Source: a virus
Reading direction: 5' to 3' (one strand)
DNA: 59,441 nucleotides
IMG/VR virus record: IMGVR_UViG_3300030104_000577
Location: 1 to 59,441 of that record
Under the pieces are notes generated by a model. That model had not been told where the DNA came from and ran no database searches. It saw nothing but the letters and a program-made list of their open reading frames with translations. Below, piece after piece: positions 1-59,441 of the stretch; positions within the stretch are counted from its first letter, which is position 1; every line of letters begins with the position of its first letter. The translations under genes and the position numbers were made by a program.

Positions 1-119
1 AGAGTTCCTGACACAGCGTTTGTTGCTATGTGAACAGCTGTAATAGCGTTATCCGCAATAAGTGTTCCCTGTATCGCGTTTACTGCTACTAGTTCTGAAG
101 GTACTGTTGTATTTGCCAT
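1..119 (-). CDS. Tail-fibre-like protein, N-terminal fragment cut by the window edge
   Basis: The reading frame starts with ATG at 119 and is open to base 1, giving 39 residues (MANTTVPSELVAVNAIQG at the start). The alternating short motifs of the type AIxGTL, DNAIT, HIATNAV are typical of the N-terminal beta-repeat part of marine phage tail fibres. It lies directly downstream of the S74 fibre gene with 3 bases between them. The rest of the gene is outside the window. It does not join in frame to the fragment at 59376-59441 if the two ends are simply abutted. Confidence 0.55.
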   Translation of the reverse strand, partial: MANTTVPSELVAVNAIQGTLIADNAITAVHIATNAVSGT

Positions 120-122
120 TCT

Positions 123-2546
123 TTATTCCCCTTTTAGTTTTTCTATTTCTGCTGAAAGTTCTTGGATTGCTTTTACTAGCATTGGTATAACTGCTGTTTC
201 ACCAACTCTTTGTTGTCCAGCAGGATCATCGTCGTCCCACATACTAAAACCATCTTTAATATCGCTGTGTTTATCAATAGCTGCTTTAACTTCTTGAGCT
301 ATAAAGCCGTGTTGAGATTTAGAGTTTTTATAAACTTCTGTAGAGTCTTTTTCATAACCTCTAAAGTTTTCAGGTAGATCACCTTTATTTCTATAATTAA
401 AAGTTACTGGTCGAAGATCGTTGATAAAAGCTAAACCTACAGTAGAGTCTTCAATATCTTTCTTAACTCTTTCATCTGATACTTCTGCCCAAGATGTACT
501 TCCGTGTCCTGTCCGAATATCAGAAGCACCTTGACCTATAGTTGTGTAGTTGTCTTGGCACGAAAGATTTAATCCAAAACCATTAGCATTACTACTACCT
601 GCTGATGTTGTAAGAACGTTAGCACCAACTAATGTATTAGATGAGCCTGTTGTTGTCGTATCTCCAGCATCATCTCCAATATATGTGTTTGAACTGCCTG
701 TGGTGTTTGCGTATCCAGCACCAATACCAACTGCCACATTATTTGCACCTGAAGTATTTAAACCTAGTGAAGCATTACCTACAGCAACATTCAAAGTACC
801 AGTAGTATTAATATACATAGCACCTTGCCCTATAGCCACATTATTTGCACCTGTGGTAGTAAAAAACAGACTAGCATGTCCAAGAGCTGTGTTAGCACCA
901 GCAGTAGTATTATTATAAAGCGCCCTGTAACCAAGTGCTGTGTTTTCAGATCCAGTAGTATTGTCAGTTAATGCCTCTGCACCAAAAGCTGCATTTTGAT
1001 TTCCAGTAGTGTTTGCATCTGCAGCGGCAGAACCCATCGCAGTATTTTTAGCACCAGTTGTATTTGCACCTAAAGCATAATAACCTACTGCTGTATTTTC
1101 TTGTGATGTAGTGCTTAATCTTAAACATTCATAACCAAGTGCAGTATTGTAATTTCCAGTAGTATTTGTTCTTAAAGCACCTGAACCGACTGCTGTGTTT
1201 TCAGTACCTGTTGTATTTTCTGTTAAAGCAGTTGAACCGACTGCTGTGTTGTTAGCTGCTGTGGTATTCTCGCTTAAAGCTCCGTAACCTATTCCTGTAT
1301 TTGTTGATCCAGTTGTATTTTTTCCTAAAGAGCTATAACCCATTGCCGTGTTATTTGAGCCAGTTGTATTTGCATCCATGGAAATTGCACCAACTGCCAC
1401 ATTATCTGTACCTGTTGTGTTTACTGTTAAAGCAAAATAACCAACTGCTGTGTTATCATCTGCTGTTGTGTTAGATCCTAAAGCACTTTGACCAATAGCA
1501 ACGTTATTTTCTCCTGTAGTATTAGCATCTAAAGAATAAGAACCTACTGCTACATTTTTAATACCTGTTGAAATTAATTTTCCAGAATTATAGCCAATAG
1601 TGACATTTTTCTCACCTGTGGTTATTGCTTCTCCAGCACCTCTTCCAAGAGCAGTATTTTTAGTACCTGTGGTAATTGCTGCACCCGAATTAAACCCAAC
1701 AACTGTATTATCATCACCAGATGTTAAAGCTGCAAAAACATCAACACCTAAACCAGTATTGTTGTTAGCAGCGTCTATAGTTCCTGTAGCATTGTCTCCA
1801 AGCATAATTGAAGAAGTACCAAATGCTTTATAATTTAATGCTGAACCATTAATAGTTAGTGCATCAGTTTCTAAAGTTCCATCGATGTCTGCATCACCTG
1901 AAATATCTAAAGCTGTACCAATAAGTGTTTGTGTAAATGTTACTTGCCCATTAGAAGCAATAGTTATAGCATCTACGTCTGAAGCAGAACCAATTGTTTT
2001 GCCATCACCAATAATCAAATCATCAGTTAGTGTAACTATACCTGTAACACCTAAAGTGCCACCTATAGTCGCATCATCTGTAACTGTTAGATCATCTTGT
2101 ACTTTTAAATCTACTACGTTTAAACTGGCAAAAGCATCAACAACCGCAGCTCCTGAACCAGCACCATCTAGGTAAACTGCTTTAGTATCACCAGCAGGTA
2201 TGGTTACATTTGCCCCACTACCTTGTGAAATAATAATGTTTTGCGAACCACTTGTGCCATTCTCAATAAAGTGCAAACGACTAAGTGTGTTTGGTGCTAT
2301 TGTAATAGTACAAGCTGAATCGAGTGTTCCAGTGTATTTAATATAGATTGACCTAGCAGGGTCTGTTGCACCATCAGCTACAGTTGAAGTGTGTGTGTCT
2401 GCATTTGTTGTTATTGCTTCTGTACCAAAACTTAATCCTTCTGCAATAAGCTCTAAGTTGGTATTTGTTGTTGTACCCCACGTTCCTGACGCATCACCTG
2501 TCGCCATTTCGTTGAGTCTTAAATCATTTACATATGTACTTGCCAT
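123..2546 (-). CDS. Tail fibre with YadA-head-like repeats and C-terminal Peptidase S74 chaperone domain
   Basis: This 807-residue protein probably forms a trimeric receptor-binding fibre or adhesin of the virion. Residues about 240-650 are a long series of roughly 14-residue units of the form NTAVGxxAL..NTTG, the pattern of the left-handed beta-roll in YadA-type trimeric adhesin heads. Residues about 685-807 are an intramolecular chaperone (Peptidase S74) domain with the SDERVKKDI motif at about 690, a QHGFIAQEVK motif and a C-terminal coiled coil. In that family the domain drives trimerisation and then cuts itself off just before the conserved serine. The N-terminal 100 residues (motif GTWGTTTN) would attach to the tail. 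The repeat number could vary between relatives. The S74 call is firm; the receptor is unknown. Confidence 0.85.
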   Translation of the reverse strand: MASTYVNDLRLNEMATGDASGTWGTTTNTNLELIAEGLSFGTEAITTNADTHTSTVADGATDPARSIYIKYTGTLDSACTITIAPNTLSRLHFIENGTSGSQNIIISQGSGANVTIPAGDTKAVYLDGAGSGAAVVDAFASLNVVDLKVQDDLTVTDDATIGGTLGVTGIVTLTDDLIIGDGKTIGSASDVDAITIASNGQVTFTQTLIGTALDISGDADIDGTLETDALTINGSALNYKAFGTSSIMLGDNATGTIDAANNNTGLGVDVFAALTSGDDNTVVGFNSGAAITTGTKNTALGRGAGEAITTGEKNVTIGYNSGKLISTGIKNVAVGSYSLDANTTGENNVAIGQSALGSNTTADDNTAVGYFALTVNTTGTDNVAVGAISMDANTTGSNNTAMGYSSLGKNTTGSTNTGIGYGALSENTTAANNTAVGSTALTENTTGTENTAVGSGALRTNTTGNYNTALGYECLRLSTTSQENTAVGYYALGANTTGAKNTAMGSAAADANTTGNQNAAFGAEALTDNTTGSENTALGYRALYNNTTAGANTALGHASLFFTTTGANNVAIGQGAMYINTTGTLNVAVGNASLGLNTSGANNVAVGIGAGYANTTGSSNTYIGDDAGDTTTTGSSNTLVGANVLTTSAGSSNANGFGLNLSCQDNYTTIGQGASDIRTGHGSTSWAEVSDERVKKDIEDSTVGLAFINDLRPVTFNYRNKGDLPENFRGYEKDSTEVYKNSKSQHGFIAQEVKAAIDKHSDIKDGFSMWDDDDPAGQQRVGETAVIPMLVKAIQELSAEIEKLKGE

Positions 2547-2599
2547 TTTTTAGTCCCTCGATTAACCTTTTAAGATTATACTACTATTTTAAACAATTG

Positions 2600-3496
2600 T
2601 TAAGCTACTTCTTCCCAATTAGGGTTTTGATCATCGTTAACAGAAGACCAACTAGGTGTTTGACTATCATTTACTCCTGTCCAGCTTGGATCTTGACTAT
2701 CATCTATTAACCCCCAAACATTCACCGAAGGAACTCCTGCTGTGCCTTCTAGTCCTGTTAAAGTTACTGTTGCTTTAGATATTGTTGTTACTGTTCCTAA
2801 AGATGCTGTGGCTGATTGTTCTGTAACATGAACTGTCATGCCCAAAGCTATCGATACAGTACCTAATGCACTTGTTGCTGCCTGTCCTGTTGAAGTTACA
2901 TTTGCTTTACCTACAGTTGTTACTGTTCCTAGAGATGTTGTAGCCGAAACACTAGAAATATCTACATCCGCTTTAGCAACAGGAGTAACTGTACCTAATG
3001 CACTTGTTGCTGCTAATCCAGAAACTGTAACTTGTGCGTTGTGGTGAACTGTGACAGATCCAAGACTTGCTGTTACACTTAACCCTGTTACAGAGACATT
3101 AGCCTCACCATCTACATCTACAGAAACCGAACCAACTGTTCCAACAGCACTCGGTAAAACAGCAACAGCATCACCATTAACACCAACTCCAGAAACTGTT
3201 CCAGTTGCGCTAACTCCTGTTAGTGTTACGTTTGCTACACCTACTACACTTAATGCGCCAACAGCACTTGTGGCTGATTGTCCAGTAGGAACTACATTAG
3301 CTTCTGCAACTATACTTACAGATCCTACAGCAGAAGTAGCAACTAAAGTAGAAGGCGTTGCGTTAGCTCCAGCGTCAACGCTGACAGAACCTAACGCAGA
3401 AGTAGCAGCTACACCAGATATGGTGAAGCTTATAGGTACGGAAGCGGGTTGACCCCAAGGACCATCACCCCAGCCAGCTCGACCCCAGCCTGACAT
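2600..3496 (-). CDS. Repetitive virion structural protein
   Basis: This 298-residue protein starts with a Gly/Trp-rich segment (SGWGRAGWGDGPWGQP) seen at the N-terminus of marine phage structural proteins. It continues with about ten beta-type repeats of roughly 20-24 residues with the core ATSALGSVSV followed by xANV. The C-terminus has three short repeats around the pattern DSQxPSWxxVND. Composition (Ala, Val, Ser, Thr, Gly) and position between the fibre and small connector genes suggest an extended fibre-like or tail-surface component. No enzymatic motif is visible. It lies 6 bases from the next gene upstream. Confidence 0.55.
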   Translation of the reverse strand: MSGWGRAGWGDGPWGQPASVPISFTISGVAATSALGSVSVDAGANATPSTLVATSAVGSVSIVAEANVVPTGQSATSAVGALSVVGVANVTLTGVSATGTVSGVGVNGDAVAVLPSAVGTVGSVSVDVDGEANVSVTGLSVTASLGSVTVHHNAQVTVSGLAATSALGTVTPVAKADVDISSVSATTSLGTVTTVGKANVTSTGQAATSALGTVSIALGMTVHVTEQSATASLGTVTTISKATVTLTGLEGTAGVPSVNVWGLIDDSQDPSWTGVNDSQTPSWSSVNDDQNPNWEEVA

Positions 3497-3502
3497 TTTA
3501 GG

Positions 3503-3931
3503 TTAAGCTATTCTAATAATAGCTGTACTTGCTGCTGCCGCAGGGAAGACTATTGTAAAGTCTCCTGCTGTAGAAGTTTTATCTCCACCAAAATCAATGG
3601 TTGCTACAGATACATCAGAATTTGTATCATTATAAATTAAGCATCCTCTGGCGGTAACAGTAGCTGTACCAAATGTTAAATCTGCAAAATCGGTAAAACC
3701 TGTTGTTCCACCAGAAGTAGGGTTTATATTAGTCAGAGCTGCACCGCCAGCTGTGTAATTAGTACCAGTAACTTGATTAGTGGTGGTATATGCTGTTGTT
3801 GCTGCACCCATAGTAGCAGAACTTGTGTAGAGAGCTAGTTTAAAAGAGTTGCCTCCAGAAGCTAAAAAATTATGTTTTGCTTCTAATAGTTCCTTTTTAA
3901 AACTTGTAGTTAATGTTGATGTTATAGCCAT
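3503..3931 (-). CDS. Small virion structural protein
   Basis: The 142-residue product begins MAITSTLTTSFKKELLEAKHN and continues with a Ser/Thr/Gly-rich beta pattern (LALYTSSATMGAATTAY, YTAGGAALTN). I know this layout from marine phage genomes as a conserved protein next to tail and connector genes; its role is not established. It has no signal peptide, membrane segment or catalytic motif. It is packed between neighbours with 1-6 bases of spacing, so it is expressed with the late operon. Confidence 0.55.
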   Translation of the reverse strand: MAITSTLTTSFKKELLEAKHNFLASGGNSFKLALYTSSATMGAATTAYTTTNQVTGTNYTAGGAALTNINPTSGGTTGFTDFADLTFGTATVTARGCLIYNDTNSDVSVATIDFGGDKTSTAGDFTIVFPAAAASTAIIRIA

Positions 3932-3932
3932 T

Positions 3933-4226
3933 TTATTTTAACTCCGTAAGTATTTTAGCTAAATTTTCGTGTCCTTGTTTTATTAAAACATTTTTCATAG
4001 TGCATCTTTCACTATTGATGCCCTGTTTAATATAATAAAGTATTGTGTTGTAAATAGCTACTCTAAATGCTTCTGCTTGTTGTCGAACGTGACCTTCTGC
4101 TTCTTGAGATATACCGCATATTCTATCAGTTGCTCGTTCAGCCCAATATTCAGGAGGGTGACCTCTATATTTTTGTGTATCTACTGTTAATGATCCTAGT
4201 GTTGAAACTGTATCTATCTCTATCAT
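3933..4226 (-). CDS. Conserved phage protein of unknown function
   Basis: The 97-residue protein contains the segment GHPPEYWAERATDRI followed by a helical region (HVRQQAEAFRVAIYNTILYYI). The pattern recurs in late regions of marine phages. It looks mostly alpha-helical and soluble. It sits 1 base downstream of the Rossmann-like gene at 4228-4962. A small connector or assembly factor is possible, but nothing in the sequence proves it. Confidence 0.45.
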   Translation of the reverse strand: MIEIDTVSTLGSLTVDTQKYRGHPPEYWAERATDRICGISQEAEGHVRQQAEAFRVAIYNTILYYIKQGINSERCTMKNVLIKQGHENLAKILTELK

Positions 4227-4227
4227 A

Positions 4228-4962
4228 CTAATACCTTTTTGCTTCTGGTGGCGTGTTTAATACTGGTACGATTTCACCGTTCCTCAATTCTTCTTCTTTT
4301 GCGGACATATAATCGTTATAACTAACTTCATAAAACTCCTTAGTTTTTGGGTCAATCATCACTAATGGTGGGTTATCTAACCTATGATATCCGTATATTT
4401 TATCTTTTAACGGTACGTCTGTATCTAGTAAACCAGAACGAGGAGCTACACTGACCACCATTCCTGCAGTTATGCATTTAGATAACCAAAACTCTACGCA
4501 AGCTCTCCCTGCTTCTGCAAAGTGTAAATTACCTTTATAGGTAAAATCTACTCCAAACATATTTAACCTACCTACTCTATTATATAAAGCAAAAGCAATA
4601 GCAAAACAAACTGTGTTATTTAAGTAATTAGATCCTGTTTCTTTTACAACATCAAGTAAAGGAAACTCTACTAAGTTATCACATCTCTCATCTAATTCAC
4701 ATGTGTATATAGGTCCAGGATGAGATTTTAACACTTTGCACATTAGGTGTGTTTGGCTTCCTGCAGCATCACTGTCTAAAAATCTGGTAGGTGGGTCTAA
4801 CATAAATGTTCTATCGACTTGTCTAGCTATTCCCGCCATTGCGTTTATTGCCCAAACTTCGTCGTATTCGTGTCCATGTGAAACAGATAAATGATAGTCT
4901 AACTGACTCTCGCCCATAGCGACGATGGCGACATTCGCCCCGTCCAATGTCTGTATTTTCAT
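4228..4962 (-). CDS. Rossmann-like protein, possibly glycosyltransferase/MAF-related (DUF115-like)
   Basis: The 244-residue protein opens with a beta strand and loop (ANVAIVAMGESQLDY), then a segment YDEVWAINAMAGIARQVDRTFMLDPP and a central NNTVCFAIAFALYNRVGRLNMFGVDFTY. This arrangement recalls the nucleotide-sugar or pterin-diphosphate binding fold of the flagellin-modifying MAF/DUF115 proteins and phage relatives of unknown role. The start overlaps the upstream stop by 4 bases (ATGA). Position in the tail module suggests modification of a virion or host surface component. The fold is an inference from the pattern; catalytic residues cannot be assigned. Confidence 0.4.
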   Translation of the reverse strand: MKIQTLDGANVAIVAMGESQLDYHLSVSHGHEYDEVWAINAMAGIARQVDRTFMLDPPTRFLDSDAAGSQTHLMCKVLKSHPGPIYTCELDERCDNLVEFPLLDVVKETGSNYLNNTVCFAIAFALYNRVGRLNMFGVDFTYKGNLHFAEAGRACVEFWLSKCITAGMVVSVAPRSGLLDTDVPLKDKIYGYHRLDNPPLVMIDPKTKEFYEVSYNDYMSAKEEELRNGEIVPVLNTPPEAKRY

Positions 4963-5609
4963 GCCTGTGGTGTTCTCCTTACTTGGTCGTATCTATATTG
5001 ATCTCGGGTGGATTTACCTTCCCCAAGGTTTTTCATTAAGGCGAGTGCCTCTTGAAATCTGGTTTCATAGATCGGTGATGTCTCATAATTCTTTAAATAC
5101 ATCATGGCTTCTGCTAAACTACCATACAACATTGCATTAGGAGCATTGGTAGATAACCAAGTTGTACCAGAATCACCTGCCGAAGTAAGGGATGAGGGTC
5201 TATAAAAATAATGTAACTCAAAAGTAAAATTAGTAGATGGCGTTGGTGCCAATATAAAAGTATCATCATCAAACTCTGCGTAATACTTTGGTGTCCCTGT
5301 GGTAGCGGATGCAGGTGTATAATCCCGAATAAAACTTGGATGTTTCAGTTTTAAATAGTTGTAGTTAGAAGAACTGTCTATAACCGCTAAACTGAAAGAA
5401 GATAAAAAATCACTAGGTGCGCCTAAGTAAGCAGAACTAGCAGTTGCTGTTCCTGTTACGTTTTTGATAAAATCATCTAACTGTACAGCTTTTAAAATGC
5501 GTTCTTCTGCTGTTTTAATAAAGTCTGGTAAGTGTGTAACAAAAGAAGATTCTGTAGACTCAGCATAATCTTGTATTGCTGTTTTTAGTGTAGCGTATGT
5601 CCAACTCAT
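4959..5609 (-). CDS. Phage adaptor / head-tail connector-type protein
   Basis: The 216-residue protein starts MSWTYATLKTAIQDYAESTE and has the core FIKTAEERILKAVQLDDF, a beta-rich middle (YYAEFDDDTFILAPTP), and a helical C-terminus (LYGSLAEAMMYLKN). This layout matches a family of adaptor-like proteins found next to gp4-type connector proteins in marine podovirus-like phages. It probably helps join the portal to the tail. It overlaps its downstream neighbour by 4 bases and is late-expressed. Confidence 0.55.
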   Translation of the reverse strand: MSWTYATLKTAIQDYAESTESSFVTHLPDFIKTAEERILKAVQLDDFIKNVTGTATASSAYLGAPSDFLSSFSLAVIDSSSNYNYLKLKHPSFIRDYTPASATTGTPKYYAEFDDDTFILAPTPSTNFTFELHYFYRPSSLTSAGDSGTTWLSTNAPNAMLYGSLAEAMMYLKNYETSPIYETRFQEALALMKNLGEGKSTRDQYRYDQVRRTPQA

Positions 5610-5613
5610 AATA

Positions 5614-5976
5614 TTATCCTGTTGTAACTGTTACTTCTCCAACCTCTCCAACTAAACTATCTGTAAAAAAACTTGATCCTATCGTGTCGTTATGAGATAT
5701 AAACATAGAAGGAGCGGTAACTCCTAAACTGTTTTTAGTGTTTTCTGTTTTTACTACCCCATAACCTGTTGTAGGAGCAGACTCAGTTCCTCTAGGTTGT
5801 ATAAGAGCTTCTGGGTCTGTAGGTGTTGTGATAGGTTCTAACTGTGGGTGTTTGGGTTCAAAACATGTACTGCAAACTTTCAAACCATTCCACTCTTTTC
5901 TCAATTGTAAGTATTTATATACAAAACCGCACCTATCACACTGAGCTTGAGAATATTTACCAACTGCATACCCCAT
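5614..5976 (-). CDS. Small structural protein with N-terminal zinc ribbon
   Basis: In this 120-residue protein the N-terminal 40 residues hold CDRCG and, about 20 residues later, CSTCFEPKHP, a treble-clef or ribbon-type four-cysteine zinc site. A Pro/Thr-rich linker follows (TDPEALIQPRGTES) and then a beta-rich tail. This combination is common between connector genes of marine phages. A structural or assembly role is likely. The start codon shares one base with the stop of the gene at 5976-6650. Confidence 0.5.
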   Translation of the reverse strand: MGYAVGKYSQAQCDRCGFVYKYLQLRKEWNGLKVCSTCFEPKHPQLEPITTPTDPEALIQPRGTESAPTTGYGVVKTENTKNSLGVTAPSMFISHNDTIGSSFFTDSLVGEVGEVTVTTG

Positions 5977-6650
5977 TATAAATAACTCCTACGCGGAACT
6001 AGATGTAGAGAAACTCTACCTCTATCCTCATCTGCTGCAAGTTTAAAATCTTGTTCATACTGTTGTTTCAGTAAAGGTACTCTTTCTGGGTTTCTTTTCA
6101 TTGCTATGTAGTATGCTAAACCACTAGCCATACAAGGCATAAACCTTGAAGGTACTTCTGGGTCTTGAGCGGAAGCAGATACATCGTCTATGCGTTGTAT
6201 AGTGTTTGCTACAAATGAGTATGTTGCTACAGAATCTGGTGTTGGATATAACTTCACTACTGGTGTAGTTTGCCTGTCTAAAAAATATTGAGTTGGTCTT
6301 CCAGTAGAATCCTTGTCGGGTATGTTTAAATATTCTGTTCTTCCTATACGAGTAATTTGTAGATCTGTTGTAGTGCTATTGTCTACTTGTCGTATGATAG
6401 CGGAAACTATATCTATGTCATATGCGTTTAAAGTATAACTATTAGTTCCTGACGTTAAACTTGTTGTAACTTGATCTATCGTCCAGAGGTTTACACCTCT
6501 GTTAGACCAATCGGCGAACATAATATTTAATGATCGCCGAGCAGTCTCTGCATCATAACCTGTTCTAAGTTCTAAACCAGCTAACTCGTATGCTTCCTCT
6601 ATTGTGTCCGCAATCGTTAACTGAAAAGTTTTAGTGCCCGAAGTCGCCAT
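5976..6650 (-). CDS. P22 gp4-like tail accessory / head-completion protein
   Basis: This 224-residue protein begins with a helical region (TIADTIEEAYELAGLE, AETARRSLNIMFADWSNRG) followed by a beta domain and the segment FMPCMASGLAYYIAMKRNPERV near the C-terminus. This matches the helical-plus-beta layout of the gp4-like tail accessory factors, which attach under the portal and seal the head. Its place between capsid and tail genes fits. Overlaps of one base with both neighbours imply translational coupling. Confidence 0.55.
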   Translation of the reverse strand: MATSGTKTFQLTIADTIEEAYELAGLELRTGYDAETARRSLNIMFADWSNRGVNLWTIDQVTTSLTSGTNSYTLNAYDIDIVSAIIRQVDNSTTTDLQITRIGRTEYLNIPDKDSTGRPTQYFLDRQTTPVVKLYPTPDSVATYSFVANTIQRIDDVSASAQDPEVPSRFMPCMASGLAYYIAMKRNPERVPLLKQQYEQDFKLAADEDRGRVSLHLVPRRSYL

Positions 6651-7057
6651 TAAAATTCTTTAATTACTGTTAAAACAATAACATAAGAATCTGCACTCGC
6701 ATGACCTGTGGTTGTTAGTTTGATGTCTCCTGTTTTTCCACTAGAAGCAGCGGTGTTCTGCAAACCACCCATGTATGAAAAATCTACATCGTCACTATAA
6801 TCAGAATTTAAATCCCAACAAATCGTGTTTGTATCAGCGTTCCACAAAAGTTTTACGCTCATACCAAATGTTGAGTAATTAATCTTTTCTACTTTACAAC
6901 CTGTACATGCTGCACCATCTGTACTTCTTGCAGCTAAAGCACTTACGTCTATTTTAGTTACTGCTGCTTCGCCTGTTCCATCGGATGTGTTAGTTAACTG
7001 TATAACAGCTTTTCTATCATCATCTACGATAGTTGTTGAAGTTACTGCATCTGCCAT
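6650..7057 (-). CDS. Beta-rich virion protein of unknown role
   Basis: The 135-residue protein starts MADAVTSTTIVDDDRKAVIQ and contains a paired-cysteine segment (ACTGCKVEKINYSTFG) and NTICWDLN. It is predicted to be mainly beta strand. This gene class lies between capsid and connector genes in many marine phage genomes. No enzymatic motif is seen; a head-surface or connector function is a guess from position. Confidence 0.45.
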   Translation of the reverse strand: MADAVTSTTIVDDDRKAVIQLTNTSDGTGEAAVTKIDVSALAARSTDGAACTGCKVEKINYSTFGMSVKLLWNADTNTICWDLNSDYSDDVDFSYMGGLQNTAASSGKTGDIKLTTTGHASADSYVIVLTVIKEF

Positions 7058-7070
7058 ATGTCACCTCCGA

Positions 7071-7577
7071 TTAAGCGTCAGCGAATGGAGTTACTAGAGT
7101 TCCTGAACCAAGTATTAATCCTTCTACCGCATATTTAGCAGAAGCTATTGCAGTGCATCTCACAATACTACCAGCTAGTCCACCTTTAGTTGATCCATTC
7201 ATGGTGATAACATCGTTACTTGCACCAGAAATAAAAGTTTTACCTGTCGCATCAGTTACACCAGTGTAAGTACCACCAACAAATTTATCTGTGCCGTCGG
7301 TTAAAATATCCATGTCTGTTGCTGCAGTAACTACTACAAATGTAAAAACAGCACCTAAATTGTTAGTTTGACTCGGATCGTCATCACGTCCTGGAGCAGT
7401 AGCAACAATAGTAGGTAAGGTAAATTTACCGTCTGCGTCGTTAGTTAAAAGAACTTTACCTGCGTGTGCTGCAACAGTTAGAGTTGTATCAGCAGTAAGA
7501 CTAACTACGTTAGCATTACCTGCTGCTATGAATCCAGCGAGTGACCTAACTGGACCTGAAAATGTTGATTTTGCCAT
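7071..7577 (-). CDS. Virion structural protein, head-associated
   Basis: The 168-residue Ala/Thr/Gly-rich protein (MAKSTFSGPVRSLAGFIAAG) is beta-rich with few charged residues. This type is frequently found next to capsid genes of marine phages and may be a decoration or fibre-base component. The start is well supported by the minus-strand ribosome-binding sequence AGGAGGG about 7 bases upstream. It is the first gene after the terminator that ends the capsid transcript, so it may have its own promoter. Confidence 0.5.
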   Translation of the reverse strand: MAKSTFSGPVRSLAGFIAAGNANVVSLTADTTLTVAAHAGKVLLTNDADGKFTLPTIVATAPGRDDDPSQTNNLGAVFTFVVVTAATDMDILTDGTDKFVGGTYTGVTDATGKTFISGASNDVITMNGSTKGGLAGSIVRCTAIASAKYAVEGLILGSGTLVTPFADA

Positions 7578-7682
7578 TTTATTCCCTCCTATGAGAATAA
7601 TAATTCACCGTCTTGGCTTGTCTGCTAGGTCAGTCGGTGAGTAAAAGTTATCCTAGTAATTTAATCATATATTATTAAACAT
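7578..7682 (-). promoter_or_regulatory. Intercistronic leader between capsid terminator and 7071-7577 gene
   Basis: This gene-free stretch sits just downstream of the capsid terminator. On the minus strand it holds AT-rich promoter-like sequence (TATATGATTAAAT) and then an inverted repeat CACCG (7635-7639 read on minus) with CGGTG (7606-7610), ahead of the AGGAGGG ribosome site. A new promoter or processed leader is likely here, because transcription of the tail genes must restart or read through the terminator. Confidence 0.3.
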
Positions 7683-7712
7683 AAAAAAGAAAGGGATCCG
7701 AAGACCCCTTTC
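7683..7712 (-). terminator. Intrinsic terminator after the major capsid gene
   Basis: Read on the minus strand, a 10-bp stem (7712-7703 with 7698-7689, one G-U pair) closes a UUCG tetraloop and is followed by six T residues (7688-7683). It starts 22 bases after the capsid stop codon. The stable tetraloop and T tract make this the clearest terminator in the window. It would raise capsid transcript dosage relative to the downstream tail genes. Confidence 0.9.
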
Positions 7713-7734
7713 AACATTCCAGATTGTTTTTAGC

Positions 7735-8643
7735 TTATGCGCCTGGAGATCCGTAGATTCCGCGCCAATCACTAAACCCGAAGGAATATCTCTCACGAGC
7801 TTTGTAACGAACGTTACCAGTTTCAAAATCGCCTTCCATACCTGTTGCCATGGCTGCTCTTTCAAAATGTTTCAAACCGTTAGGTGCATCTGTCTTAATG
7901 AAAAATGCATCTGTGTCGGTTAAGTAATGGTTCACTACGTATCCTTCTGGCAACATCCCCATGTTTTTCATAGCGTTGATGTCGTTATCAGAAGTAGATA
8001 CTCTTCCTGGAGAGTTTAAGATCCTATCTGCCACAAATTGTAGTTGTGGTGGTATGATCAGTTTTCTAGCTTGCACATTAACTTTAATACCTCTTTCATC
8101 TTTATATGATGAGATATCAATTAAAGCATTTTCTAACGAAGTTTCGTTAAGATCTGCTGCTGTGCTTGGCTCATTAGACTGGTCACCTGCTGTCAATGTT
8201 GGGTGATCAGTTGTCATGAGAGGTTTACCATCGCCTCCTGGAAAGGAAGTAGAGAAACCATTGTTAAGCACATTTGCTGCTTTAACTTGTTTAGTGGTCG
8301 CCATTGACCTAGCCAATGCTCTTGTGTATCTAGATGAAAGCGTATCGTAGAGGTTATCTTCGATTGCTTCTTCTGTCAACGCAAATGCGAGGGCTACTGT
8401 TTCATGAGTGTAACGAGATGTGAAGGTCTCTTGCGCTGCATCATAAGTTACTGCTGCACCTTCTCCTTTAACTGGAGCTTGTGCGAAACCTGATAACATC
8501 ACTTCTTCTTCAAATGCTCTGTCTGAATTTTCAGTATCAAAAATTTCAGAGTGCTCATTCTCGTAACGGTTGTACTCGAGACCAAAAAGTGCATTTAGTC
8601 CTGGCTCGAGTTCTTTTACTAATTGCGCTCTATTAATCGCCAT
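7735..8643 (-). CDS. Major capsid protein (Mu gpT-like family)
   Basis: The 302-residue protein contains the motifs YTHETVALAFALTEEAIEDN, SRYTRALARSMATTKQVKAAN and GDGKPLMTTDHPT. This combination is typical of the Mu gpT-like major head subunit family (HK97 fold). It lies downstream of the scaffold and decoration genes and immediately before a strong terminator, as expected for the most abundant late product. Length is ordinary for the family. No N-terminal protease domain is fused. Confidence 0.8.
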   Translation of the reverse strand: MAINRAQLVKELEPGLNALFGLEYNRYENEHSEIFDTENSDRAFEEEVMLSGFAQAPVKGEGAAVTYDAAQETFTSRYTHETVALAFALTEEAIEDNLYDTLSSRYTRALARSMATTKQVKAANVLNNGFSTSFPGGDGKPLMTTDHPTLTAGDQSNEPSTAADLNETSLENALIDISSYKDERGIKVNVQARKLIIPPQLQFVADRILNSPGRVSTSDNDINAMKNMGMLPEGYVVNHYLTDTDAFFIKTDAPNGLKHFERAAMATGMEGDFETGNVRYKARERYSFGFSDWRGIYGSPGA

Positions 8644-8656
8644 TTTAAATTACCTT

Positions 8657-9196
8657 TTAGTTATTGCCGAATACAGAAGCTGGGAATATTACATACATTC
8701 TAGCGTATTGACCGATTGAGTTGTCGGGTCTATCTACAAACCCCACTACTGTCGCGATCCCACTAGAAGTAGTAGCTGTCACTGCTTCTTTTGATCGACC
8801 TGTTGAAGAATCACCTGCTGTTGTTGTGATAGTGTTTGTAGTACCAACCGTTGCTTGTGTTGGAGTTGCAGATCCCTGCGCCTCGTACACAATATCAGGG
8901 TCGGCATATACATACGCTTTCGCATCAGCAGATCCGAGGGTAGCTGTGTCGGCTGTCCACATTTTCGAAAAAACGATAGAGCCGTCAGTAGCTGTATATT
9001 CTACACCTGCGAATACACCTAGAGGAGTACCAGTCGCTGTTCCTTGAATAACGTAACCACTAGATAGATTAACTACATCACCACTAAAGATAGATGCGTT
9101 AGTCGCACTTGCGATTGCGAATTCTGAAGGTCTTATAGTACCGCCAGACATATGATAAGCAGGAGTAAAACCGTTTGGACTATTAACATTTGCCAT
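8657..9196 (-). CDS. Capsid-associated (decoration-type) protein
   Basis: The 179-residue protein starts MANVNSPNGFTPAYHMSGGTIRPSE and is rich in Ser, Thr, Ala and beta-prone residues. Genes with this opening lie directly upstream of the capsid gene in many marine phages, and a head decoration or stabilising role is probable. It precedes the capsid gene by 13 bases. No catalytic residues are seen. Confidence 0.5.
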   Translation of the reverse strand: MANVNSPNGFTPAYHMSGGTIRPSEFAIASATNASIFSGDVVNLSSGYVIQGTATGTPLGVFAGVEYTATDGSIVFSKMWTADTATLGSADAKAYVYADPDIVYEAQGSATPTQATVGTTNTITTTAGDSSTGRSKEAVTATTSSGIATVVGFVDRPDNSIGQYARMYVIFPASVFGNN

Positions 9197-9237
9197 TGTA
9201 TTTTACCTTTTCGTCATATTGAAAAAAATAATGATTC

Positions 9238-9717
9238 CTAAGAATCATTTCCTTTACCAAATGTGACTTGAGACTTTCTATTAGGGTTACTAATAGGCAT
9301 TCTACTGTCACTTTCTCGCATAAGATTGTTATCAACAGCCTGCATTTGGTCAGCAGCTTGTCGATCATAATATTCTCGTCTTTGATCAACGAGTTCTTGA
9401 GGCATCTTTGCAAGTATCAATCCTCCCACTCCGATTACGCCAGCGTGTTTACCATCATCAACAGTTGGTGCTTCAAACTCAGGATGGTCTTCTGCTCTCA
9501 CAGGTTCCCAACCTTCACGAATACGTTTTGACATATTCGCTTTGTCGTCTTGACCTACCATTGATTCTCGTAACCACCTGTATACATATCCGTCTGGAGG
9601 TGTTGGTGCGTCTAATAAAGACGGTGGTTGCCATGTCTTGGTACGAGACTTTTTCTCTCGACTGTCTGCAGATCGAGGAGATCGATCTGTTACGGTATTA
9701 CTATTTTTGTCTACCAT
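9238..9717 (-). CDS. Conserved late protein, basic and disordered, unknown function
   Basis: The start at 9717 is chosen because AAGGAG lies 6 bases upstream; an upstream in-frame ATG would overlap the scaffold gene. The 159-residue product has a charged N-terminus (SPRSADSREKKSRTKTWQPPS), the conserved block PPDGYVYRWLRESMVGQDD, and GVIGVGGLILAKMPQELVDQRR in the middle. This combination recurs beside scaffold genes in marine phages. It may be a head assembly factor. Confidence 0.5.
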   Translation of the reverse strand: MVDKNSNTVTDRSPRSADSREKKSRTKTWQPPSLLDAPTPPDGYVYRWLRESMVGQDDKANMSKRIREGWEPVRAEDHPEFEAPTVDDGKHAGVIGVGGLILAKMPQELVDQRREYYDRQAADQMQAVDNNLMRESDSRMPISNPNRKSQVTFGKGNDS

Positions 9718-9727
9718 TTTAACTCCT

Positions 9728-10630
9728 TCACGATTTAACGTGTTTAGCATATTCTTCAAGTGGGACATTTAGTCTTTTAGCTATTGCTACCTGACTAGGT
9801 GTCAACTTGACTGTGCGTCCTTTTCCTGTTTTCCCTGTCGCCCCTCGGCTTGAGTTAGTAACATTCTCTTGAACGTTCGGTGGTGGGGTTTTTCCTAGTT
9901 TATGAGGAAAAGCCTCAGCCATTCTTTTATCGATCTGCTCATAATATTGATCAGAAGCAGGATCAAATCCTTCTTTTTCTACAAGTTCTTTATGAAAAGC
10001 AAAAGCACTTGTAGTCATAGCTAAATCAGAACCAAACCACTCATTCTTCGAAGCCCACTTTTGAGCTTGTGGGTCTGGTGTTGGAGGTTGTACAGGTGGA
10101 GCAGTTGCTGTTTGTGTTGCTTGCTCAACCTCTACTTCTTTCTCCTCCTCTGGTTTAACTCTTTTTAAACTTTCTAATTCTACTGCAAGTTTCGCAACTT
10201 CTTTCTGAGACTCAAGCATGGCGTCTGTATCACCGATATCATGCGCTTTTTTATACGCTGACTCTGCCGAGCTCAACTGACTCTGGACTCTTGCACTATA
10301 TTCATCATATAGGTTTTTATCTTTTTGTGAAAGGGTTGCTTGAGTATTATTTAATTTTTGCTGCACATTTTGTGCATACTCAATCGCTGCTTTCTCTCTT
10401 CTTTCGGCTTCTCGTATCTTATAAGTTAGTTTATTTATTCTTTTCTTGACTGATTCACTATACTCTGCTATCTCTTCTTCTGATTTATCTTCTTCTTTTA
10501 CTGGTTTTTCTTCTGCAGTTTTTTCTTCAACAACCTCAGGCTCTTCTGTTTCAACCTCAGCTGTTTCAGTTTCTGCTGCTTCTAGTTCTATCTCTACTTC
10601 TTCGTTTTCTTCTTGCATGGGTTCTGCCAT
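9728..10630 (-). CDS. Scaffolding-like protein
   Basis: The 300-residue protein is highly acidic in its first 60 residues (runs of Glu), has a long coiled coil at about 60-170 (KKRINKLTYKIREAERREK) and a short basic C-terminus that includes KTGKGRTVKLTPSQVAIAKR. Acidic helical proteins of this kind lying between portal and capsid genes are internal scaffolds, whose C-terminal basic helix binds coat protein. No protease is apparent, so the scaffold may be released intact. Confidence 0.65.
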   Translation of the reverse strand: MAEPMQEENEEVEIELEAAETETAEVETEEPEVVEEKTAEEKPVKEEDKSEEEIAEYSESVKKRINKLTYKIREAERREKAAIEYAQNVQQKLNNTQATLSQKDKNLYDEYSARVQSQLSSAESAYKKAHDIGDTDAMLESQKEVAKLAVELESLKRVKPEEEKEVEVEQATQTATAPPVQPPTPDPQAQKWASKNEWFGSDLAMTTSAFAFHKELVEKEGFDPASDQYYEQIDKRMAEAFPHKLGKTPPPNVQENVTNSSRGATGKTGKGRTVKLTPSQVAIAKRLNVPLEEYAKHVKS

Positions 10631-10654
10631 GGTACTGTCCTCTTGTTTGCGTGA

Positions 10655-11122
10655 TTACACGGGAGTTGTTACATCTTCTGGGTTATTTATTACGGCTAAT
10701 ATTTCATCATCGTTCAATAAACGTAAGTCGCCACCCTCTATCTTAATCCTTGCGCCTGCGTATCTGCCAAAGATAACCCAATCTTTTTCTTGACACCATG
10801 CACCGTTAGGGAACTTATTTTTATCTTTATATGCGTCTGGACCAACACTGACTACATAACCTACATTAGTCGACAATCTTTCTTTTTCAACATAGGATTC
10901 TGCTAAAGCTATACCGCCTTTAGTCATAGCTTTTTGACTAAACGGTAGTATTAGTATTCTATAACCAGTCGGAGACGGTAACTGTTCTAGTAAACTCTCG
11001 TCTTCTTGTACTGATTCAGGGGATATTATAGTTTCTTTCTTTTTAAACCGACTTGAATTATCTACGTGGTCTGGTATAGAATTATCTGCGGGATTGTTTC
11101 CCAAAACTTCCTTTACTGACAT
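10655..11122 (-). CDS. GroES/Cpn10-like co-chaperonin
   Basis: The start at 11122 has AGGAAG 4 bases upstream and gives 155 residues. Residues about 45-150 resemble the Cpn10 fold: PTGYRILILPFSQK, a mobile-loop-like TKGGIALAES, VGYVVSVGPDAY, and DWVIFGRYAGARIKIEGGDLRLLNDDEILAV. The first 45 residues are an extra low-complexity extension. By analogy with T4 gp31 it may pair with host GroEL to fold capsid or other large virion proteins. No GroEL gene is in the window. Confidence 0.75.
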   Translation of the reverse strand: MSVKEVLGNNPADNSIPDHVDNSSRFKKKETIISPESVQEDESLLEQLPSPTGYRILILPFSQKAMTKGGIALAESYVEKERLSTNVGYVVSVGPDAYKDKNKFPNGAWCQEKDWVIFGRYAGARIKIEGGDLRLLNDDEILAVINNPEDVTTPV

Positions 11123-11315
11123 TATCTTCCTCACTACTCTTTTTTTGCAGGTCTAATAATATTCTCTCGGCTGAGCTTAGACCTGTTAACTCACCGAGAA
11201 CTTTTTGATATGCTGCCCAATCTTGAATACCACCAGTCGTGATAACTTCTTCTAGATCAGACTTCCTTAAACGGAGTTCTTTTAAAAATTTTTCTATTAA
11301 ATATATAGGATCCAT
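11082..11315 (-). CDS. Small helical protein of unknown function
   Basis: The ATG at 11315 overlaps the upstream stop in a TAATG arrangement; a more upstream ATG four codons earlier is also possible. The 77-residue product (MDPIYLIEKFLKELRLRKSD) has the conserved-looking segment GGIQDWAAYQKVLGELTGL and is mostly helical. This class is seen near portal and nuclease genes of marine phages. The C-terminal 40 bases overlap the GroES-like gene. Confidence 0.45.
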   Translation of the reverse strand: MDPIYLIEKFLKELRLRKSDLEEVITTGGIQDWAAYQKVLGELTGLSSAERILLDLQKKSSEEDNVSKGSFGKQSRR

Positions 11316-11581
11316 TAACAACCCCAATCTCTACGCGCCCAATAGTTAGCTTTCATTCTATCACTACCTAAACCACTGCTGCGTGCGCAATATGCTTTTT
11401 TGCGTTTTTTATTATTTTTGTGCATACCTAAGTTAGCATCCCCAAATGTAATTTTTTTAACTCTGCCTGTACTAGGATTTTTTACGAAAACGACTTTACG
11501 TTTTTTACCGTATCCAGTTTCTCCTTTGCGGAGAGCTCTTGGAGAATTTAATTTTACTGTTTTACCCTGATACTCAGCCAT
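11315..11581 (-). CDS. Small basic protein with KNPxTGxVKKxxFGD motif
   Basis: The 88-residue protein, with the start chosen at 11581 just inside the end of the nuclease gene, has the motif FVKNPSTGRVKKITFGDAN followed by KKRKKAYCARSSG and a C-terminal MKANYWARRDWGC. I recognise this pattern from marine and cyanophage genomes (DUF5872-like). It is strongly basic with three cysteines. Its function is unknown; nucleic acid binding is plausible from charge only. Confidence 0.55.
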   Translation of the reverse strand: MAEYQGKTVKLNSPRALRKGETGYGKKRKVVFVKNPSTGRVKKITFGDANLGMHKNNKKRKKAYCARSSGLGSDRMKANYWARRDWGC

Positions 11582-11972
11582 CTTGTCCCCATACTTTAGT
11601 TTTAGATCCACCCCAATATTCTACAGCGTGTCCTTCTTCTATTAATTTAGCGCAAATATCCTCACCGTCTTCTGTGTATGGAACACCTAGTATCCTGCCA
11701 TACTTGCCTTTACCTAACGATTTAACTTTAAAAGAACCAGTACAAAGTTCTTTTAATCTTTCTTTTGCTGCTTTGCCCATAACTTTTTCTTTAGCTCTTT
11801 CTGGGTATCTTTTTGTATTAATTCTAGATTCAGGAGTATCGATTCCTGCTAAACGTACTCTTTGTTTATGTAATCTCACATTAAATCCTAAATCTATGAC
11901 ACAATCAAATGTGTCCCCATCAACAATTCTTTCTAGCGTAGCATTATAGACAAATGCTTCTGGAGCACTCAC
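11574..11972 (-). CDS. Staphylococcal-nuclease-like (thermonuclease) protein
   Basis: The 132-residue protein has the SNase hallmarks: VDGDTFDCVIDLGF near residue 16, RLAGIDTPES near residue 40, and a helix with ERAKEKVMGKAAKERL. These correspond to the calcium-binding aspartate and the Arg-containing active site of SNase, a nuclease that cuts DNA or RNA with calcium. It sits inside the head gene cluster. It may degrade host DNA late or be packaged, but the sequence alone does not say. The start touches the stop of the gene at 11972-12160. Confidence 0.75.
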   Translation of the reverse strand: MSAPEAFVYNATLERIVDGDTFDCVIDLGFNVRLHKQRVRLAGIDTPESRINTKRYPERAKEKVMGKAAKERLKELCTGSFKVKSLGKGKYGRILGVPYTEDGEDICAKLIEEGHAVEYWGGSKTKVWGQDG

Positions 11973-12160
11973 TATCTTTTACCGCTTGAACTCGTATTGT
12001 ATTTTAAACCTTTAGTTGCAGCACCGCCACCCTGTACCGTACTTTGACCTTTACCAAAAACATCTTTGTATAAAGCTGTCCCAGAAGTTACAGGTTTAGC
12101 AAGATTTATTCGATCTGGTCCTGGCACACTAACTGTTTTATATTTAGTTGTATCTTTCAT
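11972..12160 (-). CDS. Small conserved late protein
   Basis: The ATG at 12160 is preceded by AGGGG with 5 bases spacing. The 62-residue product (MKDTTKYKTVSVPGPDRIN) is basic, Gly/Ser-rich towards the end and has no membrane segment. Together with its two upstream neighbours it forms a run of tiny basic proteins beside the portal gene, an arrangement common in marine phages. Function unknown. Confidence 0.4.
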   Translation of the reverse strand: MKDTTKYKTVSVPGPDRINLAKPVTSGTALYKDVFGKGQSTVQGGGAATKGLKYNTSSSGKR

Positions 12161-12168
12161 AATCACCC

Positions 12169-12366
12169 CTATGAGTATTTAGTTCTTTTTCTTTTTTCAT
12201 CCATTACAGCACCGCATCCTCTATGCATACCAGATTTTACAGCACCACCTACTTTGAAGGATTGTCCCTTCTTCATTGCTTTAAAGTCGGCACCAGTTAT
12301 CTTGTCTCTAGGTTCTGCAACTGCTGCTAATTTTTTCTGTTTAGCTGAATATTTACTTTTAGGCAT
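12169..12366 (-). CDS. Small basic conserved late protein
   Basis: This 65-residue, Lys-rich protein contains the segment AAVAEPRDKITGADFKAMKK and ends in RGCGAVMDEKRKRTKYS. The same architecture recurs beside portal genes in marine phage genomes. It overlaps its upstream neighbour by 8 bases. It may be a minor capsid or DNA-associated protein; no motif settles this. Confidence 0.45.
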   Translation of the reverse strand: MPKSKYSAKQKKLAAVAEPRDKITGADFKAMKKGQSFKVGGAVKSGMHRGCGAVMDEKRKRTKYS

Positions 12367-12667
12367 TTTTACTTCCTTTCTGTGCTGCTCTTATATTCGC
12401 TTCGGTCGGTGCGCCTTTATCACCTTTCTTACGCATTCTTTCTCCGCTACCAGCTTTTATGCGTTTGCGTTTTGCGTGAATATTAGCCCAGAGACCAGGA
12501 CGACCACCATCTTTCATACCTTCACGATACTCGCCACCGCCAGCCATTTCCTTTTTCTTTTTCTCTGCGGCACCGCCATATCCCATCTTCTCGACTTTAC
12601 CGCCATATTCAAACGTTCTTTTATACATATCAAGATCCCTTAGTCTTAGTGTCCGACGATCTGACAT
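12359..12667 (-). CDS. Small Gly/Lys-rich late protein
   Basis: This 102-residue protein has YGGKVEKMGYGGAAEKKKK and a basic C-terminus with NIHAKRKRIKAGSGERMRKK. It overlaps the portal gene by 38 bases. The Lys/Gly composition suggests disorder and nucleic acid contact. This is a frequent neighbour of portal genes in marine phages but has no known role. Confidence 0.45.
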   Translation of the reverse strand: MSDRRTLRLRDLDMYKRTFEYGGKVEKMGYGGAAEKKKKEMAGGGEYREGMKDGGRPGLWANIHAKRKRIKAGSGERMRKKGDKGAPTEANIRAAQKGSKNA

Positions 12668-15026
12668 CTTTCAATATCTGACCGTATGTTTTCGTTGATT
12701 CATTTTGAGCTTTCATCATTGATTCTTCTCTATCCTGCGCAACTTTCATTTCAGCTATTGCTTCTTGTGATTCTATTCTAGCTAAATCTACCTCGCTTCG
12801 TAAAGCGTCTGATTGTGCTCTTTGAGCGATTTCTTCTTTCTTAATTTCTACTACAGGATCTACTTGAGCATTTTGCATAGCTTGTGCCATAGCTTGTGCT
12901 TGACCAGTAACTTGTTGTGTTGCTGTTGCTGCAGCTAGTGCTATCTCATTCATGACTTCTGGAGGCATCTGACCTTCTTCCATCTGTGGTAGTTTTTGAC
13001 CCATGGCTTGCTCAATTTGAATCTTATACAACATTGCTTGATGCTCTTGTATGTTTGCAGATATAGCTGATGCTGCTACTGGATTCTGTTGTGACATTGG
13101 GTTTTGTAAAAACGCTGAATGAGAAGTTATGTATGCCTCGTGATTTTGAAACTCAAAAGCTCTTATAGGTTGTCCCATCATTGCTGCCTGCTGTTCACTT
13201 ATAGGATCTCTAGGTGAAACTTCTTGTGGCTCAGGGAGCAGTAATTCTATATTTTTAATCTCTAACGCTTCGTACATTCTTTTATACGCTTCGCGTAGGT
13301 TGTGTATTTCAGGTGCTGATTGTGCCATCTGTAATTCTTGTTGAGCAATCATAACTCTTTGAGACATACTGAATATGTTAGGGTCACTTACAGGAATAAT
13401 ATCTACCCTATCGTCAAAGTCTGTTTGTTTTATTGATTGATCTGCACCAGAAACTTGGTATGGATATATAGGTGGTAGTGACCTAGCAAACACATTCGCT
13501 AGTAACCTGAACTCTTTTTTCTGAGCAAAGTGAAGTCGTTTATGTATGGCGGACATTACTTTTGTACCACGTTCCAACATAGCTACCGTAGTTCCTACTG
13601 GAAGTTGTTGACTGCCGATATCTCCTACTTGCATGTCTGCTATACTTGCGAATCTTCTACCTGAGTCTATAAGTATACCGAGTAACTGACTTAATACTGC
13701 GCTTGGCTCTTTATACGGTAAAGGCATCAATGAGTCACGGATTGTACCTCCTGGAACATCGACATCTCTAAATTCTCCAGGACGTAAAGGTTCATCTTCG
13801 CCCTGTACTCTCATACCGCGTGCTTTAAACCCTGCTGGTAGGTTTGCGAGTGTACCAGCGTCAATAAGCTGTCTTAGTAATGAAGTTGCGGACTTAGTTA
13901 GCCCTCCAATCATGTGAATTAACCCAAAACCATAAAAACCGAGTCCTGGAAGGAACTTATAGTGTATGAAATACTCTTTTTTACGGAATAATTCGTCGTT
14001 TAAGTTCCAGTTTCTTCTCATTGACAGTATCTTACCGCTGTCTTCAAGGATTGTTACTATATAAGGTACAGCGTAATCGAACTCATCTATGCCTTCTAAC
14101 TCTAAATTTACGTGTATTTCTAGTAGTTTATACTCATTATAATCGCTAGACGGCTTACTTAGCCCTTGTAACTCGTCCATTTTCTCTTTTGCTTCGTCTA
14201 AATCAATTTCTCCAGGATTTCCTATCGGAATATCGCGAAAAGTACCGTTTATTTGCATTTTTCGGATGTCATTTCCTGTCATATTGATGGTATGAGTGAT
14301 TCTAGGGCTAGTTTCTAGGTTTGTAGTGTCGTAACTGACTACTAAATCCTCTGCTTTGACAAAACTAGAGGTAGCACGGTTTAAAAGTGAGTCAAAATAC
14401 ACTTTTTTGAACGCAGATCCTGCTAAAGGAAGGTAAAATAGCAAACTGTCCATGTCTGGATCGTATTCTTGCATAACTTCCGTGATCTGGTAGTTCATAA
14501 ACTCCTTAACTCGGGCACATTGTGCCATAACTTCGGGATTTTCCGCACCAACGGTCTGAGTTTTCACTGGACCTTGTGCTGGAAGGAGTTCTTTATATGC
14601 TTGTGCCTGAAACTGTGTTGCTGCTTCTGCTAAAAGTGGGTGTGTTACACCACTAGCTCCTGGGAATGGTTGTTCTCTTTCTTCTGATTTAATACCGAGT
14701 AGATCTAAACCGTCAGAAAATGTTTCTAACCACTCTTCTCTTGATTGTTTATCTTCTTCATACTGAGAGCAAAGTTCACTACTAATCTCGTCTAGTTGAT
14801 CTTCGTCTAAAACTTCTGTTAAATTGACATTGTGCTCTGTCATGATAGTTTCTTCAGACATAGCAACTGGTGTTAATTCACCGTTAGGAGATATTTGAAA
14901 CTCAGCGGTGTTCTCACCCTGAATATTCATTTCCTCTGGAAGTTCTACTGTGATTTCTTCCTCTGGTGATGGTTGTTGTAAAGGATCTACACCTTTTGAT
15001 GGATATCTTTGTACTTCAATCGCCAT
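12630..15026 (-). CDS. Portal protein (P22-like)
   Basis: This 798-residue protein is of the size of large P22-type portals. It includes the head-side and stem-like segments REQPFPGASGVTHPLLAEA, DSLLFYLPLAGSAFKKVYFD, YEYF-like KKEYFIHYKFLPGLGFYGF, and GTTVAMLERGTKVMSAIHKR. The C-terminal 200 residues are Gln/Met/Ala-rich helical, as in barrel-forming portals. It lies directly downstream of the large terminase with 22 bases between, the standard packaging order. It would form the dodecameric DNA channel. Confidence 0.8.
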   Translation of the reverse strand: MAIEVQRYPSKGVDPLQQPSPEEEITVELPEEMNIQGENTAEFQISPNGELTPVAMSEETIMTEHNVNLTEVLDEDQLDEISSELCSQYEEDKQSREEWLETFSDGLDLLGIKSEEREQPFPGASGVTHPLLAEAATQFQAQAYKELLPAQGPVKTQTVGAENPEVMAQCARVKEFMNYQITEVMQEYDPDMDSLLFYLPLAGSAFKKVYFDSLLNRATSSFVKAEDLVVSYDTTNLETSPRITHTINMTGNDIRKMQINGTFRDIPIGNPGEIDLDEAKEKMDELQGLSKPSSDYNEYKLLEIHVNLELEGIDEFDYAVPYIVTILEDSGKILSMRRNWNLNDELFRKKEYFIHYKFLPGLGFYGFGLIHMIGGLTKSATSLLRQLIDAGTLANLPAGFKARGMRVQGEDEPLRPGEFRDVDVPGGTIRDSLMPLPYKEPSAVLSQLLGILIDSGRRFASIADMQVGDIGSQQLPVGTTVAMLERGTKVMSAIHKRLHFAQKKEFRLLANVFARSLPPIYPYQVSGADQSIKQTDFDDRVDIIPVSDPNIFSMSQRVMIAQQELQMAQSAPEIHNLREAYKRMYEALEIKNIELLLPEPQEVSPRDPISEQQAAMMGQPIRAFEFQNHEAYITSHSAFLQNPMSQQNPVAASAISANIQEHQAMLYKIQIEQAMGQKLPQMEEGQMPPEVMNEIALAAATATQQVTGQAQAMAQAMQNAQVDPVVEIKKEEIAQRAQSDALRSEVDLARIESQEAIAEMKVAQDREESMMKAQNESTKTYGQILKDVRSSDTKTKGS

Positions 15027-15048
15027 AATAATAACCTTTTGTCATTGA

Positions 15049-16578
15049 TCAATAGTAACTCATTTTCTTACGATATAAAACCTCTTCTTCGTAATCTGAC
15101 GGCAACTTGATAAATCCTCCTTGCCTAAAACGCATCAGAGCTTGAGTTGTTGAGTCGACTAAATCGTCGTGATCCCCTGCTGGAAAAGCTGCACACTCTT
15201 CTATAACATCGTGTGCCCAGTTTGTATCAGGATACCAAACCATCCCCGACTCAAACAACGGTGCAGTTGCATTTACCCTTGCGACTTTGTCATTTCCGCG
15301 AGATGGCGTAAAATTTTGTACAGGAATACCTATGTTCCTTAGTTCTTGTGTGAGAGGTACTCCCGATGCTTTTCCCTCTATTATAACCACGTCAGGTGTC
15401 CAATGTTCGTATTGTGAAAGTGCAACACCTTTTAGTTCTGGGAAGTTGTACCTGCCTTTTACGACATCTAATAGAATAATATGCGGAGCATCTCCTGCGT
15501 ATATTTCATCACCGCCTAATCTGCCTTCTGGGTAAAACACTCCCCAAGTTGTGATAGCAGAATAGTCTGCCATTTGACTTTTTAAAAACGCAGTGTCGTA
15601 ACTTTGTATGATATATTCACAGGACGGTGGGTTTTTATTTTGCCATTCTTTCCACCACTCTCTCTTGATAAGTGCGCCTTCTTCCGAGGTCGGATTCTGC
15701 ATATATTGCGCGTGCCATTTTGGACCACCGCGAAGTGATGCCTTGACACTTTCGAGTTCTTCTATTCGCCAGTACTCTGGCCACAGTGGTTTACCACTCG
15801 GCATTATAGCAGGCAGTTCTATAACTTCCCACTGATCTGCTTTCGGATCTCGTGCTGCATCTTTGAGTAATCTACCTGTAAGATCATTGACGTTCCACCT
15901 TGTCATCACGATTACAATCGCACCTCCAGGTTGTAGTCGTTGACGTGGACCAGAAGTGTACCATTCGTAAGTATCGTCCATGGACTTAGGGTTCATGGCG
16001 TCTTGCTCTGAGTGTGGGTCGTCGATAATAAATAGATCCGCACCACGACCAGCTAGTGCACCGCCCACACCTGCTGCATAATATTCACCTTTAAGTTTAG
16101 GGTTGCGCTTGTCTTGTGTTTCCCACTTACCTGCTGCTTTTGAGTCTGGGTTAATAAGCACATTGTCAAACACAGATTGAAAATCTTCTGTTAACATTAA
16201 GTCACGAATCTTACGACCAAACTTTACCGCGAGGTCGGCAGTGTGTGTGGCTTGTAGTATTTTGAGTGATGGGTTACGACCTACGAGATACGCAGGAAAC
16301 ATGTGGCTCGCAAACTCACTCTTCGTGTGCCGTGGTGGCATGTTTATAATTAATCTTTTTATCTTACCGTCTGCGATACGATCAAAAGCATCTGCCATGG
16401 TTTTATGATGCTGACCTTGTATAAACGATGGCCATTGACTTTTGACGAAAGGTAAGAAACCTTTCTGCGCTTCTTCTACGTCTTTGAGTTGTTTTAACCT
16501 CTCGGTAAGTTCTAGGTGTTCTTTTAAAACGTCGAGAGGAATCTCCTCTGCGTTTTCTATAAAATTATCAGTCATCAA
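15049..16578 (-). CDS. terL: Terminase large subunit
   Basis: The 509-residue ATPase-nuclease packages DNA into the prohead. Visible elements: a Walker A variant PPRHTKSE at 81-88, Walker B IIDD at 184-187, a coupling-type segment VMTRWN at about 224-229, and RNase H-like nuclease residues in QSYDTA (Asp328), VIIEGKASG (Glu401) and GDHDDLVDSTT (Asp469-475). Length is typical. Its start overlaps the preceding stop by 11 bases. The partner small terminase is not adjacent; a candidate lies at 25645-26115. Confidence 0.92.
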   Translation of the reverse strand: MMTDNFIENAEEIPLDVLKEHLELTERLKQLKDVEEAQKGFLPFVKSQWPSFIQGQHHKTMADAFDRIADGKIKRLIINMPPRHTKSEFASHMFPAYLVGRNPSLKILQATHTADLAVKFGRKIRDLMLTEDFQSVFDNVLINPDSKAAGKWETQDKRNPKLKGEYYAAGVGGALAGRGADLFIIDDPHSEQDAMNPKSMDDTYEWYTSGPRQRLQPGGAIVIVMTRWNVNDLTGRLLKDAARDPKADQWEVIELPAIMPSGKPLWPEYWRIEELESVKASLRGGPKWHAQYMQNPTSEEGALIKREWWKEWQNKNPPSCEYIIQSYDTAFLKSQMADYSAITTWGVFYPEGRLGGDEIYAGDAPHIILLDVVKGRYNFPELKGVALSQYEHWTPDVVIIEGKASGVPLTQELRNIGIPVQNFTPSRGNDKVARVNATAPLFESGMVWYPDTNWAHDVIEECAAFPAGDHDDLVDSTTQALMRFRQGGFIKLPSDYEEEVLYRKKMSYY

Positions 16579-17464
16579 ACTTTCTGAATGATCCTAATCC
16601 ACCTTGTGTTCTAGCTATATCTTTCATTGTCTCACGTAGCTTTTGTAATCCTGTGTCGAACTGTTCTTGTGTTTGTTGAGGAGCGTTCAGCGACGCTTTG
16701 TATTGTTTATACTTGCCTAGTTGTTCTGGGGTAAACTTATTTATCTCGTTATCTATGTTTTTTAGTTTGCGTCTTGCGGCAGCGACTTCTCCTGGTGCAT
16801 TCATCATGTCTCCACCAACTTTTAATTCTCTTTGCGCAACTCTTCTCATATCATACAAGTTATCTAGTCTTTTGAAATAACCTAGTGGTGTCATACTTAG
16901 TAGTGATTCACCCACGGATCGAGGTGCCATGGACATTGCGCCTTGGTACACAGGATTATCTATAAGTTGCGGGAATCTATCCATCGCGAGGGCATTGAGT
17001 CCACCGCCCATGAAGTTACTGAGCATAGACCGATCTGCGTCGTTCGTGGCTCGCATCTCTGCTTCACCGCCAGTTTGCATTTCTTGAGGTTGAGCTTTGA
17101 CTGTGTCTTCTACACCTTGCTTGATTGCTTCTTGAACTTCTGGTGCTTTTAGACTGCCAGTTTCGTACAGTCGTTTAGCGAGCATGGGTAGTGATTCAAA
17201 ACCTGCTGTATAGTACGCTAAAGATAGTAATCCTGCATTTTTAATTCTTCCGAGAACATCCTGTCTTGCAGGTTCCATCATACCTGAAAGAAGATTTGCT
17301 AGTTGAGTGTGATTATCAAATGCGATTTGATTACCCCAAGAGTCTTTACCTTTGCCTGTTAGTCTTGCCCAAAACTCGTCTGCAGTTTCTGGACCATTGG
17401 CTTTGGACTCTCCTCCTTTTTCAAAACCGTATTGAAGTGGTATCATGTTCCTGCTAATCGTCAT
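16568..17464 (-). CDS. Conserved late protein upstream of terL
   Basis: The 298-residue protein contains TADEFWARLTGKG, a hydrophobic middle helix (IKNAGLLSLAYYTAG), MSMAPRSVGESLLSMTPLGYFKR and a C-terminal charged helical region. It appears to be the first gene of the late packaging operon, at the edge of the GC-rich island. A second ATG at codon 7 with AGGA close by is an alternative start. No family was recognised; a role in head morphogenesis is inferred only from position. Confidence 0.45.
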   Translation of the reverse strand: MTISRNMIPLQYGFEKGGESKANGPETADEFWARLTGKGKDSWGNQIAFDNHTQLANLLSGMMEPARQDVLGRIKNAGLLSLAYYTAGFESLPMLAKRLYETGSLKAPEVQEAIKQGVEDTVKAQPQEMQTGGEAEMRATNDADRSMLSNFMGGGLNALAMDRFPQLIDNPVYQGAMSMAPRSVGESLLSMTPLGYFKRLDNLYDMRRVAQRELKVGGDMMNAPGEVAAARRKLKNIDNEINKFTPEQLGKYKQYKASLNAPQQTQEQFDTGLQKLRETMKDIARTQGGLGSFRKFDD

Positions 17465-17775
17465 GTAGTGATCCCATATGTAAAAAATTTTTGCAAAATA
17501 TTTTTTATAACTAGACTTCTGACCATTAGTGTATTACACTATTGTCGAAAAGTAAAATTTTATTGGGATGTATCTCGAAAACCGACACACCACGCTTCGC
17601 GTAGTATGGTGTCTCAAAAGGGGGGTGGGGGGGTGGACCAGCAACCGTAGGCAGGAGGACCGAATTACTGAGCTACAGTTACAGCTGGCGCCAACCCCTG
17701 ATCTCACCACCACCAGCCAACAGCCAGCCAACAGCGAGCCTGAGCGACCACCCAGCCAGCCCGAGCCACCAGCGA

Positions 17776-17827
17776 GCCACAGCCAGCCACCACCGAGCAC
17801 TGCCCAGCCAGCCACAGCCAGCCACCA
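17776..17827 (+). repeat. 17-bp direct repeat in the GC-rich island
   Basis: GCCACAGCCAGCCACCA occurs at 17776-17792 and again at 17811-17827. Shorter CAGCCA words fill the space around both copies. This is consistent with slippage-driven expansion of a GC-rich simple sequence. Confidence 0.8.
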
Positions 17828-17862
17828 GTGACCCCGACCCACCAGCCAGTGGTCTCGAGCAT

Positions 17863-17966
17863 GAGCACCAGTTCGACTACGAGCACCAGCCCGAGCACCA
17901 GTCCGAGCACCAGTTCGACTACGAGCACCAGTCCGACTACGAGCACCAGCACCAGCCCGAGCACCA
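17863..17966 (+). repeat. Tandem 12/18-bp repeats (GAGCACCAG units)
   Basis: Six consecutive units of 18 or 12 bases plus a partial seventh, all starting GAGCACCAG: 17863, 17881, 17893, 17905, 17923, 17941 and 17959. The 18-base form is GAGCACCAGTTCGACTAC or a near variant; the 12-base form lacks the last six bases. All lengths are multiples of three, which would keep a reading frame open (Ser-Thr-Ser-Pro type on plus, Leu-Val type on minus). No start signal supports translation. Confidence 0.85.
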
Positions 17967-18003
17967 TAAAAAAAGATTAAAAAAAGTCAAATAAATACTT
18001 TAC

Positions 18004-18018
18004 TTTTATATACTTTTA
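18004..18018 (+). promoter_or_regulatory. Phage-type promoter element upstream of the 18098 gene
   Basis: TTTTATATACTTTTA lies 80 bases before the start codon. A longer shared block, CTTTACTTTTATATAC and on, occurs in the inverted copy upstream of the paralogous gene at 18559-18789, and the core TATATACTT recurs before several early genes. It is likely a promoter or regulator site. The leader between it and the gene also matches that of the paralogue (CCCTAAATAAAGG before both starts). Confidence 0.5.
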
Positions 18019-18097
18019 TTATAGACTATAAGGGTATTAATTAATAGGGTAATTAATACTAACTACTAAATAGTAACCCTAAATAAAGGAAAACAAA

Positions 18098-18334
18098 ATG
18101 TCAAAAACTACTAAAAAAGCTAAAGTCGCTGTAAAAGTTAACTTAGGCGGTTTACCAGAAAACGCGGTTTATACTAAAACTGGTAAAATAGCTAGGGCGG
18201 TTCATAACGCTGAGCGTCACGAGTTATATAACGGTAAAACGGTCAAGGAAATATTAAGTATCAAACCTACCGTTATGACCCCAGCGGATATTAAGTATGA
18301 TGTAAAAGTAGGGTTCATCACCTTAGAAAGTTAA
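18098..18334 (+). CDS. NAERH-family small protein, copy 1 (unnamed family)
   Basis: This 78-residue basic protein is one of only two convincing genes on the plus strand. It shares with the product of 18559-18789 the blocks TGKIARA.HNAERHE, NGKT.KEIL and ADIKYDVK.GFIT, and the same core is the C-terminal domain of the 23768-24253 product. The Lys-rich N-terminus (MSKTTKKAKVAVK) may bind nucleic acid. AAAGGA precedes the ATG. A strong terminator follows 14 bases after the stop, so it is a monocistronic unit. Function unknown. Confidence 0.75.
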   Translation: MSKTTKKAKVAVKVNLGGLPENAVYTKTGKIARAVHNAERHELYNGKTVKEILSIKPTVMTPADIKYDVKVGFITLES

Positions 18335-18348
18335 GGTAACTCCCCTCA

Positions 18349-18376
18349 GGGCTACGGTAAAACGTAGCCCTTTTTT
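18349..18376 (+). terminator. Intrinsic terminator after the 18098-18334 gene
   Basis: A perfect 8-bp stem GGGCTACG (18349-18356) with CGTAGCCC (18363-18370) and loop GTAAAA is followed by six T residues at 18371-18376. It lies 14 bases after the plus-strand stop codon. Confidence 0.92.
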
Positions 18377-18526
18377 ACGCACAGAAAACAGTTCAGATCA
18401 GATTATGAACTACTTTATATATAGAACTAGACTTAGTATATAGGTCTGTTCTGATCTGAAAAAGCAGATATGGTTTACAGAGCAATATGGTTTACAGAGA
18501 ATCGTTCAGATCTGAATATTAGGGGT

Positions 18527-18551
18527 AAAGGAAAAGGGGACCGAAGTCCCC
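18527..18551 (-). terminator. Intrinsic terminator after the 18559-18789 gene
   Basis: On the minus strand GGGGAC (18551-18546), loop UUCG and GTCCCC (18541-18536) are followed by a T-rich tail TTTTCCTTT. It lies 8 bases past the stop codon. Confidence 0.8.
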
Positions 18552-18558
18552 CTAACTA

Positions 18559-18789
18559 TTATTCAATAGTTATAAACCCCGTTTTTACATCATACTTGAT
18601 ATCTGCGAGGGTCATCCTAGTAGGTTTAAGCGATAAGATCTCTTTTATAGTTTTACCGTTAAACTCTTCGTGACGTTCCGCGTTATGAGTAGCGCGGGCT
18701 ATTTTCCCAGTAGCGGTATAAATACCAGCGGGAGCGAACGGTCCACAGTTCACTTTTACTTCTTGAGGTTTAGTAGCTTTTTTAGCCAT
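18559..18789 (-). CDS. NAERH-family small protein, copy 2 (unnamed family)
   Basis: This 76-residue protein uses the ATG at 18789 with AAGGTG 8 bases upstream. It is a close paralogue of the product of 18098-18334, sharing TATGKIARATHNAERHEEF-like and GKTIKEILSLKPT-like segments and ending in DIKYDVKTGFITIE. The two genes converge with their terminators 150 bases apart, so gene, leader and promoter were duplicated in inverted orientation. Function is unknown. The basic N-terminus (MAKKATKPQEVKV) is variable between copies. Confidence 0.75.
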   Translation of the reverse strand: MAKKATKPQEVKVNCGPFAPAGIYTATGKIARATHNAERHEEFNGKTIKEILSLKPTRMTLADIKYDVKTGFITIE

Positions 18790-18875
18790 TATAATCACCT
18801 TTATTTAGGGTTATTTAGTAGTAGATTTATTAGTATAATCACCCTATTAATTAAACTAATGACTATATCATATTA

Positions 18876-18912
18876 TAAAAGTATATAAAAGTAAAGGGAT
18901 GATCACTAATTA
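18876..18912 (-). promoter_or_regulatory. Phage-type promoter region of the 18559 gene
   Basis: Minus-strand TTTTATATACTTTTA (18890-18876) is the inverted match of the element at 18004-18018. Immediately upstream on the same strand is ATTAGTGATC (18910-18901), a word also present upstream of the 20498-20815 gene. The distance to the start codon is about 90 bases. Confidence 0.5.
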
Positions 18913-19479
18913 ATTTTATCCCCTGTTCAGATCGCAATGTGATCCGAATGTAATCTCAATCACATCAGAACCAGACAATATAACATGGTCAATGGTCCAT
19001 TGTTCAGATCAGAAAAAGCTCGGATGGTTTACAGACGTTCAGATCCTATTGGCTATTGGCTGAAAGTCCAGATTTCGTGGTCCATGGTCCATTCCTGTAG
19101 GATTTTTGTCCGTGAACGTGATCATGATGCAACCTAGTTTCTATATACAACGGTCCAGAGTCCACAGACCACTGTCTAAAGATCTTTCACATGCTTTATC
19201 ACACCTTCACCATTATTACCATCAAGTTACCATCGACCACAGTCCATGGTCATATTACCTGTTCCAAGGCAATAGGTCGCCAATACGATAGCCAATAGCC
19301 CTCACACAAGGACTAACTGCGAGGGTTATAAAGATTATGCTATTGGCTTATTGGCTAAACGCGAATATTTGTGTAAAATTATTAAGTAAAATTCGTGAGA
19401 GCTAATATAGAAAGTGGTGCGTCTCGTCGGACAAGTGCACCAAGCTTGCTAAATAGGGTATATTGGAGGAACCCCCCGA

Positions 19480-19869
19480 CTAACTACTACTATTATTATT
19501 ATTATAGAAAGAATTTTTTCCCCAGTAAACCCATTCACCATTCTCCCACACATATTCAGGGTGGCGAATATTAACGGAGACTGCCACAGGTTTATACACT
19601 TCCATAGAGTATATAGGTATATCATCACCCACCCATGGAAAGTAAAAGTTTTCGTCCTCGGCTAATATACCGTCTAGATCATTTTTCCACTCTTCGTACT
19701 GGTTCTCTATGTCTCGTGCTATTTCGGCACCTTCTTTGAGAGTTTTGTTGTCCGCTACGGTGTAGTGGTCTTTTAGGTTAAAGTCAACCTTTTTCATAAT
19801 ATCACGACGTCGGTCGCCTCTAAACTGAGCTGGTACAAGCTGCAGATTTATCATATATTTGCTTTTCAA
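19480..19869 (-). CDS. Early protein of unknown function
   Basis: The start is a TTG at 19869, preferred because AAGGAG lies 6 bases upstream; the first ATG is five codons later without such a site. The 129-residue product includes VDFNLKDHYTVADN and GAEIARDIENQYEEW, and ends in a run of Asn and Ser encoded by an ATT microsatellite at the gene's 3' end. Its GAEIARDIENQYEEW region resembles GIAIIKDMEKQFGEW in the product of 20136-20501, so the two may be distant paralogues. Confidence 0.5.
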   Translation of the reverse strand: MKSKYMINLQLVPAQFRGDRRRDIMKKVDFNLKDHYTVADNKTLKEGAEIARDIENQYEEWKNDLDGILAEDENFYFPWVGDDIPIYSMEVYKPVAVSVNIRHPEYVWENGEWVYWGKNSFYNNNNSSS

Positions 19870-19895
19870 GTTGTTCTCCTTATTTAATTTATTAC

Positions 19896-19946
19896 TATAT
19901 AATTATATAAACGAAAACGGCGATCACCTAGCACAAATCACTAATC
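19896..19946 (-). promoter_or_regulatory. Recurring upstream element before the 19480 gene
   Basis: On the minus strand TGCTAGGTGAT (19933-19923), preceded by GTGATTAGTGATT, lies about 25 bases upstream of an AT-rich TATATAATTATATA segment and about 55 bases from the start codon. The same TGCTAGGTGAT word is found before the genes at 21211 and 22576. Confidence 0.45.
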
Positions 19947-20151
19947 ACTTACCTTTTTCGTGTCGAATGTTTTTTTCGTAATTTAGGTTCACGACGTTAT
20001 CTATTTCTTCTGCTTCTATATCTTTTTCGTCAGCTACAAATTTCCATTTTTGTGCTTTAAGATATCCTTTTTCTTCAGCTTCTTCCCTGTCCGTAGCCAT
20101 CACGAAACACTCTTCTACTGTGTAAGTTGTTCTGGTTAACTTATATTCCAT
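19945..20151 (-). CDS. Small early protein of unknown function
   Basis: The 68-residue protein (MEYKLTRTTYTVEECFVMAT) has a short N-terminal beta segment followed by a charged region DREEAEEKGYLKAQKWKF. Small proteins of this YxVxExxxVxAxxxEEA type are common in phage early regions, function unknown. Its start overlaps the upstream stop by 16 bases. Confidence 0.45.
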   Translation of the reverse strand: MEYKLTRTTYTVEECFVMATDREEAEEKGYLKAQKWKFVADEKDIEAEEIDNVVNLNYEKNIRHEKGK

Positions 20152-20501
20152 AAGTGCTCCTCACAGCTGTAGTAATACTCTTCGAGACTGGGCGCGTCAC
20201 ATTCAAAGCCATCGGTGATGTGTTGTTTCCAGTACTTACCGAATGGACCACCGCTCGCGCACAGGTCACAACCTTCCCACAGCCATATAGGTGTGGCATC
20301 ACTAGGTATGCGGAGTTTAAACATCACTTTCATCACATTCCCTGACATATCTTGATTATCACACCACTCACCGAACTGCTTCTCCATATCTTTTATTATA
20401 GCTATGCCATCATTCAAAGTGCCTGCTCCTATACGATAGAAGCGAGGCGACTTTGGATCATAACCGCTAGGATGTAGGGTAAACTCATATATTTTATTCA
20501 T
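20136..20501 (-). CDS. Early protein of unknown function
   Basis: The 121-residue protein has GIAIIKDMEKQFGEWCDNQD near residue 33 and IPSDATPIWLWEGCDLCASGG further on. Cysteines in CDLC and near the C-terminus (CDAPSLEEYYYSCEE) might bind metal. It overlaps the next gene by 4 bases. Similarity of the helical segment to the 19480-19869 product suggests ancient duplication. Confidence 0.45.
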   Translation of the reverse strand: MNKIYEFTLHPSGYDPKSPRFYRIGAGTLNDGIAIIKDMEKQFGEWCDNQDMSGNVMKVMFKLRIPSDATPIWLWEGCDLCASGGPFGKYWKQHITDGFECDAPSLEEYYYSCEEHLWNIS

Positions 20502-20815
20502 GGAGTTACCCTAAACACCTTACTCTCGATGCCGTTATCAAACTTATAATAAAGCATCCCGATATTTCCTATACCTTCTACATGCTCATCGCGTATAGCT
20601 TCATATACCGCTTTAGCTTCTTTAGTATATTCTAGCCATAACTCATCAACTGGCGGTAGGTACTTCCTAAACTCATTTTTCGCTGTTGACTTAGTTAGTT
20701 TTTTCCAAGGCACGTCCTTAAACTCAATAGCTTGAGATGGACCAACGTAAACATGAATATCACCGCCTTCACCGACTAAATATTCATAATCTTCCATAGT
20801 ATATTTTACTGCCAT
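20498..20815 (-). CDS. Early protein of unknown function
   Basis: The 105-residue acidic protein (MAVKYTMEDYEYLVGEGGD) starts 5 bases after the ribosome site AGGAGGA. It has a helical middle (LWLEYTKEAKAVYEAIRDE) and a beta C-terminus. It is the first gene of the small operon 19945-20815, headed by a promoter region at about 20843-20895. No family recognised. Confidence 0.45.
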   Translation of the reverse strand: MAVKYTMEDYEYLVGEGGDIHVYVGPSQAIEFKDVPWKKLTKSTAKNEFRKYLPPVDELWLEYTKEAKAVYEAIRDEHVEGIGNIGMLYYKFDNGIESKVFRVTP

Positions 20816-20842
20816 AAGTTATTCCTCCTGTTTTTATTTAAC

Positions 20843-20895
20843 TTATAAGTATATAATAACTAAGAACTTATTCGCTAACTAGGACGATCACTAAT
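20843..20895 (-). promoter_or_regulatory. Promoter-like region of the 20815-to-19945 operon
   Basis: Minus-strand TTATATACTTATAA (20856-20843) resembles the TATATACTTTTA element before the NAERH genes. ATTAGTGATC (20895-20886) lies about 30 bases further upstream, followed by GTCCTAG. The rest of the gene-free stretch up to 21031 holds no convincing gene. Confidence 0.45.
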
Positions 20896-21031
20896 CGCAT
20901 ATACCCTTATATATAGGCGGTTTTACTAGGGTTGAGCGCGGTGGATCGGCTTTTATTTACGCTCCAGTAATTCATCTTTATAAGGTAATACTAGGGTTAG
21001 GGGTAGTAGAAAAACGCTCGATTAGCTTGAT

Positions 21032-21214
21032 TCACCTGCCAATGTCTTTTATACTATTGAGACCAATGACTTGGTACGCTCCCTTGTTATAAGCAGGTGC
21101 CACGGTGAATACACCTCTAGCACTACCACACTGGACGCAAGTGGCATAACCTAAAGCAGCACGTCTTTCTTGTATTCGTCTACGACAAATTTTACAGGAA
21201 ACTTTTACAGTCAT
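21032..21214 (-). CDS. Small zinc-ribbon protein
   Basis: The 60-residue protein has two CxxC pairs, CKIC at residues 7-10 and CVQCG at about 26-30, with the intervening segment RRRIQERRAALGYAT. This spacing resembles DksA/TraR-type or Zn-ribbon phage proteins. It overlaps the next gene by 4 bases. It may bind nucleic acid or RNA polymerase, but it lacks the coiled-coil part of DksA. Confidence 0.55.
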   Translation of the reverse strand: MTVKVSCKICRRRIQERRAALGYATCVQCGSARGVFTVAPAYNKGAYQVIGLNSIKDIGR

Positions 21215-21648
21215 TTAGCTATCCTCACATACTCAGTAAGAGCAGACTGAAAGCTAGAGCCGTGTACACTAATGGCATAGTAAACATAATCTACAATTTT
21301 ATCTGTAGAGGACACGTCAATAGTATTATATTCACCAGACTTGTAATAGTAGGGAGCAGGAGTGTGGTACACCTCTCTCCAATCTTCATACTCAGTAGGC
21401 ACATCTCTTGGTCTATCACCTCCGTGAACCTCACTGAAATAATAGCCATACTCTACACCTTCAGGGATAAATATTTTAAGCATATCGCGAATAATCATTT
21501 GTTCTTTATATACTAACGGACAATCCTCGGCAAACTGTTCTTTGAAATATGATTCTGGTTGCGATGAGTAATAGCCTGTAGAGCTGTATGCTGTATTTTT
21601 ATAATCGGCAGGTATTATTTGCCAACCATCTTTTATTACTTCTTCCAT
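21211..21648 (-). CDS. Early protein of unknown function
   Basis: The 145-residue, Tyr-rich and acidic protein has the start segment MEEVIKDGWQIIPADYKNTAY and a Gly/Asp/Arg motif VHGGDRPRDVPTEYEDW. No domain recognised. A promoter-like region with the exact 15-mer shared with the 22576 gene lies about 50 bases upstream. Confidence 0.4.
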   Translation of the reverse strand: MEEVIKDGWQIIPADYKNTAYSSTGYYSSQPESYFKEQFAEDCPLVYKEQMIIRDMLKIFIPEGVEYGYYFSEVHGGDRPRDVPTEYEDWREVYHTPAPYYYKSGEYNTIDVSSTDKIVDYVYYAISVHGSSFQSALTEYVRIAK

Positions 21649-21676
21649 AGTCTTGTACCTTTATTTATTAATAGTA

Positions 21677-21714
21677 AATATATAATAAAATACATTAACT
21701 ACATCACCTAGCAT
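21677..21714 (-). promoter_or_regulatory. Recurring upstream element before the 21211 gene
   Basis: Minus-strand ATGCTAGGTGATGTA (21714-21700) is followed about 20 bases later by TATTATATATTTA. The identical 15-mer occurs at 22847-22833 in the same relation to another start codon, which argues for a conserved regulator or promoter site. Confidence 0.5.
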
Positions 21715-21718
21715 ACTG

Positions 21719-22009
21719 TTATATCTCGTAATATTCTGCTGCTCGTTTTAGGTTTTCTAAAGAGACTTGCATCAATGCGTCCTCTGGACTTTCCTTAATC
21801 CAGTAATAACCAAACTCTGACACATCGTCGTTGTTTTTAGGTTTTAGAACAAAATAACCTAAATCACGCACATATATGATCGAGGTGTTGCCAGCTTCAA
21901 ACTTTTCCCCTTCGTCTAGTTCAGTCAGGTGGTGTTCTAATTCATCACGCAGTAGTTTATGCTCTTCCTTCCGTGAATGTAGTGGGTGACGATATATACC
22001 TTTACCCAT
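21719..22009 (-). CDS. Small early protein of unknown function
   Basis: This 96-residue protein opens with a basic helical segment (RHPLHSRKEEHKLLRDELEHHL), and a short beta domain follows (NTSIIYVRDLGYFVLKPK). It overlaps the upstream gene by 8 bases and is co-translated with it. No motif of known function. Confidence 0.4.
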   Translation of the reverse strand: MGKGIYRHPLHSRKEEHKLLRDELEHHLTELDEGEKFEAGNTSIIYVRDLGYFVLKPKNNDDVSEFGYYWIKESPEDALMQVSLENLKRAAEYYEI

Positions 22010-22574
22010 GTTTCACCTCCTTTGGGATATCCCACATAGTCTGCGAAGTGAGTACACTATACTCACCGTTCGCTTTCATAGGTAAAACTTCTTTACTGTC
22101 TTTGACCCAGTTTTCAGGTAGTCGCCAGCTGTCATACCATGGAGGCAGTTCGATATTCTTTAGTGCCTGACCTAAAGGTGTGAAACAGGTATGAAAGTAA
22201 GCCTCCTGATCATACCTAAAAAAGCCATTATTCTGCTGGTCACTAAGAGACACGAACCAACCTTTAGCATCTATCTGCGGTTTATCAATAAACAAGTAAA
22301 CATACTCGATGTGCAGAGGGTCGAGAGCATTCATAAACTCGTTCAAGTTTTCGTACTTCTCTGGTTCTTGTTTTCTAGTGTCTGACTCTGCTGTTGTAAG
22401 TTTTAAACTAGATATGTATCCTGTGTTCACGAGTCTTCTAACTTTTATTATATCAGCATAATAACCGTACAACATAAAACCATTGTGCTGTAAGTAGCCA
22501 TCATAATGACAATAAGATGCGGTAATACCGTCCTCGTCCCATGAGCTGTATCCTATGTAACTACGAGTTCCCAT
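22002..22574 (-). CDS. Conserved phage protein (MGTRS..DG family), unknown function
   Basis: The 190-residue product starts MGTRSYIGYSSWDEDGITA and continues YCHYDGYLQHNGFMLYGYY. This opening, with CH.DGYl..nG, is a well-spread phage early protein family without assigned activity. The rest (KGWFVSLSDQQNNGFFRY) resembles a small alpha/beta fold. It lies 1 base upstream of its neighbour's start, in an operon headed at 22779. Confidence 0.5.
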   Translation of the reverse strand: MGTRSYIGYSSWDEDGITASYCHYDGYLQHNGFMLYGYYADIIKVRRLVNTGYISSLKLTTAESDTRKQEPEKYENLNEFMNALDPLHIEYVYLFIDKPQIDAKGWFVSLSDQQNNGFFRYDQEAYFHTCFTPLGQALKNIELPPWYDSWRLPENWVKDSKEVLPMKANGEYSVLTSQTMWDIPKEVKHG

Positions 22575-22575
22575 A

Positions 22576-22779
22576 TTACGCCACCTTGACGATTATATCG
22601 TCTTTCATAGTAACTTTAGCAAACCACTCGCGACCACCTTGTAAGTGTGGACGATGGGCACCGATAAAACTGCCTGTAGATTTGTACTCATCACCAAAGA
22701 AAGATGTCTCTGTGTAGTTGAGTCGTTGACCTACTGCTTCTTTAAGTTTTTTCTTGCTTGTATAGTTTAATAACATCAT
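22576..22779 (-). CDS. Small conserved phage protein (YTSKKKLKE family)
   Basis: This 67-residue protein contains LNYTSKKKLKEAVGQ.L.Y.ETS-type sequence, FFGDEYKSTGSF and WFAKVTMKDDIIVKV. I recognise the pattern from other marine phage early regions, where it is hypothetical. A beta-rich fold is likely. Its ribosome site AAGGAG is 9 bases before the first ATG. The 15-mer element at 22833-22847 lies upstream. Confidence 0.5.
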   Translation of the reverse strand: MMLLNYTSKKKLKEAVGQRLNYTETSFFGDEYKSTGSFIGAHRPHLQGGREWFAKVTMKDDIIVKVA

Positions 22780-22832
22780 ACGCTGGTTCTCCTTATATTT
22801 ATTTAGCGTATATTAATAATACTAATGATTAT

Positions 22833-22847
22833 TACATCACCTAGCAT
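22833..22847 (-). promoter_or_regulatory. Recurring upstream element before the 22576 gene
   Basis: Minus-strand ATGCTAGGTGATGTA is identical to the copy at 21700-21714. It is followed by TATTATTAATATA about 20 bases downstream and the start codon about 55 bases downstream. Confidence 0.5.
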
Positions 22848-22856
22848 GATGCGTAA

Positions 22857-22997
22857 TCAATTATCGTCATGTGTTCCGTAGAAATATATTCCTAAAACAA
22901 CGGACATGGCGAGAGCTAACAGTAAAGAATCGTTCAAGCTTGCTTGTATAGCCAGTTCGATCAAGTATTGTTCCTCTTCGTGTATATAATTACTCAC
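22857..22997 (-). CDS. Small single-span membrane protein
   Basis: A GTG at 22997, overlapping the stop of the zinc-ribbon gene, gives a 46-residue product with an acidic N-terminus (IHEEEQYLIELAIQAS) and one membrane span (LLLALAMSVVLGIYFYG). An upstream in-frame ATG at 23039 would overlap the neighbouring gene by 50 bases and is less likely. Small membrane proteins in early phage regions can affect the host envelope; nothing specific can be said. Confidence 0.4.
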   Translation of the reverse strand: MSNYIHEEEQYLIELAIQASLNDSLLLALAMSVVLGIYFYGTHDDN

Positions 22998-23166
22998 CGT
23001 TCTTTGCCATAGTGTATAGTCTAGCAGGTATAACCACATTTACATTACAGTCACTACAGCACCTACCGTTTTTCACTGGTCGTGCATTATGACCTTGATC
23101 CCAGATAATTTCACCACCATCTGTTTTTTGTTCCTCTATATCGTTCTTACATATACTACATTTCAT
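22990..23166 (-). CDS. Small zinc-ribbon protein
   Basis: This 58-residue protein starts MKCSICKNDIEEQ and ends with a second cysteine cluster CCSDCNVNVVIPARL. CxxC plus CCxxCN with the middle motif GHNARPVKNGR is a compact zinc-binding family found in many phages, function unknown. The ATG at 23166 lies inside the end of the preceding gene (11-base overlap). Confidence 0.6.
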   Translation of the reverse strand: MKCSICKNDIEEQKTDGGEIIWDQGHNARPVKNGRCCSDCNVNVVIPARLYTMAKNGE

Positions 23167-23380
23167 TTGCTTTACCTCTCTTAGTTTTTTCTAGAAATAC
23201 TTTTTGACTACTGATTCTTCTAGGGTTGTATAAAATGTGTTCTGGTATGTCTTGAACTATTTTGAAAACTTTCTTTAACTGTTTAAACTGTGCATCTTTT
23301 CTCTCACCAGCTATCAAGTATACATAACGATCGAGCTCTCTACAAAGTGCTTGCTTCAAACTAACTGGTTGCTTCATCAT
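23156..23380 (-). CDS. Small basic early protein
   Basis: This 74-residue helical, Lys/Arg-rich protein (KQALCRELDRYVYLIAGERKD, KKVFKIVQDIPEHILYNPRR) overlaps its upstream neighbour by 20 bases. No family recognised. Confidence 0.4.
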   Translation of the reverse strand: MMKQPVSLKQALCRELDRYVYLIAGERKDAQFKQLKKVFKIVQDIPEHILYNPRRISSQKVFLEKTKRGKANEM

Positions 23381-23546
23381 CTAACCTCTGTTCTGCGTCG
23401 TGGTATTGAAGCTGTAGTTCTTGCTGATTCAATGAGTTGATTTCTCGTCTTTGTTTAGCTTTTACCTCATCGAGTACTCTGTGCGCTGTAGCTACATTCT
23501 CGATAGCTCTATATAATTCTAAAGTTTGCTCTTTGGTAAGTGACAT
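23361..23546 (-). CDS. Small helical early protein
   Basis: This 61-residue protein is almost entirely a charged helix or coiled coil (MSLTKEQTLELYRAIENVA, LQLQYHDAEQRLDDEATS). AGGAGGC precedes the ATG by 4 bases. It heads the operon 23546-to-22857. No function can be assigned. Confidence 0.4.
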   Translation of the reverse strand: MSLTKEQTLELYRAIENVATAHRVLDEVKAKQRREINSLNQQELQLQYHDAEQRLDDEATS

Positions 23547-23625
23547 GATGCCTCCTAAGGTTTAGTTATTAATAAAGTATAAGTATATAACTAGAATAAT
23601 AGATCATTAAGGATAATGTTAAGAT

Positions 23626-23760
23626 AACCCTGACCACGCAAGGGAGGCTGCAGAATGATAGGACGTGATCAGGGTTAAAAGAAAAACCTGATGAGGGTAG
23701 GAGAATACTATCGTAAAGTCTTAAATCAATAACAATAGTCAAATGAACACCCCCATCAGG
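23626..23760. ncRNA. Tandem structured hairpins in a gene-free gap
   Basis: Two neighbouring inverted repeats fill the gap 23547-23767. The first pairs AACCCTGACCACG (23626-23638) with CGTGATCAGGGTT (23664-23676), 13 positions with one mismatch. The second pairs CCTGATGAGGG (23687-23697) with CCCCCATCAGG (23750-23760), one mismatch, with an inner ACTAT/ATAGT stem inside its loop. On the minus strand this follows the 23768-24253 gene. It could be a terminator pair, a small RNA or a protein-binding site; no T tract follows on the minus strand. Confidence 0.4.
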
Positions 23761-23767
23761 CAACCAA

Positions 23768-24253
23768 CTATTTATAGAGCATAAACTCCTTATCAAGATC
23801 GTACCTGATATCTTTAGCTTCTACTCTAAGAGTTGCTAGAGCTTCCCTTACTGTCATACCATCTAAGTCGCTATGACGCTCTGCGTTCTCTTTAGACCTA
23901 GCCATTTTTGCTGGGTTATTCACTATAACCCGATCCATGTCTAGACCTTTTACTGCTACTTTATCTTTCGATTTTTTTACAGCGGTTTTAAGGTTAGTCT
24001 TCGTTACTTTTAACTTCCCTATCTTAGCTGTATTTTTAAGTGCTGCTTGTTTCATTGCACCCATTTGCTTACCCTCCTCTGGCTCTCGCCAAGTTATATT
24101 ACGGTTGTTGTACATATGGAAGACTCGTTTAACCTCACCTTCCTCTTGATACTCAGCGGTAAATTGTACGGAGAGCAGAGATTTGACGGTAGCTTCATGC
24201 CATAAATCTTTGTGACATGTTACTAATACTTTATCTGTTCTCGGTGCTCTCAT
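23768..24253 (-). CDS. NAERH-family protein with N-terminal extension, copy 3
   Basis: This is a 161-residue basic protein. Residues about 108-161 repeat the core of the small proteins at 18098 and 18559: PAKMARSKENAERHSDL, DGMTVREAL and KDIRYDLDKEFM. The first 65 residues form a separate beta-rich domain (VLVTCHKDLWHEATVKSLL, VFHMYNNRNITWREPEE), joined by a Lys-rich linker. The fusion suggests the NAERH core is an independent module. Function unknown. It has its own upstream element at 24271-24312. Confidence 0.65.
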   Translation of the reverse strand: MRAPRTDKVLVTCHKDLWHEATVKSLLSVQFTAEYQEEGEVKRVFHMYNNRNITWREPEEGKQMGAMKQAALKNTAKIGKLKVTKTNLKTAVKKSKDKVAVKGLDMDRVIVNNPAKMARSKENAERHSDLDGMTVREALATLRVEAKDIRYDLDKEFMLYK

Positions 24254-24270
24254 AAAATTTATCCTAAGTA

Positions 24271-24312
24271 TTAAAAGTATATAAACTAATATAACGAAAG
24301 TATAGGAAGATC
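24271..24312 (-). promoter_or_regulatory. Promoter-like region of the 23768 gene
   Basis: Minus strand: GATCTTCCTATACTTTC (24312-24296) then TTATATACTTTTAA (24284-24271), about 20 bases before the start codon. Both words recur: GATCCTATACTTTC before the 34653 gene and TATATACTTTTA before the other two NAERH genes. Confidence 0.5.
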
Positions 24313-24317
24313 ACTAT

Positions 24318-24935
24318 TTAATTAACAGGACCGTTACTGAGGTGTTCGGACGGCTCCATATATCCTTTGTAGTCTTGACCGCTATCCTCAAAATACCACT
24401 CAAAATGTACAGGCATGTTGAATGTTTTAGTGTAGACATATAACAAATCATATATATGTTGAGGCTCAGACCAAACAGTATCGAAGGTGTAAACCAGCTC
24501 AGCGTATCTACCAGCATTGTGCCCATAGTTATCATCTGGCTGTTCTAACGCTTCGTTATATGTATAACTAGAGTCATAGGCATTGAGCATTACACCCCAG
24601 TTTTGTACGCACCAGTCATGCCGAGACAGATAAGTATGTTCACGAGTAAGTCTTCGTATGGTGAATGGATCGAGACAGTTTTGTTTTACCCAATCTTCAG
24701 TTAGCTTATAATCGTGTTCTAGCCCACACTGGTCATAACGCAATCTAGAGTAGTAAAAGTTTTCCTTACCCACCGCAAAAAGTTCTAAGTCTTTAATATC
24801 TTCTGGTATAGGTTTGATACTATTAAAGTCAAAAGCACCTTCTTCGCCTTGTAGATAGTTTATTATTTTTTGTAAGTTGGCTCCTGTGGATCTAAAAGCT
24901 ACAACATTTCTACACTCGTAGACTCGAGTTTTCAT
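24318..24935 (-). CDS. DUF1281/YubB ferredoxin-like phage protein
   Basis: The 205-residue protein combines an N-terminal NVVAFRSTGANLQKIINYL segment, a FNSIKPIPEDI motif, a WCVQNWGVMLNAYDSS segment and a C-terminal YTFDTVWSEPQHIYDLL. This is the layout of DUF1281/YubB-like phage and plasmid proteins with a ferredoxin-like fold, whose activity is not known. It is monocistronic. The family call rests on pattern memory. Confidence 0.55.
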   Translation of the reverse strand: MKTRVYECRNVVAFRSTGANLQKIINYLQGEEGAFDFNSIKPIPEDIKDLELFAVGKENFYYSRLRYDQCGLEHDYKLTEDWVKQNCLDPFTIRRLTREHTYLSRHDWCVQNWGVMLNAYDSSYTYNEALEQPDDNYGHNAGRYAELVYTFDTVWSEPQHIYDLLYVYTKTFNMPVHFEWYFEDSGQDYKGYMEPSEHLSNGPVN

Positions 24936-24990
24936 AGATATCTTCCTTAATTTAACTAACGCTTATATAATAACTTAGACTATATAGATT

Positions 24991-25215
24991 TTAAGCATTA
25001 TCTTTTATGATAACGTCTTCTAAAACACCGTGCTTGTTTATCTTGTATGAATGTGATTCACGAGGTGCTTGTAGACTCTCATAATTCTTTCTTAAATATT
25101 TTTGGTATTTATTGTAATACTCTTGCTCGGTGGGATATGGTTTTTCAAAGTTTGCTTCACGCTCGGCACAATTTTTATAGTACATTCTGCGGACATAGAT
25201 TTCAAAGTTGTTCAA
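24991..25215 (-). CDS. Small early protein with TTG start
   Basis: The reading frame begins with TTG at 25215, four bases after a perfect AGGAGGT ribosome site, and gives 74 residues rich in Tyr, Lys and Glu (YPTEQEYYNKYQKYLRKNYE). Helical and charged; no family recognised. It follows the 425-base gene-free region. Confidence 0.45.
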   Translation of the reverse strand: MNNFEIYVRRMYYKNCAEREANFEKPYPTEQEYYNKYQKYLRKNYESLQAPRESHSYKINKHGVLEDVIIKDNA

Positions 25216-25640
25216 GTTACCTCCTAATTAAAAATATGGCTTGTCATCTCCGACCTATTTTAATGACTAACTTAGCTTACCTTCATACGAGCGATCAACC
25301 TCAACGAGTCTGTAAGTACCACAAAACAAAAAAGCGAGAGAGGCTTGGAGTCTGGCTACACTCAGGAATTTACTTTAACTCTCAACTTAGCACGATTCGG
25401 ATAAACTTGATTAGGGAGTCTCCGAACTTTGTCCTTTTATTACCTCAGTATGTACCTCTCTCTTTTACTCAAAGGGACTGCGTTAACCCCGTATGTCCCT
25501 AAGCAGATTAAGGAGCTCTGTAAACTGGCTGCTGGGTTCTGTTTACTTTCGAGATCTCTAGCCACCGAGCACTCCTCAATCCTAGGTTATTACTAACCTT
25601 AACTATATTAAAACTTAGAACTATAAGAATAAAAAGGATT
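25216..25640. other. Gene-free region beside the small terminase, candidate packaging site or structured RNA
   Basis: There is no supported gene on either strand. Composition is less AT-rich than the surroundings and it contains several short palindromes: GGAGTCTCC (25415-25423), AGGGAC with GTCCCT (25473-25478 and 25495-25500), and AGGTTA with TAACCT (25584-25599). GAGTCT occurs three times. A weak hairpin with T tail (AAGGA/TCCTT, 25634-25646) overlaps the small-terminase stop. Small terminases usually bind DNA near their own gene, so a pac or cos site is possible; an untranslated RNA is the alternative. Confidence 0.4.
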
Positions 25641-25644
25641 ATCC

Positions 25645-26115
25645 TTAATCAGTTTTATCTTCATAGTCCCCTTCTATAAGTGTTCCTGCAGGTAATATAC
25701 CACCTGTTTCATGATATATCTCTTTCATTCTTGCAAGTATTTGATCTTTATTCATAGTCTCTACTTTGTTCACAAGTATCTCACTACGATTCACATACAA
25801 TCCTGCTGCTTTACCTCTGTTAACCTCGGCTGTAACTGCAGCAGACCACGCACCATTACGCATAGCACCGTCACGAATATCCTTGAGATCTGTTAGATGT
25901 GTAGACAGATCAACTACCGCCTTATCTGCTGCTTTGGCTTGTAGTTCTTGTATGCGTTTCTTGACTACAGGGTTTTTATCACTAGACAACACAGTACCAG
26001 CTCTACCAGCATTTTTATCACTGTATCCTGCTTTCTTCGCAGCGTCTTTTTTCTTCATACCTTTCGCTACGTTCTGAGCAAACTTTTCTTGCTTCGGTGT
26101 GAGTTTCTTACTCAC
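25645..26115 (-). CDS. terS: Terminase small subunit (Terminase_2-like)
   Basis: The GTG at 26115 has GGAGG 5 bases upstream and overlaps the previous stop (GTGA). The 156-residue product has the DNA-binding opening LTPKQEKFAQNVAKGMKKKD, AAKKAGYSDKNAGRAGTVLS and VVKKRIQELQAKA, which is the helix-turn-helix pattern of Terminase_2 small subunits. Its helical middle would oligomerise. It recognises the packaging site and hands DNA to TerL. Unusually it is about 9 kb away from terL, inside the early region. Confidence 0.75.
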   Translation of the reverse strand: MSKKLTPKQEKFAQNVAKGMKKKDAAKKAGYSDKNAGRAGTVLSSDKNPVVKKRIQELQAKAADKAVVDLSTHLTDLKDIRDGAMRNGAWSAAVTAEVNRGKAAGLYVNRSEILVNKVETMNKDQILARMKEIYHETGGILPAGTLIEGDYEDKTD

Positions 26116-26348
26116 GCTATCCTCCACAATCTTAATAAAGTTCTATCATCTTCTGATACTTTTCTGCTAGTAAACTTTTTACTGTTTCTTGTGCCATAAT
26201 TAGAAGCTGCAACTCTTAACCTTTGTGCTTCTTCAAAATCATACAACATGTCGATACTGTCGCCTATTCCCATTTTATGGAAATTATACTTATTGTTTCT
26301 AGGAGTATTCCTCTCAGGCATAGGAATATCTTTATTTATTTCAAACAT
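26112..26348 (-). CDS. Small phage protein of the DUF7303-like type
   Basis: This 78-residue protein has the order short acidic N-terminus, IPMPER, YNFHKMGIGDSIDM, a helix EEAQRLRVAASNYGTRN and a basic end FTSRKV..DDRTLLRLWR. This pattern (F-x-K-M-x-x-G-D-S) recurs in small phage proteins with DNA-binding-like beta and helix elements. It is coupled to terS by a 4-base overlap. A word matching the recurring upstream element (TACATCACCTA, 26350-26360) directly precedes it. Confidence 0.5.
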   Translation of the reverse strand: MFEINKDIPMPERNTPRNNKYNFHKMGIGDSIDMLYDFEEAQRLRVAASNYGTRNSKKFTSRKVSEDDRTLLRLWRIA

Positions 26349-26366
26349 TTACATCACCTATCTAGT

Positions 26367-26783
26367 TTAATTGAAGTCTTTTCGACTAATTCCTGGAAAA
26401 TGTTTTTCTAATTGTTTATCGTCACTTTTTACTTTTCTATATTTTTTAGGAAAATATACATTTAATTCATAAATAGCTTCATTTATATCCATCCAATCGT
26501 CCACAGGTTTATGTCCTAAGAAATGAGTGTAACCACCTGAGTAACTATCTGTATACACTTTTGCTTGTTCTAGTATCTCATAAGGAACATGTGCTGTTTC
26601 TACTGTGCCTATGTATTGTCTTTGTTCAGGAGAAACAGGGTCATTGTGTTTCTTCCCCTGTCCATAATCCATTTTATACTGCTCTCCTTGCCACGCACTA
26701 TTACACTTCCTACTACAAAATTTTCTCCTTTGACCATACAAGTCTTTACCGCAGTATTTACATTTGTAATAAGTTTTATCCAT
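26367..26783 (-). CDS. Zinc-finger early protein
   Basis: In this 138-residue protein the first 30 residues form a compact zinc ribbon, CKYCGKDLYGQRRKFCSRKC, the pattern CxxC..CxxxC of HNH- or FPG-type fingers. The remaining 100 residues (PYEILEQAKVYTDSYSGGYTH) show no HNH histidines, so endonuclease activity is not supported. GTATATAAAAGTATAA lies directly in front of the start, so its promoter is very close or lies further upstream. Confidence 0.5.
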   Translation of the reverse strand: MDKTYYKCKYCGKDLYGQRRKFCSRKCNSAWQGEQYKMDYGQGKKHNDPVSPEQRQYIGTVETAHVPYEILEQAKVYTDSYSGGYTHFLGHKPVDDWMDINEAIYELNVYFPKKYRKVKSDDKQLEKHFPGISRKDFN

Positions 26784-26895
26784 AGTATATAAAAGTATAA
26801 CCTACAACATACTCTTATAAAAGGATAATGCCCAGCCTGCACATTTTAATCCTATCCTATCCCGACTGAGCAAAAGACAGGTGTGGGATGCGGTA

Positions 26896-27924
26896 CTATG
26901 CTGCCTCAGCGTACTCTATGGCTTTATTCATAGCTTTCTGCTTTAGCGAAGCACGGTTCCCGAACCATGCGTTATGTAACGACGCATCTCTGTCGTGTCC
27001 CCACTTATGGTCAACTACGAAAGTTACAGCATTCATAGCTCCCCACCAAGTACCGTTAGACGACTTGAGTTTAGCTCCTGGCTGTTCATCAATAGCTTGA
27101 TGCACTAACGAGGGGATACGCTTGAAATCGTCAACCATTGACTGACGAGTAGCTATCGCTCTCACCTCAGTCATGTTTTCTATCTCCTCCTGCGCTTTCA
27201 ACAGCTCTGGTTGAAACACGTCGGCGATATAGGTAACGACCGTATCTTTGTTAAACTTCTTACGACTAAGAAACTCCGCACTCTCTTGAAACTCTTTCAT
27301 ACGGTTGCCAGCTAATCCTAATGCTTCTTCGGCAGCGACGAAAAGCTCAGAGTCTAGAGCCTTGACGTGAGGTACTCTAAACGAGTTCTGCCTATCACTA
27401 GACAGTGCCATAGTTAGAGTGTTGTTACAGACTACACGAATCGGTGTAAACTTAATCTCGTTAGACTTACCCCATTTATGAGATACGCTTACTAATAAAT
27501 AACCTAGCACACGGTCATCTCCTGGTAGTGTAAAGTCTTTACTGACATTAGCTAAACCCCAGACCTGTTCCCCACCTTTTAGCGAACCTGCAGTTTCCAT
27601 AGTCATATGCCCAGCATCTGTAAACTTTTTGAAAAACTCAAAAGCCTCAGCATTTTGCGTAGGAATAAACCGCTTACCACATGGTCCAAAGGTTTTATTA
27701 TCGCTATCACGAGTGATAACATAATAATCAGGGACAGCAATTACGTCGCTAGACGAATCAAGATCTGGCTGTTCGTGCGTAAATAGATGGCGTTTGCTAA
27801 CTGTCCAATCAAGTTCAGCAGCAACGAGCATCTCTTGCGGTGATAGGTTAGGATCAACCTGTACACCTAGACCGTGCCAAGGAACTTCCCCAGCGTAAGC
27901 CATTGTTTCTACTGCATGAGCCAT
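26896..27924 (-). CDS. DUF932 domain protein (phage/plasmid-like protein)
   Basis: The 342-residue protein starts MAHAVETMAYAGEVPWHGLG and contains FGPCGKRFIPTQNAEAFEFF, IRVVCNNTLTMAL and TWWGAMNAVTFVVDHKWG, the ordered motifs of DUF932 (TIGR03299). The family is widespread in phages and plasmids and lies near replication genes; its biochemical role is not settled. AAAGGAGAG precedes the ATG. The gene is separated from both neighbours by about 90-110 bases and may be its own transcript. Confidence 0.8.
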   Translation of the reverse strand: MAHAVETMAYAGEVPWHGLGVQVDPNLSPQEMLVAAELDWTVSKRHLFTHEQPDLDSSSDVIAVPDYYVITRDSDNKTFGPCGKRFIPTQNAEAFEFFKKFTDAGHMTMETAGSLKGGEQVWGLANVSKDFTLPGDDRVLGYLLVSVSHKWGKSNEIKFTPIRVVCNNTLTMALSSDRQNSFRVPHVKALDSELFVAAEEALGLAGNRMKEFQESAEFLSRKKFNKDTVVTYIADVFQPELLKAQEEIENMTEVRAIATRQSMVDDFKRIPSLVHQAIDEQPGAKLKSSNGTWWGAMNAVTFVVDHKWGHDRDASLHNAWFGNRASLKQKAMNKAIEYAEAA

Positions 27925-28009
27925 ATTGCTCTCCTTTAGTTACCGTTCGGCTTAATTACCAAACTTACATATATATTATATATAAGGTAGCTACGATAAA
28001 AGCATGTTC

Positions 28010-28438
28010 TTAAAGATTATAACAAAGAGTCCACAACCAAGTCTCAAACTCTATAACAGCGGTGACGTCTGTTTTCTGTCTGTTGGGATATCGCCAGTTT
28101 TTACTGAGTACACTCAAAGGTAAACAAACTCGTATAGGTTGGTGATTGTATTTCCATATCAGTACAGGTATGTTGCCTGCTCGTGACGTTACTGTCTGTT
28201 CCCACCAATCTTGTTTGTACCAGTTACCAGAGGCATATCGTTTACATTCAATGATGTGGTTTGGCAACTCTAAATCACCTAAACCTTTCTCCTGATACTG
28301 ATCTAGATTTCTTTTAACTTTAGGAATGTCTTTGAATTTAGGAAACCTATCACAGTTTTGTTCTAAAAAGTCATTGATCTTATTAGCGATATCTCTCTCA
28401 AATGATGCGCCTTTATTTCTTGAATTTATTTTACCCAT
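28010..28438 (-). CDS. PD-(D/E)XK nuclease, Holliday-junction-resolvase-like
   Basis: The 142-residue protein shows the nuclease pattern: KGASFERDIANKIN (Glu14), then KGLGDLELPNHIIECKRY with Asp55, Glu64 and Lys66. Residue spacing matches phage resolvase-type PD-(D/E)XK enzymes that resolve branched DNA before packaging. It overlaps the HTH gene by 8 bases and is downstream of polA in the same operon. Substrate specificity is inferred from family and context. Confidence 0.65.
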   Translation of the reverse strand: MGKINSRNKGASFERDIANKINDFLEQNCDRFPKFKDIPKVKRNLDQYQEKGLGDLELPNHIIECKRYASGNWYKQDWWEQTVTSRAGNIPVLIWKYNHQPIRVCLPLSVLSKNWRYPNRQKTDVTAVIEFETWLWTLCYNL

Positions 28439-28724
28439 TCTTTATTAACCGTATGTTGTTTATCCTTAACCACTGTCTCATTAATTGATTTATTTCTTTT
28501 GAAGACGCGGTCGGGTAGTAGTGTCTTATCTTTTTGATTCTTTCGTTATAATCTTTCAATCCTGTGTAATAATCACCATTACCCAGTTTACAGAACCTGA
28601 TTATCTGCCATACTCTCTGTTTTGATATGTTGTAATTTATACCTATGTCTTCTAAACTGGTATCGTTGTTTGTATATTTCATGTATATGTCGAAATACAT
28701 CTTACGCAATTTAGCTTTTTTCAT
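28431..28724 (-). CDS. Sigma-70 region 4-like HTH protein
   Basis: This 97-residue basic protein has one helix-turn-helix at about 22-45: DTSLEDIGINYNISKQRVWQII. It resembles the promoter-recognition helix of sigma factors (sLeeIg..y.iSrqRV.QI). There is no region 2, so it would not be a full sigma factor. It could steer host RNA polymerase or simply bind DNA. Overlaps with both neighbours imply expression with polA. Confidence 0.6.
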   Translation of the reverse strand: MKKAKLRKMYFDIYMKYTNNDTSLEDIGINYNISKQRVWQIIRFCKLGNGDYYTGLKDYNERIKKIRHYYPTASSKEINQLMRQWLRINNIRLIKNG

Positions 28725-30594
28725 TATTGAAATATTCCCTGTAATCTGTTACATCTGCCCAGTTTTTACCTATCTCCCCATCAACCTTGTTAGGCACTTC
28801 TAGCTTAACACAATCTCTCATTATTTGCATTACTTTCTCACATTCTGCCTTGTCCTTTACAGATATATTCAACTCATCGTGTACTTGTGTATGTGCTAAA
28901 ATGCCTTCGTTGTGTAAATCAAGCATAGCTTTCTTTGTCATATCTGCTGCAGAACCCTGTATTAAACGATTCATAGCTTTATAAGTAAATGCGCGTCTGA
29001 GCTGTCCTCCATACTCCTCCACAGCCTTATCGTAAGAATATGGCATAGCTCTCCTATCCATTGGTTCGTAGAGGTTAAAACGACACTTACGACCGAGTAT
29101 AGTATTTACATATCCCCTATTTGAGCCCTGACGAGCTGCAGAGTCTCGTAATCCACGGACAAAAGGCACTCGCTTATGATACTGGTCAAATAATACTTCG
29201 GCTTCCTCTGCGCTTATACCTAGCTGATTAGTTAGCTTTTCTTTACCCATACCATAACTTAATCCTAAGTTAATAATCTTAGCTTCCTTACGACTTATAT
29301 TAGCCATGTCAGCCACTATCTGATGAAAGTCAGCATCACCTGAGTAGTCTGCTGCTGCTTCCTCTGCACCGTCTTGATGCGTTAATACTGAGTAATGAAC
29401 AGTTAGTCTAGGCTCTTGCTGAGAGTAGTCAAAACAGCCCCAGTGTGAATCTTCCTCTGGTATAAATAAACTACGAATCAATGGACCAACCTCTGGATCT
29501 CTAGCAGGCACTTGTTGAAGGTTAGGTTTAGAGCAACTAAATCTACCAGTAACAGTACCGCCATCATCAGACCTGAGAGGGTGCAGTTCTCCATGTATCC
29601 TACCGTCTACTAAATGTTCTAATATCATCTTGTCTATAAATGTAGTACGAGCTTTGTTTAGTTTCCTTGCTTTAGCTACCGCCAATGGTAACTTGTGTGT
29701 ATGTTCCTCTAACCACTTAGCTTGAAAACTAGGTGCGTTAGTCTTAGGTGTTTTAGGATAGTCAAGTCCTGCTCTATCAAACACCTGTGATAATGACTGT
29801 GCTGCCCAGAGATCTGGCTTGATTCCATACCACCTATGTATCTCTGAAGTTATTTGATTCTCTTTTTTGCGTAACTCTTTTTTAACTTTTTCAGTTCTAT
29901 CTAAATCAATGCGAACACCTCTGTTGCGCATGTCTATGAGCACAGGTATTAATGAACTTTCTAATTCATATATTTTACCAACATTCTCTGAGTCTATATC
30001 TTCTGATAATTTTTGCCATAACCTATATGTTAGATCTGCATCCTGCTCTGCGTAGTTACCTACATACTCAGGCGGTAAACGATACATCTCTGCTTTAGGG
30101 TTTATACCGTACACTTGTGCAGCTTCTATTAACATGGACTCATCTTTTTCTTCACCTAAATACTCTCTACCTACCTTGTTTAAAGAGTAGCCATACTGAT
30201 TCTCATTGAGTAGTGGTGCTGCCATCATAGTATCGTGTATCTTACCGTTGATAGTAAATCCTTCTCTCATTAACCAACCTACGTCATACTGAGCATTATG
30301 AAACACCTTCTCATTGGGTGCTTCTAATTGTTTCTTTAACCATCTATAAACCACTGTTTTATCTAAGTTACCGCCCACCTCATGAGCGACAGGGAAGTAT
30401 GCTCTGTATCCTTCCGTAGCTATCGCAATACCTATAATAAAACCTCTGTCATTAAATGCCCAACCTGGACCATGGGACATGAGCCATGGATCTTTAGTTT
30501 CTAGATCAATCGCTATGGTTTTCTGACCAGTTAAGTCAGGGAAAGAGGTAGGCGGTGTCCAGTCTACCTGAGGTGGAAACAGTGGATTCTGCAT
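28711..30594 (-). CDS. polA: DNA polymerase I-type (family A) replicative polymerase
   Basis: This 627-residue protein has a 3'-5' exonuclease domain with AIDLET (Asp30, Glu32), HNAQYD (Asp104) and YAEQDAD (Asp185). The polymerase domain has motif A FDYSQQEPR (Asp389), motif B RKEAKIINLGLSYG (435-448) and motif C VHDE (571-574). The residue equivalent to E. coli Phe762 is Leu443. No 5'-3' exonuclease domain is present, usual for phage replicases. It would copy the genome and must accept the modified nucleotide proposed for this phage. It overlaps the neighbouring nuclease gene by one base. Confidence 0.93.
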   Translation of the reverse strand: MQNPLFPPQVDWTPPTSFPDLTGQKTIAIDLETKDPWLMSHGPGWAFNDRGFIIGIAIATEGYRAYFPVAHEVGGNLDKTVVYRWLKKQLEAPNEKVFHNAQYDVGWLMREGFTINGKIHDTMMAAPLLNENQYGYSLNKVGREYLGEEKDESMLIEAAQVYGINPKAEMYRLPPEYVGNYAEQDADLTYRLWQKLSEDIDSENVGKIYELESSLIPVLIDMRNRGVRIDLDRTEKVKKELRKKENQITSEIHRWYGIKPDLWAAQSLSQVFDRAGLDYPKTPKTNAPSFQAKWLEEHTHKLPLAVAKARKLNKARTTFIDKMILEHLVDGRIHGELHPLRSDDGGTVTGRFSCSKPNLQQVPARDPEVGPLIRSLFIPEEDSHWGCFDYSQQEPRLTVHYSVLTHQDGAEEAAADYSGDADFHQIVADMANISRKEAKIINLGLSYGMGKEKLTNQLGISAEEAEVLFDQYHKRVPFVRGLRDSAARQGSNRGYVNTILGRKCRFNLYEPMDRRAMPYSYDKAVEEYGGQLRRAFTYKAMNRLIQGSAADMTKKAMLDLHNEGILAHTQVHDELNISVKDKAECEKVMQIMRDCVKLEVPNKVDGEIGKNWADVTDYREYFNNEKS

Positions 30595-31274
30595 TAACTA
30601 ATTGCCTCTCTACACATATTCTCTTTACCGAAATGGCACCATTTACAACCAAACCTAGAAGGTTTAGCAGGAAACTCTGTTGCAGTAGTCATAGCCATGG
30701 CTCGGTTATGTATCCTTTCTTGTTTAAATTTTATACTCGCAGGTGTGTAGACATATCTATCTATTTTACCATGGTCAATATACCACATCTCTGTGATTAT
30801 ACTTTCTAGTTCAGGGTATCTGTTCAGAGCTACAGCACCGTAAAACTCACACTGTTCTCTATGTGCTTCTTGATTACCTTGATATCTACCAGTTTTAAAA
30901 TCTATCACTCTTGCCTCTTTACTCAATCCTTCCTCATATACAAACGCATCTACTTTAGCTCTACCCCAAGTATCTTCGTCAAACCAACCTGTCTTTTTCC
31001 ACTCAGTAGTTATCGCCCAGTCACTTTCACATATCACATGACCGTGTAAATATAAATCCTTGAGTAAATCAAATGCGTCTTCAAAATCGGCTAACTCTTT
31101 GGGAATCTTTTCTAGATTACCTCTTATATAATCTTCACACATCTGGTGAATATTTTTACCTCTTTCCATTGCAGGATGTTGAGGTTCCTTAAACTTCTTA
31201 ATAAATTTAAATTCTGCTTGCTTAGGGCATCTCTCATAACAGCCTAGTCTACTATACGACCATTGTGGTATCAT
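30594..31274 (-). CDS. Cas4/RecB-like PD-(D/E)XK exonuclease with probable Fe-S cluster
   Basis: The ATG at 31274 overlaps the upstream TGA (ATGA) and has AGAGGAAAG ahead of it; it gives 226 residues. Active-site pattern: GRAKVDAF (Asp109), VIDFKTG (Asp125, Lys127) and a following QCEFYG helix. Cysteines near the N-terminus (LGCYERC) and the C-terminal GCKWCHFGKENMC would hold an iron-sulfur cluster as in Cas4 and AddB. Likely role: DNA end resection or recombination during replication. No cas1 or cas2 gene is nearby. Confidence 0.78.
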   Translation of the reverse strand: MIPQWSYSRLGCYERCPKQAEFKFIKKFKEPQHPAMERGKNIHQMCEDYIRGNLEKIPKELADFEDAFDLLKDLYLHGHVICESDWAITTEWKKTGWFDEDTWGRAKVDAFVYEEGLSKEARVIDFKTGRYQGNQEAHREQCEFYGAVALNRYPELESIITEMWYIDHGKIDRYVYTPASIKFKQERIHNRAMAMTTATEFPAKPSRFGCKWCHFGKENMCREAIS

Positions 31275-32308
31275 ACTTTCCTCTCTAGCCACTCCACACA
31301 CGCTTTTTTCCAGTCACTAGCTTTACAGGCTTCCAGTTTTTTCCTAGCAGACTTAATGTTACCGTCCTTCCAGTATGCCCACGAGTCTTGTATAGGTATC
31401 GCAACCTCTCTCCAGAACGGATCAGCATGTCTAAACTTTTTAGTTTGACCGAGACTGGATTTCTCTAATGGCTTTCTGTTGAAAAATAACTTTAACTCAA
31501 AATCCCAAGTGTCGACAGAATAACTCGACATCATAGGATAGGGCTTTACGTCTGAAGTCCTGTAAGGATTCATGTTTCGTACGCTTTGTGGTAATGATTG
31601 AACATAGTAATCTAGTATATCATCTTGAGCAAACTTCTGTAAAAGATCATCGAAAATATCTTCGTATGCGTGATAACTGTCGCTCACTTGATTATACACA
31701 CCTATCCCTACACCAATCTTACTTGCCATGTATTCTTGTAGCATTGACATGTGTACTGCGTTAGCACCATACGCACCCCAGATAACATCATTAGACCTAT
31801 TAGATACAGTCATGTTTAATAAACCGTCTCGTATTTTAAAATATATGCAAGTATTACAAGGCACATCTTTACCGTCTCTATTTAAGTCTTTTATGCTCCA
31901 CATCTGTAAAACAGCTCTTCTGTCGTCAGGGTTATCTTTCAATATACGCACTATAATATTTAACTGATCTCTATTGAAAAAACTACGCCATCGCCACCCA
32001 TACGCTCCCCATAACGAAACACCGTCATCACTGTAGTTTCTCATACTCTTAGCATACCGCTCTACAGTTTTTAAATCATTCTCACCGTTCAGCATCCACA
32101 GACCTTCCATAAAATGAAAGTAAGGGTTAGCGTTACGATGTGCCCAGAATAGTACTCGTTCATCAGGTCTTTTATAAACAGTGGTGACAGGACACGGTGC
32201 TTCATACATCATACCGTTCCTACTGTTTAACTTTACACCAAACTGGTCTAGATAGTCTAGACCTCTGGGCAGTGCTTCATGTACATTGTCAACTATTATT
32301 GTGTGCAT
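31271..32308 (-). CDS. Thymidylate synthase / pyrimidine hydroxymethylase homologue
   Basis: The ATG at 32308 follows AAGGAAGG by 5 bases; 345 residues. TS-fold signatures: FHFMEGLWMLNGENDL (folate-side Glu), WGAYGWRWRS, catalytic Cys in VPCNTCIYF (about 151), NRSNDVIWGAYGAN and SDSYHAYED. The Asn at about 183, aligned with the base-reading Asn of thymidylate synthase, suggests a uracil rather than cytosine substrate, although the loop is one residue longer than in E. coli ThyA. In this gene cluster a hydroxymethylase that makes 5-hydroxymethyl-dUMP is more likely than a plain dTMP synthase. That is inference. Confidence 0.75.
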   Translation of the reverse strand: MHTIIVDNVHEALPRGLDYLDQFGVKLNSRNGMMYEAPCPVTTVYKRPDERVLFWAHRNANPYFHFMEGLWMLNGENDLKTVERYAKSMRNYSDDGVSLWGAYGWRWRSFFNRDQLNIIVRILKDNPDDRRAVLQMWSIKDLNRDGKDVPCNTCIYFKIRDGLLNMTVSNRSNDVIWGAYGANAVHMSMLQEYMASKIGVGIGVYNQVSDSYHAYEDIFDDLLQKFAQDDILDYYVQSLPQSVRNMNPYRTSDVKPYPMMSSYSVDTWDFELKLFFNRKPLEKSSLGQTKKFRHADPFWREVAIPIQDSWAYWKDGNIKSARKKLEACKASDWKKACVEWLERKV

Positions 32309-33077
32309 CAATGCCTTCCTTATATGCTTTTTTCCATCCTACTATTACATCCCTACGAGGTAAACCATTCCACGCAGTCTTAGTTTGCTTTTCTACAACC
32401 TTTACACAACTGGGGTGAAGTTCATGTAGTCTATCAGCACCTGCGTTATGCACGTCGATAGTTCTCCACTCACTACAACCACCATCAGCATTAGAGGACT
32501 TTTGACCTTGAGCGTAATAAAAACTTACCTTGCATGCCTTACCTTTCCTGAGTAGTTGTAGAGCAATGTCAAAATCTTCCATCACCTGAGTTCTGCCCCA
32601 CTCAATATCGTCAGGGAATGCATCTAAATTATATCCCAACACTCTCATATACCTAGTGTTTTCTACACATAAATCTTCAACACGGTTGTTACCTTCTCTA
32701 GCACTTATGCCCACATGAGCGTAACCTTGATCCATCCACTCGTCAAGTAATCCAAACAGAGCAGGATACTCATCAGACTCTAAGTATCTTAAATGCCAGT
32801 CAGTTGGGCTTTTACGAATATAAAACCGTAAGTCATCATCTAACATAACCACACGTGGATCTGTACTTTGTTCTATTATATATTTTCTTTTATAGCTAAT
32901 ACCTTTAATAAACGAAGGAACTATCAGCTTCTGTACGTCTGGATATTTGTGATACTTATCCTGCTCGTCTTCGTCTATGGCTAGTATTACTGTGCCATCC
33001 TTAATCATGTTTTCTGGAAAAAACTCTAGGGTAACTTGACTCTCAGGTCTACCCCTCGTCGGTATGTATATCTTCAT
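32289..33077 (-). CDS. TET-associated-type glycosyltransferase (TAGT-like)
   Basis: This 262-residue GT-A-like enzyme starts MKIYIPTRGRPESQ; its metal-binding acidic motif is VVMLDDDLRFY (Asp80-82), after KGISYKRKYIIEQ. Further conserved-looking segments are GHVGI-like YAHVGISAREGNN and QVMEDFDIALQLLRKG. The fold and the surrounding base-modification genes match the glycosyltransferases that attach sugars to hydroxymethyl-pyrimidines in phage DNA. The second of two adjacent ATGs has the better spacing (5 bases) from AGGAG. Sugar and acceptor are unknown. Confidence 0.65.
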   Translation of the reverse strand: MKIYIPTRGRPESQVTLEFFPENMIKDGTVILAIDEDEQDKYHKYPDVQKLIVPSFIKGISYKRKYIIEQSTDPRVVMLDDDLRFYIRKSPTDWHLRYLESDEYPALFGLLDEWMDQGYAHVGISAREGNNRVEDLCVENTRYMRVLGYNLDAFPDDIEWGRTQVMEDFDIALQLLRKGKACKVSFYYAQGQKSSNADGGCSEWRTIDVHNAGADRLHELHPSCVKVVEKQTKTAWNGLPRRDVIVGWKKAYKEGIDAHNNS

Positions 33078-33369
33078 CATCGCTCCTAGTTGCGTATTGC
33101 TCTACTAATATTAAATATCTTCTTAAATCATGTATATCATCCATGATACCTTCTGGTCTTGTATCATTTCTTATCGCAGAGAATATATCAAAGTTAGTGC
33201 ATCTAACTTGATTCTCTATCCTATCCCATTTACGAGCCAGCATCATAAACGCACCGATACCGCCACGCTTACGCCAACTATTGCCATAACTTTTCTCTGC
33301 TTCTACAAGCTCTTCTACATCTTGTTCAACTATGTCTAGCATTTCTTGAAATTTTTTCTGCTTTTTCAT
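33049..33369 (-). CDS. Nmad1-like (nucleotide-modification-associated) protein
   Basis: This 106-residue helical protein has SYGNSWRKRGG (27-37), ARKWDR (45-50) and DDIHDLRRYLILVE (77-90). The pattern YGxSW..rGg...ar KwdRie...D..DL..Y matches the MazG-like Nmad1/DUF1599 family, which recurs in phage modified-base gene clusters. It lies between the HD hydrolase and the glycosyltransferase with overlaps on both sides. It may process or bind nucleotides; catalysis is not proven for the family as I know it. Confidence 0.55.
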   Translation of the reverse strand: MKKQKKFQEMLDIVEQDVEELVEAEKSYGNSWRKRGGIGAFMMLARKWDRIENQVRCTNFDIFSAIRNDTRPEGIMDDIHDLRRYLILVEQYATRSDDEDIHTDEG

Positions 33370-33872
33370 ATGCCTCCATACTCCTCTATAAGTTTACCGA
33401 GTAAATTTGAACCTCGTTTATTTAACTTTTGGTTTGCTAAGTATTCAACACCGTTGCTAAATACCATGTTCATATTAGTATTGCCCATTTTTCTCTGACG
33501 CATACAGAAAAATAACAGTTCAAACATATCGGCTTGTTTAAATAAAAGTGCTTCCTTTTTACCTAAGACACTGCTGTAGTCTATGTTTAATTTCTTTTCG
33601 TAAGCAAGTTCTATTGATTTTAATGATTTGATTAAATCAGGGTTATCCCATTTGACAGGTGCTGGAATATCCCCTGTGTATAATTCAGCTACGTCATGTG
33701 TAAGTGCCTTTAGTATAGCTATCTTGCTCACATTAGGCTCTAAATATTGTAGTATGATAGCCACACCCCATGAGTGCGCACCTACTGATTGTTCGCCGAT
33801 AGTCTCTAGCGTGTGATACCTTTTTATTGTACCGCCACGCACTACCTCAAATAAATTATCTAGACTGTTCAT
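33366..33872 (-). CDS. HD-domain phosphohydrolase, YfbR-like
   Basis: This 168-residue protein carries the metal-binding HD set: His33 in GAHSWGV, His59-Asp60 in LTHDVAELYTGD and Asp115 in KQADMFELL. Spacing and the YTGDIPAPVKW segment resemble YfbR-type 5'-deoxynucleotidases. In a base-modifying phage such an enzyme could remove a canonical deoxynucleotide from the pool or trim a precursor. It overlaps both neighbours. Confidence 0.72.
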   Translation of the reverse strand: MNSLDNLFEVVRGGTIKRYHTLETIGEQSVGAHSWGVAIILQYLEPNVSKIAILKALTHDVAELYTGDIPAPVKWDNPDLIKSLKSIELAYEKKLNIDYSSVLGKKEALLFKQADMFELLFFCMRQRKMGNTNMNMVFSNGVEYLANQKLNKRGSNLLGKLIEEYGGI

Positions 33873-34689
33873 ATCTATACTTTGACCTTGGTCGACCTTG
33901 ACCTAGTCTTACTCTCTCATATTTATCAAACTCACACAAGCAATGCTCTATTTCTCTCATCTCTAGTGAGGGTAGTGCTGGATCTATATACTCGCTAGAG
34001 ACATCTAACAGTTCTTTCATCTCTGCAGTTAATTGCTCTTTCTTTATACTGTGCTGTAAATCTCTATTGTGTATTCTATTAAGTCCGCGTTTAGCTCCTG
34101 GACCAGCATTAGCCCATGTCATAATATCTTTAGCGTTTTCTAAATGCTTTGTAAACCTCAAATCAGTTACAACCTCATAAGCCATAAAACCACTAAATCC
34201 AGCATAAGGTAAATACTCTTTCCAAGTTTTTTCTAAACTGTCTTCGTAAAGTTTAGGAGGGTTATCGAACAAAGGAGTGAGTATTTTATCTATGGTTTGC
34301 TCTACCTTAGTTCCCCCTAATGTACCAGTAAGCATATACGCACCTGTGTATACTTTCTTTTTACGATTCATTCTATCTTGCATTATAGCTTTTACACGTG
34401 CAGGATTCCATGACTCTGGAAAACCTATCGCTTTTAAAGTTGGTGGGTGGTTTATTTGACGTGCTACAGACATCGCGAATGGTAAATGAGTGTGATCTTT
34501 ATACGGTTCTCTCCAGTTTTTCCTTATCCATATAGTAACTTTATCTAACTCTCTATAAACATTACAAAAACTATATGTCTGTAATATCTCATCTTGAGTC
34601 CAAGGGAATGTTCTCCCATCTTGACGTTTTAAATATATAAAATGTCTTTCGTCTATGTAGTCAAAGAACCTACGTGTATTTGATACCAT
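33856..34689 (-). CDS. alpha-Glutamyl/putrescinyl-thymine pyrophosphorylase-like (5-hmdU kinase helical domain family)
   Basis: This 277-residue protein has the family blocks ERHFIYLKRQDGRTFPWTQD (14-33), FCNVYRELD (41-49), YTGAYMLTGT (about 115), GFSGFMAYEVVTDL, WANAGPGAKRGLNR and CEFDKYERVRLGQGRPR near the end. It matches a family described in phages that make hypermodified thymine, with a helical, DNA-glycosylase-like fold. No P-loop kinase domain is attached. It might act on the modified base in DNA or recognise hydroxymethyluracil. Enzymatic activity is unproven for this stand-alone form. Confidence 0.65.
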   Translation of the reverse strand: MVSNTRRFFDYIDERHFIYLKRQDGRTFPWTQDEILQTYSFCNVYRELDKVTIWIRKNWREPYKDHTHLPFAMSVARQINHPPTLKAIGFPESWNPARVKAIMQDRMNRKKKVYTGAYMLTGTLGGTKVEQTIDKILTPLFDNPPKLYEDSLEKTWKEYLPYAGFSGFMAYEVVTDLRFTKHLENAKDIMTWANAGPGAKRGLNRIHNRDLQHSIKKEQLTAEMKELLDVSSEYIDPALPSLEMREIEHCLCEFDKYERVRLGQGRPRSKYRYEQSR

Positions 34690-35138
34690 TCTGGTACTCC
34701 TCGTTTAGTCCACTTAGCGAAATGTTTTTCACCAATATAATATTTACGATACGCTGATATAGGATCGTCAACAACCTTATACTCGTCTGGCATACATTGA
34801 GGATGTTGTTGTAATCCTTTACTTTTTATGTTTGGGTTAGGCAACGAGAGCACGATGTCAGCAGACTTATGATTATTATCTCTTTCATATCGCCAGCAAA
34901 ACTCTTCGTTTAAGTATATAGTTAAGTCTTTTAACCACAGCCAGTTATCAAGACTAGCTCCAGCCCATAGAGTACAGGGGTGTTTAGCATGTACAGGTTT
35001 ATAAGGAGCCTCTTCACCGTTAGACCACATAGCTGTACACAGCATTTGAGCAGACTCGAGTATCATTTTAGATACATGTTTATCACAGTGCATTTGAGCA
35101 CAACCTTGTATTGTTTTATCTAATTTAAAAATATTCAT
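34653..35138 (-). CDS. Conserved phage protein (HCDKHV family), linked to DNA modification or repair
   Basis: This 161-residue protein has the signature MHCDKHVSKMILESAQML (16-33), HAKHPCTLWAG, a helix WLWLKDLTIYLNEEFCWRY, QCMPDEYK and AYRKYYIGEKHFAKW. The family is widespread in phages and is sometimes annotated as a pyrimidine-dimer DNA glycosylase-like protein, which I cannot verify. Conserved Cys and His residues could bind metal. It is the first gene of the modification operon, overlapping the next by 37 bases, with a promoter-like element just upstream. Confidence 0.5.
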   Translation of the reverse strand: MNIFKLDKTIQGCAQMHCDKHVSKMILESAQMLCTAMWSNGEEAPYKPVHAKHPCTLWAGASLDNWLWLKDLTIYLNEEFCWRYERDNNHKSADIVLSLPNPNIKSKGLQQHPQCMPDEYKVVDDPISAYRKYYIGEKHFAKWTKRGVPEWYQIHVGSLTT

Positions 35139-35141
35139 GTC

Positions 35142-35179
35142 TGTATTTTACTTTACAAGTAAAGGGAAAGTATAGGATC
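35142..35179 (-). promoter_or_regulatory. Promoter-like element of the modification operon
   Basis: Minus-strand GATCCTATACTTTC (35179-35166) is followed by CCTTTACTTGTAAAGTAAA, which holds the inverted repeat TTTAC/GTAAA. The start codon is about 27 bases downstream. A near-identical GATCCTTTACTTTC precedes the primase gene at 38254-38267. Confidence 0.5.
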
Positions 35180-35191
35180 GTGGTAATAATT

Positions 35192-36688
35192 TTAAACAAA
35201 CAAAAACTCCTTCCTAGTTCTTCCTTGCACTATATGCAGATTACTCTTAGTTCTAGTAACTCCGACATAAAACGCACGGCACTCATTATCTGGATTATTG
35301 TATAGCTCTTCCCAAGTTTTCGTAGCTAAATCTGTAAGTAGAACAACATTATCTGCCTCGCCACCTTTTGCTGCGTGGATAGTGTTCAGTTTTATTTTAG
35401 AGGATACTAGATTTTCACCTCTGCGTAAACAAGATATTAAATATTCTCTCTGTGTATTACCTATAAGATCAAATGATTCATGCCATATACCGTCTACTAA
35501 TAAACCGTAGTTTGCTTTTAAGTTTTCTATGTTTAACTGAGCGTCCGCATTTACCGTTTTAAGCGTCTTAAAACCTTTTTTAATACCTGTACCAGCCTTC
35601 ATATATTTAAGGATTCTACGTATCCTTTCCGCACTGATCTTATTACCTTTTCTCAAGTGTTCCCAATCTTTTATAGCAGTCACCAAACTTTCAGATACAG
35701 ATGGTTTGTTATTTTTCTGGAAAACTCTACCACTTAGTTTAAGATAGTTTTCTACATTATTCAGTAGATAATTATTTCTTGCTAAAAACAACCACTCACC
35801 GTCTGATAAATCAACATGCTCAAAACTGGTGTGGTACGAAACACTGCCCTCTTCTACTTTAGGCTCCCAGACTTTTTCTTTTCTGTTACTTATCCTACTC
35901 ACAACTTTCAACGCTATATCGTGCACTTTTCTAGGTATGCGATAAGACTGTTTTAGATATGTGTGATTACCTTTTAGATTTATGAAGTGTTCAACATCTG
36001 CACCTGCCCATCTATAAATAGCTTGATCGTCGTCACCAGCGATGTATACATGGTCCACACCTTCGGCTAACTTTTCTACGCATCTCCACTGTAGTGTGGA
36101 TAAATCTTGTGCTTCATCTATTATCAGTACGTCTAATTCTGGTTTACCTTTTGAGGATAAAAACATTTCTAACATATCAGTATAATCTATGAGAAAATAC
36201 GCTTCCTTATATTTTGCATAACTCTTTACAAACCACTCAAAATGCATCCAAGATATATTAGAACCTGAATTATTCCATATTTCTCTTTGCCCCATACATT
36301 GATTACGAGCCATATTCTCTAGGAAAAGCATTCTATCACCTTTGCTAGACAGAGCCATCATATTTTCTCCATCCCAAGCTGAGTTTATACGCTCTCCTAT
36401 ACTCTTACTAAAGTTACGAAGATTACTTCGTGACATTACATCGCTTCTAGTCATTCCTAACCAACCATAGCAAAGTGAATGTAGTGTTCTAAAATATGTT
36501 AACTCATCTGGATCAAATCCAAACTTCACGACAGCTCTAGACAATGCTTCATTTGCTGCTTTCTTAGTAAACGCTATATAACCTAACTTATCTGGTCTCA
36601 CACCAGAGTCCAGATACTCTTCTACTTTATTTAATAGGTAGGTAGTTTTACCAGTTCCAGGTGGACCAAGGACAATGTTCCAAGTCAC
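35192..36688 (-). CDS. UvrD/PcrA-like superfamily 1 DNA helicase
   Basis: This 498-residue protein has ordered SF1 motifs: GPPGTGKTT (8-16), YIAFTKKAANEA, VLIIDEAQDLSTLQW, IAGDDDQAIYRWAGAD, LKQSYRIP, NTIHAAKGGEADNVVLLTD and AFYVGVTRTKSNLHIV. It is shorter than full UvrD, with reduced 1B/2B insertions, as in phage Dda-like enzymes. Likely the replicative or recombination helicase. Its start overlaps the primase stop by 4 bases. Confidence 0.88.
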   Translation of the reverse strand: MTWNIVLGPPGTGKTTYLLNKVEEYLDSGVRPDKLGYIAFTKKAANEALSRAVVKFGFDPDELTYFRTLHSLCYGWLGMTRSDVMSRSNLRNFSKSIGERINSAWDGENMMALSSKGDRMLFLENMARNQCMGQREIWNNSGSNISWMHFEWFVKSYAKYKEAYFLIDYTDMLEMFLSSKGKPELDVLIIDEAQDLSTLQWRCVEKLAEGVDHVYIAGDDDQAIYRWAGADVEHFINLKGNHTYLKQSYRIPRKVHDIALKVVSRISNRKEKVWEPKVEEGSVSYHTSFEHVDLSDGEWLFLARNNYLLNNVENYLKLSGRVFQKNNKPSVSESLVTAIKDWEHLRKGNKISAERIRRILKYMKAGTGIKKGFKTLKTVNADAQLNIENLKANYGLLVDGIWHESFDLIGNTQREYLISCLRRGENLVSSKIKLNTIHAAKGGEADNVVLLTDLATKTWEELYNNPDNECRAFYVGVTRTKSNLHIVQGRTRKEFLFV

Positions 36689-38196
36689 AAACTACTCTCT
36701 GTGAAGTTCTTAGTTTCTAAAGAGGTATTCTCTTCATCATACTTAAACTCTTTAATGTACCAGACATTAGTGCCTCTACCTTTTATATTCCAAAACTTAT
36801 GCTCTGCTTTTAAATCTCTTAACTTAGAAGCAATACGGTTAGTTTCCATATCTGTAAATCTATGCTTCACTAAATAATCTTTTAAGTCTTTGATTCTAAA
36901 GTATGTTTTACCGTCTTCTGTGTACGGTTTGCCTAGTAGTATCTCATCTCTTGTGTTAGCTTGAGCCATGTCTGTGCAGAAAGATTCAAGTAACTCCATA
37001 AACTGACCTTCTATGGTGACGTCATCACTGACCTCTATAATTTCCATACCGCTGTCCATCAAAGTTTGTATCAGGGTTTGCCACGCTCTTTCTTGCATTT
37101 TAGGTGGCATCATATTAAGTATTTCCATACAAGCTCTTTGAAACTTGATTTGATTCTGTAATTGCTCAGTGGTTAGTTCTAACCTTTTATCATCTATTGA
37201 TAAAAACCATAACGGTGGTTTAGTGTCTAGTTTAGATAAACTAGAGAATGTAGGAGTAGCATTACTACCGCCTATACCGAACTTACAACCACGACACCTA
37301 GCCACATTACAATAAGACCTAATAGGTTCGTCACTGCATTTATAGTTATACTCTTTCTTTTTGAGTGTACCTATGAGGGTTATAACTTCTTGCGCAGGTA
37401 GTGGTGGTTGAACATACTTACGGTTGTATTCTTCTATTTCAGTTTGCCATGTTTCGGGTGTAGACTTTTTAAGGTAAACCCCAACATTAAATAAACCATT
37501 GTTCCTGGTTCCTTGTGGAAAACCTTGCTTGAGTAATACTTGTAAACAAGGTGGACCATCTTTTATGTCATCAAGTGTAGGAACTTCTAAATCTATTAAT
37601 TTTTCATAGTCTAGAGATCTTTTTTCTACAAACTCTATAAATTCAGATACAGTTAATGCATCTCCTTTAGAGTCATAAGCGTATCTTAAAGATTCATCGC
37701 CTTCAAAATACGGCATGTTTAGCCATGAGCCTATATCTCCTCTATCAACCAATACTTCTCGTTGTTTAGGAAATATCTCAACACCACCGTAACCTAAACC
37801 AGCAGATATCTCTCTTAATTTATCCTGCATATCTCCAGCAGGTGCTTTATCTTTTAGGAAACAGTATACATGAGCACCACCGCTCTTGCTTCTACATACA
37901 ACTAACGGTAGTTTAAATTCTTCTATTTTTAATACTAACTTCTTTATGTCTAGTGAGTATGTATCTATATCTATTGCGCCCCACTTTACATGATTCTCTT
38001 CATCAATAGGTACTACACCCAGTCCACGAACACCATCTATGTGGTCTTTCCAGTGCTTAACACTAGAACCCATAGTCTTTATAGTTTTAGCAGTACCTTG
38101 TTTTTTCTGACCGACTGATGTGTTGTTTACTATAAAACTACCATGAGCACGGGAGGATCCGTAGAATATATCATGTAGTTTTTGTGCTGTGTCCAA
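36685..38196 (-). CDS. AEP-type primase (TOTE-like) with zinc-binding segment
   Basis: In this 503-residue protein the N-terminal 200 residues carry primase-polymerase motifs: WGAIDIDTY (Asp75 and Asp77), a second-motif RSKSGGAHVYCF (102-113) and VEIFPKQREVLVDRGDIGSWLNMPY. About residues 285-310 hold RSYCNVARCRGCKFG, a cysteine cluster as in primases with iron-sulfur or zinc modules. The C-terminal 130 residues look like a winged-helix (DLKDYLVKHRFTDMETN). It probably primes replication, paired with the adjacent helicase. Confidence 0.75.
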   Translation of the reverse strand: MDTAQKLHDIFYGSSRAHGSFIVNNTSVGQKKQGTAKTIKTMGSSVKHWKDHIDGVRGLGVVPIDEENHVKWGAIDIDTYSLDIKKLVLKIEEFKLPLVVCRSKSGGAHVYCFLKDKAPAGDMQDKLREISAGLGYGGVEIFPKQREVLVDRGDIGSWLNMPYFEGDESLRYAYDSKGDALTVSEFIEFVEKRSLDYEKLIDLEVPTLDDIKDGPPCLQVLLKQGFPQGTRNNGLFNVGVYLKKSTPETWQTEIEEYNRKYVQPPLPAQEVITLIGTLKKKEYNYKCSDEPIRSYCNVARCRGCKFGIGGSNATPTFSSLSKLDTKPPLWFLSIDDKRLELTTEQLQNQIKFQRACMEILNMMPPKMQERAWQTLIQTLMDSGMEIIEVSDDVTIEGQFMELLESFCTDMAQANTRDEILLGKPYTEDGKTYFRIKDLKDYLVKHRFTDMETNRIASKLRDLKAEHKFWNIKGRGTNVWYIKEFKYDEENTSLETKNFTESSL

Positions 38197-38253
38197 CTAA
38201 ACGCTCCCTTTGCGTAATTTATCGAGACCCTCTACTCTCCTTTACCTAGAAAA

Positions 38254-38267
38254 GAAAGTAAAGGATC
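38254..38267 (-). promoter_or_regulatory. Promoter-like element before the primase gene
   Basis: Minus-strand GATCCTTTACTTTC is nearly identical to the element at 35166-35179. It is followed by TTTTCTAGGTAAAGGAGAG and the primase start codon about 58 bases downstream. Confidence 0.45.
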
Positions 38268-38281
38268 GTCGATAGTTTAAG

Positions 38282-39070
38282 TTAAAATGGTGCTTCGTCA
38301 GGTGATGCTGTCGAGGCTGGCGGTGCATCTACATTTACAGTTTCAGCAAAACCTTTTGCTATCTCATATAAATGTAACTCACTTTCTTCAATGATGCCTA
38401 TTAAGTCAATGTTCCAACCAAACCAAGTACCACGGTCGTTGGACTCTTGTACCGTAGTTAGTTTATACTTATGACTGTATGAAGGCGGTGTATATACATT
38501 ACCCTCACTACCTTTTAGTTTGATACTAGACATAACAGAGTTCCATGTACGAGACTTCTTCAACTGTGTGTTAGCCATTGGTATCATGACTTGTTGAAAC
38601 GAGTCACCTTCAATAGTTAAAACATAGTGCGTAGCTGAGGTCTGTATGTAATTACCGTTAGGCAATACATCTGCATACCTCTCATCTTTTTTAGTTTCAG
38701 CTAGTATACTTGCGTCTGTGTGTTGATTCACTAAACCACCGCCACTCTCGCGAGGTTGCCACTCTAAATACATACGCTTATATGCGACAGGTAATACAAT
38801 CAAAGGGTTATCCTCTGTGTACAGTTGTTTTGTAACTGTGTTTACTACGTCACCTGCTGCTGCGCCTTCGATATAGCCACCATCGCGTTTATTTACCTCT
38901 GGGCTAAGAGCCTGTAAGATTTTTAAACGAGGTATCGTGAGGTCGTCTTGACTAACATTCTCAAGACCTTTACCTGAATCTACCTCAAACGAAGCTCCTA
39001 AACTAGCGAGAGCTGTTGAAGTTTTCTTAGCTACTTGTTTATCTTCACTTTTTACTTTTTCTTCACTCAT
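38282..39070 (-). CDS. Single-stranded-DNA-binding protein, phage type
   Basis: The 262-residue protein has an N-terminal disordered Lys/Glu/Ser stretch, the core LTIPRLKILQALSPEVNKRD, a beta-rich middle with LPVAYKRMYLEWQPRE and TSATHYVLTIEG, and an acidic C-terminal tip SPDEAPF. A terminal acidic tail ending in Phe is the interaction hook of SSB proteins. It is encoded upstream of primase and helicase. It shares one base with the neighbouring stop. Confidence 0.65.
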   Translation of the reverse strand: MSEEKVKSEDKQVAKKTSTALASLGASFEVDSGKGLENVSQDDLTIPRLKILQALSPEVNKRDGGYIEGAAAGDVVNTVTKQLYTEDNPLIVLPVAYKRMYLEWQPRESGGGLVNQHTDASILAETKKDERYADVLPNGNYIQTSATHYVLTIEGDSFQQVMIPMANTQLKKSRTWNSVMSSIKLKGSEGNVYTPPSYSHKYKLTTVQESNDRGTWFGWNIDLIGIIEESELHLYEIAKGFAETVNVDAPPASTASPDEAPF

Positions 39071-39627
39071 TATTTATTTACCTTAGTTTTTTGACCTATA
39101 TAGACATTAAAGGTATCCAAGGGTAGGTCGTTCCCTTGTTCTACCTGCTCTCTGACAAGAGCTTTCAAAGTCATAGGCTCTACCCACTTCTTTTGAGTAA
39201 GTGTGTGCCCATCTTTTTCTAGCTGTGCCATGAGTTCTTGAGCTACTTCGTCTTCACCTCTGCCGAAGTTAGCTGAAACTGTATTCTTGATAACGTCACC
39301 TAATCCGTTACTTTCAAGCCAGTTGAAACATAATTCTTTATTTTCAGGAGTTATCCTAGCTGAGTAATATGGTTGAATAGACAATTTAGTTCCGTCAAGT
39401 AACTTAAACTCACTTATACCGACCTCTCTTAATTTATCTGGTATAGTCTCTTCACTTAGTTTTTTATAATCTGCTTTTAAGTGTTTAAGTTTTTGTTCCT
39501 CGATCTCTATCTTTTGTTCTAAATCTGTTAACTGTGATCCTAACGAACCGATGTCTGCTAGATCTTTGATCTTTATTTTGGTGTCGCTCTTTGCGTCTTC
39601 CTCGAACATTTGTTCAGGTGGTTTCAT
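39070..39627 (-). CDS. Conserved replication-region protein with coiled coil
   Basis: The ATG at 39627 has AAAGAGGT 8 bases upstream; the more upstream frame start lacks a ribosome site. In the 185-residue product, residues 25-65 form a coiled coil (QLTDLEQKIEIEEQKLKHLK). A small domain follows with LREVGISEFKLLDGTKLSIQPYYSA-type sequence, WLESNGLGDVIKNTVSANFGRGEDE and a C-terminal TLKALVREQVE. This pattern is highly recurrent next to phage SSB genes, role unknown. First gene of the replication operon. Confidence 0.6.
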   Translation of the reverse strand: MKPPEQMFEEDAKSDTKIKIKDLADIGSLGSQLTDLEQKIEIEEQKLKHLKADYKKLSEETIPDKLREVGISEFKLLDGTKLSIQPYYSARITPENKELCFNWLESNGLGDVIKNTVSANFGRGEDEVAQELMAQLEKDGHTLTQKKWVEPMTLKALVREQVEQGNDLPLDTFNVYIGQKTKVNK

Positions 39628-40028
39628 AATACATACCTCTTTATAATTAGTGGCGATGTGTCTTAGTCGAGTAGGGTATCTACGCACCTAAAGGTGAAGT
39701 GCTATGTAGTTATCTCGACCTGTTTTTATGGTAAGCAAAATAGTAAGACTTGAGGCAGCATCGCCGACTACCTGTCGCTACTACTAAATAGCCCTATTAG
39801 TATTATATAGAATTAAAATTAATAAAAGCACTTTAATAAAATATTTAAGATTTGCTAATAAGCTAATAATGTAAACTCTGAATCTCTCTGTATTTAAGCT
39901 ACTCAGATAGCTATTGACAAACCTATTAACCCCATATTACCTATATATAAGTAATACTAAAACATGATGCTAGTTATTTACTTAATATATACTTTATACT
40001 TTAAACTAACTTATATAAAGGAACTAAG
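39628..40028. promoter_or_regulatory. Divergent control region between replication operon and SNF2 helicase
   Basis: The 400 bases hold no gene. Leftward: TATAAT on the minus strand (39807-39802) with a poor -35, giving a leader of about 170 bases that contains CACCT/AGGTG (39685-39696) nested inside an outer TCGAG/CTCGA pair (about 39667-39716). Rightward: TTGACA (39914-39919), 15 bases, TATTAC (39935-39940), then a second phage-type element TTAATATATACTTTATA (39982-39998) and AAGGAA before the TTG start. The structured leader may be an operator or attenuator. Confidence 0.5.
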
Positions 40029-41471
40029 TTGGAACAATTTTATTTTAAAACTAAACCTTACGATCACCAACTAGACGCATTAAACATATCTTACGATAAA
40101 GAAAAGTTTGCGTTATTTATGGAGATGGGTTGTGGTAAATCAAAAGTCGTTATAGACAACTTTGTATATCTACACAAGCACAATAAAATAAATGGTGTTT
40201 TAATATTAGCTAATAAAGGTGTGTATGATACATGGTACAGTAAAGAAATACCAGCACACACACCAGATGATATAGAAATTACTTTAGTTAAGTGGTCAAA
40301 CTCAAACTCTCAGAAAAATAAAAAGTTGTTACAGTCTCTATATGAAGATCCTAATAAACTTAATATATTAGTTATGAACACTGAGGCATTGAGCACGAAG
40401 AAAGGTACACAGTTCGCTACTAATTTTCTATTTAAGTGTAAAACTATGTTTATTATAGACGAAAGTACAACGATTAAAAATCATAAAGCTAAGAGGACTG
40501 TGAACGCTGTACGCATAGGTAAGTACGCACATTATAAAAGAATATTAACAGGTAGTCCTGTAACTAAAAGTCCACTAGATTTATATAGTCAGTGTTACTT
40601 TTTAGACCCAGCATTACTAGGTTTCAATAGTTACTATGCATTTAGAACTAGGTATGCCAATCTAGTAGAGAGTTCTGCTGGCGGTAGAACTTTTAAGTTG
40701 GTTACAGGATATAAAAACTTAGAAGAACTAAACCAACTTATCGGTAAGTTTAGTTACAGAGTTCTTAAAAAAGATTGTTTAGATTTACCAGACAAAGTTT
40801 ATTTGAAACGTGTCATACAGATGACAGATGAACAGAAACGAGTCTATAAAGATTTACAAAAGAAAGCAGAGTCTTTATTAGCAGGCAGTAAAGTTACTAT
40901 AACACATTTGATTACTCAAGTTATAAGACTACATCAAATATCCTGTGGTTTTATAAAATTAGATAACGGTGCTCTCACAGAATTACCTTCATACAGGATG
41001 GCTGAACTATTAAGCGTATTAGAAGAAGCAGACGGTAAGGTAATTATCTGGGCGAACTACAGACACGACATACAAAAGATAGAGAAAGAACTTACAAAGC
41101 TCTACGGTGCAGAGTCCGTGGGCACTTATTATGGTGACGTTAGTCAAGAAGATAGAGAAGATGTTATTAATAATTTTCAAGATAAAGAACATCCTCTTAG
41201 GTTTTTTGTAGGTAATACACAAACAGGTGGCTACGGTATCACACTGACTGCTGCAAGTACAGTGGTATACTACTCTAATAATTATGACCTAGAAAAAAGG
41301 TTACAGTCAGAGGACAGAGCGCACCGTATAGGTCAAACGAATAAAGTTACTTATATAGATATAGTTTGTGAACGCACAGTAGATGAGAAGATAGTAAAAG
41401 CACTACGTCAAAAACAGAATATAGCGCAGACAGTACTGGGCGAAGAACAGTGGAAAGATTGGTTACTATAA
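40029..41471 (+). CDS. SNF2-type DNA helicase/translocase
   Basis: This 480-residue protein starts with TTG, 6 bases after AAGGAA. Motifs: a Q-like start (TKPYDHQLDAL), Walker A EMGCGKSK (32-39), DEST (144-147), LTGSPVTKSP, GGYGITLTAAS and the family VI box QSEDRAHRIGQ. The QxxxRxHRIGQ form is diagnostic of SNF2 enzymes. Phage members are thought to assist replication, recombination or removal of proteins from DNA. It is the only large plus-strand gene, and its end overlaps the opposing gene by 6 bases. Confidence 0.88.
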   Translation: MEQFYFKTKPYDHQLDALNISYDKEKFALFMEMGCGKSKVVIDNFVYLHKHNKINGVLILANKGVYDTWYSKEIPAHTPDDIEITLVKWSNSNSQKNKKLLQSLYEDPNKLNILVMNTEALSTKKGTQFATNFLFKCKTMFIIDESTTIKNHKAKRTVNAVRIGKYAHYKRILTGSPVTKSPLDLYSQCYFLDPALLGFNSYYAFRTRYANLVESSAGGRTFKLVTGYKNLEELNQLIGKFSYRVLKKDCLDLPDKVYLKRVIQMTDEQKRVYKDLQKKAESLLAGSKVTITHLITQVIRLHQISCGFIKLDNGALTELPSYRMAELLSVLEEADGKVIIWANYRHDIQKIEKELTKLYGAESVGTYYGDVSQEDREDVINNFQDKEHPLRFFVGNTQTGGYGITLTAASTVVYYSNNYDLEKRLQSEDRAHRIGQTNKVTYIDIVCERTVDEKIVKALRQKQNIAQTVLGEEQWKDWLL

Positions 41472-42923
41472 ACCGAAAGTAGCCAAACCACCATAGTTCA
41501 TCATCATACGACCACGACCTAATCTAGCTCTACGATTTCTTTCTACAGGGGACATTGTTGTTTCGTTCACTGCTGACAATGATGGCAATCCTGTTACTGG
41601 AGCTGGTACATTAAATCCAGACACTAACTCAAAATTAGTAGGCACTGGGTTTGGCTCAACCCTTGTACTCATCGGAGCATTCGCAGGTGCCATAACTCCA
41701 CCGAAACCTATTGAAGCCTGTAGTTCTGCTAATCTTCTGGCAGTTTCTTCACGAGTAAGAGGTCTATTACCTGCACGCATCGCATCAAACTCAGCATCTC
41801 TTCTTGCTTTGTCTATATCGTATTGACCAGACTCAGTGTACTCGTTACGACCAGACTCAAAACTAGAACCAGCAGCACCATATAAAGTTTGCATAGCACT
41901 TGCTAAATCATTGGCTCTACTCGCTTCCATCTGTGCATTAAATGCAGCATGAGAATCACCTAATGCTTTTAGATAATTTGGACTACCTTTTGGACCTTTT
42001 GAAGAAGCATACTTACCAGAGGTCACATTTGGACCTTGTTGCTTAAAGTCAGGTATTCCATCATTGTTTCTATCTCCGAACGATACTCCTGGACCAGTTG
42101 TTCCTGGAGTGAATCCCATAGTTCCTGATGAAGTTGATCTACCTTCCTCGTCTCTACCACTAATCCTTGATCTAGCAGGATTTCCCACATCTCTCTCCAT
42201 GAGAGCTTTTTCTACTTGATCTATGCCACTACGTTCTATGTAATCTTGAAGTGCTTTTTGATTTTCAGGTAAAGTCATGTCCATTCCTGCAACTGCTTCT
42301 ACACCTGCTTGGTCTAATACACCTGCTGCTCCTAATTGTTTAGCAAATGTACCAATCCCGCCTTCTTGATTCACTATGTTACTCGCCATGCTTCCCATAG
42401 TCCCACCCTCAGGAACAGAAAAAACATTTCCAGCTTTAGTTTGAAATACTCCAGCATACTCTTCAGGAGTGCCCTCGTACAAATTAGGTTCTCCACGTGG
42501 GCTATATGTGTCTAAAGTTCCTACTCCATAAGTACCTATTGGGTCAGCAGCATATGTTTCAAAACCACCTAACCCGCCACCGCTAAGACTACCGCCCATA
42601 TTAACTGCTGCACTTGCTGCTCCAGGAACACCGTACATTGTTTCTTTACCTGTCAAAGATTCTGTAAGTGGATCTGTAGTAGGGTCAACAGGCTGTGGTT
42701 CAGGGACTCTGTTTGCTAAAAAATTACCATAAGTGTCTCTCTGCATGGCATCTAGATTAACCTGATCTAGCATAAATCCAGGTGGATCAATTCTTCCTGG
42801 ATTGACTAAATCTTCTGTAGTGAAACGACTAGTGTTCCTAAAATTATCCATGAAGTTACCGCCTACAGACGGTAGTCCTTCTCTGGTTTCTATATTAGAA
42901 ACTATGTCTGATAATATCCCCAT
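41466..42923 (-). CDS. Virion-associated protein, ejection-type
   Basis: The 485-residue Gly/Pro/Asn-rich protein has a calcium-loop-like FGDRNNDGIPDFKQQ in the middle and a C-terminal basic stretch (RNRRARLGRGRMMMNYGG). It is the last of five consecutive late genes encoding large low-complexity proteins without enzymatic motifs, the layout of internal (ejection) proteins in podovirus-like phages. It shares one base with the upstream gene. Confidence 0.5.
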   Translation of the reverse strand: MGILSDIVSNIETREGLPSVGGNFMDNFRNTSRFTTEDLVNPGRIDPPGFMLDQVNLDAMQRDTYGNFLANRVPEPQPVDPTTDPLTESLTGKETMYGVPGAASAAVNMGGSLSGGGLGGFETYAADPIGTYGVGTLDTYSPRGEPNLYEGTPEEYAGVFQTKAGNVFSVPEGGTMGSMASNIVNQEGGIGTFAKQLGAAGVLDQAGVEAVAGMDMTLPENQKALQDYIERSGIDQVEKALMERDVGNPARSRISGRDEEGRSTSSGTMGFTPGTTGPGVSFGDRNNDGIPDFKQQGPNVTSGKYASSKGPKGSPNYLKALGDSHAAFNAQMEASRANDLASAMQTLYGAAGSSFESGRNEYTESGQYDIDKARRDAEFDAMRAGNRPLTREETARRLAELQASIGFGGVMAPANAPMSTRVEPNPVPTNFELVSGFNVPAPVTGLPSLSAVNETTMSPVERNRRARLGRGRMMMNYGGLATFGL

Positions 42924-45817
42924 TAATTACTGTATCCATATCGTAAAGGTATGGTCAATTTTTTAGTAACATGACCACCACGGTTTAATTCTAGTTCTTC
43001 TTCGGTAGCTATCTGTGCTCCAGGTTCTAACATCATCTCTAATCTAGTATCTTGAGACTGTGGTTCGTCGTCTTCTGGGGTAAACACTTCTCTACCTACC
43101 GCTCTTGCTAAAACACTTCTGTCAGTTGTGTTTAATTTTCTAGCATTTTTAATAGTTTCGTATAGATTGTCAGGGTTTGTCAATAAATTCATAAACCTTT
43201 CTCTTTCAACATATGCTTTAGCCATTTTGACAGCAGTTAACATACGACCCTCTGTAGTAAATAGACCTACATAAGTTCGAGCACCTTGGTTAATTATATT
43301 GAACAATGTTGAATCTGCGGGAGAAAGTGAAGCAACATTGATATCGTCAAAACTTTTAAGTTCCTCACCTAAACCTTTTAAATGTCTAGGAAACTCTTCA
43401 CCAAACCACCCAGTTAACTGTGCTCCATAATCATCTGCATACTGTATTAGTTTTTTACCACTGATAGTAGATCTTCCTCCTACCAACCTTGAAGCATCTC
43501 CCACAGACTTTAACATATCATTCATGATATATCTTTTATATTGTTCTAGGAGTTCTGGTTTATTTTGTAATACTCTTCTAAGTGCATCAGTTACTGAGAC
43601 TCTATCTTTGCTCCAACTAGAACTAAATATTGCTTCTGGACTGTCTGTTTTTACAATATTTCTTAGAACGTCTGATTGTTCAATAGCTGTTCTAGCACTT
43701 TCTAAATTTCTTTGATTATTTTTAAAAGATCTAATAAACTGTGTGGGAGATATAAATTCTGCAAGTTCTGTTTCATCAAAAAATCTTTTTAATATTTTAC
43801 CGTTTTTTGACATCCACTCGTCGTACTCTTTACCACCTTTGGGTCTCAACAATCCATCAGGAGCAGTATCGTCTACAACTTTAGCAAAAAAATCTCCTCG
43901 AAGACCTTGTCTCATAGCTTCAAATGCTTCTACATTTTCTGGATCTAATATTTTATTCAAGTAACTTGTGTCTTTGTTATTACGAAGGACAGTGAGTAAC
44001 CTGTCGTATGCTTCTTTATCACCTAATTGATATAAGTCAGATCCTTGTTTTTGCATCTGTGTTATTTGTTTTATAACATTACTGTCAAACTCTGCGTCTG
44101 CTTGTTTGTATGCATCTTCCGCAATAGAGAAAGTTTTAAAAGCCTCTGGGTTTTTATTCCTTAGTGCATTGTTACGGATCTCATCCATACCGTCTCGTAT
44201 AGAAATTAAATCTGAAAAATCACCACCTTTTGAAGCAATATTATTTATACTGCTCTGTAACTGACGAATGTCTCCTTGAAACTGTTTAAAACTTTTATTA
44301 GTATTTATAGTATTTTTTAAACTTGTCGCTATATCTAATACTTGTTTATTTGGTAGCCCACTTTCGCTTTGGGTTTTTATAATTCTATCGAGAGTTTTAT
44401 TTAGAGAAGAATAATTGAAAGGTTTAGCATTGCCTTTAAATCCTGCTTGTTTATAAGCAGTTTCATAGTCTAAATCAACTTTATCGTACCTAGCATTTTT
44501 TAAAGTTACAACAGAATCACGAAGTTGTCTACCTGCTTCATCTGCAGGTAATCTATTGTTCGATAGATTAGTTAGAATCTCATTAGCTGTTGAGTCTAAA
44601 TCAGCTATTTTTTGATCTATCGGTATTGTTTGCCTAGCTACATCTTCGGCTACTGTTTCTTGTATTTCTCGACCAGTTTCTTGTCTTGTGTACAAGTTTG
44701 CAGCTTCTTCTGCTTGCTCTCTTGTGACTCCTTGTGTTTCTATTAAGTTGTCTACTATCCTACTAAACAGTTCTCCTTGGTCTGAATATTTTTCTCTTAA
44801 AACCCTACCAAAAGGAGTATCTCTATTAGCTTCGTTTCTTAAAAATTGTTCTAAATTTACTGCACCAGGAACATCATCACCCATTAAAACTTGAGGAGTA
44901 GTCAAAAATTTAGTATCTACAGTTCCTTCTTTTCTTAAGTTTTCGTAAGCCGACATAAATTCATCTTCATCAATAGGTATAGCACCTAACCCTCTACCCA
45001 TATACATTTTATACAACCTATATCCTAATCCTCCAGCACCGCCAAAAGCAGCAACTAGACCAGCTTGTTTCATAGCTTCTGAGTTTTTATCAAAACCTTG
45101 AGGTAGATAACCTTTATTGTCTAACTCTTCGAGTTTTTTCATTCTATACACATAAGATCCTAATGCTTCTGTCATTATCCCTACTGTAGCACTTCTAGTG
45201 ACACCTGCTGCAGCTAGTCCAGGAAGAATCTCAGCAGCAAACGGTTTCATAAATGCTGTAAAATCTCCCATGTTCATTCCAGGAGGGTTTACTGGTCTAG
45301 GTTTACCTGAGAATGGATCATTAAATATATACTCATTTGTATTCGGTTCTACTCGAACATCCCAGTTAAAACTAGGGTTGGTAAATCCTGCTTCACGATA
45401 GTTATCTTGTAGTATTTTTGTTATAGCGTCTGGACCAGCTTTAGGGTCGTTCCTAACAGACTCAGGCAGAAACTCAAAATCTTCAATAGCACTTCCAGGA
45501 GTAGCCTCGGCTTCAAAATCTACACCACTGTATTGCGCAAGAAACTGAGGACTCATACGAGATACAAAATCTTTTGTTATTAAAGGATCTCCTGCTAATA
45601 TTCCTTTCTCTGCTGCCTCACGAACATCAGTTGAAAGTTCTGAGGTAGGTTGGTAAATTCCAGGAAAATTTACAGGTTTATAACCGTATTGACTTAATGC
45701 ATCCATCTGAGGTTGTGTAAGACTGTCTTCATTAGTAGCCAGTCTATTGTCTAATACTTTGTCAACTCCTTGTGGATCGAGTAAAAAATCAATTGTATTT
45801 TGATTTATTTGACTCAT
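42923..45817 (-). CDS. Large internal virion (ejection-type) protein
   Basis: This 964-residue, the largest product of the window, is mostly helical with long coiled-coil stretches (TLKNARYDKVDLDYETAYK, IRQLQSSINNIASKGGDFS) and one hydrophobic patch around residue 190-260 (EILPGLAAAGVTRSATVGI, GGAGGLGYRLYKMYMGRG). The last residues are GGHVTKKLTIPLRYGYSN. No lytic transglycosylase motif is seen. By size and place it probably passes into the cell envelope during DNA ejection. Confidence 0.5.
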   Translation of the reverse strand: MSQINQNTIDFLLDPQGVDKVLDNRLATNEDSLTQPQMDALSQYGYKPVNFPGIYQPTSELSTDVREAAEKGILAGDPLITKDFVSRMSPQFLAQYSGVDFEAEATPGSAIEDFEFLPESVRNDPKAGPDAITKILQDNYREAGFTNPSFNWDVRVEPNTNEYIFNDPFSGKPRPVNPPGMNMGDFTAFMKPFAAEILPGLAAAGVTRSATVGIMTEALGSYVYRMKKLEELDNKGYLPQGFDKNSEAMKQAGLVAAFGGAGGLGYRLYKMYMGRGLGAIPIDEDEFMSAYENLRKEGTVDTKFLTTPQVLMGDDVPGAVNLEQFLRNEANRDTPFGRVLREKYSDQGELFSRIVDNLIETQGVTREQAEEAANLYTRQETGREIQETVAEDVARQTIPIDQKIADLDSTANEILTNLSNNRLPADEAGRQLRDSVVTLKNARYDKVDLDYETAYKQAGFKGNAKPFNYSSLNKTLDRIIKTQSESGLPNKQVLDIATSLKNTINTNKSFKQFQGDIRQLQSSINNIASKGGDFSDLISIRDGMDEIRNNALRNKNPEAFKTFSIAEDAYKQADAEFDSNVIKQITQMQKQGSDLYQLGDKEAYDRLLTVLRNNKDTSYLNKILDPENVEAFEAMRQGLRGDFFAKVVDDTAPDGLLRPKGGKEYDEWMSKNGKILKRFFDETELAEFISPTQFIRSFKNNQRNLESARTAIEQSDVLRNIVKTDSPEAIFSSSWSKDRVSVTDALRRVLQNKPELLEQYKRYIMNDMLKSVGDASRLVGGRSTISGKKLIQYADDYGAQLTGWFGEEFPRHLKGLGEELKSFDDINVASLSPADSTLFNIINQGARTYVGLFTTEGRMLTAVKMAKAYVERERFMNLLTNPDNLYETIKNARKLNTTDRSVLARAVGREVFTPEDDEPQSQDTRLEMMLEPGAQIATEEELELNRGGHVTKKLTIPLRYGYSN

Positions 45818-48192
45818 TGATCAACCCCTCTAAGTTTTATATACTCTAAAAACTTATTGTACTGTTCTGGGTAATTAGTTCGATATGTAGCAGCAAGAGT
45901 GGGTTGACTACTTAATCTTTGTAAAAGTTCTTCATTAGTCATAGTACCTATACCGCTTGGATCACCAGCTATTGAAGGTAAACCACCTACTGGTGCGGCA
46001 CTTACAGGAGTGTTACTGATAGGTCTTTTATCTCTGCTTTTTACTAAATCTCTATACGTCGCTATATTTTTATCACTACCCTTACTTATAGGAATAGTGT
46101 CGTATCTGTTTAAATTTTCTTCTGATAACACTTGGTCTATAAACCTAGTTTTTACAGGTTGATATGGATTATCTGGAGTCTCTCGTAAACTTGCTTCAAA
46201 TTTTGCTATTTCTTCCGCACTTATAATTTCTGAGTTATTGAATTCTTGAATCCCCATCACAAGACCGTCGTATTTATCTACCGCACCTTCTACTAAATCA
46301 TAGACTTGTTGTTCAAAATCATCAAAAGTGGTGGCGTTTGCACCAGCTCGATTAAGGAATCTTTCTATATCTCTGTCGGATATGTCTCGACCTTTTTGAG
46401 CATCTAATGCTGCACTTTGTAGTGCGAGAGTAAATATTAAATTTTGTACTCTTTTAGTGTCAAGACCAGAATTTTTTAAGAAACTGTAAAGACCAGTGTC
46501 GTTAAAAGTAGTGTTAAATTGATTTCTAAAACTATTGAAATTTTTAGTTTCTTCTCCTGGATCTCTTTTACCGTTACCATTCGCATCGTTATAAAAATCA
46601 AATTGACCTCGGTTAAATATATCATTTAGTTGTTCAAGCTGACCTATAACATTCTTACCGAACTGCGTGAGCCCAGTAGTTGGGTTACCGAAAGTGACGT
46701 CTTGATCTCTAGCCCTAGCGTCTTCTATTATAGCGAATGTTTTATCTACTGTGTTTAAAATCTCTCTTGTCTGACCATTGACTTGTTGTATTTGAGCTTC
46801 TATTCTTTTTTGTTCTTCATTAGCTTGATCAATAGTCATGACACCAAAGGCATTAGACTGTGGTCGACCTTTTTGGAAAGTAAACTCACCGTTAGCTCCA
46901 TAAGTCATTCTATAACTGTTGTCTATGGGCATTAAATGTTCATACCCTTCTCGAGGCGCACCGTTTTTACCGCCAAATAAATTACGCTCTAGTGTAAACT
47001 CAGGTTGCCCAGTGAGTGTATTCATAACTTGTTGTATTTTAGCTACACCAACTTTAGTCGCTTCTACATTTGGGTTGTTTTTCTCCCACTCTGCGAGCTC
47101 AAAGTCTGTCATAGACATTACTTTATCGTCTACTACATATTGGTTTCTACCTTTCATAGCATCATGTCCAGGGACAAGTATAAATCCTTGATCTGCTAAT
47201 CGTTTAGCAGTTACTTGATTAAGTAAACCTGCTCTTGCGCCTGCTGATGGATCTGGTCGACCGTCATTATCTTCATCTGCAAATATTGAATATGCTTTCA
47301 TTTCACCTGAGTATGGAACTGCTCCAGGAGTCATACTTACTTCTTGATCAGTTAAAAACTGCGGGAACTCTTCACCAGCAATAGTGTATGGTTCTCTTTT
47401 AGCTTTTATTAAAGATGTTCTTAAACTGTTTCTATCTTTAGCACTAGCTAATGATAGACTAGCAGAAAAGTCTTGTATCCTTTTGGCTTTATTAATGTCA
47501 ATACTTGCCATTGCGTCTCGATATTTTTTCTGCTCTTTAGCTGAACCACTAGCATAGTTCAAAAACGCACTTGATAAAGCAGTGCCCCAGTCATCGCCTT
47601 TAGTGCCTGAGTTTATTAAGGCAGCACCAGCAGCGAGATAGGGGAGTGCTTTGTCGGGTTGGGGAATTAAATCTTTAATTTCATCTGTGTCTAAATATTC
47701 TTTAAACGCTTCTAAGTATATCTGATTAGCTTCTTGTTGACTTTCAGGGTCTGCTCCGTAAAACTTTTCTATTTGATCCATAGTATAAAAAGTGTTTACA
47801 GCACTTTGAGTTACTTCTTCACCGTCTCTTTTAACTGTTCCTAGAGTCATCGCTTGGTTTAGTTTATCTACAAACGTCATCTCATCTTCTGACTTTTCGT
47901 TCTCGATGTCGAGTGTATTGCTCATTGTTTTAGCTACTTCTTTTTCTACTTCTGGGTTAGTACCTAAACCTGTCATTTCAGTTATGGTGCTGTCCATACC
48001 TGAATTAACTATACCAAAATCATGTTGACTCGGTAAATTATTTGCAACTCTGACTGAATCAGCTAACATCGCTTCTATAACTTCTGGAGGCTGAGCAGTT
48101 ATTTGAGCTATCTGGTCCATGGACATTCCGCTCTTGGCTAAATCAATTACTTGATTACGCATCGGGAACATTAAATTTACTGGTCTTGACAT
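45814..48192 (-). CDS. Large virion protein with EF-hand-like loops
   Basis: The 792-residue helical protein starts MSRPVNLMFPMRNQVIDLAK and has an HTH-like segment SGMSMDQIAQITAQPPEVIEA. Two Asp-rich loops, DEDNDGRPDPSAG (about 310) and DANGNGKRDPGEE (about 545), resemble calcium-binding dockerin or EF loops. No catalytic motif. Probably an internal or tail protein acting with its two neighbours. It overlaps the downstream gene by 4 bases. Confidence 0.5.
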   Translation of the reverse strand: MSRPVNLMFPMRNQVIDLAKSGMSMDQIAQITAQPPEVIEAMLADSVRVANNLPSQHDFGIVNSGMDSTITEMTGLGTNPEVEKEVAKTMSNTLDIENEKSEDEMTFVDKLNQAMTLGTVKRDGEEVTQSAVNTFYTMDQIEKFYGADPESQQEANQIYLEAFKEYLDTDEIKDLIPQPDKALPYLAAGAALINSGTKGDDWGTALSSAFLNYASGSAKEQKKYRDAMASIDINKAKRIQDFSASLSLASAKDRNSLRTSLIKAKREPYTIAGEEFPQFLTDQEVSMTPGAVPYSGEMKAYSIFADEDNDGRPDPSAGARAGLLNQVTAKRLADQGFILVPGHDAMKGRNQYVVDDKVMSMTDFELAEWEKNNPNVEATKVGVAKIQQVMNTLTGQPEFTLERNLFGGKNGAPREGYEHLMPIDNSYRMTYGANGEFTFQKGRPQSNAFGVMTIDQANEEQKRIEAQIQQVNGQTREILNTVDKTFAIIEDARARDQDVTFGNPTTGLTQFGKNVIGQLEQLNDIFNRGQFDFYNDANGNGKRDPGEETKNFNSFRNQFNTTFNDTGLYSFLKNSGLDTKRVQNLIFTLALQSAALDAQKGRDISDRDIERFLNRAGANATTFDDFEQQVYDLVEGAVDKYDGLVMGIQEFNNSEIISAEEIAKFEASLRETPDNPYQPVKTRFIDQVLSEENLNRYDTIPISKGSDKNIATYRDLVKSRDKRPISNTPVSAAPVGGLPSIAGDPSGIGTMTNEELLQRLSSQPTLAATYRTNYPEQYNKFLEYIKLRGVDQ

Positions 48193-48194
48193 AT

Positions 48195-49376
48195 TTACAC
48201 CAATGGTTGATTACCTTGTAAAGCACCGTATGCAGCAAGAGCTGTACCTACTCCTTGCATAAGTGGGTTACTAGGGTTATTAGCAGACATCTGAGTCATC
48301 GTTGTACTGCCTAAAACAGGAGCAAAACTTGATGCTAATTGACCTGCTTGACCGATAGTATTCATTGGTAAATTGTATGCTCCTACAAAATTACCGTAAT
48401 CTAGATCCAGTCCTCGTTGACCTAAGTTTTGCTGCATACCACCAGCACCATACAATCTAGCTATGTCTGTGCCCATTAAACCTGACATTGCTCCACCTAA
48501 ATTACCTATTTGAGCACCTAAGTTACCACCTAATTGACCAGTCTGTGCTGCCATGCGGAAAGCATCTTGACCAGCACCACCGTATAGATTACCTAACGCG
48601 CCACCTAATGCACCTAAACCGCCAGCAGTAGATCCCATCAATCTTGCTATATTCGCTTGTCTACCTTGCTGACGTTCAAAAGAATCTGAAGCTAGTTTCG
48701 CTGCACGATCTTCTGCTTGCAGTCTCAAACCACCTATACCTTGCATCGCGCCTCTAGCTATATCTGCTCTAGCGTCACTTCTTTGTAGTCCGCTTCTATC
48801 ACCGAACCCTGCGCCTTTGCCTATTGCTGTAGCTCTATTAAATATATCAGTCTCTGCTAACCTTCTTGAGACATCATCAAGTGCTTGATCTACTACTTGA
48901 TCTTGATATCTGTTAGAAAACTCTGATATATCGTCAGCTGAAAAACCTTGCATAGCACCTCTACCGAGATCTACTGCATCACCTAGCAGACCTACACCTT
49001 CTTGTATCGGTGCTGCGCCTTGAGACACTGCTTCGTCTAATAGTCCTGTACCAGTGCTTAGTCCTCCAGTGACATCAGCTAACGCTCCCTCTGTTATTTC
49101 TTCCGCCCTACCTAGATATGGACTATACGCACCGACTCCTTCGGCTGATAACCGCATCGCTTCTTCTTGTGCTGGTGTGAATCCTGCTATTCTTTCGCCT
49201 TGGTATGTGAATGGGTTAGCACCAGCTACCCCAAAGCCCATCATTTTATTATATAAATCTTGATTCAACAGAGGCAAGATACCAGGAACATTTTGTCCTG
49301 GAACACCGCTAAAAAATTGACCTAAAAAATTAGGTGGTAATACCTCCGACCTTTGAAATTGTTCTTCGACTGCCAT
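48195..49376 (-). CDS. Virion structural protein, Gly/Ala-rich
   Basis: The 393-residue protein has a Pro-rich start (QRSEVLPPNFLGQFFSGV), then FAGFTPAQEEA-type sequence (ERIAGFTPAQEEAMRLSAEG), and Gly-rich helical stretches (GLGALGGALGNLYGGAGQD, LGGNLGAQIGNLGGAMSG). Proteins with this opening are found in the ejection-protein cluster of marine phages. Gly-zipper-like helices could insert in membranes. One base overlaps the upstream gene. Confidence 0.5.
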   Translation of the reverse strand: MAVEEQFQRSEVLPPNFLGQFFSGVPGQNVPGILPLLNQDLYNKMMGFGVAGANPFTYQGERIAGFTPAQEEAMRLSAEGVGAYSPYLGRAEEITEGALADVTGGLSTGTGLLDEAVSQGAAPIQEGVGLLGDAVDLGRGAMQGFSADDISEFSNRYQDQVVDQALDDVSRRLAETDIFNRATAIGKGAGFGDRSGLQRSDARADIARGAMQGIGGLRLQAEDRAAKLASDSFERQQGRQANIARLMGSTAGGLGALGGALGNLYGGAGQDAFRMAAQTGQLGGNLGAQIGNLGGAMSGLMGTDIARLYGAGGMQQNLGQRGLDLDYGNFVGAYNLPMNTIGQAGQLASSFAPVLGSTTMTQMSANNPSNPLMQGVGTALAAYGALQGNQPLV

Positions 49377-50578
49377 TATGCTCTTCCTAGCCCCATGCTC
49401 ATTGCTTTGTTTTCATTAAAATTCATAAAATCGTATAACCGTTCTATGCCCTTATCGTGATCTCCATCACCTATACCTTTGACACTTTGTTTAGTGAGTA
49501 CAAACTCACCGTCAGCTAATTTAGCATTGATTGTGTCTTCATCTCCTGATCCCTCAGGATCCTCTACGTCACCGCCTGTTTGTCTTAAATCAATCTCTTC
49601 TACGTTACCCCCTTTATTGAACGTAGGGAACATTAAATTAACATATTGATCATTATCGCCTGCAGCCTCCCTGAAAAACTCTGCTACAGCAGGATCTAAT
49701 GAAGCTAATGAAGAAGTTGGTATGTCAGTAGGCATAAAACTTCCTTGATTAATAGACGAACCTTGTACTCCTCTATATTGAGAAGGAGTCACTGCTGGCG
49801 TAAGTGGATTCTGTAAATACCCACCTAATGCACCGCTAGGAGCAGGCATACTTGTGGTTGTTTCATCTGGGTTAAATGCGCCCATAGCTGTCAATGCTGT
49901 AGCACCTGCACCTATTTTTTCTAAAGCACTTAAATCTTTAAATCTGTCACCTAGTTTAAACCCTTCTGGTAGCGTAGCGTCTGTAAGTGCTGCTCGACCA
50001 GATGCACCTATATCTTGAAATATACTGCCGATACCTTCTCCACTTCCAGGAGTTGGATCACCTATATTACCTTTAGACAGCATAAAATTTTCACCGAAAG
50101 GGTTAAGTGAACTTATACCTTCGCCAAAAGTAGTTTCTCCGAAAGTACCGCCTTGTATTCCTGCACCTTGCGCGATATTACCGCCAACATAAGAAACCGC
50201 TGTAGACTGAGCTATATCTTTTCTGTTACCACCTGCTGCAGCAGTGCCTAATCCACCACCTATCGCAGCACCTCCAGGTCCGCCGATAGCGTATCCTACA
50301 ATACGACCTACGGTCGGTGCTATCTTTTTAAGAGTATCACTTAACCAACCGAACTCAGGTGCACCAGTTATTGGGTTTATAGAGTTTTCGTAATGACCTA
50401 CTGTATATCTGTTAGGATCTGTTTCGTGTCTCTCAAAAGCGTCGAACAGTGCTCGTTTTAAAACTGGGTCAGTCGCTATCGGTCTTGGCAAGACCATTTC
50501 ACCAGTAGAAAGGTGACCAATCATAGTGTCTCCAAACCTGCCGTGTATAGCTATACTTTCAATGCCTTGTAAACTCAT
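49376..50578 (-). CDS. Virion protein with glycine-zipper segment
   Basis: This 400-residue protein has an N-terminal conserved block IAIHGRFGDTMIGHLSTGEM, VGHYENSINPITGAPEFGW, a glycine-zipper IVGYAIGGPGGAAIGGGLG, and a C-terminal block INAKLADGEFVLTKQSVKGIG. The last pattern (xLADGEFVhT) is frequent in phage tail-length or ejection proteins. It is the first gene of the five-gene internal protein cluster. Function in membrane passage is inferred. Confidence 0.55.
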   Translation of the reverse strand: MSLQGIESIAIHGRFGDTMIGHLSTGEMVLPRPIATDPVLKRALFDAFERHETDPNRYTVGHYENSINPITGAPEFGWLSDTLKKIAPTVGRIVGYAIGGPGGAAIGGGLGTAAAGGNRKDIAQSTAVSYVGGNIAQGAGIQGGTFGETTFGEGISSLNPFGENFMLSKGNIGDPTPGSGEGIGSIFQDIGASGRAALTDATLPEGFKLGDRFKDLSALEKIGAGATALTAMGAFNPDETTTSMPAPSGALGGYLQNPLTPAVTPSQYRGVQGSSINQGSFMPTDIPTSSLASLDPAVAEFFREAAGDNDQYVNLMFPTFNKGGNVEEIDLRQTGGDVEDPEGSGDEDTINAKLADGEFVLTKQSVKGIGDGDHDKGIERLYDFMNFNENKAMSMGLGRA

Positions 50579-50615
50579 GTAATTAGTTTACCTCTTTTTA
50601 ATTTAATTGTATATT

Positions 50616-50789
50616 CTAAACACCAACTTTCTTCATGGCGTCTTTATGAGATTGTGTAAAAGTTGCACCTTTGTTCATTGCTCTGACCATACTACTGACG
50701 TGTTTTTTAGTATGATGTTTCGCGTGTTTCTTCAAAGCTGTCTGTTGTCTTTTGTTGAGTTTATCTACTTTTACACCTTTTATCTTCAT
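50616..50789 (-). CDS. Small basic conserved protein
   Basis: This 57-residue protein reads MKIKGVKVDKLNKRQQ, followed by a His/Lys-rich helix (ALKKHAKHHTKKHVSSMV) and the end FTQSHKDAMKKVGV. I recognise the pattern KRQQxxLKKHxxHHxxKH from marine phage genomes near the gp10-like gene. Strongly basic; may be packaged with DNA or bind RNA. Function unknown. Confidence 0.6.
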   Translation of the reverse strand: MKIKGVKVDKLNKRQQTALKKHAKHHTKKHVSSMVRAMNKGATFTQSHKDAMKKVGV

Positions 50790-50797
50790 ATCTTCCT

Positions 50798-51127
50798 CTA
50801 CAGTGTTATAGTGGTGTCCCCACCTAGTTTAAATGTAACTTTACCTACACTACCGACCGCCTCAAAACCTTTTGGTGTTGTAGGTGTTGAAATATTTTCC
50901 CAGTATAGTCCTTTGTATACCTGTAACGCACCGATGTCTGTGTTCCATACTATACTGCCTTCATTGAATTTTAGTTTATCCCTTTCTGTTGTGTTTATTT
51001 GCCTTATATTATCAGGATCAAACTCTCCTAAATTTATTTCTAATATCCTAACTAGTCGATTGTATGTTGATCCACTGACACTTTCTTCCATTTCTATGGG
51101 AAGTCTGGTTTGTAATAGTTTGCTCAT
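50798..51127 (-). CDS. Small virion protein next to the gp10-like gene
   Basis: The 109-residue protein contains ESVSGSTYNRLVRILEINLGEFDP, an INTTERDKLKFNEGSIVWNT segment and LQVYKGLYWENI. The order of a helix and then a beta-hairpin with GSIVWNTD resembles short fibre-attachment modules in marine phages. It overlaps the next gene by 4 bases. Probably a tail component. Confidence 0.45.
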   Translation of the reverse strand: MSKLLQTRLPIEMEESVSGSTYNRLVRILEINLGEFDPDNIRQINTTERDKLKFNEGSIVWNTDIGALQVYKGLYWENISTPTTPKGFEAVGSVGKVTFKLGGDTTITL

Positions 51128-52986
51128 CTTCTACCATCTGGTCTAACTTCCATTCGAGTAGCACCTAATCTCCATCCTGTAGCTGTATTACCACTTACAT
51201 TATCATCATCAGATTCTACACGTAAAACAGCCTGTCTACCTCTAGCTCTTACGTGGGTCTGTTGCGTATCACTCGATACAGAAGAAGTGTTTGATGTAGT
51301 GAGGGAATCCCCTGGAAAATTACGAGTTTTTAAAACTAAATTAACTGTTCCACCAGAACTATTAGCTAAAAACCTAAAGTCTGGAATCATTTTTGATATG
51401 AACGCATATTGTTCTCCGTCTGCTATATCAAAATCGCTAGATTCTATAAACACATTAGTCATAGGGCTACCATCAGCATCAAAACCTGATTCATGGGTGT
51501 ACAGATAATTGTCCGTCGTAGCTCTAGGAGAACTTGATACACCAGAGTCAATCCAAGCATGTCTCACTAATTGACCATAAGTCCACACATTTTCAGCATA
51601 GTTATAGGTCACGTATCTATTTATCTCTTCACTGCTTGAAGAACAATAAAACCAACCTACTTCGTCAAATTTAGTGTTGGTAAAACTAAAAGTTTTAAAT
51701 GCCTGACTTGAGTTAAAATCATCAAAGACGTAACTTAAAACTGTGCACGGCACTTTTTTTACCGCACCAGTATATGCGTAAAAGTTATCATAACCCATCC
51801 AAAACACTCCAGTAGGAGCTGTAACTGCTGCTTTTGGAGCCATTAAACCTGTGTTTTCATTAATAAGATTTATGCCAAAAGTAAACGGTGGTCCAATAAA
51901 TTGCATACTGTACAGAGCTGTGTCTGTCCATATTAATAACTCTTGCCTAGATTTCACTGCTCCGATAATAGAGCTACCAGAATCTAAACGTAAACTGCCA
52001 GCAGTGTTAGTAGACAGTGCTTCAAAATCTAAAGGATTTTCTTGATCACTAAAAGCTATCAACATAGGATCTATAGCACCGCTGCGAGAACCACCGTCCA
52101 TGGGATCTGCTCCTAGTACAATTAAATGTCTGTCTTTTTCAGATGTAATAACTTGTAACCCTAGTGTTGGGACATTAACCGCACCAGAAGTGGTAGCAAG
52201 TTCAACGGCTCTCGTTGATGTTCCGTTGTTTTCTACCCATCTGTATACACCACCGCCTCTTGGATTCAAAATTAAATCTTCTCCAAAATTATCATGTGTC
52301 CATAACCTTAATTGATTGTTTGCAGAAATAGCACTAGAGCTACCAAACGTGCTAGCACCCCAAGTACCGACACCCCAACCTGTACTTTGAATATATGTAT
52401 CTAGACCTACGTTAATCTGATAACTGCCATCAACACCAGAACCACCGTTACCGCTATCACTACTGTTAGCTGTGACTGCAGCACCGTCAGTATCTTTAGC
52501 CACAAAAGTATATGTATTTGTACTAGGGACAGAAACTATTTGATATTCTTGGTTTAAAACCGCAGCAGTAATATTACCGCCAAGACTGACAGCCCCAGAA
52601 ATAGTGACGAAATCATTTGCTACAGCTCCGTGCGAAGAGTCAGTAGCTGTGATAGTAGAACTGCCGTTAGTAGCAGCAAAGGTGATGCTGTTAGTAGAAG
52701 TTTTTCTTATAGGGGTGATATCATTAAAGTTATCCCCTTCTTTAATATAGTATTTTAAAGTTGTTCCTAATCCTAAAAATTTAGTTCCAGATAAAGCAAC
52801 CCAAGCATGTAACGCTCTAGCTTTGCCTAAGAATGTCTGTAGTGTGTTTTTAGCCCATCCACCTATTTTTTGAGGTCTGCCATTTTTAAAACGAACAAGA
52901 TTAACATCAAACCAACCTCCTTCGTTATCGTAGTCAGTTCCTTCTCTATTTATTCCTGGACGAAATACAAATTTATTTAAAGGCAT
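51124..52986 (-). CDS. P22 gp10-like phage stabilisation / tail protein
   Basis: The 620-residue beta-rich protein starts MPLNKFVFRPGINREGTDY and continues NEGGWFDVNLVRFKNGRPQK, a hallmark start of the gp10-like stabilisation proteins. Later segments DRHLIVLGADP, RQELLIWTDTALYSMQF and TGVFWMGYDNFYAYTG look like beta-propeller blades. In P22 gp10 attaches below gp4 and plugs the tail. The gp4-like gene is at 5976-6650. Confidence 0.7.
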   Translation of the reverse strand: MPLNKFVFRPGINREGTDYDNEGGWFDVNLVRFKNGRPQKIGGWAKNTLQTFLGKARALHAWVALSGTKFLGLGTTLKYYIKEGDNFNDITPIRKTSTNSITFAATNGSSTITATDSSHGAVANDFVTISGAVSLGGNITAAVLNQEYQIVSVPSTNTYTFVAKDTDGAAVTANSSDSGNGGSGVDGSYQINVGLDTYIQSTGWGVGTWGASTFGSSSAISANNQLRLWTHDNFGEDLILNPRGGGVYRWVENNGTSTRAVELATTSGAVNVPTLGLQVITSEKDRHLIVLGADPMDGGSRSGAIDPMLIAFSDQENPLDFEALSTNTAGSLRLDSGSSIIGAVKSRQELLIWTDTALYSMQFIGPPFTFGINLINENTGLMAPKAAVTAPTGVFWMGYDNFYAYTGAVKKVPCTVLSYVFDDFNSSQAFKTFSFTNTKFDEVGWFYCSSSSEEINRYVTYNYAENVWTYGQLVRHAWIDSGVSSSPRATTDNYLYTHESGFDADGSPMTNVFIESSDFDIADGEQYAFISKMIPDFRFLANSSGGTVNLVLKTRNFPGDSLTTSNTSSVSSDTQQTHVRARGRQAVLRVESDDDNVSGNTATGWRLGATRMEVRPDGRR

Positions 52987-52987
52987 T

Positions 52988-53398
52988 TTACCCCTCTACC
53001 ATCATATCTTTTAATCTAGTTGCTCTTGGTCCAACTTGCCTAGCCCATTTTGAATCCAACATTTGTACAGCAGCTTCTTCCCAATCTGCTACTTCCATGG
53101 CTGCTAGAAATTTTTTAAAATTCAATAGTCTACTGAGACCTAAATTGAAACACATATTAATCATCACTCTTTTTCTGACATCAGACAAGTTACTATACCA
53201 ATTAAAAGTTCTTTCTAATTCAGACACACAATTATCTATATCATTAGCTAATAAAAAATCAGACTCAGATTCACTTATACCTACGTCTTCTAAATTTCTC
53301 CCTACCCCAATAGTCAGTTTATCCGCGGAGCAGTGATATGGTTTGAATTTAACACCTTCATCTCTTTTAAGTTCTTCAATTAACTTCTGTAAGTTCAT
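52988..53398 (-). CDS. Endolysin, T4-lysozyme-like muramidase (GH24)
   Basis: In this 136-residue protein the catalytic region reads LKRDEGVKFKPYHCSADKLTIGVGRN with Glu14 as the acid; a Cys stands where T4 lysozyme has its Asp, as in many phage GH24 members, and Thr29 follows. Further on MINMCFNLGLSRLLNFKKF and WARQVGPRATRL match the family. It has no signal peptide, so a holin is needed. It lies just downstream of the spanin pair. Confidence 0.85.
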   Translation of the reverse strand: MNLQKLIEELKRDEGVKFKPYHCSADKLTIGVGRNLEDVGISESESDFLLANDIDNCVSELERTFNWYSNLSDVRKRVMINMCFNLGLSRLLNFKKFLAAMEVADWEEAAVQMLDSKWARQVGPRATRLKDMMVEG

Positions 53399-53771
53399 CT
53401 TTTTTATCCTCTGCGGTTGGGTCGTTATCTCTGTAGTATTCTATTATAGCTAAATTTTGCCTGATGTAACGCTTTATATCTGCTATGTTATTTGACAAAT
53501 TTTCATAACCTTGTGCAGTGAGAGAGTAGTAAGCAACAGCAGGTGCGTCACCTTTATCGTAGTCTGTTATATACTCTCTCATAGTTTCTGGGTTTAGTAT
53601 TTTCCATTTAATCTCAGCAGGTGAGACTGCTTCTGGTAAAGGTGGATGATATAATGGCGCAGGTTTTTGGACCGTAATAATTTCTACTGGATCAACTTTA
53701 GGTGGTTTTGATAATACACTTGAACAACCAGTTGTAAATAATAGAAAACTAATTAGTAATATTCTCATCAA
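53376..53771 (-). CDS. Outer-membrane spanin-type lipoprotein (Rz1-like)
   Basis: The 131-residue protein has a short signal sequence with a lipobox (LLFTTGC, Cys16), followed by a Pro-rich segment VQKPAPLYHPPLPEAVSP and a helical C-terminus. A Pro-rich lipoprotein overlapped by a membrane-anchored coiled-coil gene is the two-component spanin pattern that fuses inner and outer membranes at lysis. It is longer than lambda Rz1. It overlaps both neighbours by 23 bases. Confidence 0.65.
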   Translation of the reverse strand: MMRILLISFLLFTTGCSSVLSKPPKVDPVEIITVQKPAPLYHPPLPEAVSPAEIKWKILNPETMREYITDYDKGDAPAVAYYSLTAQGYENLSNNIADIKRYIRQNLAIIEYYRDNDPTAEDKKDELTEVN

Positions 53772-54171
53772 ACTGCCTCGGATTAGTTAAATCTACTAAC
53801 TCTCTGTTTACTCTAGCTGTACCTTTATTGACAATATTTTCTACTAAACCACTTTTAGCTATTGCTAAACTATTCAGGTCATGTCTAGCGAAAGTGTTTC
53901 TTAACTTACTCACTTCTTTACGAGCTTCGTTACTCTGTTCAGTCAACTCTGTTATCTTTTGTTGACTTATTTTTTCTTTATCTAATTGATTCTGTAACTC
54001 TTTGTTACTTTGCTCTACTGATTTTTTCAGTATCTCTTGATTAGTTATAGCTACGTTTAACTCTATGTTTAGTTTATCTATTTTTGAGTTCTGCATACTG
54101 ATATACATAGCACTTCCACCCAAACTTGCGATTAGTAAACCACCTAAGATTATGTTTGTTTGTATGCCCAT
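53749..54171 (-). CDS. Inner-membrane spanin-type protein (Rz-like)
   Basis: In this 140-residue protein one N-terminal membrane helix (IILGGLLIASLGGSAMYIS) is followed by a periplasmic coiled coil from about 28 to 95 (KSVEQSNKELQNQLDKEKI) and the segment FARHDLNSLAIAKSGLVENIVNKGT, which recurs in marine phage Rz-like proteins. It pairs with the lipoprotein at 53376-53771 (23-base overlap). Confidence 0.7.
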   Translation of the reverse strand: MGIQTNIILGGLLIASLGGSAMYISMQNSKIDKLNIELNVAITNQEILKKSVEQSNKELQNQLDKEKISQQKITELTEQSNEARKEVSKLRNTFARHDLNSLAIAKSGLVENIVNKGTARVNRELVDLTNPRQFDENITN

Positions 54172-54202
54172 TTGTTTAGTTTAACCTAAATTAATCAATA
54201 TT

Positions 54203-55285
54203 TTAACTACCTTGTTTAATATTGATGATTGATGAACTGCCACCATTGACACTCACTTGATTTACTTTACCCTCTTGTTCTATGCGAATGCTGTACGAAC
54301 CGTCTTTTGATACCTGCATCTGTAAGCTATCTTCAATCTGTCTTATAAATTTAACTTCACTATCGGATACAAAAGTGTTTATTTGTGTATCACTATCGTA
54401 TCCTACACTTGTGCCTCTTACTCCATCAGCAGATAAAGCTCTGTCTGCTTTACTAAGTTCATCAACCTCTTGTATAACATCTAGTAAATCTTCTAAAAAA
54501 TTTGCAGCGAGATAATCTATATCAAGCTCTGTGTATTCTAGATCATCTTGTTCTAGTTCATCTGTATCAAGTTCATCAAACTCTAAAAAATCTATATCCA
54601 GTATGTTTTCTGTATTAGCAGTAGCTTCTTGCTCACCCTCTAAATCTCTAGCTTGAGGAGGATTTACTATCAACATGTTATCAATCATGTCTACTGTTAA
54701 ATCAAGAATAACAGCAGGAGTGGGTGAAGTTTCAAAATTATACACAGTTGTTGCTTCATATGGTCTATTAAGTATCACCTGCCCTAAAGCAGTATCTACA
54801 ACTATCTCACCACTAGCGTCTCCATTCTCGTCTGGTAATAATATCACAAGAGTTTCGCCAGTTTCTTTTACCGTAAGTGTGAAATCTGTGCCTCTGATTC
54901 CTATCGTAGCTGAATTAGTTCTGACTGTTATATTATCTTTAGGTATGCGTGGCTTTTTACTAGATATAAATCTACCAGTTCCTTTGACAAAATTCAAAGC
55001 CATACTTGATTTACTAGGGTTAGGATCAAATACAAACTCATCAATTATCACATTGCTGTGTTCTGTAAGACGTATAGTTGTCTCATCTCTGAACGTAACA
55101 CCCATACGACCGTTAGCTGTTTCCAGTTTGTCCATAGAGTTTAATGAGAAATTAATCTCACTTTCGTATGGTTTGTCTCGTACTACTCTTGTGTTACCGT
55201 TTAACTCTGTGATATTACCTATATCAACATCCAACGCTTGTGCCTTGATCGTCTTGGTTGACACACACAGTGCCATTACTACCAT
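54203..55285 (-). CDS. FecR-domain secreted protein with curlin-like C-terminal repeat
   Basis: The ATG at 55285 gives 360 residues; an upstream ATG at 55402 would overlap the curlin-like gene by 179 bases and lacks a ribosome site. A hydrophobic segment (LLMVVMALCVSTKTIKAQA) serves as signal peptide. The FecR core is visible as VTFRDETTIRLTEHSNVIID and TVRTNSATIGIRGTDFTLTV. An Asp/Glu-rich linker follows, then a tail with IEQEGKVNQVSVNGGSSS and INIKQGS, two curlin-style N/Q strands. It may anchor or nucleate the curlin-like protein. Both ends point to export. Confidence 0.65.
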   Translation of the reverse strand: MVVMALCVSTKTIKAQALDVDIGNITELNGNTRVVRDKPYESEINFSLNSMDKLETANGRMGVTFRDETTIRLTEHSNVIIDEFVFDPNPSKSSMALNFVKGTGRFISSKKPRIPKDNITVRTNSATIGIRGTDFTLTVKETGETLVILLPDENGDASGEIVVDTALGQVILNRPYEATTVYNFETSPTPAVILDLTVDMIDNMLIVNPPQARDLEGEQEATANTENILDIDFLEFDELDTDELEQDDLEYTELDIDYLAANFLEDLLDVIQEVDELSKADRALSADGVRGTSVGYDSDTQINTFVSDSEVKFIRQIEDSLQMQVSKDGSYSIRIEQEGKVNQVSVNGGSSSIINIKQGS

Positions 55286-55955
55286 CAGAAGTAATGCGTA
55301 ACCAGTCGTTGTCTTGTGTAGACTGTTGGTCAACAGCAAACGATCTATTACTACCGTCGTGCTCAAGTTTAAAATACCCACCTGCATATCCGTCTCCGTC
55401 ATAATTCACAGTATTACTATCACCATCAAGATCTATGTAGTTTGTACCTGAGTCTACATCTAAATCAATATTAACTGTGTTACCTGAACCTTGTACAATA
55501 GTGTCCACATCTGCGCCACTAGCTAAAGCATTTGTAGCTAAATCTAGTGTCATAGTGTTAGTTGATCCATCCACGTCCACATTAACATTACTGTTATCTG
55601 CCGAGTTCGAGTTGCCAGGATCTACTTGTATCGTAAAACTATTTGTATCTCCATCAAAATCGAATATACCTGTAAATGTATCTGCATTGATATCGCCTAA
55701 CATCTTGTTATTATTACCTATTTGATTTACATCTAAAGTCATAGTTGCGCCATCAAGATCAAATGCAGTCATACTACCATGTGCAGAGTTTAACCCACCT
55801 ATGATGTTACCACTTCCTAATTGCTCAAGATCTATATTTGCTGTAGCACCAACTTGATCTACATAGATTTCGTTATCATCTGCATTTAAAGCTACAGACA
55901 ATACTAATAAACCCAATAGTAACGCTAACGCTGTTCTGTTAAATTTACTCATCAT
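55224..55955 (-). CDS. Curlin-like secreted repeat protein
   Basis: This 243-residue protein has a signal peptide (TALALLLGLLVLSVALNA, cleavage near 25), then repeats with the curlin pattern V.Q.G..N: YVDQVGATANI, LEQLGSGNIIGG, LDVNQIGNNNKM and DTIVQGSGNTVNI. The protein is rich in Asp, Asn and Gly (SNTMTLDL, DGDSNTVNYDGDG) and ends in a short Cys pair (VCVNQDDQGTSVGC). It would be exported through CsgG and may form amyloid strands. The start overlaps the csgG stop. Confidence 0.65.
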   Translation of the reverse strand: MMSKFNRTALALLLGLLVLSVALNADDNEIYVDQVGATANIDLEQLGSGNIIGGLNSAHGSMTAFDLDGATMTLDVNQIGNNNKMLGDINADTFTGIFDFDGDTNSFTIQVDPGNSNSADNSNVNVDVDGSTNTMTLDLATNALASGADVDTIVQGSGNTVNIDLDVDSGTNYIDLDGDSNTVNYDGDGYAGGYFKLEHDGSNRSFAVDQQSTQDNDWLRITSDGSNGTVCVNQDDQGTSVGC

Positions 55956-56745
55956 AATTCCAGTACCCCTTTTTTACACCTATTTTAATTATTTCTAACA
56001 CTCCTTCTTCTATCGCTTTTTGTAACGCTATTGATGTGCTTTCATTCGCTGACACACCCCCCTCTACCTCTATGAGTCTTGTCCCTTGATCTATAAATCG
56101 AAATAAATCTTGTGACAAACCTACAGATAAAACATTTTTAGAAGCTAGTGTTTCTATCAATACTTCACCTGTGGATACAGATACTAATCGTAAACTAATC
56201 GTTATCAGATCCTCTCTGTACTCTTTACTAGAGCCGATGCCGAGGTAACGAGCACCTAAACCACCACTCTTTATATTAGTATCATAACTCAAAACTCCTC
56301 CCTGTACTAAAAGTCCAGCAAAAAGTAATGGTTTTACATTACTGTCTTCTTCAAAACTTTCTCTAGTAGAGCGTATTATTTGTCTCTCTTTAGTTAAACT
56401 TTCTAACCCTACCCTTTCTACTACTTTAAAAAATTCGCCCTCTGCAGCGTGTTTTAAAGCTCTTATAAGATACGCTTCTGGAGCTTGTGTAATAGCTGTA
56501 CTAAACAAAGCAAACTCACTGTTGCTTTTCCTTTGACCTGTGTGATCTCTAAAACTGTTAGGATATATAGCTATCACTGGTTTTCTTTTAGAAGGTGGTG
56601 TATTTTTCAACTCTTCTGACTGTAAAGAAAGTATAGAAGAGCTCTGTATAACTACGTGTGGGAAACCACCACCCTCTAATAAATTTTTAGACGCGCAACT
56701 AGAAAGTAAAATCGCCAATAGGCACAGTAATAACTGTCGTCCCAC
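55945..56745 (-). CDS. csgG: CsgG, curli secretion channel lipoprotein
   Basis: A GTG at 56745 gives a compact lipoprotein signal (GRQLLLCLLAILLSSC) and 266 residues, near the 277 of E. coli CsgG; a longer ATG frame would overlap csgF by 101 bases. Family segments: AIYPNSFRDHTGQRK, AYLIRALKHA, ERVGLESLTKERQIIRSTRE, the signature IKSGGLGARYLGIGSS, ITISLRLVSVSTGEVL and FRFIDQGTRLIEVEGGVSANE. CsgG forms a nonameric outer-membrane pore. All expected regions are present, so a working channel is likely. Confidence 0.9.
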   Translation of the reverse strand: MGRQLLLCLLAILLSSCASKNLLEGGGFPHVVIQSSSILSLQSEELKNTPPSKRKPVIAIYPNSFRDHTGQRKSNSEFALFSTAITQAPEAYLIRALKHAAEGEFFKVVERVGLESLTKERQIIRSTRESFEEDSNVKPLLFAGLLVQGGVLSYDTNIKSGGLGARYLGIGSSKEYREDLITISLRLVSVSTGEVLIETLASKNVLSVGLSQDLFRFIDQGTRLIEVEGGVSANESTSIALQKAIEEGVLEIIKIGVKKGYWNYDE

Positions 56746-57139
56746 CTGTCTCGTCTGTGATCGTGAGAGAGATAGTATCGTTTTCAACAATGTATTCAAT
56801 AGTGTTGCCCTCTAGTGTTAACTTACCTTCTGTTTGTTTAGTTTCTCCAAACAACTGTTCTACCATTTGTCTGCTTAGTTGCGCATAGATCCTACTCTCT
56901 AAATTTCTTATAAATCTAGCGAGTGTAGTATTATCTGCGTCTCTAGCTAATTCATCTTTGTATGCTTCTATCTCATCTTTTAATGCCTGTTTTCTAGTAG
57001 ACTCTTGATTCTCTATCGTAAGATAATGACTAGATGTATTTATCCCAGAAAAGCTAGGACTTTTAAATTTAAAAGACATTTCGTCAGAATATACTGGAAA
57101 CGATAATAACAATATTAAATATTTAATCTTTCTTATCAT
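56699..57139 (-). CDS. csgF: CsgF, curli assembly factor
   Basis: The 146-residue protein has a signal peptide (KYLILLLSFPVYS, cleavage about 18) and the mature start DEMSFKFKSPSFSGIN, matching the CsgF N-terminus that plugs into the CsgG constriction. Then HYLTIENQESTRKQAL, a middle helix, and the C-terminal beta domain IEYIVENDTISLTITDETGG. In curli systems CsgF couples secretion to surface nucleation. Overlap with csgG implies co-translation. Confidence 0.85.
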   Translation of the reverse strand: MIRKIKYLILLLSFPVYSDEMSFKFKSPSFSGINTSSHYLTIENQESTRKQALKDEIEAYKDELARDADNTTLARFIRNLESRIYAQLSRQMVEQLFGETKQTEGKLTLEGNTIEYIVENDTISLTITDETGGTTVITVPIGDFTF

Positions 57140-57380
57140 CTTTTAATCTGTTTTCCTCTTTTAACTCTAAAACAGTATTTACCTTTTGTTGTAATCTTAT
57201 CATATCTTGGTCTAATAAACGTAATTGATCAGTAAGTCTAATAATAGTTACCTTCATTTCCTGTACAGCAGGATCTATTTTCTTTGTGATTGTTTGCCAA
57301 ACAAAGAAAACAAAATAACCCAGCCCTACAACCATCACTATCGGGAAGCCAAACTCTGAAACTAATTTTACTATATCCAT
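57123..57380 (-). CDS. Membrane protein with coiled coil, paralogue A
   Basis: This 85-residue protein has one N-terminal span (GFPIVMVVGLGYFVFFVW) followed by a cytoplasmic or periplasmic coiled coil (VTIIRLTDQLRLLDQDMIRL). It resembles the product of 57546-57842 in layout and in the words GxPxxxxxxxxYFxF and DMIRxxxxV. Holin-like or BhlA/XhlA-like proteins look similar. It shares stop/start bases with neighbours; co-expressed with csgF. Confidence 0.5.
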   Translation of the reverse strand: MDIVKLVSEFGFPIVMVVGLGYFVFFVWQTITKKIDPAVQEMKVTIIRLTDQLRLLDQDMIRLQQKVNTVLELKEENRLKDDKKD

Positions 57381-57562
57381 TATTTGAACTTCTTCTGTAT
57401 ATATTTAATACCTGCATATATAGATAAACCATATACTGCAAACAAAGTTAGACTACCAAACACAATCAGGTAATCAGAGGGATATAGGTATATTAGTCCG
57501 AAAAGACCGTCTACAACTGCTTCTGCGTCTCCGACTGGAGGTAGATTAATCTCGTCTTGCAT
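57380..57562 (-). CDS. Small single-span membrane protein
   Basis: The 60-residue protein has an acidic N-terminus (MQDEINLPPVGDAEAVVDG), one or two hydrophobic stretches (LIVFGSLTLFAVYGLSIYAG) and a basic tail KKFK. Located between the two paralogous membrane/coiled-coil genes. A holin or holin partner is possible from size and topology. Confidence 0.45.
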   Translation of the reverse strand: MQDEINLPPVGDAEAVVDGLFGLIYLYPSDYLIVFGSLTLFAVYGLSIYAGIKYIQKKFK

Positions 57563-57842
57563 CTATCTTCCCGTCTTCTACGAAATTTTCAGCTCTAGCT
57601 ATTCGCTCTAAATCAGGGGATAGATTCAATGCACTTGATACGCTAGTGTCTATGCGTATCATGTCGTTGTTCATTGTTGCTGCTCTGGTGATAAGCATTT
57701 TAGATATAGCTTGTACTGTATTAATTTCACCTACTAAAGCATCCATCATTTGCTTCATAACGAGAAATATGAAATAAGCCATTATTAAACCACCAGCAAC
57801 TGGTAGTCCTAAATCAGCTATTAATGCAAAACCTTGTTCCAT
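57546..57842 (-). CDS. Membrane protein with coiled coil, paralogue B
   Basis: This 98-residue protein has an N-terminal span (GLPVAGGLIMAYFIFLVM) and an extended helical region with MNNDMIRIDTSVSSALNL. The pairing with the 57123-57380 product suggests duplication. It overlaps its neighbours by 17-22 bases. It may take part in lysis or serve the curli export locus; the sequence does not discriminate. Confidence 0.5.
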   Translation of the reverse strand: MEQGFALIADLGLPVAGGLIMAYFIFLVMKQMMDALVGEINTVQAISKMLITRAATMNNDMIRIDTSVSSALNLSPDLERIARAENFVEDGKIDARRD

Positions 57843-58006
57843 TCATCCACCACCCCTTCTGTAACAATCGCCTCAAGAACTCCGACTATCATAACTCCTA
57901 TGATGTCTGCTTCTCTATCTGCTTCCTCTCTATCTCTAGCTATTATTTGTGGTCCAACATATTCAGTTCCATCTTCATCGTTTATTCTAGTTATAAAGAT
58001 CTTCAT
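57821..58006 (-). CDS. Small protein of unknown function
   Basis: The 61-residue acidic protein (MKIFITRINDEDGTEYVGPQ) has a central REEADREADIIGVMIVGVLE region. It overlaps both neighbours (4 and 22 bases). The short family is known in marine phages near holin-like genes; no activity known. Confidence 0.4.
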   Translation of the reverse strand: MKIFITRINDEDGTEYVGPQIIARDREEADREADIIGVMIVGVLEAIVTEGVVDEWNKVLH

Positions 58007-58317
58007 TCTTCACCTTTAAAATTTTTGCTAGAACTTGAGCTACCTGCGTATAGACCAAACCATGCTGCTCCTGCACCAACAATTATCGATATAAGACCAG
58101 ACTGTTCTAGGTTGGGCTCGGGTAACTCCATAAACCACATAACAGAGTAGTACAATAAAAATATATACACACTTAAAAACATACGAGGAAATATTCGCCA
58201 AGCATCTACCGCTCTCGCTAGATGAATCCATTTTTGATATGGATTAATGCTCCGTTCGTTGTGGACTGTGTCAACTTCAATTTCCAGCTCTATCTTCTTT
58301 TTAATATTTTCTTCCAT
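58003..58317 (-). CDS. Holin-like two-span membrane protein
   Basis: This 104-residue protein has a basic/amphipathic segment (PYQKWIHLARAVDAWRIFPR), span 1 (MFLSVYIFLLYYSVMWFM), a short ELPEPNLEQSG loop and span 2 (ISIIVGAGAAWFGLYAG). This DAWRxFPR plus GAGAAxFGxY pattern recurs in marine phages and looks like a class II holin with both ends in the cytoplasm. The start is joined to the previous stop as TAATG. Confidence 0.55.
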   Translation of the reverse strand: MEENIKKKIELEIEVDTVHNERSINPYQKWIHLARAVDAWRIFPRMFLSVYIFLLYYSVMWFMELPEPNLEQSGLISIIVGAGAAWFGLYAGSSSSSKNFKGEE

Positions 58318-58493
58318 TACTTCTTCGCTTTTTTCTTTTTAACTTTTTTCTTTTTCTTGGCTCTTTTCACATACGCTTCGTTCTTAGCAGTTTTAGGATC
58401 ATCTGCTACGTATCTGCCTTTTTTATCTTTGGCTCGAACCGTTTCAAAAAGATTAGGAAAGAAAAAACATTTTATTTTATTCCATATACTCAT
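58317..58493 (-). CDS. Small Lys-rich protein
   Basis: A short gene of 58 residues: MSIWNKIKCFFFPNLFETV, then RAKDKKGRYVADDPKTAKNE and a poly-Lys tail of about 18 residues. The tail is extremely basic. Tight TAATG overlap with the downstream gene supports expression. Such Lys-rich tails occur in small phage proteins of unknown role near lysis genes. Confidence 0.55.
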   Translation of the reverse strand: MSIWNKIKCFFFPNLFETVRAKDKKGRYVADDPKTAKNEAYVKRAKKKKKVKKKKAKK

Positions 58494-58508
58494 GACACTT
58501 TTCCTCTG

Positions 58509-58694
58509 TTATACAAACTTTGCAAAAACTATAGATGCTAAAATGAATGGATATACTGCCCATATCATATTTTCTAGTTTTTTGAATTTAGCAGAACCTT
58601 CATCAAGACGTCTTTCGATATACTCGTATCGTATGGCACATTCTCTTTCATGCGCTTCTATTTTTGACAAAGAATCTTTTACTGTTGGCATCAT
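58509..58694 (-). CDS. XhlA-like small membrane protein
   Basis: The ATG at 58694 overlaps the previous stop (ATGA). In the 61-residue product the first 40 residues are a coiled coil (DSLSKIEAHERECAIRYEYI) and the last 18 a membrane span (NMIWAVYPFILASIVFAKFV). Coiled coil plus C-terminal span is the layout of XhlA/hemolysin-type holin-associated proteins. Confidence 0.55.
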   Translation of the reverse strand: MMPTVKDSLSKIEAHERECAIRYEYIERRLDEGSAKFKKLENMIWAVYPFILASIVFAKFV

Positions 58695-59374
58695 GCCACC
58701 TGTATGTCCCAACAGTTAAGATTAGCAGCAACTGTTCTTCTTTCGCCTTTGCCTTTAAATGGGTAAACCATGTGTTGTAACCAACTTGGAAATAAATAAA
58801 GTTTTCCTACTTGCGGTTGTATTACAAAGCTCTGTGGAGGCTTTAAAATATCCACATCTGTAACGTGATTTTGTCCATACTGAAAAGCTAAATATCCATC
58901 ACAATCTCCACTAGCGTTGTATAGATTATATTCAGATGTTCCTGCAGTAGGTTGATCTAATATTTGCTGTGGTACTTTAGTCCAAGTTGTGCAAGAGATA
59001 CCCATCATTGTTTTTGTGCCATGACTGTGTATCGGATTGTAATCCCTTTCAAAGCTATGCACTGACCAAAGTTCATCCATTTCTACACGCTTATTCGTTT
59101 TGTATTGTGCGCCAGTAGCTTTTGAATAATGATTTATGTATTCAGCACCTAAAGCACACAACATATTAGTAAAATCAACAATTTTTTTATCTTCGTGATC
59201 CATTAATAGTTGTTGTCCATGTTGTATCTGACCAACAAGTGTACTAGCAAGTGATTTTCGTTTCTTTTTCTTCAAATAAGAATCTAAATACTTATTTAAA
59301 TTTTTTACCATTTCTTCTGGTACATCATGCTCTAGTACAAAAACACTAGGCATACCGTGGATTTGAGTAGCCAT
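58691..59374 (-). CDS. Putative 2-oxoglutarate/Fe(II) oxygenase
   Basis: This 227-residue protein has a double-stranded beta-helix: NPIHSHGTKTMMGISC (His116/His118), then a beta-rich middle, and KLYLFPSWLQHMVYPFKGK with His201 and Arg213 in ERRTVAANL. This matches the 2OG-FeII_Oxy_5 family common in cyanophages and marine phages. The facial triad is probably His116 (or 118), an acid or second His, and His201; I cannot fix the second ligand. Substrate unknown. Confidence 0.6.
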   Translation of the reverse strand: MATQIHGMPSVFVLEHDVPEEMVKNLNKYLDSYLKKKKRKSLASTLVGQIQHGQQLLMDHEDKKIVDFTNMLCALGAEYINHYSKATGAQYKTNKRVEMDELWSVHSFERDYNPIHSHGTKTMMGISCTTWTKVPQQILDQPTAGTSEYNLYNASGDCDGYLAFQYGQNHVTDVDILKPPQSFVIQPQVGKLYLFPSWLQHMVYPFKGKGERRTVAANLNCWDIQVA

Positions 59375-59375
59375 A

Positions 59376-59441
59376 TTAACTAGGTACTGAAAATGATTCG
59401 TCTGGCGTAGGATTCACTACTGGATTAGTAATAACTGAGTC
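59376..59441 (-). CDS. C-terminal end of a gene cut by the window edge
   Basis: The last 21 codons of a minus-strand frame ending in TAA at 59376; the residues read DSVITNPVVNPTPDESFSVP then Ser and stop. The start is outside the window. It sits 1 base from the oxygenase start. No domain can be named from so short a piece. It is not in frame with the fibre fragment at 1-119 if the ends are abutted. Confidence 0.4.
   Translation of the reverse strand, partial: DSVITNPVVNPTPDESFSVPS

Follow-up and report, generated by a model that had tools for sequence, protein, structure and literature searches.

A family of small basic proteins with three copies in a marine phage genome

The window analyzed here is a whole virus record of 59,441 nucleotides (IMG/VR record IMGVR_UViG_3300030104_000577), and its positions 18098 to 24253 encode three proteins, A, B and C, that share a core containing the motif NAERH. 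The genes and the DNA features around them are as follows, where I1 to I5 denote inverted repeats.

17998..18058, plus strand: upstream region of gene A, an inverted copy of the upstream region of gene B (I3, I4, I5)
18005..18018, plus strand: 14-mer TTTATATACTTTTA upstream of gene A
18098..18334, plus strand: gene A, small copy, 78 aa, on the strand opposite to the late operon (ORF and alignment)
18348..18371, plus strand: intrinsic-terminator-like hairpin after gene A (fold z −2.70)
18391..19045, no strand: five exact GTTCAGATC repeats (18391, 18504, 18925, 19002, 19037), the core of the palindrome TTCAGATCTGAA
18534..18553, minus strand: intrinsic-terminator-like hairpin after gene B (whole-segment fold z only −0.82)
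18559..18789, minus strand: gene B, small copy, 76 aa from ATG, convergent with gene A (ORF and alignment)
18790..19448, no strand: repeat-rich non-coding stretch upstream of gene B (659 bp), with TGGTCCATGG-type palindromes at 18986 and 19078
18836..18896, minus strand: upstream region of gene B, an inverted copy of the upstream region of gene A (I3, I4)
18876..18889, minus strand: TTTATATACTTTTA upstream of gene B
23768..24253, minus strand: gene C, mid copy, 161 aa, with an N-terminal beta-rich domain, a Lys-rich linker and a C-terminal family core
23768..24064, minus strand: probable short product of gene C from an internal ATG (M64), 98 aa, with a Shine-Dalgarno-like GAGGAG just upstream
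23771..23944, minus strand: NAERH core of gene C
24272..24285, minus strand: TTTATATACTTTTA upstream of gene C
26367..26783, minus strand: zinc-ribbon/HNH-like ORF in the slot where relatives carry a long copy of the family (HNH-like by PHROG, E 2e-5)

Three paralogues, one of them fused

The initial annotation had listed these three ORFs, one of them a fused member, and the ORF calls, an alignment of the cores and shuffled controls all agree with it, the start of B being either the ATG at 18789 or, in an alternative longer reading, a GTG at 18798. In an alignment of the three cores 21 columns are invariant, among them K-AR, NAERH, G-T--E-L and DI-YD, and each core contains the blocks K.AR...N..RH, G.TV..AL and DI(K/R)YD...GF in that order. 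Local alignment scores are 247 (A-B), 87 (A-C) and 88 (B-C), whereas the highest values from 300 shuffles per pair were 45, 45 and 42; together with homologues elsewhere, this rules out a chance resemblance. When B was used as the query against the 59.4 kb record, the only other members recovered were A, with E 2.4e-29, and C, with E 2.1e-7, and an iterated profile, which matches all three at E 4.3e-26 or better, found nothing further in the record below E 0.3. The ratio dN/dS (NG86) is 0.11–0.48 across 14 pairs of family members, with 0.14–0.24 for A and 0.11–0.32 for B, each against three orthologues, and 0.17 for the A-B pair, where dS is 1.66. The alignment scores, the record search and these substitution rates indicate that the genes are real, selected and not recent copies, and by these sequence measures A, B and C are true paralogues, each under purifying selection. 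A and B point towards each other as the two arms of an inverted duplication, which also takes in roughly 100 bp upstream of the genes (repeats I1–I4) and had gone unmentioned in the initial annotation.

Gene C is the mid copy, which other lineages encode as a separate protein of about 100–120 aa with a Lys-rich tail; in the window and the related genomes G001 and G004 it carries an in-frame fusion to a beta-rich N-terminal domain. The codons before the old start retain, in these same three genomes, the sequence GAGGAG followed 6 or 9 bases on by ATG. Across 56 minus-strand ORFs of the window there are 385 internal in-frame ATGs, and that of C is the only one with AGGAGG at −16 to −5. This conserved internal Shine-Dalgarno sequence and ATG make it probable, from sequence, that C gives two products, the full-length protein of 161 aa and a short one of 98 aa. 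The model of full-length C was of low confidence (pLDDT 49.6) and was left out of the fold search.

Distribution, genomic slots and descent

Profile scans of viral contigs gave 26 loci at first, the first-scan records matching in 26 of 26 by choice of records and several of them carrying three or four NAERH copies, and then 147 relatives, of which the 80 best were retained, at 79 loci. Members of the family occur widely among viral metagenome contigs. A search of 84,980 prokaryote genomes returned 31 pattern stretches, none confirmed as a relative, and tblastn with A and with a mid copy found no family member in 50,697 phage records; the N-terminal domain of C and one long copy, searched against phages in the same way, gave only matches of E at least 0.8. 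The initial annotation knew of no named family with this signature, and Pfam, PHROGs, NCBIfam and the sequences of the PDB indeed gave no significant match for A, B or C; viral contigs did contain homologues that have each of the three motif blocks, so neither a known family that explains the motif nor a failure to find relatives stands against that view. An RNA element as the explanation was set aside, an Rfam search over the whole window having found nothing. Nothing recognizable as the NAERH family appears in the available portions of the literature on pelagiphage regulators and paralogous small phage proteins, and the words "winged" and "helix-turn-helix" do not occur in the passages available from PMC9599517. 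As judged from sequence comparison, the NAERH family is a real, undescribed family of small basic proteins of a marine phage lineage, and many unnamed ORFs in viral contigs could be labelled as belonging to it.

Its members occupy three fixed slots, the long copy after DUF932, the mid copy (gene C) after the small terminase gene and the small copy (genes A and B) upstream of the large terminase gene (TerL), and in the window C lies in the TerS slot and A and B upstream of TerL. Landmarks were mapped in 83 loci, where repeat loci of one contig were mostly dropped by hand and near-identical contigs such as L070–L072 kept. All loci were fetched because they carry the domain, and the slot fractions are not frequencies in nature: among the 50 loci that extend far enough to show it, a long copy (about 180–216 aa, core C-terminal) comes after DUF932 in 48, the exceptions being L040 and L061, and a small copy lies at most 5.5 kb upstream of TerL in 26/26 loci with room, themselves chosen for the domain. 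Mid copies are flanked by the small terminase gene (Terminase_2) on one side and a block of unnamed ORFs on the other. Small copies share the strand of TerL in 26 cases and are opposite to it in 7. The N-terminal ~110 aa of long copies (L097:4185-4781 and others; GGS...W...LHTGK.K.F.....A...LW) are a second unnamed conserved phage domain, which has no Pfam or PHROG match. In addition, the DUF932 protein (26896-27924 in the window, E 1e-40) is conserved near the PolA gene in most relatives.

A tree of 96 rows, limited by few columns and with the class of some truncated ORFs assigned by hand, places the long copies in one clade (98), the A copies (6 rows, 86) and B copies (5 rows, 95) in sister clades (94), and C with its counterparts from G001, G004 and L042 (98). 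Small copies as one clade and mid copies as one clade were both rejected (AU p 0.006 and 0.026), so slot and descent do not coincide fully. In the clade of the window, the long copy is absent from G000, G001 and G004; the zinc-ribbon ORF that holds its slot in the window does so also in G004 and in G001 (60% identical in the latter). This clade also has the inverted A/B pair, present in G000, G001, G002, G004 and G005, and the partial G003 is consistent with it. With the long copy lost and A/B duplicated, the copy number is still three in the three records where all slots are visible. By this sequence evidence the multi-copy state is old and the copies have diverged. The three copies of the initial annotation are present but are not peculiar to this phage, since three or four per record are common in the lineage. 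The dosage-dependent role that it had proposed as one option is not supported: the copies are old, forming their own clades across genomes, and sit in distinct slots, each under purifying selection, which argues for different roles and against dosage. Dosage through recent copies in particular is ruled out by the A/B dS and the separate A and B clades.

Predicted core and surrounding DNA

The confident model of the core (75 aa, 25 sequences, mean pLDDT 85, pTM 0.68) runs strand 21–24, helix 32–41, helix 46–50, helix 59–68 and strand 71–74, which is the order of a winged helix in which, in our reading, the N-terminal strand replaces the usual third wing strand. The family domain of about 60 aa is accordingly predicted to resemble a winged helix, being small and basic and carrying a Lys-rich tail. 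Net charge is positive in the core of 89 of 92 distinct members and in the preceding 20 residues of 82 of them, and the predicted third helix has conserved acidic residues (DIKYD). Structural matches were weak; those with Z above 4 included GATOR1 chain C (Z 5.1) and a RiPP recognition element (Z 4.1, aligned over 58 of the 86 residues in its chain), where a Z of about 5, by the comparison tool's own caution, can reflect a common arrangement. We take both to be winged-helix-type domains, the RiPP recognition element presumably being a peptide-binding one. Foldseek gave no match for the core in the PDB at E ≤ 0.001, and no HTH or winged-helix profile passes its cut-off for A, B or C.

The 14-mer TTTATATACTTTTA has exactly three sites in the window, before A, B and C (0.15 expected, one mismatch allowed), and in L001 an exact match to its first 12 bases stands before B and before C. 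A 10-base core of the 14-mer is found without mismatch at five places, every one of them within 18.0–24.3 kb (0.68 expected): ahead of each of the three family genes and ahead of the ORFs that begin at 20815 and 23546. A variant of the core precedes 26783. A promoter exclusive to the family is weakened by these sites before other ORFs of the region, and from its placement the element looks like a regional promoter or operator that is not private to the family. Position and shared upstream elements suggest that the three genes belong to the middle region and the late boundary rather than being the early genes that the initial annotation had supposed.

A and B flank and adjoin repeat-rich non-coding DNA at the early/late boundary. 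All five exact copies of GTTCAGATC lie within 18391–19045, against 0.45 expected in the whole window. The repeat is similarly placed in L001, L002, L003, G004 and G005 and flanks the small copy of L041, shorter forms lie near the small copies of L035, L064 and L065, and it is missing near small copies in most other lineages. As a lineage-wide operator it is only partly upheld, having been seen in the clade of the window and L041, with shorter forms elsewhere. Across 33 loci (80.8 kb near small copies, 282.2 kb elsewhere), TTCAGATC/GATCTGAA has 34 sites at most 1.1 kb from small copies and 2 elsewhere, with corresponding counts of 37 and 15 for GTTTACAG, 60 and 19 for CCAATAG, 119 and 144 for GGTCCA and 79 and 75 for CCATGG, for motifs picked from the window, with the window counted and loci that share ancestry. 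GC-rich low-complexity tandem repeats (CCAGC-type and GAGCACCAG-type) with a G-run occupy 17600–17970, within the intergenic region from which gene A and the late operon diverge, and L002 likewise has GC-rich repeats at this place. In this otherwise minus-strand genome, 39628–41465 is a long stretch that has no minus-strand ORFs, an inverted GC skew and a plus-strand ORF of 480 aa (40029–41471).

Possible roles and comparison with known systems

The best reading is that A, B and C are small DNA-binding regulators of the middle/late switch, to which we assign a probability of roughly 0.4, based on position at the boundary of the TerL operon, the divergence of gene A and the repeat-rich DNA. From the predicted fold, the family proteins may bind DNA in a sequence-specific manner, and their targets or promoters may be the palindromes near A and B and the AT-rich elements upstream of these two genes. 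The small copies, located between the middle genes and the TerL/portal operon, would control their own expression as well as the passage from middle to late genes; gene A and the late operon are divergently transcribed from one intergenic region, as in repressor/operon switches. The N-terminal domain of C, which is probably made as full-length and short products, would add a second binding surface. Several observations count against regulation of the switch by DNA binding. The acidic DIKYD residues are unusual for a DNA-contacting third helix, neither the HTH and winged-helix profiles nor Foldseek gave a match at their thresholds, GTTCAGATC is missing in most other lineages, and TTTATATACTTTTA, with its core before 20815 and 23546 and a variant before 26783, is maybe only a regional promoter.

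The same repeats and palindromes, clustered in and around the 659 bp non-coding stretch, could instead mark an origin or a packaging-linked site, with the proteins being origin-binding or nucleoid-like. Such a role in replication or genome organization would fit the basic cores and tails, the proximity to TerL and TerS and the GC-rich tandem repeats at 17.7–17.97 kb, but we consider it unlikely, as there is no skew switch at the repeat-rich stretch, longer stretches free of minus-strand ORFs occur elsewhere (1391 bp at 39628 and 743 bp at 55956), and each paralogue sits at its own module boundary with promoter-like upstream DNA, a better fit for regulators. It is doubtful that the core binds a host protein such as RNA polymerase rather than DNA, with copies diverged for different targets in host takeover. 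Small basic genes with their own terminator-like hairpins, the conserved acidic positions in helix 3 and the presence of the RiPP recognition element, a peptide-binding winged helix, among the structural matches would suit this, whereas the fixed boundary slots and repeat clusters are not predicted by it. That these are ordinary lineage-specific duplicated genes with a non-regulatory function (e.g., linker, packaging or accessory), the repeats and promoters belonging to the region only, accords with the upstream element before unrelated neighbors and the dispensable long copy (absent in G000, G001 and G004), but is improbable given the purifying selection on A, B and C and the conserved slots.

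A broader and quite speculative extension is that one expanded family of miniature regulators runs the program of the whole lineage, one paralogue per module boundary (after replication, after TerS and before the late operon), cross-wired through the shared upstream elements and the palindrome island, and that loss of the first station was accompanied by duplication of the last into an inverted pair. To our knowledge, little is known about how such ocean phages time their genes. Related phages infect abundant ocean bacteria, and with one domain at three fixed boundaries and a likely target region beside the late operon, the problem can be narrowed to three small proteins and a single DNA region of 2 kb.

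Among known families, phrog_17516 (function unassigned, 81 aa) gives a co-linear, sub-threshold match to the core, at best E 0.029 in the library search, with three of nine members, and matches two of ten records, the window and G001. A single-family search gave E 0.002 to B and 0.005 to A, weak values that are not specific since such matches also occur in 4 of 14 control genomes. The best viral structural match is Gp18 of the Alphaproteobacteria phage PhiJL001 (Foldseek E 0.015, probability 0.99, 23% identity), which differs in its length of 151 aa and its poor superposition (rmsd 11.3) and was compared by structure alone. Winged-helix and HTH domains resemble the NAERH core in the predicted order of helices and strands and in basic charge, and differ from it in that the core has an N-terminal strand, no profile match and a best Z of only about 5. 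The phages with the most similar terminases (HTVC027P, HTVC023P, 023Pt_psg01, DSL-LC04 and MinM2) had no copy of the domain at the sensitivity used. Compared with the HTVC023P-type pelagiphages, the window has a TerL that is 60.5% identical to that of HTVC027P and 53.8% to that of HTVC023P over 99–100% of its length, and DNA_pol_A is also present in the window; the hosts of both phages are Pelagibacter.

Follow-up and report, generated by a model that had tools for sequence, protein, structure and literature searches.

A pelagiphage locus that probably encodes a type VIII (curli) secretion module with a curlin-like substrate and a FecR-domain partner

What would a phage gain from a curli-type secretion system encoded beside its lysis genes? 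The question is raised by the virus record IMGVR_UViG_3300030104_000577, whose 59,441 bases constitute the window analysed here. The original prediction placed a curli-type (type VIII) amyloid secretion locus at 54203-57139, and four overlapping open reading frames encoding CsgF, CsgG, a curlin-like protein and a FecR-domain protein have been confirmed there on the minus strand, with spanin and lysozyme genes, identified by PHROGs and Pfam, directly downstream (Table 1). CsgG, CsgF and FecR all score above the curated Pfam cut-offs. Start positions required correction: fecR probably begins at an ATG at 55285 or 55276, inside the curlin-like gene, and not at 55402, and it is uncertain whether csgG begins at a TTG at 56799 or at a GTG at 56745 preceding a compact lipoprotein signal. 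The earlier reading had also overlooked three genes for small membrane proteins that lie immediately upstream, at 57123-57842. We regard it as reasonably probable from sequence that the locus is a pelagiphage type VIII (curli) secretion module, in which CsgG and CsgF secrete the curlin-like protein.

Table 1 Genes of the curli-type module and the adjoining lysis genes
Feature	Position	Strand	Match or character
TM1, 98 aa	57546..57842	-	phrog_18771 7e-22; one N-terminal hydrophobic segment, charged helical-looking tail
TMx, 60 aa, membrane protein with one segment, encoded between TM1 and TM2	57380..57562	-	found in some relatives only
TM2, 85 aa, TM1 paralogue	57123..57380	-	phrog_18771 6e-26
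CsgF	56699..57139	-	PF10614 3.3e-18; signal peptide and conserved N-terminal segment FKFKSPSFSG
CsgG, outer-membrane lipoprotein pore subunit	55945..56799	-	PF03783 2.1e-47
Curlin-like exported repeat protein, putative secreted substrate	55224..55955	-	signal peptide, ~22-residue repeat, strongly acidic
Exported FecR-domain protein with curlin-like C-terminal tail	54203..55285	-	PF04773 4e-11
Rz-like inner-membrane spanin (neighbour)	53749..54171	-	phrog_739 4.5e-13
Rz-like outer-membrane spanin, lipoprotein (neighbour)	53376..53771	-	phrog_812 2.6e-15
Phage lysozyme, endolysin (neighbour)	52988..53398	-	PF00959 1.9e-10

The large terminase shares 61% identity with those of Pelagibacter phage HTVC027P and 023Pt_psg01, and the DNA polymerase and portal proteins agree; by these sequences, the phage is a member of the HTVC023P-type pelagiphages, which infect SAR11. 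The record also encodes a thymidylate synthase and an HMUDK_hel-domain protein, which resemble the DNA-hypermodification pair known from clades V, VIII and IX, where most T8SS modules had been found (Wittmers et al. 2022, PMC9599517, cited here and below from the available part of its text). CsgF/CsgG clusters have been reported in pelagimyophages (PMC7029224), and HTVC023P-type podoviruses have been described with a CsgF-CsgG-CsgA/B-FecR module that has one or two 'histidine kinases' ahead and, in some cases, another curlin and an adenylate cyclase behind it (PMC9599517). The present module, from the same phage group, shares the CsgF-CsgG-curlin-FecR order and the one or two small genes ahead. 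The prediction of a phage-borne curli-type locus stands, but a curlin-like substrate linked to a FecR partner is not a new observation as had been supposed, because the set and its order are already found in PMC9599517 and in the records of HTVC008M and Melnitz.

The Pelagibacter phage HTVC008M and the Methylophilales phage Melnitz (PMC7029224, PMC9004378) have the same TM1-TM2-CsgF-CsgG-curlin-FecR order, and their CsgG proteins are 45% and 40% identical, respectively, to that of this phage. Both also have two genes that this phage is without, one for a further curlin-repeat protein and one for an adenylate cyclase of the CHASE2 type. Some of the modules described in PMC9599517 likewise have a second curlin and an adenylate cyclase, the latter being frequent downstream but not universal; the present genome has no second curlin-like gene, and the adenylate cyclase profile PF00211 has no match in the record. 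The paper on Melnitz says that csgA and csgB are missing (PMC9004378). However, two curlin-repeat proteins are annotated in the Melnitz-3 record as deposited, and both exceed the Pfam cut-off; these apparent curlin genes contradict the published statement. The adenylate cyclase of HTVC008M (L002:11796-13631) carries a CHASE2 sensor domain, and FecR stands beside CHASE2 kinases in a Burkholderia biofilm operon (PMC5192318).

The pore subunit appears complete, as predicted. The Pfam match of CsgG spans 206 of the 210 profile positions, the protein aligns over its full length with solved E. coli CsgG structures, hairpin region included, and the lipobox cysteine is present (LLSSC). The residues of the conserved CsgF segment are invariant in 16 relatives, and this segment is the counterpart of the E. 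coli CsgF segment that is seated in, and binds, the CsgG neck. The gate/chaperone CsgE has no PF10627 match anywhere in the record; it is also missing from the pelagiphage modules described in PMC9599517.

The curlin-like protein of this phage, the putative substrate, has no Pfam match, Curlin_rpt included, and a PDB fold search with its model gave nothing at E <= 0.001. The AlphaFold2 model is all-beta past the signal peptide (pLDDT 81), and the nearest predicted viral folds are labelled 'Curlin associated' (TM 0.63-0.73, E 4e-5 to 1e-4). The conserved pattern recurs with periods of 11 and 22 residues (z 5.5 and 4.0, values that none of 500 shuffles reached), which is what a curlin-type two-strand repeat would predict, and the Melnitz counterpart scores 26.0 bits with Curlin_rpt, above the cut-off of 20.7. 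The secreted product could instead be a non-amyloid beta-solenoid adhesin or coat, perhaps bound to divalent cations. This would suit the composition of the mature protein, which has a net charge of -33 over 218 residues with 16% Asp, as well as the missing Curlin_rpt match, but the repeat period and the close relatives are curlin-like, and we consider a non-amyloid product unlikely.

The FecR-domain protein has an export-signal-like segment at its N-terminus. FecR is the sole domain matched in the Pfam scan, with no match to DUF4880, the cytoplasmic N-terminal domain that precedes the membrane segment in FecR anti-sigma regulators. The curlin-like tail noted in the original prediction is confirmed: it is similar to the end of a curlin repeat, and its Q, GG, I and Q positions do not vary among 18 relatives. 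Such a tail appears not to have been described before; the available part of PMC9599517 makes no mention of it. A literature search found no paper linking csgG, FecR and curlin by name. The structure model of the protein is of too low quality (pLDDT 52) to reveal how the tail folds, and the PDB fold search from it yielded nothing usable. We infer that FecR is associated here with the fibre and is not an iron regulator. In an earlier proposal, the pore serves nutrient or cofactor uptake into the infected cell and FecR is an iron-linked regulator (PMC7029224, PMC9599517). An ungated pore could indeed pass small molecules, and a FecR domain is present. However, uptake would make CsgF, the curlin-like protein and the curlin-like tail of FecR all superfluous, and neither the export signal of a FecR protein that lacks a DUF4880 match nor the missing adenylate cyclase fits it. 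We therefore hold uptake to be very improbable.

TM1 and TM2 belong to a family whose matches among 50,697 phage records number six, all in curli-bearing phages. No match to the family was obtained on the stretches examined of the curli-less HTVC023P, HTVC027P and 023Pt_psg01. The position and copy number of these genes fit those of the 'histidine kinase' (HK) genes of PMC9599517, as far as the available text describes them, and the two are probably the same genes under a wrong label. Kinase domains (HisKA/HATPase) were not found at E <= 0.1 in any of 16 family members, which at 85-116 residues are too short to hold one, and the assignment as histidine kinases was rejected. Five of the 16 members match the holin family phrog_4898 weakly (1e-3).

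Synteny was examined in 121 phage-type records, namely this phage, two isolates, a set of viral contigs and four phage contigs that had been binned into genomes. The gene profiles were made for this analysis, and counts were restricted to sufficiently long contigs. CsgF was found in 112 of 112 phage loci, the curlin-like gene in 107 of 107, FecR in 91 of 91 and the TM family, in one or two copies upstream of CsgF, in 105 of 105; the adenylate cyclase was found in 25 of 63. Thus, the predicted four-gene set recurs invariantly wherever the contig reaches. A second scan found CsgG relatives in at least 586 viral contigs. Pairwise dN/dS values of the module genes are mostly 0.01-0.2 with a few higher; those of the curlin-like gene are mostly 0.06-0.14, with a top value of 0.37 (against L005), and TM1 gives 0.40 against its paralogue in L012. 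All genes sampled are under purifying selection, which indicates that the module genes are kept functional. Equal conservation of the substrate gene would not be expected if the pore were kept for uptake or lysis alone.

Bacterial csg operons resemble the phage module in having CsgG, CsgF and an exported repeat substrate. For comparison, 36 csg loci of Pseudomonadota, in stretches of roughly 11-19 kb, were collected by a CsgF search, because a contig scan with CsgG had given four loci, all of them phage-type modules in binned genomes. These four, binned as Maricaulis, Flavobacteriaceae, Rhodobacteraceae and Pelagibacter (L055, L056, L057, L058), look like phage contigs. Neither FecR nor the TM family was found near the csg genes in any of the 36 bacterial loci. 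The phage genome, for its part, is without CsgE. In 12 of the 36 genomes, which were scanned with the Pfam FecR profile, FecR occurs elsewhere but never within 10 kb of csgF, the nearest lying at about 17 kb (G898). Acquisition of FecR and the TM pair along with a bacterial curli operon was accordingly rejected. The 29 phage CsgG sequences form one clade apart from the 36 bacterial ones (support 100/99). Of 197 genomes belonging to the same family as a Pelagibacter MAG, only two have CsgG, both times in a phage-type module, so the module would bring a function that the host lacks. A 1,499-base record labelled Salmonella phage (OR851715.1) encodes a CsgG that is 39% identical to the query and may be a host csgG.

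A lysis role, close to one proposed for the curli genes of Melnitz (PMC9004378) and to the envelope-weakening idea of the original prediction, has to be weighed against secretion. CsgG and CsgF would permeabilise the outer membrane, TM1 and TM2 would act as a holin pair, and together with the spanins and lysozyme they would time or ease lysis. The spanin and lysozyme genes adjoin the module downstream, the TM family has its weak holin match, and 21 of 33 loci have a lysozyme gene no more than 5 kb away. This last count led to the rejection of lysozyme adjacency as a fixed feature, and the HTVC008M and Melnitz stretches examined carry no lysozyme annotation close to the module. Moreover, TM1 and TM2 are confined to curli phages, unlike general holins, and the window contains another holin-like candidate, encoded at 58509 (67 aa), with weak similarity to one from the curli-less HTVC023P. 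A pore-only role also leaves the purifying selection on the ever-present curlin-like and FecR genes unexplained. The idea gained no added support from this analysis; a lysis role is possible, although rather improbable, and it explains less than secretion does. The invariant pairing of pore and substrate, the absence of FecR and the TM family near csg genes in the 36 bacterial loci and the invariant FecR tail, all read from sequence comparison, favour curlin-like secretion over a pore-only or lysis role.

In the secretion model, the module would be a form of the curli system peculiar to phages, and the host Sec machinery would export its products late in infection. CsgG would form the pore in the outer membrane, CsgF would occupy the neck, and the acidic curlin-like repeat protein would exit by this route and assemble into a fibre or coat on the surface of the infected cell. 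The FecR-domain protein, likewise exported, would probably be a periplasmic or surface partner of the fibre via its curlin-like tail, acting as nucleator, anchor or delivery factor. The paralogous inner-membrane proteins TM1 and TM2 are part of the module. The phage may gain a superinfection barrier or the holding together of sister cells; superinfection defence and aggregation have been proposed earlier (PMC9599517, PMC7029224). Secretion, assembly, the roles of FecR and TM and the benefit to the phage are all inferred. Against the model stand the lack of an own Pfam curlin or PDB match, of CsgE and of a second curlin-like gene, the poor FecR model, the neighbouring lysis genes and the Melnitz culture, in which no clumping was seen (PMC9004378). 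More tentatively, the module may be a distinct and self-contained curli variant, in which FecR with its fused curlin tail and the dedicated inner-membrane pair replace CsgE and CsgB, and which coats infected cells of curli-less hosts with an acidic fibre adapted to seawater.

Going by the contig count, curli modules carried by phages are very frequent in the ocean, and infected cells would gain secretion machinery that is apparently missing from their hosts. That pore and substrate invariably occur together speaks for secretion of the curlin-like protein as the conserved function, which bears on the question of fibre, uptake or lysis. Two points of the literature are amended, namely the 'histidine kinase' label, which is probably wrong as far as the available text of PMC9599517 goes, and the statement that Melnitz is without a curlin gene. 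The FecR tail and the TM pair offer two specific handles for experiments.

Several observations were made elsewhere in the window. Two similar small genes in opposite orientation, at 18098-18334 (+) and 18559-18798 (-), have no Pfam or PHROGs match, and the end of 23768-24253 looks related to them. Low-complexity tandem repeats with units of 10-42 bases occupy 17700-17970, within the 5-kb block of highest G+C content. At 123-2546, an 807-aa tail-fibre-like protein is rich in NTTG/NTA repeats and ends with a Peptidase_S74 chaperone.
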